In this document: positions 1 to 34,655 of the stretch, in pieces
Numbering within the stretch: position 1 is the first letter of the stretch
Layout of the letters: each line of letters begins with the position of its first letter
Virus record (IMG/VR): IMGVR_UViG_3300009159_000171
Location: 1-34,655 of that record
Source: a virus
Length of the DNA stretch: 34,655 bases
Direction: 5' to 3' (one strand)
The notes under the pieces: model-generated
What the model was told of the DNA's origin: nothing
The model's database searches: none
What the model saw: the letters and a program-made list of their open reading frames with translations, nothing else
Position numbers and translations under genes: made by a program

Positions 1-900
1 AAGCAAATCACCTTGGTGCAGGCCTACACCCCTGCTGAGACTTTTTGGGTGGAGCTTGACGATGGGTTGGGGGTGCAGGGGGACAAGAACATGGCCCTGC
101 ATCTGGAGGACAAGAAGTACCGCATCAACCTCTGCGAGCACCTAGCCTACCGGGCGCAGCCCGGGGCCTACCGGACACACTTCACGCGGGCACTCAAGCG
201 CCGCACCGCCCCCGAGCTGATGGAGGAGGGGCTGCTGCACCGTGACGGCCGGGCTCAGTACTCCATCCCCAACGCCAAGCCGCTCCAGTACCCCACCCGG
301 GACCTCCCCGTCCCCCCGTTTATTGTGGGTCTGTGGTTCGGGAGGCGCGGCCGAAGCCGCAAGCTGCCCCTGCACGAGAGCAACTTCGAGTACGTCACCG
401 AGCGCCTGCGTGGGTTTGGCTACAGGACCCTCCGCAAAAAGAAGCCCTACTACGAGATCGCCCCCAAGGTGCCCAACGCCTTCCTGACAAACTACGCGAG
501 GATACCCACCGTTATACCTGAAGAGTACCTCCGCGGGTCGCTGGAGCAGAGGCACGACCTGTTGCGCGGCATAATCTGCGCCAAGCCCTACATCTACGTC
601 CAAGAGGAGGACGAGTACCAGTTCCGTGACCCCGACTGGCGCTTCCTGACTCGGGTGCAGGGTGTCTGCGAGTCCTTGGGCATAAAGACCCGCCTCTTTG
701 AGGTGCAGTACCGCCGGCAGTGGCGCCTGACCTTCAGGACGGACATCGAACTTGTCGTCGAACGGACAAAAAAGCAACAAGTGCCGCGCCACATGCGCCG
801 TTTTATCAAAAAAGTGTACCCATTCAAGCCAGAGCCCTGCATACACATCGAGGCGGGTGGCACGTTTCTTGCAGGGGAGGGATTCATAGCCGTATGTTGA
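1..900 (+). pseudogene. Decayed intein / LAGLIDADG homing-endonuclease reading frame, 5' end outside window
   Basis: The frame is open from base 1 (299 residues visible), so the start lies upstream; the TTG at 13 is not a convincing start. The layout follows inteins that carry a LAGLIDADG endonuclease. A Hint-like strand with VELDDG comes first, then YSIPNAKPLQYPTRDLP, then FIVGLWFGRRG at about 319-354 where active relatives have LLGLWLGDG. IPEEYLRGSLEQRHDLLRGI follows, ending at about 573, where relatives continue as LMDTDG. The frame ends in EPCIHIEAGGTFLAGEGF, the usual end of the Hint domain. Both acidic endonuclease positions are replaced (GRRG, ICAKP), and the terminal His-Asn needed for splicing is replaced by Ala-Val-Cys-stop. 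It therefore looks inactive for both cutting and splicing, though the frame itself is uninterrupted. It overlaps the terminase start by 7 bases. Family resemblance is judged by eye; whether it is a remnant or a domesticated free-standing protein cannot be decided without the upstream sequence. Confidence 0.62.
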
Positions 901-2327
901 CCAAAAATCAGGAAAAAACCTTAGCAACCTTCGCAAAGCTCAACAAACACTGGCCGAAGGAGCAGCTTGACCTCGCACTATGGCGCGTCAGGTGGGAGCT
1001 GACCGCCATGCCGCACCAAAAAGAGCCCGAGGAGGAGTACGACACCTTTTTTATGTGCGCCGGCCGGGGGGCGGGGAAGACCCACACAGCCTCCAACTGG
1101 ATCGGCCTGCGCGCGGCCATGTTCGGCAACACCCGGTGGCTTGTGGCGGCCCCCACAAGCTCGGACATCCGGGCGACTAACTTCGAGGGGGACTCGGGGC
1201 TGCTAAATATCATCCCCCCAAGCCTAATAAAGAGCTACAATAAATCTCTTTTTGAGATAGAGCTGAAGAACGGCAGCCTGATACGTGGCATACCGGCCTC
1301 CGAGCCCGAGCGGTACCGCGGCAGCCAGTGGCACGGGGCGCACCTTGACGAGCTGGCGGCGTGGGAGTACCTAGACGACTCCTACGACCAGATTCAGTTC
1401 ACCCTGAGGCTGAAAGACCCCCGCCTTGCGAGTGTGCAGCAGATCATCACCACCACCCCCAAGCCCAAGGAGCTGATCGTAGACCTTGTGGAGGGTAAGG
1501 TGGGGGGTAATGTGTATATGGTCAACGTCTCCTCCTACGCCAACCGCGCGAACCTGTCGAAGAGCTTCTTTAACGCCCTCGAGAGCTACGAGGGGACCGA
1601 CTTAGGGAAGCAGGAGATCGAGGGGAAGGTGCTCGACCCCGAGGACGTGGGGATAGTCAAGCGGAAGTGGTTCAAGATGTGGCCAGCGAAGAGGGAGACG
1701 CCAAAGCTGGAGTACGTCATCGCAAGCTACGACCCCGCCACCTCCGAGAAGACCCAGAACGACCCCACGGCCTGCACGGTGTGGGGGATATTTGAGAATC
1801 AGGACGTCGGGACGTGCGCCATCCTGCTCGACGCGTGGGATGCCCACATGTCCTACCCCGAGCTGAGGAAGCGCGTCATCGCGGACCACAAGGAGGTCGT
1901 GTACGGGGCGGACAACACGTTCGGTAAGGGGCGCAAGTCGGACTTGGCGCTGATCGAGGACAAGTCGGCCGGCATATCCCTGATACAGGAGCTCCAAGGC
2001 TCCGGGATAGCGGTGAGGTCGTACAACCCCGGCCGTTCGGACAAGGTGCAGCGCATGAACATCGTGGCACCACTGATAGCGAAGGGGAAAATCTACATAC
2101 CCGAGGACGCCAAGCTCACGGGGCAGTTCGCGGACTGGTCAAAGCGGTTCATGCGCCAAGTCTGCTCCTTCCCCGAGTCCGGGGGGCACGACGACTACGT
2201 CGACAGCCTCTCACAGGCACTGCGCATCCTGCGCGACTCCGGGTGGCTCCAGCTTGACATGCTACCGGCGAGGGACTTTGAGTACGCGGACGACCGCAGG
2301 AAGCGCGTGAACCCGTACGCCCAGTAA
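894..2327 (+). CDS. Terminase large subunit (DNA-packaging ATPase/nuclease)
   Basis: This is the motor that pumps DNA into the prohead through the portal and cuts the concatemer. With the ATG at 894 it is 477 residues, normal for the family. The start follows a GGGAGG ribosome site at 875-880; an upstream in-frame extension inside gene 1 is not needed. Walker A is GRGAGKT (residues 57-63), Walker B is GAHLDE (D152, E153), and ITTTP near 186-190 is the coupling motif. The C-terminal RNase H-like nuclease has its acids at SYDPA (D280), IEDKSAG (D356) and GGHDDYVDS (about D433-D437). All key residues are present, so the enzyme should be active even though a broken intein frame precedes it. The small subunit is not in the window. 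Confidence 0.95.
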   Translation: MLTKNQEKTLATFAKLNKHWPKEQLDLALWRVRWELTAMPHQKEPEEEYDTFFMCAGRGAGKTHTASNWIGLRAAMFGNTRWLVAAPTSSDIRATNFEGDSGLLNIIPPSLIKSYNKSLFEIELKNGSLIRGIPASEPERYRGSQWHGAHLDELAAWEYLDDSYDQIQFTLRLKDPRLASVQQIITTTPKPKELIVDLVEGKVGGNVYMVNVSSYANRANLSKSFFNALESYEGTDLGKQEIEGKVLDPEDVGIVKRKWFKMWPAKRETPKLEYVIASYDPATSEKTQNDPTACTVWGIFENQDVGTCAILLDAWDAHMSYPELRKRVIADHKEVVYGADNTFGKGRKSDLALIEDKSAGISLIQELQGSGIAVRSYNPGRSDKVQRMNIVAPLIAKGKIYIPEDAKLTGQFADWSKRFMRQVCSFPESGGHDDYVDSLSQALRILRDSGWLQLDMLPARDFEYADDRRKRVNPYAQ

Positions 2328-2427
2328 TTTAGGCTCTAAGGCTGCTTACGCCTAATATCTGGGGCGGTAACCTACGATTTTTTGCATAAGTGGTTATAGG
2401 TACCCAAACAACCACAACGACGGCGCC
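2328..2427 (+). other. Intergenic region with promoter-like element
   Basis: One hundred bases between terminase and the next gene. A short inverted repeat TTAGGC (2329-2334) / GCCTAA (2350-2355) lacks a T-run and is at best a weak hairpin. The rest holds the promoter-like element described separately. No obvious ribosome site precedes the ATG at 2428. Confidence 0.5.
2361..2400 (+). promoter_or_regulatory. Phage promoter-like element, copy 1
   Basis: GGGCG at 2362-2366, 19 bases, then ATAAG at 2386-2390, with six T before the second box and TGGTTATAGG after it. The 23 bases 2378-2400 are identical to copy 4 at 21661-21683. It lies 28 bases before the ATG of the 574-residue gene. Spacing fits a -35/-10 promoter read by a bacterial-type polymerase with a special sigma factor; the boxes are not the usual TTGACA/TATAAT. 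Confidence 0.75.
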
Positions 2428-4152
2428 ATGACACCTTTCAAGACCCCGAAGCAGATGATGATGGAGATGGCCGGCCTCCCGCACTACGCTGGGGGCCGCG
2501 AGGTGTTTGGTAAATATGTATCCTCGGGCGTCAAGCAGCTCATGGACGAGGCCGTCAAGCGTTTCACCCGGTCCGCCGGCCGCGCCCCGCACGCGCAGGA
2601 GATGGCGGAGCTCGAGCAGCACGCCCAGCAGTTCGCGAAGCCCCCGTACACCCCCAAGACGGACCCCGTGACGCAGGCACGCGCCGCGCACGCCCTGAGG
2701 GTCGACCCAAATATAAACACCGAGATGGCGCCGATCTACGCCCGGGACCCGTTCCTGACGCAGCAGGCCTTCGGCCGCGGCGTGAAGGGCACCCACTTCG
2801 CACCCGATACAATGGACATAAACGACCCAAAAGTGGCCCAAATGGTCGGCGAGGAGGTCGGCGGCTTCCGCAGCGCGGGCGCACCCAAGACGAGCCTGAC
2901 CCCCGGCGCCGAGTGGATGGTGGAAAAGTCAGAAGACGTCATAGCCCGGCAGCTGGGAGGCAAGGGCGACATCGGGGGGCAGCTGAAGCAGGCCTTCCTC
3001 GAGAAGACGGGCAGGAACCCCAACGAGGACGAGATGAACGCCCTCATCGCCGCGTTCAACCCGGCGAGGCACAACTTCACCGGGCAGGAGATTGGAGACG
3101 TGTTGCTGCAGCGCCCCAAGAGCCGTGTGGGCATGCCCGAGTGGCGCGAAAACGCCCGGGCAACAGGAATCCCGGAGTCGTACACACAACTCAGACCCGG
3201 GAACTACCGCGAAAATCTCAAAGATGAGATGGCGCTCGCGAGCGGGCAGGTCCCCTCCGCGCTGCCGGAGTTTGAGCGTGAGGCGGCCAAGATAGCGAAG
3301 CGCCGCAACCGCCCGGCCCCCGAGCCAAAGGAAGTAACCTACGACGAGAACGGCGTCCCGCACTACCACTACGCCGGGGGAGGCAGTATCTCACCACGAG
3401 ATATGCAGGCCGACCTGATGGTCAACAACCGCTACGCCGAGGGCCGCACCGTCTCCCCAAGAGAGTTTATGGGGGCTCAAGACGTCCGTCAAGCGGAGTA
3501 TCTGAAAAACTTGCAATCCTCGACAGATCAAAGAGAGAAAGAGTACGCGCAACGGATGCAGAGACAAAGACAACAACAAATAGACGCCCAGCGGGCGCAC
3601 GTCACGGCGCTGTACAATCAAGAAGTTCAGGCGCTAGAAGAAAACCGGATGAAAAATAGCATCACGCAGGGCGGCCTGCCGTTCAGGCCGTTTGGGGTAG
3701 ACACCGGGTACACCATGCCGGAGTTTATGTCAAACGCACTGGCCGCGTCAGGAAAAAATTATATGGGCTACGCGCGCGGCGTGCCGCAGGCCTTCGGCAT
3801 GGGCGATCGAAAAGAAATAGACGCCGCGGCGGAAAGAGACAGACCCCTTATGGAAACCGGAGCGGGGATGATTGGAAGCGCGGTGCTGGACCCCCTGAAC
3901 GCGGTGCCCTTTGCGGCAAACACCTATAAAAGCGCCGCGGGGATGGGCGCGTTAATGGGTGCCATGCAGCCGGTGACAACCCAAGAAAATTCTAGTGTCG
4001 CGCAAGGGAAACTTGAGAACGCAGCGACTTCAGGGGCGCTTGGCGCCGGCATATTGGCCGCCTTGCGCGGCGCTGGACGCGGGGCACGATACACCGCAAA
4101 TAAAGGCTCTAACGCCCTCGAGGCGATGTACAACCGACTCAGGAACCAGTAG
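2428..4152 (+). CDS. Probable virion (ejection/internal) protein, 574 aa
   Basis: No enzymatic domain was recognised. Residues about 1-330 are polar and rich in helix-forming residues. Around 315 lies HYHYAGGGSISPRDMQADL, a Tyr-Ala-Gly-Gly segment also seen in other virion genes of this window. Residues about 360-405 are a Gln/Arg-rich coiled-coil-like stretch (RMQRQRQQQIDAQRAHV). The last 110 residues are Gly/Ala-rich and hydrophobic (AGMIGSAVLDPLNAVPFAAN, GALMGAMQPV, GALGAGILAALRGAG). That kind of segment is common in phage proteins that are ejected with DNA and insert into the host membrane. The gene has its own promoter-like element and stands between terminase and portal. Function is inferred from composition and position only; no Shine-Dalgarno sequence is evident. 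Confidence 0.6.
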   Translation: MTPFKTPKQMMMEMAGLPHYAGGREVFGKYVSSGVKQLMDEAVKRFTRSAGRAPHAQEMAELEQHAQQFAKPPYTPKTDPVTQARAAHALRVDPNINTEMAPIYARDPFLTQQAFGRGVKGTHFAPDTMDINDPKVAQMVGEEVGGFRSAGAPKTSLTPGAEWMVEKSEDVIARQLGGKGDIGGQLKQAFLEKTGRNPNEDEMNALIAAFNPARHNFTGQEIGDVLLQRPKSRVGMPEWRENARATGIPESYTQLRPGNYRENLKDEMALASGQVPSALPEFEREAAKIAKRRNRPAPEPKEVTYDENGVPHYHYAGGGSISPRDMQADLMVNNRYAEGRTVSPREFMGAQDVRQAEYLKNLQSSTDQREKEYAQRMQRQRQQQIDAQRAHVTALYNQEVQALEENRMKNSITQGGLPFRPFGVDTGYTMPEFMSNALAASGKNYMGYARGVPQAFGMGDRKEIDAAAERDRPLMETGAGMIGSAVLDPLNAVPFAANTYKSAAGMGALMGAMQPVTTQENSSVAQGKLENAATSGALGAGILAALRGAGRGARYTANKGSNALEAMYNRLRNQ

Positions 4153-4158
4153 AAATCT

Positions 4159-7083
4159 ATGGCTCTCCCCACACTCCCCATGCAGCAGGGCGCTAACCTC
4201 CCAGACCTAGAGTCGGACAGGACCGTCGAGGAGGCGCGCAAGCAGCAAGAAGAGATCGAGCACTACGAGGAGGCGCTGGGGCTTGAGCCCGAGCAGGCCG
4301 AGCAGGAGGTCATAGAGCTTGACGATGGGTCGGTGGTGATTAACTACCGAGACAAAGAGGGCCCCGGGGAGAACCCCGAGTTCTACGCCAACCTAGCGGA
4401 GAAATTCGATGAGTCAGTACTTGACCAGCTTTCCAATGAGTACTTGGACTACGTTGACGTCGACCGGGAGTCGCGTAAGGAACGTGATAAGCAATACGAA
4501 GATGGTCTGCGTAGAACCGGCCTCGGTAAGGACGCCCCCGGAGGCGCAACCTTCGACGGAGCCTCTAAGGTTGTACACCCCGTCATGGCAGAGGCGTGCG
4601 TAGACTTCGCCGCCTCCGCGTCAAAGGAACTCCTGCCACCTGATGGCATAGTCAAATCTGAAATCCGCGGCGACGCGGACAGGAAGCGCATGGAGACCGC
4701 CGAGCGCAAGGTGACCTTCATGAACTGGCAGCTGGTGGAGCAAATCCCCGGCTACATAGACGAGATGGAGCAGCTCCTGACCCAGCTCCCGCTGGGTGGC
4801 TCGCAGTACCTGAAGTGGTGGTTCGACGAGGAGCAGCGGCGCCCGGACTGCGAATGGGTCCCAATCGACAACGTCCTGCTGCCCTACGCCTCCACGAACT
4901 TCTACACCTCACCAAGGATCACCGAGGTGCAGGACATCACGGAGGACACGTACGTCAGCCGCATCGAGCAGGGCATCTACCGCGACCTAGAGAACGCCGG
5001 CACCCCCTCCGAGATAGAGGTGGACAAGAAGACACGATCCCAGCAGGCCAACGACAAGATCGAGGGCAAGAGCGCCCCCGAGAAGAACATTGACGGCGTC
5101 CGGCGCGTCTACGAGATAACGTGCTACCTGCGCCTCGAGGAGGACAAGGAGTCCGAGGGCAAGCGCGCGCCGTACATCATGACGATTGACGAGAGTTCTG
5201 AGAAGGTGCTCTCGCTGTACCGCAACTGGGAGGCCAACGATGAGAAGCGAACCAAACTGGACTGGATCGTGGAGTACAAGTTCATTCCTTGGCGAGGGGC
5301 CTACGCCATTGGACTTCCTCATCTTATCGGTGGCCTTTCTGCTGCTCTTACCGGGGCTCTTAGGGCTCTACTTGACGCTGCTCACATCAACAACAGCCAG
5401 ACAATGCTTAAGCTCAAGGGTGGACGCATATCTGGACAGTCTGACCGCATAGAGCCCACGCAGGTTCTGGAGATCGAGGGCAGCCCGGGGGTGGACGACA
5501 TCCGCAAGCTGGCGATGGCCCTGCCGTTCAACCCACCCTCCAGCGTCTTGTTCAATCTGCTTGGGTGGCTGACCGACGCCGCCAAGGGGGTCGTGACGAC
5601 CGCCGAGGAGAAGATCAAGGACGCCAACGCCAACACGCCCGTGGGCACGACGCAGGCGCTGATTGAGCAGGGAGCCAAGGTATTCTCCAGCATCCACGCC
5701 CGCATGCACCGCTCGCAGGCGAAGACCCTCAAGATTCTTTCCCGCATCAACCACTGGTACCTCGAGGACATGGACAACCAGTCCGGCACCGAGATCGAGG
5801 TGCGGGACTTCGCGGACAACAACGACATCCGCCCGGTATCGGACCCAAACATATTCTCCGAGACCCAGCGTCTGGCTCAGGCTCAGGCCGTGCTGCAGCT
5901 GGCCACACAGGCGCCGCAGCTGTACGACCTCAGGGCGGCGCACCGCCGCATCCTCAAGCAGATGAAGGTGCCCGCCATAAACGAGATTCTGCCCGACCCG
6001 GACGGCATCAAGGAGTCCAACCCGGCACTCGAGAACGTGGCGATGGTTATGGGGCGACCCGCCGCGGCCTACCCAGACCAAGACCACATCAGCCACATCC
6101 AGACGCACCTGATGTTCGCGGTGGACCCAAACTACGGCAGCAACCCGGTCATCGGGCCGGCCTTCGCCCCGCACGTGCTGGACCACATCAAGCAGCACAT
6201 GACCCTCTACTACCTGCAGTCCATGCGCGGCTACGTGGCGCAGGCCTCCGGCGGGGAGGACACGATGAAGCTCCACGAGGAGCGCCCCCTCGACAAGGAC
6301 TCCCAGAAGGCACTGGCTTTGGCCTCCCAGATGGTGATGCAGGACTCCCAGCAGGCCTTCGCGCAGATACAGCCTCAGGTGCAGCAGCTGGCGCAGAAGG
6401 TGCAGCAGGCCCAGCAGGCGCAGCAGGAGTCCGCGGCGCTGGCGGACCCAACCGCTCAGGTGCTGATGAAGACCCAGATGGCGGAGACCCAGCGCAAGGC
6501 GCAGGAGTTCCAGAGCCAGATGCAGAGCGACATGCAGAAGACGCAGCAGGACTACCAGCTTAAGGTTGCGGAGCTCTCCCAGAAGGTTCAGGAGCTCACG
6601 GTCAAGTACCAGACCCAGACCGCGATCGACAGCCAGAAGAACGCCACGACCATCGCCCTCGCGAACATCGACAACGCCGCCAAGGAGCGCGTGGCGATGA
6701 TAAACGCCGGGGTGCAGTTAGACACGCAGCAGGCGCAGCTTGAGCACGAGCAGGGGCTCTCCGCCATGGAGGCCATACACGCCGCCAGCACGGACATAAG
6801 GCAGCACGGTCTGGCCGTGGAGCAGCAGCAGTTCCAAAGCGCCGCGGAGCAGGTGGCGAAGCAGGCACAGGCCGCGCAGGACCACCAGCAGGGCATGGAG
6901 CAGAAGAGCCAGCAGGGGCAACTAGACCGGCTGCAGTCAGGTCAGGAGCACGGGCAGGCGCTGCAGCAGGGCGCTCAGGACGCGCAGAACCAGTCCATGC
7001 AGTCCGAGCAGGAGCACGGGCAGGCGCTGCAGCAACAAGCCGCGCAGCCACAACCGCAACAACCACCACAGACACCCACTTAG
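4159..7083 (+). CDS. Portal protein, P22-like, with long Gln-rich C-terminal tail
   Basis: This is the ring at the capsid vertex through which DNA passes. At 974 residues it is longer than most portals. Residues about 60-640 carry the conserved core seen in aquatic podovirus portals (GASKVVHPVMAEACVDFAA, LPLGGSQYLKWWF, WRGAYAIGLPHLIGGLSAAL, NANTPVGTTQALIEQGAKVF). From about residue 700 to the end there is an almost continuous Gln/Ala/Glu-rich helix (QKVQQAQQAQQES, QMAETQRKAQEFQSQM). It may form a barrel inside the capsid like the P22 portal barrel. Near the C-terminus a 26-base sequence is repeated (separate entry). The start ATG at 4159 follows the previous stop by 6 bases. At 5280-5460, over the most conserved stretch, codons end in T much more often than elsewhere in the gene. 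Confidence 0.9.
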   Translation: MALPTLPMQQGANLPDLESDRTVEEARKQQEEIEHYEEALGLEPEQAEQEVIELDDGSVVINYRDKEGPGENPEFYANLAEKFDESVLDQLSNEYLDYVDVDRESRKERDKQYEDGLRRTGLGKDAPGGATFDGASKVVHPVMAEACVDFAASASKELLPPDGIVKSEIRGDADRKRMETAERKVTFMNWQLVEQIPGYIDEMEQLLTQLPLGGSQYLKWWFDEEQRRPDCEWVPIDNVLLPYASTNFYTSPRITEVQDITEDTYVSRIEQGIYRDLENAGTPSEIEVDKKTRSQQANDKIEGKSAPEKNIDGVRRVYEITCYLRLEEDKESEGKRAPYIMTIDESSEKVLSLYRNWEANDEKRTKLDWIVEYKFIPWRGAYAIGLPHLIGGLSAALTGALRALLDAAHINNSQTMLKLKGGRISGQSDRIEPTQVLEIEGSPGVDDIRKLAMALPFNPPSSVLFNLLGWLTDAAKGVVTTAEEKIKDANANTPVGTTQALIEQGAKVFSSIHARMHRSQAKTLKILSRINHWYLEDMDNQSGTEIEVRDFADNNDIRPVSDPNIFSETQRLAQAQAVLQLATQAPQLYDLRAAHRRILKQMKVPAINEILPDPDGIKESNPALENVAMVMGRPAAAYPDQDHISHIQTHLMFAVDPNYGSNPVIGPAFAPHVLDHIKQHMTLYYLQSMRGYVAQASGGEDTMKLHEERPLDKDSQKALALASQMVMQDSQQAFAQIQPQVQQLAQKVQQAQQAQQESAALADPTAQVLMKTQMAETQRKAQEFQSQMQSDMQKTQQDYQLKVAELSQKVQELTVKYQTQTAIDSQKNATTIALANIDNAAKERVAMINAGVQLDTQQAQLEHEQGLSAMEAIHAASTDIRQHGLAVEQQQFQSAAEQVAKQAQAAQDHQQGMEQKSQQGQLDRLQSGQEHGQALQQGAQDAQNQSMQSEQEHGQALQQQAAQPQPQQPPQTPT
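6943..7034 (+). repeat. 26-bp direct repeat in portal C-terminus
   Basis: The same 26 bases (beginning CAGGAGCACGGGCAGG) occur at 6943-6968 and 7009-7034. They encode the repeated peptide QEHGQALQQ in the Gln-rich tail. The distance (66 bases) is a multiple of three, so gain or loss of a unit keeps the frame. Confidence 0.9.
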
Positions 7084-7092
7084 GAGACACCC

Positions 7093-7296
7093 ATGAGCGA
7101 CGAGAACCTTAAAGGCTTCCGGCAGACGTACCAAGAGACCGGCAAGGCCAGCTCCGGCGGCGGCCCGGCGGCCAAGATAGAGAAGGGCGTGTCCGGCTCG
7201 CACCGCGACAATAACTGGAAAATTGGCGCCTCGCAGGCCAAGCTGCGCCTCGCCGGTAAGATTGGCCCCAAGAATTTGGTGGAATATACAAAATAG
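7093..7296 (+). CDS. Small conserved-looking phage protein, 67 aa
   Basis: Unrecognised. It is a basic, Gly/Ser/Lys-rich, probably unstructured protein (SSGGGPAAKIEKGVSGSHR) lacking Cys and hydrophobic segments. The ATG at 7093 has a clear ribosome site (TAGGAG at 7081-7086) that overlaps the portal stop codon. Being directly after portal and before the capsid module it is probably a minor virion or assembly protein. Composition matches its neighbours. Confidence 0.7.
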   Translation: MSDENLKGFRQTYQETGKASSGGGPAAKIEKGVSGSHRDNNWKIGASQAKLRLAGKIGPKNLVEYTK

Positions 7297-7297
7297 T

Positions 7298-7336
7298 AGG
7301 GCGGATGTTGCATTTGTTTTGCATAAGTTAATATAT
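7298..7336 (+). promoter_or_regulatory. Phage promoter-like element, copy 2
   Basis: GGGCG at 7299-7303 and ATAAG at 7323-7327, separated by exactly 19 bases, with TTTT before the second box. The downstream part is AGTTAATATATG rather than TATAGG. The start codon of the next gene (7335) falls about where the transcript would begin. The upstream box overlaps the end of the preceding gene's stop region. Confidence 0.7.
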
Positions 7337-7529
7337 GCAAGACATAATTCGCGAGATACTGAGGCGCGTAGGCGCCGCAAAGATTTTGCTGGAGAGTTCC
7401 GTAGCCTCCGGCACAAACATCCACAGCTTTGAGGCATACCAGCGCCTCGTGGGTAAGAGGGAGGGCCTGTCAGAGACCCTCGACATTATCAATGACATCC
7501 TTACGGAGGATGACGAGAAGGACACATGA
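7335..7529 (+). CDS. Small helical protein, 64 aa, possibly translated from a leaderless transcript
   Basis: Unrecognised. It is an amphipathic helical, mildly acidic protein (MQDIIREILRRVGAAKILLE, SETLDIINDILTEDDEKD). The only in-frame ATG, at 7335, begins 8 bases after the ATAAG box of the upstream promoter-like element. A transcript made from it would have little or no 5' leader, and no ribosome site is available. The end overlaps the GroES-like gene by 4 bases (ATGA at 7526-7529), so the two are likely translationally coupled and this protein may act with capsid folding. That role is inference from context only. Confidence 0.65.
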   Translation: MQDIIREILRRVGAAKILLESSVASGTNIHSFEAYQRLVGKREGLSETLDIINDILTEDDEKDT

Positions 7530-7954
7530 AAGAAAAAATCGAGCCCGATTTGAGGACAGAGGCAGAGGTATTTCCACAGGTTGACCCCGGCGTAGACATT
7601 GTAGGTGACCGGGTTCTGGTGCAACTGCGTAGGACTAAGTCCAAATCGCGCGGGGGCATCGTTCTGGTTCAAGAGACCAAGGACACCGTGAAATACAACG
7701 AGGTCGTTGCGAAGGTAGTTTCAATTGGTCCGCTGGCGTACAAATCGCCAGACACGCTAGAAACGTGGCCCGAGGGCGCGTGGTGCAGCGTTGGGGACCT
7801 CGTCCGCACCATCAAGTGGGGCGGCGACAGGTGGACAGTCGACCTAGACGACGACAACGACCCCGTAGTTTTCATCATTGTAGGCGCCAGAGAAGTGATC
7901 GCGAGGATTCGCAGCTTCGAGGACGCGCGCAAGATGAAATCCTTTGTAGACTAA
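7526..7954 (+). CDS. GroES-like co-chaperonin
   Basis: It resembles the co-chaperonin 10 family, which caps GroEL. At 142 residues it is longer than GroES (about 97). GDRVLVQLRRTKSKSRGGIV (residues about 27-46) matches the opening strand and mobile loop of GroES, where a Gly-Gly-Ile-Val/Leu segment contacts GroEL. NEVVAKVVSIGP follows the strand that leads to the roof. The C-terminal part (DDDNDPVVFIIVGAREVIAR) is like the closing strand that normally reads ILAIVE. Its place just before scaffold and capsid genes suggests it adapts host GroEL to fold the capsid protein, as T4 gp31 does. Overlap ATGA with the upstream gene. Confidence 0.8.
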   Translation: MKEKIEPDLRTEAEVFPQVDPGVDIVGDRVLVQLRRTKSKSRGGIVLVQETKDTVKYNEVVAKVVSIGPLAYKSPDTLETWPEGAWCSVGDLVRTIKWGGDRWTVDLDDDNDPVVFIIVGAREVIARIRSFEDARKMKSFVD

Positions 7955-7974
7955 TACTTTGAAGAAAGTAGATC

Positions 7975-8970
7975 ATGTCCGAAGAAAGTAAAGAAAAAGA
8001 TATAAAGATCAAGGAGCAGGCCGACGGCAGCGTCATCGCCTCGGTGGGCCCTGACGAGAACGCCTTCCCGGAGGATCAGGAGGGTAAGTCGCCCGAGCAC
8101 GACGAGAACGAGGTCAGTCTTGACCGTGGCTCGGAAGACAGCGACGATGGGTCTGGGGATAGCCCGGACGAAAACGACGAGGACCGTGAGGCGATACGTG
8201 AGGCACGGCGTGAGGAGCGGCGACTAAAGAAGGAGCTCTCCAAGCAGCGCGAGGCCTCGTCGAAAAACAAGATCAGCAGCCTCGAGAAGCGTAACGAGGA
8301 GCTGGCTCGGCGGTTAGCGGCCGTGGAGTCCACGGCGGCGTCCTACCAGTTCGCGCAGATAGACAAGGCGATAGAGGACGAGGCGACACGCGTCGAGTAC
8401 GCCAAGATGAAGATGATGCAGGCCGCGCAGGCCGGTAACGCGGAGGAGCAGGTCGAGTACCTCGACCAGCTGCAGGACTCCAAGAACCGGTTGAATCAGG
8501 CGCAGGCCTACAAGAAGCACCAGCTGGAGCAGGTCAAGCGGCCCCCGCAGAATGTCCCGAACACTATCTCGATAGAGGTTCAGCGCAACGCGACGGGGTG
8601 GCTGAAGAACAACAAGTGGTACGATCCGCAGGCGAGGGATACAGACTCAAAGATTGCCAAGGTAGTAGATCAGGAGCTCACGGCCGACGGCTGGGACCCA
8701 TCCGACTCAGAGTACTGGGACGAATTGGACAACAGGCTGTCGGACAGACTTCCACATAGGTACGTTTCACGAGAGGGTAGGACAATGCGCAGAGCTGGCC
8801 CCACGTCGTCTAACAAGTCGGCGAACCCGGGAGTCAAGTCCGCAACGTCAATCACTCTAAGCCGTGAGCGGGTTCAGGCCATCAAGGACGCTGGTTCGTG
8901 GGACGACCCCACCAAGCGTAGCAAGATGATTAAGGCCTACGCCAGCTACGACCGTCAGAACCGTACCTAA
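7975..8970 (+). CDS. Capsid scaffolding protein
   Basis: This is a 331-residue protein with the usual scaffold build. It has a very acidic, disordered N-terminus (residues 1-75, many Asp/Glu). A long charged coiled coil follows at about 75-185 (EARREERRLKKELSKQREAS, SLEKRNEELARRLAAVES, YAKMKMMQAAQAGNAEEQVE). The C-terminus is basic and has KWYDPQARDTDSKIAKVVDQ and ends in SYDRQNRT. The basic end of scaffolds usually binds the capsid protein. It lies after the GroES-like gene and two genes before the decoration and major capsid genes. Function rests on build and position. Confidence 0.8.
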   Translation: MSEESKEKDIKIKEQADGSVIASVGPDENAFPEDQEGKSPEHDENEVSLDRGSEDSDDGSGDSPDENDEDREAIREARREERRLKKELSKQREASSKNKISSLEKRNEELARRLAAVESTAASYQFAQIDKAIEDEATRVEYAKMKMMQAAQAGNAEEQVEYLDQLQDSKNRLNQAQAYKKHQLEQVKRPPQNVPNTISIEVQRNATGWLKNNKWYDPQARDTDSKIAKVVDQELTADGWDPSDSEYWDELDNRLSDRLPHRYVSREGRTMRRAGPTSSNKSANPGVKSATSITLSRERVQAIKDAGSWDDPTKRSKMIKAYASYDRQNRT

Positions 8971-8982
8971 GGATAATATACC

Positions 8983-9540
8983 ATGGCAAATACAAGAATT
9001 AAGCGCGACCTAGACGAGCGAATGGCCGACCGGGCGCAAGAGGTTATGAAGAGTACCGCTGAGAGTGGTGGCTCGAGTGAAAATGCACGCAGGGAACGCC
9101 TCGACGCGTTCCGGGATAAATGGCAGAACAGTGCGCTGCCGGAAATTCCTAGGGAGTCAATCCCCGGGATGCACCTGTGCTGGTTGAGCACCACAAACCA
9201 GTACGACAGTATCGACAAACGTATCGCGTTGGGCTATGAGCCGGTGAAAGCCTCCGAGTTGGGAAAAGGCTTTGAAATGCTGGGCAAGATGAGTTCGGGC
9301 AAGTTTGAAGGCTGTGTATCTTGTAACGAGATGGTTCTTTTTAAGTTGCCGGAAGATGTCTACCAAGAAGTGATGCACATGCTGCACCTCGAGGACCCGC
9401 TGGAACACCAGCGGAATGTCACCTCGCAGTTGCGCGGCGCCGCCGAGCCGGGTAAGGGCGGCAAGTCAATCTTGGAGGGGGGTCTTCTGGAGATGGAGAA
9501 AGAGGCCAATCGAGCAAACAAAAACATCCGTTTTCAATAA
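8983..9540 (+). CDS. Conserved hypothetical capsid-module protein, 185 aa
   Basis: Unrecognised at fold level. The N-terminus is charged and helical (IKRDLDERMADRAQEVMKS). A central part has IPGMHLCWLSTTNQYDSIDK and a GYEPVKASELG segment, and the C-terminus is again helical and charged. Cys residues at CWLS and in GCVSCNEM make a small CxxC motif, but a second pair is lacking. The AAGGATAA ribosome site lies 8970-8977. Its place between scaffold and decoration genes suggests a minor capsid or assembly role. Confidence 0.7.
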   Translation: MANTRIKRDLDERMADRAQEVMKSTAESGGSSENARRERLDAFRDKWQNSALPEIPRESIPGMHLCWLSTTNQYDSIDKRIALGYEPVKASELGKGFEMLGKMSSGKFEGCVSCNEMVLFKLPEDVYQEVMHMLHLEDPLEHQRNVTSQLRGAAEPGKGGKSILEGGLLEMEKEANRANKNIRFQ

Positions 9541-9563
9541 CCATTTAGACAAAGGAATTAACA

Positions 9564-10226
9564 ATGAGTACAGTACTCAAGCCCTTTGGCCTGAAGCCCG
9601 CGTATCACCCCAGTGGCCTTGACCGTGCGATCCCTTTCGCCGGGCAGCAAGCTGATGGTACTACGAAAACCTACACGTTGGCGTCTGGTGCATTTTACCA
9701 GTACACCCCGTTGGGTATTGGGACTGCAGGTCTTCTGACTGTTGCGGCAACCGCTGGAACTGGTGGCGCCACTGCGTCGCAGGTGTTCGGTAGCTTCGAC
9801 GGTGTGGAATACACCAACACCGATGGCCGGCGTTCGGTAGCCAAGTACATCACCGCCGCGACTGCCGCTGCTGTGACGGAAATCACGTTCTGGATTTTCC
9901 AAGACCCCTCACTGGTCTACGAGATTCAGGCGACCGGCCCCATCGACGCGAACAGCATCGGCCTGCAGTATAACTTCTCTCCGACCTCTGGCTACCTCAC
10001 GACCTCTGGCACCGCCATTGGCGTCGGTGGCGCGGGCTTCTCCACCACTGCCCTGAACCCAACCGCTGTTGCGGCCGGTGCTCAAGGCCAGCTGCGTGTG
10101 TATGGTCTGGGTCGCGATGTTGCCGTGCCGGCCGGTTCTGCCGTTAATGCTTGGAATGATGCCTACACGATCGTCCAAGTCCAGATCGCCAACAACAGCT
10201 TCACCGCCAATAAAACGGCTCCCTAA
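9564..10226 (+). CDS. Probable capsid decoration/stabilisation protein
   Basis: This 220-residue protein opens with MSTVLKPFGLKPAYHPSGLD, a start that is typical of a widespread protein encoded next to major capsid genes of aquatic podoviruses. The rest is Ala/Gly/Thr-rich and beta-like. It contains FGSFDGVEYTNTDGRRSVAK, an ITFWIFQDPSLVYEIQATGP strand pair and a C-terminal AWNDAYTIVQVQIAN. No signal peptide or transmembrane helix is seen. It has a ribosome site AAAGGA at 9552-9557 and the capsid gene begins 19 bases after its stop. Decoration role is by position and family impression. Confidence 0.72.
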   Translation: MSTVLKPFGLKPAYHPSGLDRAIPFAGQQADGTTKTYTLASGAFYQYTPLGIGTAGLLTVAATAGTGGATASQVFGSFDGVEYTNTDGRRSVAKYITAATAAAVTEITFWIFQDPSLVYEIQATGPIDANSIGLQYNFSPTSGYLTTSGTAIGVGGAGFSTTALNPTAVAAGAQGQLRVYGLGRDVAVPAGSAVNAWNDAYTIVQVQIANNSFTANKTAP

Positions 10227-10245
10227 CTAACGAAAGGATTAAGCA

Positions 10246-11163
10246 ATGGCAACTCCAATGCGTAGTACAGACTTTCGTGCGGTAGTCGAGCCGATTATCA
10301 ACGAAGTCTTTGATGGCGTGTACGCCCAACGTGATGATGAGTGGAAGGGATTTGTAGAACAAATCACCGGCATTCCGCGCAACTACCACGAAGAGGTCAT
10401 GCTGTTCGGTATGAACGCGGCCCCCGAGATGCCCGACGGCACCCCGGTAAGCTACGATCAGGGTGGTACGCTGTACATCACCCGCTTCGTCTACAAAATC
10501 TACGGCCTCGCTTACGCGTTGACGAAGGTTCTGATGGAGGACGGGGATCATATCCGTATCGGCAGCACCTTCGCCAAGCACCTCGCTCAGTCGATGATTG
10601 AGACCAAAGAGACCCTGTGCGCCAACATCCTCAACTTCGCGTTCACTGCCGGCTACAACGGCGGCGACGGCGTGACGTTGATTAACACGGCACACCCGAT
10701 CTCCAGCGGTCAGACCTACAGCAACTCGCTCTCCACCGCGGCCTCGCTTTCGCAGACCTCGGTCGAGCAACTCCTCATCCAGATTCGTTCCGCCGTTGAC
10801 AACAACGGTAAGCGTATCCGCCTGAAGGGTGAGCAACTGGTGGTCCCCCCGGCTCTGGAGTTTCAGGCCGAGGTCATCCTCAAGTCCGTCCTTCGTTCTG
10901 GCACCGCCGACAACGATCTTAACCCGATCAAGTCGACCGGCATGCTCCCGAAGGGCACCCACGTAGTTACCCGTATGAGCTCCTCGAAGGCATGGTTTAT
11001 CCAAACCGACGCCGAGAACGGCCTCATGCTGGTGATGCGTCGCCCCATGGAGAAATCCATGGAGGGGGACTTCGAGACCGACAGCATGCGCTACAAGGCC
11101 ACGGAGCGTTACGCTACCGGCTGGCACGACGCGCGTAACCTGTTCGGTACCGCCGGCCTGTAA
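10246..11163 (+). CDS. Major capsid protein, HK97-fold type
   Basis: This 305-residue protein forms the icosahedral shell. It follows scaffold and decoration genes and is followed by a strong terminator, as expected for the most highly expressed gene. Recognisable parts are YAQRDDEWKGFVEQITG near the start, GTLYITRFVYKIYGLAYALT, AKHLAQSMIETKETLCANIL (the long spine-helix type stretch), a TLINTAHPISSG loop and KGEQLVVPPALEFQAEVIL in the P domain. The C-terminus DSMRYKATERYATGWHDAR is typical of the family. Codon use is biased to pyrimidine-ending codons. The AAAGGA ribosome site lies at 10232-10237. Confidence 0.9.
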   Translation: MATPMRSTDFRAVVEPIINEVFDGVYAQRDDEWKGFVEQITGIPRNYHEEVMLFGMNAAPEMPDGTPVSYDQGGTLYITRFVYKIYGLAYALTKVLMEDGDHIRIGSTFAKHLAQSMIETKETLCANILNFAFTAGYNGGDGVTLINTAHPISSGQTYSNSLSTAASLSQTSVEQLLIQIRSAVDNNGKRIRLKGEQLVVPPALEFQAEVILKSVLRSGTADNDLNPIKSTGMLPKGTHVVTRMSSSKAWFIQTDAENGLMLVMRRPMEKSMEGDFETDSMRYKATERYATGWHDARNLFGTAGL

Positions 11164-11289
11164 AGTCCGATGGTATAAGGAGGGGGCACTGAGTTATCGG
11201 GGCCCCCTCTCTAAAGAACTGGCAATCCGGTAGCAAGTGGAGTGTGGGTGGGAACGATAAACCCGTTGCCACACAGCCGGCGCTTTAGA

Positions 11290-11326
11290 AGAAGGGGTTC
11301 CGATTTGTCGGAGCCCCTTTTCTTTT
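11290..11326 (+). terminator. Rho-independent terminator after major capsid gene
   Basis: AAGGGGTTCCGA (11292-11303) pairs with TCGGAGCCCCTT (11308-11319) through 12 pairs including one G-T, around a TTTG loop, and runs into TTCTTTT. It ends the capsid transcript just before the next promoter-like element. Confidence 0.9.
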
Positions 11327-11335
11327 GTGGGTTTT

Positions 11336-11374
11336 AGGGCGAATTTAGCCTAGTTTTTGTATAAGTAGTTATAG
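11336..11374 (+). promoter_or_regulatory. Phage promoter-like element, copy 3
   Basis: GGGCG at 11337-11341, 19 bases, ATAAG at 11361-11365, with TTTTTGT before the box and TAGTTATAGG after it. It starts the transcription unit for the 185-residue protein, immediately after the capsid terminator. Confidence 0.78.
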
Positions 11375-11461
11375 GAAGATTCACCCCACTCAGACGGCCA
11401 ATACTTCCGGGCTCGACGACTTAGTGACTGTTTGGGGCAACCTCTAAGTAAGGAAACCGAC

Positions 11462-12019
11462 ATGTCCAGCACCTTTACCTCCCCCCTGCGCATATTCAAA
11501 CGCAACAACCCCACCAACGACGGCACGATTGCCCCGGATAACACGGGCGCCCTGACCGCCACGCAGGAAGGCTACATCACCAACCCGATCGCGGCCACGA
11601 CCGCGGTGACAACCGTCCTGACCACGGCCGACGTGGGCTCGACGACGGTGACCCCGTACGTCATCCCGGCGGGCTCTAGCATCCATTCGTTTCGACTGTT
11701 CCAGACCGTTGCGGCCGGCGGCCTTGTTGGGGGCGTCATCACCGTTGCCCTCGTGGACAGCGCGGCTGTCACGACCACCATCGGGACGATCACCCCGACA
11801 GCGGCCGGCGGCGTAATCGCTGGTGTGTTTTCGGCCACGGCCGCAGTTGCGGCGCTGGTCAACAACGTGGGCACCTCCGACGTCACCCTGACCTTCACGG
11901 CGGCCACGGTCACGACCCTCACCAGCGGCTCGCTGGGCGGAACCTTTCAGGTGAGCTACACCCCGCGCAACTACGACGGCTCCATCACCGCCTACGGTGC
12001 CGGCCTCACGAACTCATAA
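11462..12019 (+). CDS. Ala/Thr/Val-rich virion protein, 185 aa
   Basis: Unrecognised. The ATG at 11462 is chosen because a ribosome site (AAGTAAGGAAA) lies just before it; an upstream TTG at 11432 lacks support. The N-terminus (SPLRIFKRNNPTNDGTIAPD) looks like an exposed arm. The rest is repetitive Ala/Thr/Val/Gly with a beta-strand pattern and ends in GTFQVSYTPRNYDGSITAYG. It has a promoter-like element upstream and a terminator downstream, so it is a single-gene unit that may be expressed strongly. A head or tail surface protein is likely. Confidence 0.65.
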   Translation: MSSTFTSPLRIFKRNNPTNDGTIAPDNTGALTATQEGYITNPIAATTAVTTVLTTADVGSTTVTPYVIPAGSSIHSFRLFQTVAAGGLVGGVITVALVDSAAVTTTIGTITPTAAGGVIAGVFSATAAVAALVNNVGTSDVTLTFTAATVTTLTSGSLGGTFQVSYTPRNYDGSITAYGAGLTNS

Positions 12020-12028
12020 TTAACGGCC

Positions 12029-12057
12029 TTTCCGCCCCCTCGGGGGCGGTTCGTTTA
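12029..12057 (+). terminator. Rho-independent terminator
   Basis: CCGCCCC (12032-12038) and GGGGCGG (12043-12049) form a perfect 7-pair stem with a CTCG loop, followed by TTCGTTT. It lies between the 185-residue and 92-residue genes. Confidence 0.85.
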
Positions 12058-12075
12058 ATATAAAGGAAATTAGTT

Positions 12076-12354
12076 ATGACATTTTCGACAGATGTATATG
12101 GGGCACACCTAAACGCGACGGGGACCGCCTACGCGGCCGAGACGCGCGTCAAGGGGTACCAAGTGGCACCCGGGGCCGCCGGGGCCATCGTCTTCCGTGA
12201 CGGCGGGGCCAGCGGCACCGTGCGGCTTGAGTTGGACACGACCGCCAACACGGCGATCATCTCCACACTGATACCCGGGAACGGCATCAGGTTCTTCACG
12301 GACGTTCACGTCACCCTGCCCGCCTCGACAGCTATCACAGTGTTCTACGGGTGA
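12076..12354 (+). CDS. Small beta-rich virion protein, 92 aa
   Basis: Unrecognised. The pattern is a compact beta sandwich: RVKGYQVAPGAAGAIVFRDG, SGTVRLELDT, STLIPGNGIRFFTDVHVTLP and a final AITVFYG. Small proteins with this ending are frequent in aquatic phage structural modules. The ATG at 12076 has a ribosome site (AAAGGAAA, 12062-12069). No promoter element of the main class precedes it, so it may rely on read-through of the preceding terminator. Confidence 0.65.
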   Translation: MTFSTDVYGAHLNATGTAYAAETRVKGYQVAPGAAGAIVFRDGGASGTVRLELDTTANTAIISTLIPGNGIRFFTDVHVTLPASTAITVFYG

Positions 12355-12357
12355 CGG

Positions 12358-12678
12358 GTGTCCGTCTACCTAGACACCCGCGGCAACTCCGTGCTCTCGG
12401 TTGCGATCTGCGACCGGTGCAGCAGGAAGTTTGCCTACACAGACCTCATGCCCGACCCTAACTTCCCGGGCATGCGCGTCTGCTCGGTCGATCTAGATAA
12501 GTTCGACCCGTGGCGCCTGCCCGCTAGGCAGACAGAGAACATAGCACTGCGCTTCCCGCGCCCCGACGTATCCGTTGCGCTGCCAGACAGTCAGCTCTGG
12601 ACGGAGGACGGCAACGCGATGTTCATCGAGGGCACACCCTACGGCGAACCCGGCGCGCCCGGCGACTTAGAACAATAA
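12358..12678 (+). CDS. Zinc-ribbon-like small phage protein with incomplete metal site, 106 aa
   Basis: It begins with GTG at 12358, three bases after the previous stop. The motif ICDRCSRKFAYTDLMPDPNF then MRVCS resembles a phage family in which two CxxC pairs bind zinc. Here the second pair has only one Cys (VCSVD), so the site is incomplete. The C-terminal ENIALRFPRPDVSVALPDS is also like that family. Role is unknown; position suggests a structural or assembly protein. No good Shine-Dalgarno is seen, so translation may be coupled to the upstream gene. Confidence 0.65.
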   Translation: MSVYLDTRGNSVLSVAICDRCSRKFAYTDLMPDPNFPGMRVCSVDLDKFDPWRLPARQTENIALRFPRPDVSVALPDSQLWTEDGNAMFIEGTPYGEPGAPGDLEQ

Positions 12679-12690
12679 TAGAGAGAGTCC

Positions 12691-14718
12691 ATGGCCGACC
12701 GTCCGATTACCCAGCTACCCGTTGCAGTCTCCCTGATAGGCGGGGAGGTGACGGTTGTCGTCCAAGGTGGCACGACAAAGCAGATACTCCTCACAGACTT
12801 CCCCTCAGGACCCCCGAACGGGGCGGCCGGGGGCGACCTTAGCGGCACCTACCCCAACCCCTCACTGGCGCTCAACGGCGCCGTGGCGGGCACCTACGGC
12901 ACGGCCTCGACCGCCACGCTGGTCACGCTCGACGCCAAGGGGCGGGTCTCCACGGCCTCCACGACACCCATCGCCATCGCGGGGTCACAGATAACCAGCG
13001 GGACGACAGGCACCGGGGACGTGGTGCGCGCGAACTCCCCCACCCTTATCTCCCCATTCCTTGGGACCCCCAGCGGCGGGATAGCGACCTACTTAACGGG
13101 GCTCCCCCTCAACACCGGCGTCATAGGGAGCCTCCCCGTGACCAACCTCAACAGCGGCACGGGGGCGAGCGCTATAACCTTCTGGCGCGGTGACGGCACG
13201 TGGTCTGCACCCGCCGGCTCAGGCACCGTGACGACGATAAACACCGGCACCGGCCTGACCGGGGGCCCGATAACCTCCGCGGGCACTATTAGCATTGCAA
13301 ACACGGCCGTTTCGGCGGCCACTTACGGGTCGTCATTAGTTGTGCCGGTCATTGCGGTTAATGCGCAGGGCCAGATCACCAGCGCGACTAACACGACAAT
13401 TAACGCCGTCACGCTGACAACGGGGACAATTTCAACAACCCCATCTAACTCAACCGACATAGCGAACAAGTCCTATGTCGATACGATAGCGCAGGGACTG
13501 GATACCAAGGCCTCGGTAGTTGCCGCAACTACGGTAAATATCACGTTATCTGGCACGCAGACGGTAGATGGAATTGCGCTGATTGCGGCTGACAGGTGTC
13601 TGGTCAAGAACCAAACCCTGCCGCAAAACAACGGCATCTATGACGTAGCGGCGGGGGCTTGGACTCGCTCGACGGACATGAACACTTGGGCTCAGGTTCC
13701 CGGGGCCTATGTATTTGTCGAGACGGGGACTACACAGGCCGACACGGGCTGGGTGTGTACCTCAAACGCTGGCGGGACGTTAGGGACAACGGCAATAACG
13801 TGGGCGCAGTTCTCTGGCGCCGGGTCTGGCGTCAGTTCGATCACGTTCGGTACGACTGGGCTTACCCCGTCGACCGCTACGACTGGCGCGGTAACTGTCG
13901 CGGGGACATTGGCTGTAGCTAACGGCGGCACAGGGCTGACGGCTGGGACTAGCGGTGGGATTCCCGCTTACACGGCAACTGGAACCATAACGTCCTCGGC
14001 GCTCCTTACGCAGTACGGTATTGTGTATGGCGGTGGCGCGGGCGCTGTCCCGGTCGCTACGGCGGCCGGAACCACGGGTCAGGTATTAACGGCTACGACA
14101 AGCGGTGCGCCAACATGGGCGGCACCGGCAACGTCAGGAACGGTCACCAGCGTGACGGGCACCGCGCCGGTTGTGAGCTCGGGGGGCAACACCCCCGCGA
14201 TCAGCATGCCCGCCGCCACGACCAGCACCAACGGGTACCTGACCTCGACCAACTGGAACACGTTTAATAACAAGGGAAGTGGCTCCGTCACCAGCGTCGG
14301 TTTCACCGGGGGCATTGTCTCGGTGGCCACGGCCACGACGACACCCGCCCTGACCGTAGCGGGAACCTCCGGCGGCGTCCCTTACTTCTCTGGTGCATCG
14401 ACGTGGGCAACCTCTGCCGCACTTGCTGCCAGTTCAATTGTGATCGGCGGGGGTGCTGGCGTAGCTCCTAGCACTACGACTACGGGTACAGGTGTTGTAA
14501 CTGCTCTAGGCGTCAACACAGGCTCCGCGGGGGCGTTCGTAGTCAACGGCGGGGCTTTGGGTACACCATCAAGTGGTACGGTCACTAACCTGACTGGAAC
14601 CGCTTCAATAAATATCAACGGTACGGTAGGTGCAACAACGGCAACAACGGGAGCCTTCACAACTGTGGCGGCTACGACTGTGACAGCTACAACTGGTATT
14701 TTCGGAGGTACATTCTAA
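12691..14718 (+). CDS. Tail fibre / adhesin protein, 675 aa, modular
   Basis: It is low-complexity Gly/Thr/Ala/Ser-rich and beta-repetitive, like trimeric phage fibres. Residues 1-40 form a conserved head ([18 protein letters not shown]). Then comes the fibre repeat [18 protein letters not shown], then a module with [20 protein letters not shown] and [16 protein letters not shown], common in phage tail fibres. Further repeats such as [20 protein letters not shown] (also in the next gene) follow. No peptidase or intramolecular chaperone is seen at the C-terminus (TGIFGGTF). Codon use alternates in blocks: GC-rich to about 13290, less GC-rich to about 14100, GC-rich to about 14370, less GC-rich after that. 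That fits assembly by recombination. A role in receptor binding is inferred. Confidence 0.8.
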
Positions 14719-14719
14719 A

Positions 14720-15196
14720 ATGGCACAAACAAACTACACGCCTATCTCGCTGTACTACAGCCCAACCGCTGCGGCGGTCCCCACTTCGGGGAACCTTGTC
14801 GCGGGTGAGTTGGCGCTCAATACTACTGACGAGAAACTTTACTTCAAGAACGCTGCGGGAACCGTGAAGCTGCTTGCGTCCAGCGCAGCCGCCGCAGCCA
14901 CCCCGGTCACCACGATTACCTTTGGCTCGACAGGCTTGACGCCATCCACCGCAACGAGCGGGGCGGTGGCAGTAGCCGGGACGCTAATTGCTGCGAACGG
15001 TGGCACTGGGTACGCCTCGTACACCGTGGGCGATATTATTTACGCATCAAGTTCGACAGCATTTACTAAGCTGGCGGCATCAACGTCTGGTTATATTCTT
15101 CAGACAAACGGCGCATCGACTGCCCCCACTTGGGTGGCAAACACGGGCATCTCAACAGGCAAATCTATCGCTATGGCGATGATCTTCGGATTCTAA
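14720..15196 (+). CDS. Tail-fibre-related protein, 158 aa
   Basis: It opens with a typical fibre start (YTPISLYYSPTAAAVPTSGN LVAGELALNT, as two adjoining pieces), followed by DEKLYFKNAAGTVKLLASS. Residues about 65-97 repeat the module [20 protein letters not shown] of the previous gene (DNA 14915-15010 versus 13840-13935). The end GKSIAMAMIFGF is a frequent C-terminus of small phage fibre proteins. The start overlaps nothing and follows the previous stop by one base. A minor fibre or an attachment adaptor is likely. Confidence 0.72.
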   Translation: MAQTNYTPISLYYSPTAAAVPTSGNLVAGELALNTTDEKLYFKNAAGTVKLLASSAAAAATPVTTITFGSTGLTPSTATSGAVAVAGTLIAANGGTGYASYTVGDIIYASSSTAFTKLAASTSGYILQTNGASTAPTWVANTGISTGKSIAMAMIFGF

Positions 15197-15205
15197 GGAG
15201 CAGTC

Positions 15206-15607
15206 ATGGCAAACCCTAATATTGTCAACGTAACAAGTATCAACGGCAACACAGCGTATGTGCTGCCAGCCTCTACCGCAGTCAGCGTGGCTTGGACTTT
15301 CAACGGCTCAACCTCGTTGACTGGTCTGACTCCAGCAGCGGGAACGGTCAACAAGATCGACAGCATCGTTGTGTCGAACACTACAGGCTCGGCGGCTAGT
15401 TGTTCTGTTGCCGTATCAAACAACGCAACCTACGGAAGTGGAACGGCTTACTACATCGCCTACCAGATCAGTGTCCCTGCTAATGCCTCACTGATTGTTA
15501 CGGACAAGACCACTTCGTTCTATGTGACGGAGAACCAGTCTGTCGGTGTTATATCAGGAACTGCTAGTGCCTTGACCTATGTAGCCTCCTTTGAAGTAAT
15601 CACCTAA
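15206..15607 (+). CDS. Small virion/fibre-associated protein, 133 aa
   Basis: Unrecognised enzymatically. The sequence reads as a beta sandwich of jelly-roll or Ig type: NVTSINGNTAYVLPASTAVS, INSIVVSN-like strands (KIDSIVVSNTTGSAASCSVA), AYYIAYQISVPANASLIVTD and YVTENQSVGVISG. It matches a family often found among phage fibre genes. A GGAG ribosome site lies at 15197-15200. The next gene starts directly after its stop codon. Confidence 0.68.
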   Translation: MANPNIVNVTSINGNTAYVLPASTAVSVAWTFNGSTSLTGLTPAAGTVNKIDSIVVSNTTGSAASCSVAVSNNATYGSGTAYYIAYQISVPANASLIVTDKTTSFYVTENQSVGVISGTASALTYVASFEVIT

Positions 15608-17380
15608 ATGGCAATCCACGGCTTCCCTGCCGGTTTTAAACTAGCCGCGCAGTACACGGTTACTTCATTCACCTCGTCAACGACTTGGACGGCTCCTCTT
15701 GGCGTTACGCAGGTGGAGTACCTTGTTGTAGCGGGTGGTGGTGGTGGTGGCTCTTCTAGCGGCGGCGGTGGTGGTGCGGGTGGATTTAGAGCCGCTACGG
15801 GTTTATCTGTCACAGCAGGAACTTCATATACAGTAACCGTAGGTGCTGGTGGTGTGGGTGGTTTAGGTACTTCTGTTAGGGGTACAAACGGCAATGACTC
15901 CGTATTCTCCTCTATTACTTCAGCAGGTGGCGGTGGTGGTGGATCAGGGCAAACTGCTCCAAGTGCGCCATCAAATCCGGGTTTAGCTGGAGGTTCTGGT
16001 GGCGGTGGTGGCGGTAACGTAAATACTACATCTGCTGGTGGAGCAGCTTCTCCTGCTGGTCAAGGTAATGCTGGTGGGTCAAGCTATGGCGGCGGCGGTG
16101 TTTATGGGCCGGGAGGTGGGGGCGGCGCAGGATCAGTCGGTCAAGATGGAACAACAAGTATTGCAGGGCAAGGTGGTAACGGTTCATTATCGAGCATCTC
16201 AGGGTCTAGCACATCGTATTCTGGTGGTGGTGGGGCTGGATCGGGTAACGGTGGTTCTCCGGGTACTGGCGGGACATACCCATCGGCGAGTGGCTTAATA
16301 GGTGGCGCTGGTAATGGAGGCAACAACGTAGCTGGAACAGCGGGGACGGCTAACACAGGTGGCGGTGGCGGTGCAAGTGGAAATTCTGCTGTTGGAGGTA
16401 CGGGTGGTTCAGGCATCGTAATCATTAAATACATTACACCTTTGCCTTTTGGCTCTACGTCTAGCGCACCCGGAATCTGGACACTCATCTCCCAGCTTGT
16501 CTATCAGGCGGCTAGTAGTTGGCCCTCTCCCCCTCTTACTGCCATCGAGTACCTAGTTGTCGCCGGTGGCGGTGGCGGCGGTGGGCAGTTCTACGGTGGC
16601 GGCGGCGGTGCGGGTGGATACAGAACGGCAACAGATTACGCTATAACCCTTGGCACTGCCTACACAGTCACAGTTGGTAACGGTGGCGCTGGTGGGTATG
16701 CCTACGCTGTTGGTGTAAGTGGCGGCGTATCTAGCTGGAACACAAGTGCTGCGGGTGGCGGGGCAAAGATAGAATCCGCTGGCGGCGGGGGTGGGGCTTC
16801 TTACCAACAAGCTGATGGAAGCCCTGCTGGTAGCGGGGGGTCTGGCGGTGGAGATAACCCGTTACGAATCTCTAGCCATAGCAGTGGTTTGCCCGGATCA
16901 GGTAATACGCCATCAACTTCTCCAGTACAGGGTTATAACGGGGGGACTAGCTACGCGGTTAGCGGTACAAATAACCCCGGAGGTGGCGGCGGCGCTGGGG
17001 CGGTAGGTATGGCGGGTAATATTTCAGTTGCGGGTGATGGCGGCATAGGTCGCTCCTTTGCTGGTACTTATTACGGCGGCGGCGGCGGCGCTGGGGCGGG
17101 TAGCGGCACTCAAGGTGCTGGCGGTACGGGTGGCGGTGCAAACGGCGTAGCTAGTGGGTCTGGTAACGCGGCAACGGCTAACACGGGTGGCGGTGGCGGT
17201 GGTAGCAACACGGTTTCATACAGCAACCCCACAGGCGGTTCAGGCGGTTCAGGCATAGCGATAGTCCGTTACGCCGATTCCTACCCCGCAGCAACCTCCA
17301 CAACAGGCTCACCATCCATCGTTGTATCTGGCGGCTACAGGACTTACACATGGACTGGCACTGGGAGCATTACATTTTGA
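15608..17380 (+). CDS. Glycine-rich tail adhesin with two tandem modules, 590 aa
   Basis: The protein has two copies of a glycine-rich domain. Each opens with EYLVVAGGGGGG, continues with a GGAGGFR/YRTAT and SYTVTVGAGG-type strand pair, then SVFSSITSAGGGGGG, then polyglycine loops and ends in GSGIVIIKY or GSGIAIVRY. Module 1 spans about 15713-16435 and module 2 about 16544-17270. They are separated by a linker IWTLISQLVYQAASSWPSP. Glycine-rich domains of this kind occur at tips of phage fibres and form layered polyglycine-II sheets with variable loops that bind the receptor. No signal peptide is present. GGT/GGC runs make the DNA prone to recombination or slippage. Confidence 0.78.
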   Translation: MAIHGFPAGFKLAAQYTVTSFTSSTTWTAPLGVTQVEYLVVAGGGGGGSSSGGGGGAGGFRAATGLSVTAGTSYTVTVGAGGVGGLGTSVRGTNGNDSVFSSITSAGGGGGGSGQTAPSAPSNPGLAGGSGGGGGGNVNTTSAGGAASPAGQGNAGGSSYGGGGVYGPGGGGGAGSVGQDGTTSIAGQGGNGSLSSISGSSTSYSGGGGAGSGNGGSPGTGGTYPSASGLIGGAGNGGNNVAGTAGTANTGGGGGASGNSAVGGTGGSGIVIIKYITPLPFGSTSSAPGIWTLISQLVYQAASSWPSPPLTAIEYLVVAGGGGGGGQFYGGGGGAGGYRTATDYAITLGTAYTVTVGNGGAGGYAYAVGVSGGVSSWNTSAAGGGAKIESAGGGGGASYQQADGSPAGSGGSGGGDNPLRISSHSSGLPGSGNTPSTSPVQGYNGGTSYAVSGTNNPGGGGGAGAVGMAGNISVAGDGGIGRSFAGTYYGGGGGAGAGSGTQGAGGTGGGANGVASGSGNAATANTGGGGGGSNTVSYSNPTGGSGGSGIAIVRYADSYPAATSTTGSPSIVVSGGYRTYTWTGTGSITF

Positions 17381-17393
17381 AGGCTGAGACGTA

Positions 17394-19064
17394 ATGGATT
17401 ACATCGGCAAGATCATCACCAAAAGCCCTACCACACCAACTGGCGGGGTATTAGGCGTAGCCAATGGTATCTGGACGCTACAACAACAGGCTGCGTACCA
17501 AGCGGCAAGTCTTTGGCCTGTTCCGGGCTTTCGCATCATCCAGCAATTCACCGCATCAGGATCGTGGACAGCCCCTACGGGAGTTACGCAGGTTGAATAT
17601 CTTGTCGTAGCGGGGGGCGGTGGTGGAGGCGGTACTTTAGCTGGAGGCGGTGGCGCTGGTGGATATAGGACGGCAACGGGGCTGGCGGTTACTCCGGGAA
17701 CCTCATACACCGTAACTGTCGGCGCTGGTGGCGCTAATGGCGTTGGTGGAAACCCCGGCACAAACGGAGGTCAGGGCAACAATTCAGTATTCTCGTCAAT
17801 TACTTCCACAGGCGGCGGCTACGGTGGCGGGTATACGTCCCCCACTAGCCCCCCCGGGGGTAATGGAGGTTCTGGCGGCGGTGGCGCTGGTTCAGATACC
17901 ACAGGCGGTACTGGCGGAACAGGTACATCAGGTCAAGGTTCTGCTGGCGGAAACGGTCGAGGTGGCTCTCCTTACGGCGGTGGCGGCGGTGGCGGCAATA
18001 GCGGTGTTGGCGCAAACGCGGCGGGGAATAATGCAGGTAACGGTGGTACAGCAACTGCTAGTTCAATTAGCGGAACATCCACTTACTATGCTGGCGGCGG
18101 TGGCGGCGGTGTTGGCTATGCGGCAGGTGCTGGTGTTGCGGGTCTTGGAGGTGGTACTGCAACCACGGCGCAAAAGGGCGGCGCATCGAATGGTGCAAGT
18201 GACAACGCCACAGGAACAGCGGCTAATGCAACAGCAAACACTGGCGGCGGTGCTGGCGGTGGCGGTGGCTCTGGCTCAACAAACAACGGCGGAACTGGCG
18301 GTTCAGGTATCGTAATCATCTCCTACATCGCGCCCAGTAAGATGGCGATATTCAACTCCTCGGGTATCTGGACTGCTCCTGCTGGCGTGACGAGCGTGAA
18401 CTATCTTGTTGTTGCGGGTGCAGGTAGCGGCGGAGGTACTACTTCTGGTACAGCATATCCCGGTGGTGGAGGCGGTGCGGGTGGATTTAGGACTGCTACA
18501 GGTCTCTCAGTAACACCCGGAACTTCTTATACGGTTACGGTAGGCGCTGGTGGGGCTGGAGCAGCAGGGAGCGGCACTAGTGGCTCTGATTCTGTTTTTT
18601 CTTCTATTACTTCAACTGGCGGTGGTAGGGGTGGGTTTGAAGGTGGCGATGGAACCGCTGGAGGTTCAGGTGGTGGGGGTAGTTATACTGGCGATATTGG
18701 AGGAGCAGGAACTGCTGGGCAAGGTTTTGCTGGTGGGAATGGAGCAAGTAATTATGGTGGCGGTGGTGGTGGCGCTAGTGCGGTAGGTGCTAATGCGGTT
18801 GGTTCAGTTGCTGGCAATGGTGGTGCGGGTCTTGCAAACAGTCTTTCTGGTTCCTCAGTCACCTATGGCGGGGGCGGAGGCGGTGGCGCTTCTGGTTCTG
18901 GTACTGCTGGTACTGGCGGTGCTGGCGGCGGCGGTGCTGGGGCGGTTAGTGGTGCAGCAACTGCGGGGACTGCAAATACGGGCGGTGGTGGCGGTGGTAC
19001 TGCTCATGCCTATTACAGCGGTGGCGGCGCTGGCGGTTCAGGTATCGTAATAATCACATGGTAA
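17394..19064 (+). CDS. Glycine-rich tail adhesin, paralogue with two modules, 556 aa
   Basis: It is homologous to the preceding gene. A short unique N-terminus (MDYIGKIITKSPTTPTGGVL) leads into the same linker (IWTLQQQAAYQAASLWPVP) and two glycine-rich modules (about 17592-18336 and 18395-19061). The modules share EYLVVAGGG, GLSVTPGTSYTVTVGAGGAG, SVFSSITSTGGG and GGSGIVII. The loops between these landmarks differ in every copy, as expected where they define receptor specificity. The two genes together look like a four-module array made by duplication. Expression probably follows from the upstream fibre genes; no promoter element is seen between them. Confidence 0.78.
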   Translation: MDYIGKIITKSPTTPTGGVLGVANGIWTLQQQAAYQAASLWPVPGFRIIQQFTASGSWTAPTGVTQVEYLVVAGGGGGGGTLAGGGGAGGYRTATGLAVTPGTSYTVTVGAGGANGVGGNPGTNGGQGNNSVFSSITSTGGGYGGGYTSPTSPPGGNGGSGGGGAGSDTTGGTGGTGTSGQGSAGGNGRGGSPYGGGGGGGNSGVGANAAGNNAGNGGTATASSISGTSTYYAGGGGGGVGYAAGAGVAGLGGGTATTAQKGGASNGASDNATGTAANATANTGGGAGGGGGSGSTNNGGTGGSGIVIISYIAPSKMAIFNSSGIWTAPAGVTSVNYLVVAGAGSGGGTTSGTAYPGGGGGAGGFRTATGLSVTPGTSYTVTVGAGGAGAAGSGTSGSDSVFSSITSTGGGRGGFEGGDGTAGGSGGGGSYTGDIGGAGTAGQGFAGGNGASNYGGGGGGASAVGANAVGSVAGNGGAGLANSLSGSSVTYGGGGGGGASGSGTAGTGGAGGGGAGAVSGAATAGTANTGGGGGGTAHAYYSGGGAGGSGIVIITW

Positions 19065-19074
19065 AGGGATAAAC

Positions 19075-19431
19075 ATGGCACATTTTGCTAAAGTAGAAAA
19101 CGGTGTAGTCACTCAGGTCATTGTCGTATCGAACACGGACACGGCTGACTCTCAAGGCGTTGAGAAAGAGTACCTTGGCGCTGCGTTCTGTGAGCGGCTA
19201 TTGGGCGGGGAGTGGAAGCAGACTTCCTACAACGGGAATAAACGTAAGAATTACGCCGGTATCGGATTTACCTTTGATGCTGGACGCGATGCGTTTATCC
19301 CGCCTAAACCTTTCCCAAGCTGGACTTTAGTCGAAGAGACTTGCCAGTGGACTGCGCCGACTCCTATGCCTGTAGATGACAAACGCTACACATGGAATGA
19401 GGAAACCTTGGCTTGGGTTGAAATGGCATGA
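19075..19431 (+). CDS. Conserved phage protein of unknown function, 118 aa
   Basis: This is a family found in marine T4-like and other aquatic phages, usually near fibre genes. Typical stretches are MAHFAKVENGVVTQVIVVSN, a WKQTSYNGNKRKNYAGIGF block, IPPKPFPSWTL and a final YTWNEETLAWVEMA. The repeated Trp/Tyr and WTAPTPMP look like a small ligand-binding or structural fold. Its last 4 bases overlap the next gene (ATGA). A role as fibre-associated protein is inferred from context. Confidence 0.78.
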   Translation: MAHFAKVENGVVTQVIVVSNTDTADSQGVEKEYLGAAFCERLLGGEWKQTSYNGNKRKNYAGIGFTFDAGRDAFIPPKPFPSWTLVEETCQWTAPTPMPVDDKRYTWNEETLAWVEMA

Positions 19432-19661
19432 ACAACCAAGACCTGATTAACGCGCTCATTGGTGGCGGTTTTGTAGTTCTCGGATGGTTTGCGCGTGAAC
19501 TCTGGTCTGCGGTTAAGGAACTGAAGGCCGACCTAGCGAAGCTGCGTGAAGACCTTCCTAAAGAGTACGTTGCGCGTGATGATTACCGGGAGGATATTCG
19601 GGACATCAAAGCAATGCTGGCTAAGATATTCGAGAAGCTGGAACAGAAGGCCGACAGGTAA
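19428..19661 (+). CDS. Small membrane protein with coiled coil, lysis-cassette member, 77 aa
   Basis: Residues about 6-24 (LINALIGGGFVVLGWFARE) form one transmembrane helix. Residues 28-75 are a charged coiled coil (VKELKADLAKLREDLPKEYV, DIKAMLAKIFEKLEQKAD). This build is seen in XhlA-like holin accessories and in phage spanin-like proteins. Since it lies directly before a holin and a lytic enzyme, it likely assists lysis. It shares a stop/start TAATG with the holin gene. The exact role (holin partner or inner spanin) cannot be told. Confidence 0.72.
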   Translation: MNNQDLINALIGGGFVVLGWFARELWSAVKELKADLAKLREDLPKEYVARDDYREDIRDIKAMLAKIFEKLEQKADR

Positions 19662-20092
19662 TGAACCCGCTGCTCTTATCTGGATTGTTTGATTTAGGTA
19701 AGGGGCTGATTGATCGGTTTTTTCCTGATCCTGTAGCTAAAGCTGCCGCCACTCTAGAACTTGCTCGTATGGAGCAAAACGGGGAACTTGCAAAACTTGC
19801 TTCAACCACCGACCTTGCCAAGGCTCAAATTGGCGTAAATGCTGTGGAGGCCGCTAATCCTAATTGGTTCATTTCTGGGTGGCGTCCTGCGGTTGGCTGG
19901 ACTTGTGCGGGTGGTCTGTTTTACCAAGTGATTGCACGACCGATACTAGGCTGGGTAATGCAAAACCTATTTGGCTGGACGTTACCGCCCTCGTTGGAGA
20001 TGGACACGCTGATGACGGTCTTGTTCGGAATGCTTGGTCTTGGCGCGTACAGAACAGTGGAGAAAGTCAAAGGCGCAGAAGGGAATCGGTAA
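19661..20092 (+). CDS. Holin, 3-TM type
   Basis: A 143-residue membrane protein like the three-helix holins that open the inner membrane at lysis. The N-terminal half has a helix (LLSGLFDLGKGLIDRFF) and a soluble Ala/Lys-rich part (TLELARMEQNGELAKLAS, DLAKAQIGVNAVEAANPNWF). FISGWRPAVGWTCAGGLFYQ starts the membrane region, followed by PILGWVMQNLFG and MDTLMTVLFGMLGLGAYRTV. The WRP.VGW motif is typical of this family. It is followed, with overlap TAATG, by the M15 peptidase. Confidence 0.82.
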   Translation: MNPLLLSGLFDLGKGLIDRFFPDPVAKAAATLELARMEQNGELAKLASTTDLAKAQIGVNAVEAANPNWFISGWRPAVGWTCAGGLFYQVIARPILGWVMQNLFGWTLPPSLEMDTLMTVLFGMLGLGAYRTVEKVKGAEGNR

Positions 20093-20520
20093 TGCAGCTA
20101 AGTGAGCACTTCAGCTACGCCGAGCTGACCCGCACCGACCACCGCGCCCTCGACAACACCCCCGACGACCGGGCGCTAATCAACCTCAGGCGCCTCGCCG
20201 CACTGCTGGAGTCGCTCAAGAACCTCCTCGGGGGCGGGGCAGTCGTAATAAACTCCGCCTACCGTTCCAAGGCCGTCAATGACGCGGTGGGCTCCAAGGA
20301 CACCAGCCAGCACAGGCTGGGCTGCGCCGCGGACCTCCGCGTGCCCGGCATGACCCCGGACGAGGTGGTGCGGCGCGTGACTCAGTCCAACCTCCCCTTC
20401 GATCAAGTCATACGCGAGTTTGACAGCTGGACCCATATCTCGGTGCCAAACACCCTGAGTGACGCGCCGAGACGAAGCGTACTAATTATTGACAAAACCG
20501 GAACGAGGAAATATGCCTAA
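20092..20520 (+). CDS. Peptidase M15 family cell-wall hydrolase (endolysin)
   Basis: This 142-residue zinc peptidase cleaves peptide bonds in peptidoglycan stem peptides. INSAYRSKAVNDAVG (residues 53-67) is the substrate-binding strand; SQHRLGCAADLRV gives zinc ligands H74 and D81; SWTHISV gives H115, with a catalytic acid (E109 or D111) before it in REFDSWTH. All metal ligands are present. There is no signal peptide, so release needs the holin. The start at ATG 20092 overlaps the holin stop; an upstream extension inside the holin gene is not credible. Codon use switches to GC-rich here, unlike the three genes before. A second lytic enzyme follows further on. Confidence 0.88.
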   Translation: MQLSEHFSYAELTRTDHRALDNTPDDRALINLRRLAALLESLKNLLGGGAVVINSAYRSKAVNDAVGSKDTSQHRLGCAADLRVPGMTPDEVVRRVTQSNLPFDQVIREFDSWTHISVPNTLSDAPRRSVLIIDKTGTRKYA

Positions 20521-21064
20521 GATTATTCTGTTTGCCCTCCTGACGCTGGCCTCACAGCTCTCCATCGCGGACCCACTCAGCCTCAAGATATGCAAGGGCG
20601 AGTACGCCCTGTGCGCCGCCAGCCCCACCGCCCCGACAGGGAATTCCATCACCGTGAAAGGCACCGCCTTCCGGGAGGGCATCTCCGTGTGCCCCGTGCT
20701 GAACGGGAGTGCCTTCGCGGACATGAGCCTGATGTTTAACTCCTGCAAGGCACCCGCCGGGTTCGTCTGGAGCCTCTTCTCCACCGAGACGAGCTACCCG
20801 CAGGCCCCCACGTGGGCCGTCAAGCCGGCCGTGATCCGCACCTTCACCACCACAATAGCGCCGGGGGGTGGGATGGCCAACCAGTGGTCCATGCTGTGCC
20901 GCAAGCGCGACAAGAAGGTCAACGGGGTGACGCTCGCGGATTGCCTCGGCCCCATGAACGAGAGCCCGTGGACGGCCACCACCATCCCCCCGGGGACGCT
21001 GGTGGGCACCGCGGCACCAGTCGGCGCCAAGAACCCCGTCGGGGGCAACATCCCTCAAAGGTGA
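20513..21064 (+). CDS. Secreted (signal-peptide) phage protein, 183 aa
   Basis: Residues 1-18 are a Sec signal peptide (MPKIILFALLTLASQLSIA, cleavage likely before DP); there is no lipobox. The mature part has several Cys (KICKGEYALCAASP, ISVCPVL, NSCKAP, SMLCRKR, LADCLGP) that could pair in the periplasm. It also has PQAPTWAVKPAVIRTFTTTI and a Pro/Gly-rich end. Related proteins occur in lysis regions of other phages but I know no function. The ATG at 20513, with GAGG at 20505-20508, is inside the M15 gene end (8-base overlap). A periplasmic role in lysis or superinfection control is conjecture. Confidence 0.72.
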   Translation: MPKIILFALLTLASQLSIADPLSLKICKGEYALCAASPTAPTGNSITVKGTAFREGISVCPVLNGSAFADMSLMFNSCKAPAGFVWSLFSTETSYPQAPTWAVKPAVIRTFTTTIAPGGGMANQWSMLCRKRDKKVNGVTLADCLGPMNESPWTATTIPPGTLVGTAAPVGAKNPVGGNIPQR

Positions 21065-21092
21065 TTGACTCCCGGCGCTAATTTTGTATTAG
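21065..21092 (+). promoter_or_regulatory. Sigma70-like promoter for lysozyme gene
   Basis: TTGACT (21065-21070) and TATTAG (21087-21092) are separated by 16 bases, giving a fair -35/-10 match. It lies 30 bases before the GTG of the SAR lysozyme. It lacks the GGGCG box and so is not one of the five phage elements. Confidence 0.4.
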
Positions 21093-21122
21093 TGTTGGGT
21101 GTAAGTTACATGGGAGGTGCCC

Positions 21123-21644
21123 GTGCTCAAGCCCGGTCTAACTGTACTCATCATTGGATTTGTGCTGTCCTCGATGTTCATCGGCTCCACGGAACCCGTG
21201 GAGGAGCCACCAACTAGGGCCGGCATACAGCCCACAACCGTAGAGTTCATAACCCGCCTCGAGGGCTTCCGAAACAGCGCCTACAGGGACATACAGGGCA
21301 ACTGGACGATTGGGGTGGGGCACCACATCAGGAAGGGGGAGCGGAGGCTCCTGAGGGCCGTCCTGAGCGACCCCGAGGTGCTCGAGATGTTCCTGTACGA
21401 CTTGGCCAAGTGCGAGCTGGCCATATCGGACGCCCTCTGGGTGCCGTACACCCAGAACCAGTTTGACGCCATGGCCTCCCTGTGCTTCAACATCGGGGAG
21501 GACAGGTTCAAGGGCTCCGAGGTCGTCCGCAGGATGAATCTGGGGGACGAGGCGGGCGCCGGGAGGGCGTTCCTTGGGTGGGTCAAGCCCAAGGCGCTGA
21601 CTAAGCGCCGGCACCGGGAGGTGGCGCTCTTTCTTGCTAAGTAG
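21123..21644 (+). CDS. SAR endolysin, glycoside hydrolase 24 lysozyme
   Basis: It hydrolyses the beta-1,4 bond between N-acetylmuramic acid and N-acetylglucosamine. Residues 6-21 (LTVLIIGFVLSSMFIG) are a weakly hydrophobic, Gly/Ser-rich signal-arrest-release helix. The T4-lysozyme catalytic layout is complete: E47 (RLEGFRNSAYRD), D56 and T62 (GNWTIGVGHH), with E-8-D-5-T spacing as in T4 lysozyme. A GGGAGG ribosome site (21112-21117) supports GTG 21123; the GTG at 21117 overlaps it. Such enzymes enter the membrane through Sec and become active on membrane depolarisation, a Gram-negative phage strategy. The length, 173 residues, fits. Confidence 0.88.
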   Translation: MLKPGLTVLIIGFVLSSMFIGSTEPVEEPPTRAGIQPTTVEFITRLEGFRNSAYRDIQGNWTIGVGHHIRKGERRLLRAVLSDPEVLEMFLYDLAKCELAISDALWVPYTQNQFDAMASLCFNIGEDRFKGSEVVRRMNLGDEAGAGRAFLGWVKPKALTKRRHREVALFLAK

Positions 21645-21683
21645 GGGCGAAAACACCCCGTTTTTTGCATAAGTGGTTATAGG
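21644..21683 (+). promoter_or_regulatory. Phage promoter-like element, copy 4
   Basis: GGGCG at 21645-21649, 19 bases, ATAAG at 21669-21673, with TTTTTT before the box and TGGTTATAGG after. Its 21661-21683 part is identical to copy 1. The upstream box overlaps the lysozyme stop codon. GGGG...CCCC before the T-run might also make a weak terminator hairpin. It starts the unit of the connector genes. Confidence 0.78.
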
Positions 21684-21728
21684 AGTAGGCCACTCCGCGA
21701 TCCGACAAACACTAACCTCGAGGTTACC

Positions 21729-22670
21729 ATGAAAGAATTTAACGCTCTTCCGAAGATGAAGTCCGACATTAAGTGCTACAAGGAGGGTGGGGCTGTCTAC
21801 AAGAGCCGCCACAGCGAGACCTCCGAGGGTTCGCAGGACGTGGCTCAGGACAAGAAGATCGTCAAGAAGGCCTTCTCGATGCACGACAAGCAGGAGCACG
21901 AGGGCTCGAAGACAGACCTCTCCAAGCTCCGCCGGGGTGGCCGCGCCAAGAAGGAGAAGGGCACCGTCAGCATGTTCAAGGACGGCGGGATGACCAAGGT
22001 CAAGCCCACGGGCGACAAGAAGGCCTGCGCCCCCTCGGCGGCGATGAAGTTCAAGGACGGCGGGATGGTCAAGGTCAAGCCCACGGGCGACAAGAAGGCC
22101 GACGCCCCCTCCGCGGCGGTGAAGCTCAAGGCCGGCGGGATGACCAAGGTCAAGCCCACGGGCGACAAGAAGGCCGACGCCCCCTCCAAGGCCGCGGTCA
22201 AGGGCAAGGAGACGCCCTCATTCGCCGATGGCGGCAGCATGACCCCCGAGATGATGCAGCAGGTGCAGGACGCACAGCAGCAGCGCGCCTCGAGCGGCGC
22301 CTACGGCAAAGCAATGACCTACCCCGACTCGCAGGACGCCAACAACGGCATGTCCGGCATAGGTGCCATCTCCCCCGCGGAGCGCGCGATCCTCACCAAG
22401 TTGATGGCAAGGAAACGGCTCGGCTCGGGCGCACCCGCCGCGCCCTCCCCCATGACCCCGCAGCGCCCCCCGATGCCGATGCCCCCGTCCTACCCGGGGT
22501 ACGCCGACGGCGGCGCGATCCCCATGGGAGGCATGGGACCCGCGCAGCCCTCCGGCGGCATGGGCGCGGCGGCCACGGGTGTCATACCCCAGCCGGGCAT
22601 GACACCAGCACCCGGCGCGATGCAGCCCCAGCAGCAGGGTCTTATCAGCCCCTACCGCCCCGGGTTTTAA
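21729..22670 (+). CDS. Basic repeat protein with Gly-Gly motifs, probable virion protein, 313 aa
   Basis: No known domain. It contains three tandem 25-residue repeats (residues 83-157) of the form FKDGGMTKVKPTGDKKADAP, which are strongly basic. Short [FYA]xDGG[AMS] segments recur (ADGGSMTPEMMQQ, YADGGAIPMGGM). The C-terminus is Pro/Gly/Met-rich and disordered (PPMPMPPSYPGY). This composition suggests a DNA-binding or ejected virion protein rather than an enzyme. The first gene after promoter copy 4, it precedes the connector genes. The same Gly-Gly signature appears in the 574- and 643-residue proteins. Confidence 0.7.
   Translation: MKEFNALPKMKSDIKCYKEGGAVYKSRHSETSEGSQDVAQDKKIVKKAFSMHDKQEHEGSKTDLSKLRRGGRAKKEKGTVSMFKDGGMTKVKPTGDKKACAPSAAMKFKDGGMVKVKPTGDKKADAPSAAVKLKAGGMTKVKPTGDKKADAPSKAAVKGKETPSFADGGSMTPEMMQQVQDAQQQRASSGAYGKAMTYPDSQDANNGMSGIGAISPAERAILTKLMARKRLGSGAPAAPSPMTPQRPPMPMPPSYPGYADGGAIPMGGMGPAQPSGGMGAAATGVIPQPGMTPAPGAMQPQQQGLISPYRPGF
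21975..22199 (+). repeat. Three tandem 75-bp repeats
   Basis: Copies at 21975-22049, 22050-22124 and 22125-22199, each encoding 25 residues centred on VKPTGDKKADAPS. Copies differ by a few substitutions, and one has Cys where others have Asp. The unit is in frame, so copy number can change without breaking the gene. Confidence 0.92.
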
Positions 22671-22671
22671 C

Positions 22672-22839
22672 ATGCCCATCCAGTCTAAGGCACAGCAGCG
22701 CCTGATGCAGGGCGTTGCGCACTCCCCGGAGTTTGCCAAGAAAATTGGGATCAAGCAAAAGGTCGGCAAGGAATTTGTCAAAGCTGGCCCCGCCAAGGGG
22801 AAGCTGCCGGAAAGAAAAGCCGCTGGAAGGGGTCGATAA
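22672..22839 (+). CDS. Short basic phage protein, 55 aa
   Basis: This gene is easy to miss. The ATG at 22672 follows the previous stop by one base and the stop is at 22837-22839. The protein SKAQQRLMQGVAHSPEFAKK, then IGIKQKVGKEFVKAGP, matches a widespread short phage family of unknown function with the same opening. It is basic (many Lys/Arg) and probably helical. The next gene starts 3 bases after it. It likely belongs to the virion assembly unit. Confidence 0.8.
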   Translation: MPIQSKAQQRLMQGVAHSPEFAKKIGIKQKVGKEFVKAGPAKGKLPERKAAGRGR

Positions 22840-22842
22840 AAG

Positions 22843-23901
22843 ATGTCGTACTCGGGGACAATTAACCAGACCAAGATAACGGTCGCGCAGCTCATCGAGT
22901 TCGCATTCCGTGAGTCTGGGAAGGCCGCGGAGGAGCAGACACCCCAGTACGTCAACGGGGCGCGTCAGGCACTCTTCTACATACTCCAGAACGCCTCCAA
23001 CCGTGGCGTGAACCTCTGGATGCTGAAGAGCATCCTCTTGGGGACGCAGACCAACCAGTCCGTCCTGACACTCCCCGAGGGCACGATAGACGTCCGTGAG
23101 GCGAACTGGCGCTACATCATCACGCCCCAGATCAGCTCCGCGCTGCCCACAACCAACGTCAACGCAATAAATCTTTTTAGTCAGACCCTCGACAACTTCG
23201 CCACCTCCGCCGCCGCACCAAACAACTGGTTCGGCGCATCGTACAGCGCGGGGCAGAGGATCATTCAGGCGGGCTTTAACTCCTACGGCGCGGCGACGTA
23301 CAACTTCGTATTTGAGACCAGCGAGGACGGTGTGACGTGGGTGGTGCGACAGACACTCCCAGCGGTCACCCTTGCGGACAGGGAGTGGTACTACTTTCAG
23401 GTCGACCCCACCCCCGAGCACATCTACTACCGCCTCCGTGAGACGGTCGCCACCACGTTCTCACTGCGCCAGATTTCGTTCTCCTACACGCAGCAGGACA
23501 TCCCATTGGCGCGGCTGAACCGGGACGACTACTGGAACCTACCCAACAAGCAGTTCACGAGCCAACGCTCCCTGCAGTACTGGATGGACCGCCAGATCGT
23601 GCCACAGATGTACCTCTGGCCAATCCCCGACAACGACTTCCAAGTATTCCAGCTTGTCATAGAGACCGAGCTGCAGGACGTCGGGACGCTCACGGACAGC
23701 CTCTACATGCCCAACAGGTGGCTCGCCGCCATACAAGCCCAGCTCTCCCACAAGGTGTCTTTGCAGGTGCCCGGGGTAGACCTTGCCCGCATCACGTACC
23801 TCGAGGGTCAGGCCAAGGAGTGGCTGCGTCAGGCCGAGGACGAGGAGCGCGACAAGTCCCCGATCTACCTGACACCTAACATTTCGTACTACACGAGGTA
23901 G
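22843..23901 (+). CDS. Head-tail connector protein with inserted carbohydrate-binding-like domain, 352 aa
   Basis: The outer parts match the P22 gp4-like/adaptor family of aquatic podoviruses: VAQLIEFAFRESGKAAEEQT at the start, and DYWNLPNKQFTSQRSLQYWM, DRQIVPQMYLWPIPDN, GVDLARITYLEGQAKEWLRQ at the end. Between about residues 95 and 215 lies a different domain (QRIIQAGFNSYGAATYNFVF, ETSEDGVTWVVRQ, WYYFQVDPTPEHIYYRLRET). It resembles F5/8 type C (discoidin) domains, where S-DG-x-W is typical. It may bind sugars at the neck or tail. Length exceeds the gp4 norm because of the insert. The start ATG has no strong ribosome site, but stop and start are 3 bases apart. Confidence 0.75.
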   Translation: MSYSGTINQTKITVAQLIEFAFRESGKAAEEQTPQYVNGARQALFYILQNASNRGVNLWMLKSILLGTQTNQSVLTLPEGTIDVREANWRYIITPQISSALPTTNVNAINLFSQTLDNFATSAAAPNNWFGASYSAGQRIIQAGFNSYGAATYNFVFETSEDGVTWVVRQTLPAVTLADREWYYFQVDPTPEHIYYRLRETVATTFSLRQISFSYTQQDIPLARLNRDDYWNLPNKQFTSQRSLQYWMDRQIVPQMYLWPIPDNDFQVFQLVIETELQDVGTLTDSLYMPNRWLAAIQAQLSHKVSLQVPGVDLARITYLEGQAKEWLRQAEDEERDKSPIYLTPNISYYTR

Positions 23902-23903
23902 CC

Positions 23904-24527
23904 ATGGCCGCACAGGCAATGACGTATGACAGTCTGGTCACGGACGTTATAACTTACTCGGAGCGGAACGACGCCTCCTTCCTCGACCAGATACCGCGAC
24001 TCATCATGCTGGCGGAGCAGGAGATAGCCTCTCAGGTCAAGACCCTCTGGGAGCTCTCCCCCGTCAACACGACGCTCATAGCCGGGACGCAGGGCGCCAC
24101 GCTGGTGAAGCCCGCGCGCTGGAGGAAGACCGTCTCCATGAGCATCAACGGAGCCCCTGTGTTACACCGATCGCAGGACTACGTCGCGATGTATCAGGGC
24201 GAGACACCCGAGGGTCAGCCGATCTACTACGCGGACTACGACTACAACCACTGGTCATTCGCCCCCATACCCGACCTAGCGTACACGGTGCAGGCGACCT
24301 ACTACAGCCGCATACAGCCCCTCGACGCGGAGAACCAAGAGAACCTCATCACGCGGGAGGCGCCGCAGGCGCTGCTCTTTGGCACCCTTCTGCAGGCTCA
24401 GGGCTTCCTGAAGTCGCTGGACAAGATCGGCGTCTGGAAGCAGTACTACGACACCTCCATGGCCGCGCTCAAGGGCGAGAACGCAAGCCGCGGCATAGAC
24501 CGCAACACCAGCATTCAGGAGCCGTAA
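23904..24527 (+). CDS. Head-tail adaptor / tail tubular protein A-like, 207 aa
   Basis: All-helical core with a beta insertion, typical of phage adaptor proteins: YDSLVTDVITYSERNDASFL, DQIPRLIMLAEQEIASQVKT, PARWRKTVSMSINGAPVLHR, YYADYDYNHWSFAPIPD, and the C-terminal LLFGTLLQAQGFLKSLDKIG. It forms the ring that joins portal to nozzle. The start is 2 bases after the previous stop. It is one of two gp4/gp11-like connector genes in tandem. Confidence 0.8.
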   Translation: MAAQAMTYDSLVTDVITYSERNDASFLDQIPRLIMLAEQEIASQVKTLWELSPVNTTLIAGTQGATLVKPARWRKTVSMSINGAPVLHRSQDYVAMYQGETPEGQPIYYADYDYNHWSFAPIPDLAYTVQATYYSRIQPLDAENQENLITREAPQALLFGTLLQAQGFLKSLDKIGVWKQYYDTSMAALKGENASRGIDRNTSIQEP

Positions 24528-24529
24528 AG

Positions 24530-25798
24530 ATGACCACATTCACATCCCCCTTCACGGGGGACGTCGTCCAGCCAACAGACGTAAGCTACCTCAGCCTGTC
24601 ATTTAGCGCGGACGTCTCCCTGACGTGGCCCGCGTACGTCGCACCGGGCGGGGTGGACACGGCCGCGGCGCGCATCATCGACTGCGACCAGAGCGTCGAC
24701 GAGCTAATTATAACGCTGCCCTACGGCGATCAGGGCTCCGTCGGGACGGACATACTCTTCCGCAACGTCAGCGCCTACACCCTCATCATTCAGGACAAGG
24801 ACAACGCCAACTCGGTGACACTCGCCGCCGGTGACGCGCGGTACTTCTACCTCGTCGACAACAGCACCAGCGCGGGTGTCTGGCACAACTTCACCTACGG
24901 CACGGGCACCTCCGCGGCGGACGCGGCCTCCTTGGCCGGGAGCGGGCTCACCACGTCGAGCGGAAAGCTGGCGACCTCCTACGGCATCGTGACCACCTCC
25001 GTGGCGCCGACGATAAACAACGCCAGCCGTGCGCTCAGTTACATCTGGACGGGCGGGGCGGACACCATCACACTCCCCACGGCGGCGAGCATCACCCCGG
25101 GGTGGTACATCCTCTTCCGCAACAGCGGCTCGGGCGCTATCTCGATGGTGCCTCAGGGCACCTCGACACTGAACGGCTCCGTTACGGTGACCTTCAACCC
25201 GGGCGACTCGGGCATGGTCGTGTTCGACTACGTCAACGGGGACTTCTACACCGTCGGCCTCGCGAACCCCACCAGCGCAACCTTCACGGCGGCCACCTAC
25301 GACGTCGACAGCATCCCCGGCACCACACTAAGCCTCGTCAGCTTCGCGCCCATCATCCAGACCTACGTGGCCTTGGCCGGGACGCGCGCGGTGGACCTCG
25401 ACGTGACGCTGCCCGCCATCACGCAGATTTACATCCTCTCAAACGCCACAAACCAGAACGGGTACGACGTCACGTTCCAAGTCTCGGGCAGCTCGCAGGC
25501 ACCCATATCGCTGCTGTCCAACACGACGGCGGTGGTCCTGAGCGACGGCAACTTCCTGTACATCCTGACGCAGTCGGGGACAGCGACCTACTTTGTAACG
25601 GACGGCTCCGCCGGCGCGCCCTCCTTCTCCTTCATCAACGACACCACGACGGGGATGTACCTCGCCTCGAGTGCGCAGCTTGGGCTGACAGCCGGCGGGG
25701 TCAACATGATGACCATCGACAACAGCAACCCACTCTCCCCGCAGATAAGCACGGTGGCCACGTTTAACGCGGGCCTCATCGGCGGCGGTACGTTTTAG
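24530..25798 (+). CDS. Tail fibre-like protein, 422 aa
   Basis: Beta-rich with three to four repeated strand groups: VDELIITLPYGDQGSVGTDI with LFRNVSAYTLIIQDKDNANS, then DTITLPTAASITPGWYILFR with SMVPQGTSTLNG, then DLDVTLPAITQIYILSN with YDVTFQVSGSSQAP. These look like tandem repeats of a small sandwich domain. The C-terminus SFSFINDTTTGMYLASSAQL is common in phage fibre tips. Located between adaptor and nozzle genes; a fibre or tail-side appendage is likely. Stop TAG at 25796-25798 overlaps the next start GTG. Confidence 0.72.
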   Translation: MTTFTSPFTGDVVQPTDVSYLSLSFSADVSLTWPAYVAPGGVDTAAARIIDCDQSVDELIITLPYGDQGSVGTDILFRNVSAYTLIIQDKDNANSVTLAAGDARYFYLVDNSTSAGVWHNFTYGTGTSAADAASLAGSGLTTSSGKLATSYGIVTTSVAPTINNASRALSYIWTGGADTITLPTAASITPGWYILFRNSGSGAISMVPQGTSTLNGSVTVTFNPGDSGMVVFDYVNGDFYTVGLANPTSATFTAATYDVDSIPGTTLSLVSFAPIIQTYVALAGTRAVDLDVTLPAITQIYILSNATNQNGYDVTFQVSGSSQAPISLLSNTTAVVLSDGNFLYILTQSGTATYFVTDGSAGAPSFSFINDTTTGMYLASSAQLGLTAGGVNMMTIDNSNPLSPQISTVATFNAGLIGGGTF

Positions 25799-27891
25799 TG
25801 GCGGAGACTCAGCAGCCGCTGATCTACACCCTCGGCGTACAGCCGGGCATAAAGCGGGACGGGACGGTCTTCGAGGCGCGCGAGTTCAGCGACGGCACGT
25901 GGACGAGGTTCCAGCGTGGCGTGCCCAAGAAGATGGGTGGCTACCGTCAGATGTTCAGGACGCCCAACGGCATCCCGCGCGGCATGGTCACGAACCCCTA
26001 CAACGGGGTGAACTACATTTTTATTGGCAACAGCGACGGCCTCGACGTCTTCACGACCAGCACCAACGTGGGCATCGGGGCGGGGCCCTACGTCGCCGCA
26101 CTGAGCAACTTCGCGGCCAACGCCAACAACCTCTGGCAGTTTGACCTGCAGTACGAGCCGAACGGCGGGGCGTTGAAGGTGCTGACGCACCCGGGGCAGA
26201 ACCTTGCCAACATCGACAACGGCGTCGCGACGCAGGTACTCGTCGGGGACACCCTCCCCGGTGCGGGTCAGGTCTGGACGTTCGCGGGTCTCTTTGACAC
26301 GGGCGGGAGCGCCCCCACGGGGGACCCCATCTCCGTCGACGGCGGGGTGTGCGTGCTGTACCCCTTCATCTTCGTGTACGGCTCCAACGGGTACATCGCC
26401 AACAACAACGTCGACAGCACCTACGCGAATCAGGTGCTGACGGACTGGAACGGCGCCCTCGCGAATAAGGTCAACATGGCCTCCAGCAAGATCGTGAAGG
26501 GCGTCCCCGTGCGGGGCGGCACGCAGTCCCCCTCGGGGCTCTTCTGGGCCACGGACAGCCTCATACGTGTCTCCTTCGTCAACGCGGCGCCGATCTACTG
26601 GCGCTACGATATTATTTCCAGCCAAATCTCTATCATGTCCTCGAACTCCGTGGTGGAGATGGACGGCGTGTACTACTGGATGGGCGTGGACCGATTCTAC
26701 TCCTACAATGGGTCGGTGCAGGTTGTGCCAAACGATAAGAACATAAACTGGCTCTTCGACAACCTTAACTTTGAGCAGCGCCAGAAGGTCTGGGCGACCA
26801 AGGTCCCACGCTTTAACGAGATTTGGTTTTTTTATCCCCGCGGCACGGAGACCGAGTGCTCCGACGCGATCATCTACAACGTCAAGGACAAAATCTGGTA
26901 CGACGCCGGGAGCGCGATCGGCTCCCGCCGCTCGTGTGGATACACCACCGAGATTTTCCCCAGCCCCATCTGGTGCGGGTGGGACTACGAGTGGGTCTTC
27001 GGCGCGCCCCACGTCGTGGCCGCGACGCCCGCGGGCTCCTACACCACGACAAGTGTCATCGGGGGCATCACGGGGACGACACTCACCGTCGCATCGGGGA
27101 GTGGCGTAAAGATTGGCATGGTGCTGACCGGTACCGGCGTCACGGCGGGCACCACGGTCACCACCCTCGGCAGCGGCACGGGCGGCGCGGGGACGTACAT
27201 CGTCAGCGCCTCCCAGACCGTCGCCCCGGGGACGGCCATCGCGGGCCTCCTGACCTACGCGGCACCGACGGCGGCTCAAATCTACCTTGAGGGGAATCAG
27301 AGCGTAGAGTTTGCCCCCGGGGACAGGATGTCCTTCAGCAACGTCAGCGGCTCCACCACCTACGTCGTGCAGAGCAGCGCGTTCACCTTCAATGTCCTGA
27401 GTCAGGCCACGGGCGGGGTGACACTTGTCACCGCGACGAGCAACTTCTCCCCAGCCCCGTCGGTCGGCGACAGCGCCTTCTTCATCCTCAACGGGTACAG
27501 CGTCTGGCAGCAGGAGTTCGGCACGGACCAGCTCTCGGATCAGGGGGAGCTTGCGGTACTCTCCAACTACACCACCTGCGACATCAGCTGGGTGGGGGGC
27601 ACCCCCTCCAGTGACACCCCCACGGGCGTCAACCGCAGGTTGCACCTGACCCGCGTCGAGCCCGACTTCGTGCAGACCGGGGACATGACCCTGACCGTGC
27701 TGGGCAAGAAGTTCGCACGGGGCGACTTGGAGTCGGACGGCCCCTTCACCTTCGGGCCGGATGATGGCAAGGTCGACCTCAGGATCGAGCACCGCGAGAC
27801 GCGGCTGAAGTTTGAGTCCAACACCATCGGGGGCGACTTCGAGATGGGTCGCGTCCTCATAACCGCCGAGTTCGGGGACACCCGTCCGTGA
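25798..27891 (+). CDS. Tail nozzle / tail tubular protein B-like (P22 gp10-type), 697 aa
   Basis: GTG at 25798 overlaps the previous stop. The protein follows the nozzle/needle-hub family: QPGIKRDGTVFEAREFSDGT, RFQRGVPKKMGGYR, FWATDSLIRVSFVNAAP, SSNSVVEMDGVYYWMGVDRF, WATKVPRFNEIWFFYP and a C-terminal RVLITAEFGDTRP. These give a beta-propeller ring closing the tail. Between about residues 413 and 493 (DNA about 27034-27275) is an inserted beta module (GTTLTVASGSG, GTGVTAGTTVTTLGSG, GAGTYIVSASQTV) that is usually found in fibre proteins. The following gene starts inside its stop codon. Confidence in the tail-hub call is good; T7 gp12 versus P22 gp10 type is not decided. Confidence 0.82.
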   Translation: MAETQQPLIYTLGVQPGIKRDGTVFEAREFSDGTWTRFQRGVPKKMGGYRQMFRTPNGIPRGMVTNPYNGVNYIFIGNSDGLDVFTTSTNVGIGAGPYVAALSNFAANANNLWQFDLQYEPNGGALKVLTHPGQNLANIDNGVATQVLVGDTLPGAGQVWTFAGLFDTGGSAPTGDPISVDGGVCVLYPFIFVYGSNGYIANNNVDSTYANQVLTDWNGALANKVNMASSKIVKGVPVRGGTQSPSGLFWATDSLIRVSFVNAAPIYWRYDIISSQISIMSSNSVVEMDGVYYWMGVDRFYSYNGSVQVVPNDKNINWLFDNLNFEQRQKVWATKVPRFNEIWFFYPRGTETECSDAIIYNVKDKIWYDAGSAIGSRRSCGYTTEIFPSPIWCGWDYEWVFGAPHVVAATPAGSYTTTSVIGGITGTTLTVASGSGVKIGMVLTGTGVTAGTTVTTLGSGTGGAGTYIVSASQTVAPGTAIAGLLTYAAPTAAQIYLEGNQSVEFAPGDRMSFSNVSGSTTYVVQSSAFTFNVLSQATGGVTLVTATSNFSPAPSVGDSAFFILNGYSVWQQEFGTDQLSDQGELAVLSNYTTCDISWVGGTPSSDTPTGVNRRLHLTRVEPDFVQTGDMTLTVLGKKFARGDLESDGPFTFGPDDGKVDLRIEHRETRLKFESNTIGGDFEMGRVLITAEFGDTRP

Positions 27892-28139
27892 CGATACGGC
27901 AGGCCATACCATTCCTCCCCGAGGGCATGTCGTGGTCAGATTGGAACGGCAACATGCTGCACTACTTCGGTGAGGAGCCCCTCCCGTACGTGGAGGAGGT
28001 TGACTGGAGGCAGCTGGCGAGCGGGGTGGTTCTGCTCCCGACCTTCGCGGTGTACGGGGGCATAGACCCCGCGCCCTTTGAGGACTGGCGGGAGTGGGCG
28101 AGGCAGTTCATTACCGTCGTAAATGGCGACACACAGTAG
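27888..28139 (+). CDS. Small conserved phage protein, 83 aa
   Basis: Unrecognised. Acidic and Trp/Pro-rich (MSWSDWNGNMLHYFGEEPLP, EDWREWARQFITVVNGDTQ), with a helix near the C-terminus. It starts at GTG 27888, overlapping the nozzle stop by 4 bases. It is the last gene before the promoter that drives the acyl carrier protein. A minor tail or tail-assembly protein is likely from position. Confidence 0.7.
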   Translation: MTIRQAIPFLPEGMSWSDWNGNMLHYFGEEPLPYVEEVDWRQLASGVVLLPTFAVYGGIDPAPFEDWREWARQFITVVNGDTQ

Positions 28140-28177
28140 GGCGGATAACGCTGTTTTTCTGTATAAGTAGATATAGA
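28138..28177 (+). promoter_or_regulatory. Phage promoter-like element, copy 5
   Basis: GGGCG at 28139-28143, 19 bases, ATAAG at 28163-28167, with TTTTTCTGT before the box and TAGATATAGAT after. The upstream box overlaps the stop of the 83-residue gene. It puts the acyl carrier protein first in a transcript that continues into ketosynthase and ejection proteins. Confidence 0.78.
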
Positions 28178-28201
28178 TAAGCAGACTAACGAGGCCGCCA
28201 G

Positions 28202-28489
28202 ATGGATTTTGTAGAACTTTTTAACCAGATTGCCACCATTGTTAAGACCGGCAAGAGCAGGAAGTGCAATATCTACGCGACGGGGGAGCTGGACAGGCTG
28301 TCCGATTTGGAGCTCGACAGTCTGGATTACATCATGCTTTTTGTTTATCTGGCCGATATATACAACATCCCGGAGCAGATTGCGAAACAGCTAGAGCCCA
28401 AGACAGTCCGGGATATTAAAGATTTTGTAGCACTACACAAGACGCGGGACCCTCAGACAATTGAGGAGGCTATCTCGTATGTCGGATAA
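28202..28489 (+). CDS. Acyl carrier protein
   Basis: A 95-residue protein of ACP length and acidity. LSDLELDSLDYIMLF (residues 33-47) holds the Asp-Ser-Leu motif; Ser40 is the probable site for the 4'-phosphopantetheine arm, added by a host transferase. LADIYNIPEQ continues as in ACP helix III, and TVRDIKDFVALH as helix IV. It would carry acyl chains as thioesters and hand them to the ketosynthase, the next gene. The ATG follows a GAGG site (about 28191). The codon mix is less GC-rich than the genes around it, suggesting later acquisition. ACPs occur rarely in phages; pairing with a ketosynthase is unusual. Confidence 0.88.
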   Translation: MDFVELFNQIATIVKTGKSRKCNIYATGELDRLSDLELDSLDYIMLFVYLADIYNIPEQIAKQLEPKTVRDIKDFVALHKTRDPQTIEEAISYVG

Positions 28490-29597
28490 AATTTATTTAA
28501 CGCACTACCGCACGGCCTGTACATCACACACCGAGGTCATTGAAGACCATGTTTATCCGCAAAGGGTACATCTGTTCCCTGAAACGTACAATGATGTTAA
28601 GCGTGGCTACTCGTATGTGCCGCACACCTTGGCTAAAAAGGTTGTGGATCAGGCTGTCGTAGATCACGTCCTAAACAACCCAGTAAAAGGAAAAACTGGA
28701 TTTATACTGGCCGCGGGTTCGCAGGGGTGGGCCGGGGTTACCGGAGCTAAGTTAATAGAGGACTCCCGACTCAGCTATCAGTTCAAGCTCCCCATGGTTT
28801 GTTTGACAAATATATATGCAGGCACAACGGCCTCCAAGATTTTTGCGGTAAAAGATTACGTATCAACTGACGCAAGCGCGTGCGCCTCCAGCCTCAAGGT
28901 TTTAATGGAGGTGCAGAACCTGATAAATAACTATGGGTTTGATCGAATTATAGTTCTTGGGATGGAGGACGCCGTGAACAACTCAACGCTAGAGTTTTTT
29001 GGTCAAGCTAAGGCGAGCCTTCTTTTTAAGGATGAGGGTAAGGTTAAGCCCTCCGCGTTTGACTCAGTGAACGCGGGTTTTAATATAGGTCAGGGCGCGG
29101 TGCTGGGGGTGTTTGAGAAAGAGTCTGCGTTGACCACGTCCCCCGAGGCTGAATTAGTTGGTGCCTACACCTCCGCGGAGGACTGCACAAATCCACTGGG
29201 GCAGCGCCCCGATGGGGAGGGGTACCGCAAGTCCATCGAGGGCTGTATGCACTACGCCAAGGTTACACCAGACCAGATTAAAATAATCAAGACTCACGGC
29301 ACCGGAACCGCAACGAACAACACGTCCGAAAAGGCCGCGATAACTTCCATCTTTGATGACTTTGTGGCCACCTCGTACAAACCTAAAATTGGGCACACAC
29401 TGGCAGCCAGCGGACTGATGGAGACCGGGCTGCTGTTAGATGACATGCGGCGTGGAATCATACCGGGGATACTTAACCGCACCGAGGACGATGAAAAGTT
29501 TCTATCAAAGGACGCCCCTGTTCGGGACGGGCTAATTCTCTCGCTGGCCGCGGGAATGGGTAACGTCTACTCCTCGGCCATATTTAGGGCACTGTAG
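28479..29597 (+). CDS. Beta-ketoacyl-ACP synthase (KAS-II-like), complete catalytic residues
   Basis: 372 residues with the thiolase fold. The active-site Cys is C135 in TDASACASSLKVLMEV; the two His are H273 (KTHGTGTATNNTSE) and H306 (KPKIGHTLAASG), with K301 five residues before H306 as in FabF. A DSVNAGFNIGQGAVLGVFE stretch is typical of the family. The Gly-rich C-terminus AAGMGNVYSSAIF is also typical. It is about 40 residues shorter than FabF, mostly at the N-terminus. Such enzymes condense an acyl group with malonyl-ACP, extending chains by two carbons. The start is ATG 28479, inside the ACP gene end, with GAGGAGG at 28463-28469; it overlaps ACP by 11 bases and is likely coupled. No other chain-building enzyme is visible. 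Confidence 0.88.
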   Translation: MSDKIYLTHYRTACTSHTEVIEDHVYPQRVHLFPETYNDVKRGYSYVPHTLAKKVVDQAVVDHVLNNPVKGKTGFILAAGSQGWAGVTGAKLIEDSRLSYQFKLPMVCLTNIYAGTTASKIFAVKDYVSTDASACASSLKVLMEVQNLINNYGFDRIIVLGMEDAVNNSTLEFFGQAKASLLFKDEGKVKPSAFDSVNAGFNIGQGAVLGVFEKESALTTSPEAELVGAYTSAEDCTNPLGQRPDGEGYRKSIEGCMHYAKVTPDQIKIIKTHGTGTATNNTSEKAAITSIFDDFVATSYKPKIGHTLAASGLMETGLLLDDMRRGIIPGILNRTEDDEKFLSKDAPVRDGLILSLAAGMGNVYSSAIFRAL

Positions 29598-30044
29598 ATG
29601 GTTGTCGACAGCAAACAAAAAAGACTCAGCCCCGCGCAGATCATGGAGATTGCTGCGGAGGAGACTAAGTCCGAGTTCCCCATCGAGGTAATAAAGAAGA
29701 CGCTGGAGAAGGAGTTTGCGCTCCCCAGCGCGTGGAGGCTGCGCGTTGGCAACACCATATTCATTGTGCACAAAAGCAATAAACCCCGGTACGGCATGTT
29801 CCGCGCCCTCAACGCAGACACCGCGCAGAATTATATACACAACTCCCGCGTTTTTATACAGGACGCCTACGAGGAGGGGTTCGACGTAATCATCACCCAA
29901 TTCAGTGACCCCACAATTTTGAATATATTTAAAACGATTGGCCGGGACAAGCCCCCTAACACGGGGTACGCCGTGCAACGCACATCCGATGGTGGGTACC
30001 AAGTTACGTTGGTGCTCGGTGTTGCTCGCGGAGGTGACCAGTGA
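29598..30044 (+). CDS. T7 gp13-like virion protein, possible acyltransferase-like fold, 148 aa
   Basis: It starts directly after the ketosynthase stop. The core, YGMFRALNADTAQNYIHNSR, then DAYEEGFDVIITQFSDP, LNIFKTIGR and GYAVQRTSDGGYQVTLVLG, matches short proteins that lie between nozzle and internal core genes in podoviruses (T7 gp13 position). By eye it also resembles the C-terminal half of toxin-activating lysine acyltransferases (HlyC/RtxC-like, GNAT fold). The catalytic His of that family has no clear equivalent here (H58 and H81 only). Its last 4 bases overlap the next gene (GTGA). Virion-assembly function is more likely; acyl transfer is a hypothesis raised by the neighbours. Confidence 0.6.
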   Translation: MVVDSKQKRLSPAQIMEIAAEETKSEFPIEVIKKTLEKEFALPSAWRLRVGNTIFIVHKSNKPRYGMFRALNADTAQNYIHNSRVFIQDAYEEGFDVIITQFSDPTILNIFKTIGRDKPPNTGYAVQRTSDGGYQVTLVLGVARGGDQ

Positions 30045-31972
30045 GCGCGGTAGTCAGTGCTGTCTCCGATGTCGTCGGGGGTGTTGTGGAAGCCGTTGGT
30101 GACGTCGCCGGTTCGGTATTAGACGCCGCGGGGGATGTCGTCGAATTTGTTGGGGACAACATCAAGCCCATCGCCATGGTCGTGGCGGCGTACTATACCA
30201 TGGGGGCCTCGTTGGCCGAGGATGCCGCCTTGGATGTCGCGCTCGAGGAGTTTGCCACGGAGGGAGCTGGCGGCGAACTGATGGGGGACGTCGCGCTCGA
30301 TGGCGCGGGAGATTTTGCGCTTGATGGGGTCGGCAGCGAACTGATGGGGGACGGGATCAGCCAAGCGGTGCTGGACTCGTTGCCTGAGTTGGTAGACGCC
30401 GGCACGGGGCTCATCGCAACGAGTGCTGGGGACGCCGCCACACAGACAATGCTCTCATCGTTCGCTAACGCCGTCGGCGCGCCCACGGAACTTGTGCAGT
30501 GGCTCAACAACCCACTCGTCAACAACTCCGTCAGCTCACTGATTAAGTCGGGTCTCTCGGGGCGGTCGCTGGAGGACTCGATAAAGAACGTCCTCACCAG
30601 CGCCGCGGGCGCTGAGATGGGCGACCTCGCATCCTCCGTGGCACCCGCAGACATTGCTAAACTCTCCGGGGCGCTGGCGAACTACACGACGCAATCTGTA
30701 ATTAAGGGTCAGGCCCCGAGCATCAGCGACTTCGCCATTGACATGGTGACCGGGAAGGGCACCGGGTACCTGAAGGAGTTGATGGGCACCGACCTGCCCT
30801 CCCCACTGACAGACGCCGCTGCGGCAACGGCGCGCTTTAGTGCCAACGCAGTGCTGAAGGGGCAGAAACCGGACTTGGCTAAGTTCGCGGAGAACTACGC
30901 CACCTCGGCGGCGGTCAACACCGGGATGGGCGTCGTGGACGCCGCGGTGGACAGCGCGGGGAACACCGTCATCAAGTACGTCAACGGCTCCTCGACCACG
31001 CTCGACCCCTCCGGGAAGGTCGTAGACCAGAGCGCCGCGTCGTGGCAGACCATGGACCCCGCCACGGCGGACGCGGCCTCGCAGAACTCGTACCTGACCC
31101 AGCTGGCGGATCAGGCCAAGCAGGACAGCATACAGGAGCTCGTGGCTAGGGCCGACGCCGGTGAGACACTGACGCAGGCCGAGCTTGACACCGTCTACAA
31201 GCAGTACGGCGTGACCCCCTCGGAGGTTATGTCCGGCTCCCCACTGATGAAGTTTGCCAAGAGCATGTACAACCGCGCCACGAGCGGGCCCGGGGCAACA
31301 GGTGCCGGGGCAACTCGGGGGCTCGGCGCGCTACCGACCGCACAACAAAACGTCGGCACATCTTCACAGGTGCCGACAACTTCATCGCCGGACGCGGCCG
31401 CACCATTAACCGCGACAGCGCCGGCCTTTGACCTAGAGCAGCTTCCATTTGGCGGAGAGCAAATAAAAGTGAAATACCCTTGGGACGACCCACTTCCCAC
31501 CACCACGACCCCGGCGGCGACGCAGACGGCATCCGCTATGTTTGGGCCACAGGCGCCCCTCTCCTTCTACTCCCCTGAGTACGCCGAGGGTGGGGACGTC
31601 ACGGCACCGGATGATATGCAGTACCAAGACCCAGTGGAGCAGAGCGCCGCGCCGGAGGGTCACGACTCCCCAGAGGGTCACAACCCGGAGTTCTTCTCCG
31701 AGGGCGGTATGATGCACCACTACGTCAAGGGCGGCGGGACGGGCACCAGCGATAGCATCCCCGCGATGCTGGCCACGGGTGAGTTTGTTATCCCCGCGGA
31801 CGTGGTCTCGGGTCTGGGTGACGGGGACAACGACTCGGGTGCCAAGGTGCTGGACGAGTTCTTGGCGGTGATACGCAAACATAAGAGGGCGGCGGACAGC
31901 AGGCAGCTACCGCCCGACAGCAAGGGACCGCTGGCCTATCTGGCCTCGGCACAACAAAAGGTGGGAACATAA
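30041..31972 (+). CDS. Probable internal virion (DNA ejection) protein, 643 aa
   Basis: Ala/Gly/Asp-rich with an N-terminal region of possible membrane helices (residues about 5-60: VGGVVEAVGDVAGSVLDAAG, IKPIAMVVAAYYTMGASLAE) and a short repeat GELMGDVALDGAGDFALDG / GSELMGDGIS. The middle is helical with Ala-rich repeats. Residues about 500-560 carry Gly-Gly motifs (YAEGGDVTAPDDM, SEGGMMHHYVKGGG). The C-terminus GTSDSIPAMLATGEFVIPAD followed by VVSGLGDGDNDSGAKVLDEF is a common phage virion-protein ending. Starts GTG at 30041. In T7-like phages such proteins form the inner core and enter the host cell with DNA. Confidence 0.62.
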   Translation: MSAVVSAVSDVVGGVVEAVGDVAGSVLDAAGDVVEFVGDNIKPIAMVVAAYYTMGASLAEDAALDVALEEFATEGAGGELMGDVALDGAGDFALDGVGSELMGDGISQAVLDSLPELVDAGTGLIATSAGDAATQTMLSSFANAVGAPTELVQWLNNPLVNNSVSSLIKSGLSGRSLEDSIKNVLTSAAGAEMGDLASSVAPADIAKLSGALANYTTQSVIKGQAPSISDFAIDMVTGKGTGYLKELMGTDLPSPLTDAAAATARFSANAVLKGQKPDLAKFAENYATSAAVNTGMGVVDAAVDSAGNTVIKYVNGSSTTLDPSGKVVDQSAASWQTMDPATADAASQNSYLTQLADQAKQDSIQELVARADAGETLTQAELDTVYKQYGVTPSEVMSGSPLMKFAKSMYNRATSGPGATGAGATRGLGALPTAQQNVGTSSQVPTTSSPDAAAPLTATAPAFDLEQLPFGGEQIKVKYPWDDPLPTTTTPAATQTASAMFGPQAPLSFYSPEYAEGGDVTAPDDMQYQDPVEQSAAPEGHDSPEGHNPEFFSEGGMMHHYVKGGGTGTSDSIPAMLATGEFVIPADVVSGLGDGDNDSGAKVLDEFLAVIRKHKRAADSRQLPPDSKGPLAYLASAQQKVGT

Positions 31973-33156
31973 TGGCCGGACTCAATAGCATACTCTCCAA
32001 CACGGAGACCTCCGCACTGACGCTGCCCAAGTGGTACGACACAGCGCAGCAGGGCGTCGTCAACGCCTCGCTGGCTCAGGCGCAGGCACCCAGCGCGGCG
32101 CAGAATTTTGCCGCGAACACTTTTGCGCCGGGCGCGACCAACCCCTTCACCTCCGGCGCGAGCACGCTCAATCTAATCGCCACCGGCGCCGCGAACCCGT
32201 GGAACGTCGCCACCGACGCCTCGGGGGTGCAGACCGTCACACCGAACGTCAGCACCCCGCTGGGTGGGCTCTTCTCCGCGCAGGAGGGTTTGCTTAATCG
32301 GATCATGCCCGACATCACGGCGCCCGCCGAGGCGAGTGGTGTCAGCTCGGGCGGGTTCGGTGGCTCCCAGCAGCGGTACGGCGTGCAGAGGGCCAAGTCC
32401 GCCGCGCTGGCCGACCTCTTCCAGAAGCAGATGGCGGAGGCACTTCAGGCGCAGCAGACCGGCGCGGTCGCCGCGAGCGGCCTAGGGACGCTGGGTGGTC
32501 AGGGCGTCAAGGCCGCGCTTGACACCGCGAACTTCCCGACCACGCAGCTCTCGAACGTGGCCAACGTCCTCAACGCGGCGAAGCCGGGCACGATAACGAC
32601 CAAGTCGACCGAGCTCGCGCCCCTCAGCCAAGTTGGTTCACTGCTCTCGATGGTCGGCGGGGGCGGCAACATAATGGACTCCATCTACGGCACCCCTCAA
32701 ATTGGGAAGCCGGGGGACGCAAACTTCAAGGCCGCCACGCAGGGCATTGGTCCGCTGAAGGGCTTGATGGACAAACTTGGTTTTGGTACTGGCTCAGGTG
32801 GTGGCAACTCTATGCCAATAGACCCTGTTGCGGGGGATCAGGTTGTGCCGGGTGCAACAACACCGGGGACTGGGCAGTACCTTGGCACCGACGGGAAGGT
32901 CTACACAGACAGTTCGTACGGAACCGGCGCAGGTGGCTCCAGCACTACAACGCACCCCGACTACGGTTCGGCAGTAGGGATCAATGCCACGGGCGTACCC
33001 ATCTTCAGAGACTCAAACGGCGACTTTGTGTACTCAGATGGTTCGAGCGCGTCTGTGTATGGTGGCTTAAACCCCGACACAGGTACTAGCGACCCCAGTG
33101 GCTTAAACCCCAACATAGATTATGGCAATCCGTGGGACAGCACGTACGGCGAATAG
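31972..33156 (+). CDS. Probable internal virion (ejection) protein, 394 aa
   Basis: An Ala/Gly/Ser-rich, low-complexity protein with helical middle (RAKSAALADLFQKQMAEALQ, AQQTGAVAASGLGTLGGQGV) and a Gly/Asn/Thr-rich C-terminus with SDGSSASVYGGLNPD. Segments GGLFSAQEGLLNRIMPDITA and GGFGGSQQRYGVQRAKS are like ejection proteins. Membrane-like but no signal peptide. Its ATG overlaps the previous stop (TAATG), so it belongs to the same unit. Function is inferred from position and composition. Confidence 0.6.
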   Translation: MAGLNSILSNTETSALTLPKWYDTAQQGVVNASLAQAQAPSAAQNFAANTFAPGATNPFTSGASTLNLIATGAANPWNVATDASGVQTVTPNVSTPLGGLFSAQEGLLNRIMPDITAPAEASGVSSGGFGGSQQRYGVQRAKSAALADLFQKQMAEALQAQQTGAVAASGLGTLGGQGVKAALDTANFPTTQLSNVANVLNAAKPGTITTKSTELAPLSQVGSLLSMVGGGGNIMDSIYGTPQIGKPGDANFKAATQGIGPLKGLMDKLGFGTGSGGGNSMPIDPVAGDQVVPGATTPGTGQYLGTDGKVYTDSSYGTGAGGSSTTTHPDYGSAVGINATGVPIFRDSNGDFVYSDGSSASVYGGLNPDTGTSDPSGLNPNIDYGNPWDSTYGE

Positions 33157-33194
33157 CCACGCGACGCAATGACACGCACCAAGGAAAATAGATA
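33157..33194 (+). other. Short intergenic spacer
   Basis: Thirty-eight bases with a ribosome site (AAGGAAAA at 33181-33188) for the next gene. No promoter or terminator seen. Confidence 0.6.
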
Positions 33195-34655
33195 ATGGCA
33201 GACACAGTAGCTGGCGCCTTAGACTCCGTAGACACCACGGGGGCGACGGTCGCCGTCAAGCCCGCAGCGGCGAAGAGTAAGTTCCTCTCGCCCACCCTCG
33301 CGGGGACGCAGCACCTCGACACCGCGGCGGGTGCCTCCATCCTCGAGAACATGCAGCGCCTGATCGACGAGAAGGAGGCACAGAAGTCGAGCTTCCTCGA
33401 GCGGCTCAAGGACGCCGCGGCGTGGACTGGCGGGGGCGTGCAGGGACCCACGGAGGGTCTCGCCCTGCGCGGTAAGGCGCGCGAGGAGCAGACCACCGAC
33501 ATCTACAACATGCGCATGCAGCTGGCGCAGCAGCGCGCAGCCGCCGAGGCGGCCAAGCAGGACGCCGCCTACTGGAACACCCCGCAGGGGGAAGCTGGGG
33601 CACCCGGCGTGGCTGGGGCACCCGGCGTGGCTGGGGCACCCGGCATGTCGAGGGCGCAGACACAGATAGCCGGCCTGCCGCAGCCTTTACAGGATCAGGT
33701 CAGGCGCCTGTACGCAACGGGGCAGAGCGAGGCCGCAAATAAAATAATTCGGGAAGAATACCTGAAGCGGCCCGACCCAATGAAGATGCTTGCTTACGCG
33801 GATAAAATAGAAAGCACCCAGCCCGAAACTGCGGAGGCAATTCGTCGTGAGTACCTCAAAGAGGCGATGAAGCCACGTCTTGATGTCAACGCACAGGGCG
33901 AGCCATTTAACGTCCCCGGCATGACCGCCGAACAACTGAGCCGCAACCGGCCGGCACCCGCGCCCGTTGCTGCGCCTGCGCCCGTTGCGGCGCCCGTTGC
34001 GCCGCGGGAGCCAGATGTCAACCGCCCGACGGTTACCCTCGCGGGCCCTAGTGACAACCGAACGCCCGCGCCGCCGCCCGCGCCGGGAGATAAAACAATT
34101 CCCTACAAGTCGCTCCCGAAGGCGGATCGGATGGTTGTTGACTATTTAGAGAACCAAAACAAGGAAGGCATGCTGGGCAAGGTTCAGATGCCCGACGTTC
34201 CTTCAGCGGCCGCAGCACCTACAGCGCCAGTAATAACACCTACAGCGCCAGTAATAACACCTACAGCGCCAGTGAAGCCGCCGGTCAAGACATTGGGGCA
34301 AATTGAGGCGGAAACCGCAGGAGCCAGAGAGGCCGAGGTGGGAACCGCTAAGGACGCCACGATGGCGTACTCAGGGTTTAAGCAGTCCACCGACCCCTAC
34401 GCAAACGCCGATAGGATTCGTTCTGCGGACAGGGTGGTGCAGCTCACCAAAGACACCCCCGAGGCTGTTGGTGTGCTGACCGACCCGGGCGTGGTGAATG
34501 CTATTGTCACGGTTGTATCACAGGGCGCGAATACCCCGTGGGGTAATATATCCCTCGGCGGGTTAGAGGACGCCGTCTCCAAAGTGCTGGTTGACTCCAA
34601 GGGCAACCTGCTTCCTCCTCAGGTGCAAAAGAACCGCAACGAGATAGCGCAGCTT
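33195..34655 (+). CDS. Large internal virion/ejection protein, 3' end outside window (487 residues visible)
   Basis: The ATG at 33195 has AAGGAAAA before it, and the frame stays open to the window edge. The N-terminus is helical (ILENMQRLIDEKEAQKSSFL, IYNMRMQLAQQRAAAEAAKQ), followed by a collagen-like Gly-X-Y stretch (GAPGVAGAPGVAGAPGM), then a helical section (GLPQPLQDQVRRLYATGQSE), a Pro/Ala linker (PAPVAAPAPVAAPVAP) and a second linker with PTAPVIT repeats. A more ordered region starts near the edge (YANADRIRSADRVVQLTKDT). A catalytic domain, if any, would lie beyond the window. Position after two ejection-like proteins suggests the large inner core protein. Confidence 0.6.
   Translation, partial: MADTVAGALDSVDTTGATVAVKPAAAKSKFLSPTLAGTQHLDTAAGASILENMQRLIDEKEAQKSSFLERLKDAAAWTGGGVQGPTEGLALRGKAREEQTTDIYNMRMQLAQQRAAAEAAKQDAAYWNTPQGEAGAPGVAGAPGVAGAPGMSRAQTQIAGLPQPLQDQVRRLYATGQSEAANKIIREEYLKRPDPMKMLAYADKIESTQPETAEAIRREYLKEAMKPRLDVNAQGEPFNVPGMTAEQLSRNRPAPAPVAAPAPVAAPVAPREPDVNRPTVTLAGPSDNRTPAPPPAPGDKTIPYKSLPKADRMVVDYLENQNKEGMLGKVQMPDVPSAAAAPTAPVITPTAPVITPTAPVKPPVKTLGQIEAETAGAREAEVGTAKDATMAYSGFKQSTDPYANADRIRSADRVVQLTKDTPEAVGVLTDPGVVNAIVTVVSQGANTPWGNISLGGLEDAVSKVLVDSKGNLLPPQVQKNRNEIAQL
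33594..33647 (+). repeat. 18-bp tandem repeat, three copies, collagen-like
   Basis: GCTGGGGCACCCGGCGTG occurs at 33594-33611 and 33612-33629, with a third copy at 33630-33647 ending in ATG instead of GTG. It encodes Ala-Gly-Ala-Pro-Gly-Val units, i.e. Gly-X-Y triplets. Confidence 0.92.
34218..34274 (+). repeat. 21-bp tandem repeat in Pro/Ala linker
   Basis: CCTACAGCGCCAGTAATAAC-A units at 34218-34238 and 34239-34259, with a partial third at 34260-34274. It encodes PTAPVIT and is in frame. Confidence 0.9.

Follow-up and report, generated by a model that had tools for sequence, protein, structure and literature searches.

It is likely that positions 7298–7337 in the genome of an uncultured freshwater phage are a phage late promoter fused to the AUG at 7335, and that the 64-codon gene opened by this AUG (ORF64) has a message that is translated without a leader. 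The DNA analysed, hereafter the window, is the whole of the IMG/VR virus record IMGVR_UViG_3300009159_000171 (34,655 bases). Its terminase, portal, GroES-like, and capsid genes indicate a tailed phage. In the proposed explanation, the element would belong to a set of late promoters of the phage itself, and the enzyme reading it would most likely be the host RNA polymerase carrying a small phage sigma factor that lacks region 4. The RNA would begin at the A of the AUG at 7335, so that start codon and transcription start coincide, and ribosomes recognizing the 5′-terminal AUG, not a Shine-Dalgarno sequence, would translate ORF64. Within this phage group, the AUG fusion recurs on a subset of these putative promoters. 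The observations behind this reading are the element, its register with the ATG and the recurrence of that register, a protein start common to most homologues, a sigma gene in relatives, and the co-occurrence of that gene with the element; what I infer from them is that this sigma reads the element, that the A is +1, and that a leaderless RNA is translated.

The 40-nt element and the start codon of ORF64

Five copies of a 40-nt element were found in the window, all on the plus strand (starts 2361, 7298, 11336, 21644, and 28138), with a gene after each. The features are as follows.

2361–2400, plus strand: putative promoter copy 1, preceding the 574-codon gene at 2428; leader of about 30 nt
7298–7337, plus strand: putative promoter copy 2, whose final three bases are the ATG of ORF64
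7298–7303, plus strand: upstream (−35-like) block AGGGCG of copy 2, part of the five-copy family
7317–7328, plus strand: −10-like block TTTTGCATAAGT of copy 2 (whole element, 32.7 bits in a leave-one-out matrix)
7335, plus strand: predicted +1, the A of the ORF64 start codon, from the register of nt 7 after ATAAGT/ATTAGT
7335–7529, plus strand: ORF64, a 64-codon gene of unknown function and leaderless candidate (TGA at 7527–7529)
7526–7954, plus strand: GroES-like gene (Pfam Cpn10, E 7.2e-6; phrog_3188, E 1.8e-9)
11336–11375, plus strand: putative promoter copy 3, 3′ of the major capsid gene and directly behind a terminator-like hairpin (11290–11321)
21644–21683, plus strand: putative promoter copy 4; leader of about 48 nt to the ATG at 21729
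28138–28177, plus strand: putative promoter copy 5; leader of about 27 nt to the ATG at 28202

The matrix was trained on the other four copies, and the next-best site after copy 2 on both strands reached 11.9 bits. The ATAAG pentamer by itself is not enriched in the window (21 matches versus 28.3 expected) and was rejected as a stand-alone signal; the significance lies in the 40-nt element. Consensus sigma70 promoters in the window were also rejected, as they showed no excess over shuffles. Leader lengths were calculated on the assumption that +1 is the A conserved at position 38 of the element. For copy 3, counting as far as the ATG at 11462 gives a leader of 89 nt; in the mechanical ORF list, this gene starts at a TTG (11432). 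The computed 30, 89, 48, and 27 nt agree with the 27–90 bases that the earlier note had given for these four copies.

The exact leadered pattern TTTTTGYATAAGTNGNTATAGG occurs in 33 stretches in viral_contigs. It has no match in the genome_contigs collection, and identification of the host via the motif in that collection was therefore rejected. A near-full relative of 61,725 bases (G001), whose listed blocks of more than 1 kb show 83–96% identity to the window, has the five window copies and further ones. One extra copy (60778, minus strand) lies upstream, beyond the left edge of the window, and is likewise fused to an ATG.

In copy 2, the ATAAG box at 7323–7327 and the ATG at 7335–7337 are seven bases apart, as the earlier note had described. 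Its statement that 7335 is the only start codon stands insofar as this is the first start in frame; a TTG exists further inside. The Shine-Dalgarno energy at 7335 is −1.0 kcal/mol, among the three weakest of 25 hand-listed window starts, and weak values were also obtained for other window genes (−2.1 at 2428, −1.0 at 7975, and −0.5 at 15608). In an alignment of ORF64 with 14 relatives (12 from a set of 32 distinct proteins and two from the records L070 and L078), 12 of the 14 start in ORF64's own first column. The outliers are L151, which starts three columns further in, and L078, which was shortened by one codon by the analyst. Part of this agreement comes from the reading rule, under which each of the 32 proteins began with the first in-frame ATG; L131 and L152, which belong to the 32 and lie outside the alignment, have a first ATG much later. 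In the phages collection, the sole match to ORF64 was MW202545.

The ATGA overlap between ORF64 and the GroES-like gene was confirmed (TGA at 7527–7529, ATG at 7526). The idea that leaderless initiation sets the level of the chaperonin found no support, since this coupling is not common to the other leaderless ORF64 clades: no ATGA overlap was seen at the 3′ end of ORF64 in L088, L070, L174, L206, and L212. The L012 clade also has the overlap with the GroES-like gene, judging from a reading of the sequence, but a Shine-Dalgarno leader precedes its ORF64. As far as the records show, neither of the other two leaderless gene families is next to the GroES-like gene.

Several other features were noticed in the window and in G001. 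At 13–2327, a frame with a weak terminase-type match (13–900, E 7e-4) overlaps the 535-codon terminase frame (720–2327) and could represent a distinct domain or gene upstream of it. Two long frames at 15608–19064 have many degenerate glycine-type repeats and are perhaps tail fibre or appendage proteins. Three tandem 75-nt copies lie in a coding frame at 21974–22198, the second having 92% and the third 84% identity with the first. A short repeated peptide at the left end of G001 (L066:15-275), at the contig end, is possibly an assembly artefact.

Spacing between the putative promoter and the ATG in related phages

Is the fusion of promoter and start codon peculiar to the window? The loci searched with a pattern of GGGC, a spacer, and GYATWAGT yielded 53 distinct elements, and 50 were counted after three matches had been removed by eye as chance. 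Starts were called mechanically: whichever ATG or GTG came first with an open frame of 45 codons or more (40 where the frame leaves the piece) was taken, and TTG was ignored. An ATG start lies 6 nt after ATAAGT/ATTAGT in 10 of the 50 elements and 5 nt after it in two; the first called start is at 10–124 nt in 36, and two have none. These counts are not independent, because many of the elements are related by descent. The shortest distances among the 36 are 10, 10, 11, 16, and 20 nt, followed by at least 27 nt; the 16-nt case is a doubtful GTG of 46 codons. One of the 12 fused elements (L211) has an additional GTG at 2 nt in a different frame. The Shine-Dalgarno energies of the 12 fused cases are weak (−1.0 to −3.5 kcal/mol).

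The close register of 5–6 nt is present on three gene families, the 5-nt form being confined to one clade and the remaining fused elements having 6 nt. Fused ORF64 homologues are found in the window clade, in L088, in L174/L206/L212, and in L070. The last of these, L070/L011, keeps the register behind a −10 box of divergent sequence (GGTATGAGT) and is not counted among the 50. The MKR gene, which in G001 lies immediately outside the left edge of the window, is fused at 6 nt in L185, L206, and L212 and at 5 nt in L069 and L075. The fused gene of G042, representing the third family, has 43–44% identity to the gene that overlaps MKR downstream in L185 and L206; thus, the promoter stands on a different gene with the register unchanged. 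Fusion is not universal, as the ORF64 of G042 is 94 nt from its element. At L206:11577 (minus strand) and L174:2701 (plus strand), an ATG lies 10 nt past the −10 box, which would leave a leader of about 4 nt; by eye, the N-termini of these genes resemble that of the 574-codon gene at 2428, where the leader is about 30 nt.

The bases behind the −10 box suggest where the RNA would start. In the 38 leadered or gene-less elements, nt 6 after ATAAGT/ATTAGT is T in 36, nt 7 is A in 37, nt 8 is G in 35, and nt 9 is G in 28. In the ten elements whose ATG follows at 6 nt, nt 6–9 are T, A, T, and G without exception; this class is defined by the ATG itself, and the preceding T is not part of the definition. 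Leadered copies typically read TATAGG, and leaderless ones have TATG at the equivalent place. Since the T-A step is common to both classes, one base converts AGG to AUG, and the two classes, differing mainly at this base (TAGG versus TATG), seem to be one promoter family. The first RNA base is probably the A of the AUG at 7335. An A at this distance (6 nt past ATAAGT or, counted from YATAAG, 7 nt) is within the usual range of +1, and the −10 hexamer of the element can be read in either frame. A −10 box 5–8 nt before the AUG together with a weak or absent Shine-Dalgarno sequence is a criterion for leaderless mRNAs, and this combination is found at 7335. A spacing kept within one base on three genes looks like a selected leaderless start. 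The leaderless transcript proposed for ORF64 by the earlier note is well supported, at the level of sequence comparison, by the register kept in divergent phages and on three gene families, and the case is much stronger than a single copy would make it.

It was considered whether the promoter is real and ORF64 is nevertheless expressed mainly from read-through RNA of an upstream promoter, the overlap with the ATG being a by-product of gene packing. No terminator-like site is listed between the stop of the upstream gene (7296) and the element (7298), so the read-through RNA from copy 1 probably covers ORF64 too. Moreover, many distant relatives have no element, and their ORF64 starts at or within a few bases of the upstream stop (e.g., TAATG). 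I nevertheless regard this explanation as improbable. Packing leaves the 5–6-nt register on three gene families unexplained, and the weak Shine-Dalgarno energy of ORF64 argues against it. The window AUG is predicted to be paired in the read-through RNA, with an unpaired probability of 0.00 as compared with 0.66 in the leaderless form; with shuffled upstream sequences the mean is 0.37, and 1% of the shuffles are as low. Nine loci chosen by the analyst were compared in this way. Marked pairing of the AUG was found in the window, L088, L185, and L212 (1.0–5.0% of shuffles as low) but not in L174, L206, L075, L211, and L070 (18.5–83%). Pairing in the read-through RNA was thus rejected as a general rule, five of the nine loci lacking it.

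Hairpins, sigma factor, and polymerase

The AGGGC block occupies the usual position of a −35 box. GGGC, which the pattern for the 50 elements required, is also present in elements without hairpin potential. Among 61 core sites collected from hand-picked loci without demanding GGGC, it is in place in 41 and not in 20. Some of these 20 look like chance matches inside genes and others like a second promoter class. Four sites (L187:2046+, L189:2074+, L216:17995+, and L066:16487+) have a TTGYATAAGT core with a hairpin and T run upstream, no spaced GGGC block, and TAC replacing TAGG after the core.

Some elements can form a GGGC...GCCC hairpin whose T run merges into the −10 box, resembling a terminator. 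Could the element be an RNA-level processing or termination signal, not a promoter? When compared with spacer shuffles, 14 of the 50 elements have folds at least as good as those of 95% of the shuffles, copy 2 passing weakly (−4.3 kcal/mol, fraction 0.043). In the L012 clade, all 10 hairpin pairs are kept among six distinct sequences with four distinct stems (G-U allowed), one pair varying as G-C, G-U, and A-U. These points are in favour of an RNA signal. The other 36 elements do not pass, however; 16 fold no better than half of the shuffles, and 10 of these do not fold at all. Copy 3 lies directly behind a separate terminator-like hairpin, and the co-occurrence with a sigma factor described below points to a promoter. 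An RNA signal in place of a promoter is thus very unlikely. With 14 of 50, the hairpin was rejected as the defining part of the element; it may be an added feature of some elements. In L012–L021, a 10-bp hairpin upstream of the ORF64 homologue is flanked by the AGGGC block and the start region, and one of its pairs has changed on both sides. Being upstream of the expected start, the hairpin of this clade would be present in the read-through RNA only.

A sigma factor gene was found in G001 (L066:5226-5798), encoding 190 amino acids from a GTG start with no detected region 4. No sigma gene was seen in the window, which is a fragment; the one described here comes from G001. Its relatives are open frames of 181–202 codons with an acidic tail, and they co-occur with the element. 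In seven of 32 records, positions 465–642 of the profile of sigma family phrog_351 are matched; two of these records, G027 and G037, score equally and probably represent near copies of one another. None of the 24 records of a second set matches these positions. G005 and G061 match phrog_351 solely at the later positions 659–746, presumably region 4. Among 22 records of at least 50 kb, sigma was found in all four that have an element of the TTGYATWAGT type and in none of the 18 without it, a coincidence calculated by hand at 1 in 7,315 if the records were independent, which they are not. The element scan accepted only sites near GGGC...TGNATAAGT, so that sites without GGGC would be overlooked.

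In an alignment of six sigmas (the G006 row shortened at the N-end by the analyst), Pfam models detected region 1.2 in six, region 2 in six, and region 3 in five, and region 4, which recognizes the −35 box, in none at E 0.01. For the G001 sigma, region 2 is just under the cut-off (23 versus 24 bits) and region 3 is unmatched. The sigma profile matches SigA residues 101–265 (E 9.5e-37), and a structure model of the sigma has a mean pLDDT of 78.2 and a pTM of 0.55. A split sigma with region 4 on a separate protein was rejected; the matches to PF04545 in three of the six sigma-bearing records are weak, below the cut-off, and all positioned within the sigma gene's own matches. The elements of the G006 clade have GGGTRAT instead of YATAAG, and its sigma differs in a stretch that I take to be region 2.4; this comparison concerns two clades only. 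With the G001 sigma alone as a query, the sole match was G001 itself. The phages collection has 71 records with sigma relatives, all below 60% identity; the 25 matches listed are mostly unannotated faecal phage records, and no recognized relative of the window phage group is among these 25. From its co-occurrence with the element, the small phage sigma may be the factor that reads it.

The end of the leadered copies, TATAGG, resembles T7-type promoters. A promoter of a T7-type single-subunit polymerase, with +1 at a G (7336/7337) and the AUG not transcribed whole, is nevertheless considered very improbable and was rejected, as PF00940 was not found in any of the six sigma-bearing records (T7 positive control, E 9.9e-110; an initial search gave 0 of 16 and did not match its positive control) and a sigma factor is present instead.

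Returning to the leaderless late promoter, three features might act together as a gate: an upstream hairpin or pairing that terminates or silences the read-through RNA, a phage-sigma promoter, and an AUG at +1. I offer this only as a speculation that is rather unlikely to hold in full. If it were true, ORF64 and its fellow genes would be translatable only from a short leaderless message once the phage sigma is present, and the choice of the transcription start would be a translation switch.

Known systems and significance

The nearest cultured relatives by portal are phage RW and its kin, whose host is Caulobacter (portal identity 50.6% and 53.0% for Caulobacter phage RW and MW202545). In RW (whole) and MW202545 (bases 9000–57457), the sigma search gave nothing with an E value under 0.88, and no site scored above 9 bits for the element. 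These named relatives were thus rejected as carriers of the element or the sigma, neither being present in the sequence searched. According to the part of the source available, leaderless mRNAs are frequent in Caulobacter crescentus, 375 having been reported (PMC4117421).

The promoter family, with leadered and AUG-fused members, may offer a clean natural test of the circumstances and reasons for losing a leader, and it would link leader loss to a small phage sigma. The AUG-fused register also gives a rule by which gene callers may find true starts in such genomes.

T4 gp55 is a small phage sigma without region 4, and its late promoters have a TATAA-type box. An upstream block comparable to AGGGC is not known from the late promoters of T4, nor are these known to be fused to an AUG. 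The possible likeness to gp55 is that of a phage-coded sigma in which no region 4 was found and which, from its co-occurrence with the element, may read a late promoter; gp55 is more divergent from sigma70 than the sigma found here. The cI promoter of lambda is read by the host sigma70. The lambda cI mRNA is a leaderless phage message starting at the AUG (PMC9031893, as excerpted); it is the case of a single gene, in contrast to a promoter family with a phage sigma here.

In the portion of the source consulted, most middle and late messages of the Thermus phage phiYS40 are leaderless and are translated by the host (PMC3594737). Phage messages without a leader are proposed here likewise; unlike in phiYS40, they would be a subset only, the promoter family would also drive leadered genes, and a phage sigma exists in the relatives. 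In Deinococcus, leaderless mRNA results from a −10 motif situated about 6–7 bp ahead of the start codon (PMC12340547, in the part consulted). A −10 box adjoining the ORF start is the shared trait with ORF64, whereas the Deinococcus boxes are host TANNNT boxes of a cellular genome and, as far as that part of the source goes, operate without a phage sigma. In a literature search covering its sources in part, no paper naming this element or the combination of a leaderless promoter with such a sigma was found. Leaderless phage mRNAs and phage sigmas lacking region 4 are both known, and their combination looks new.
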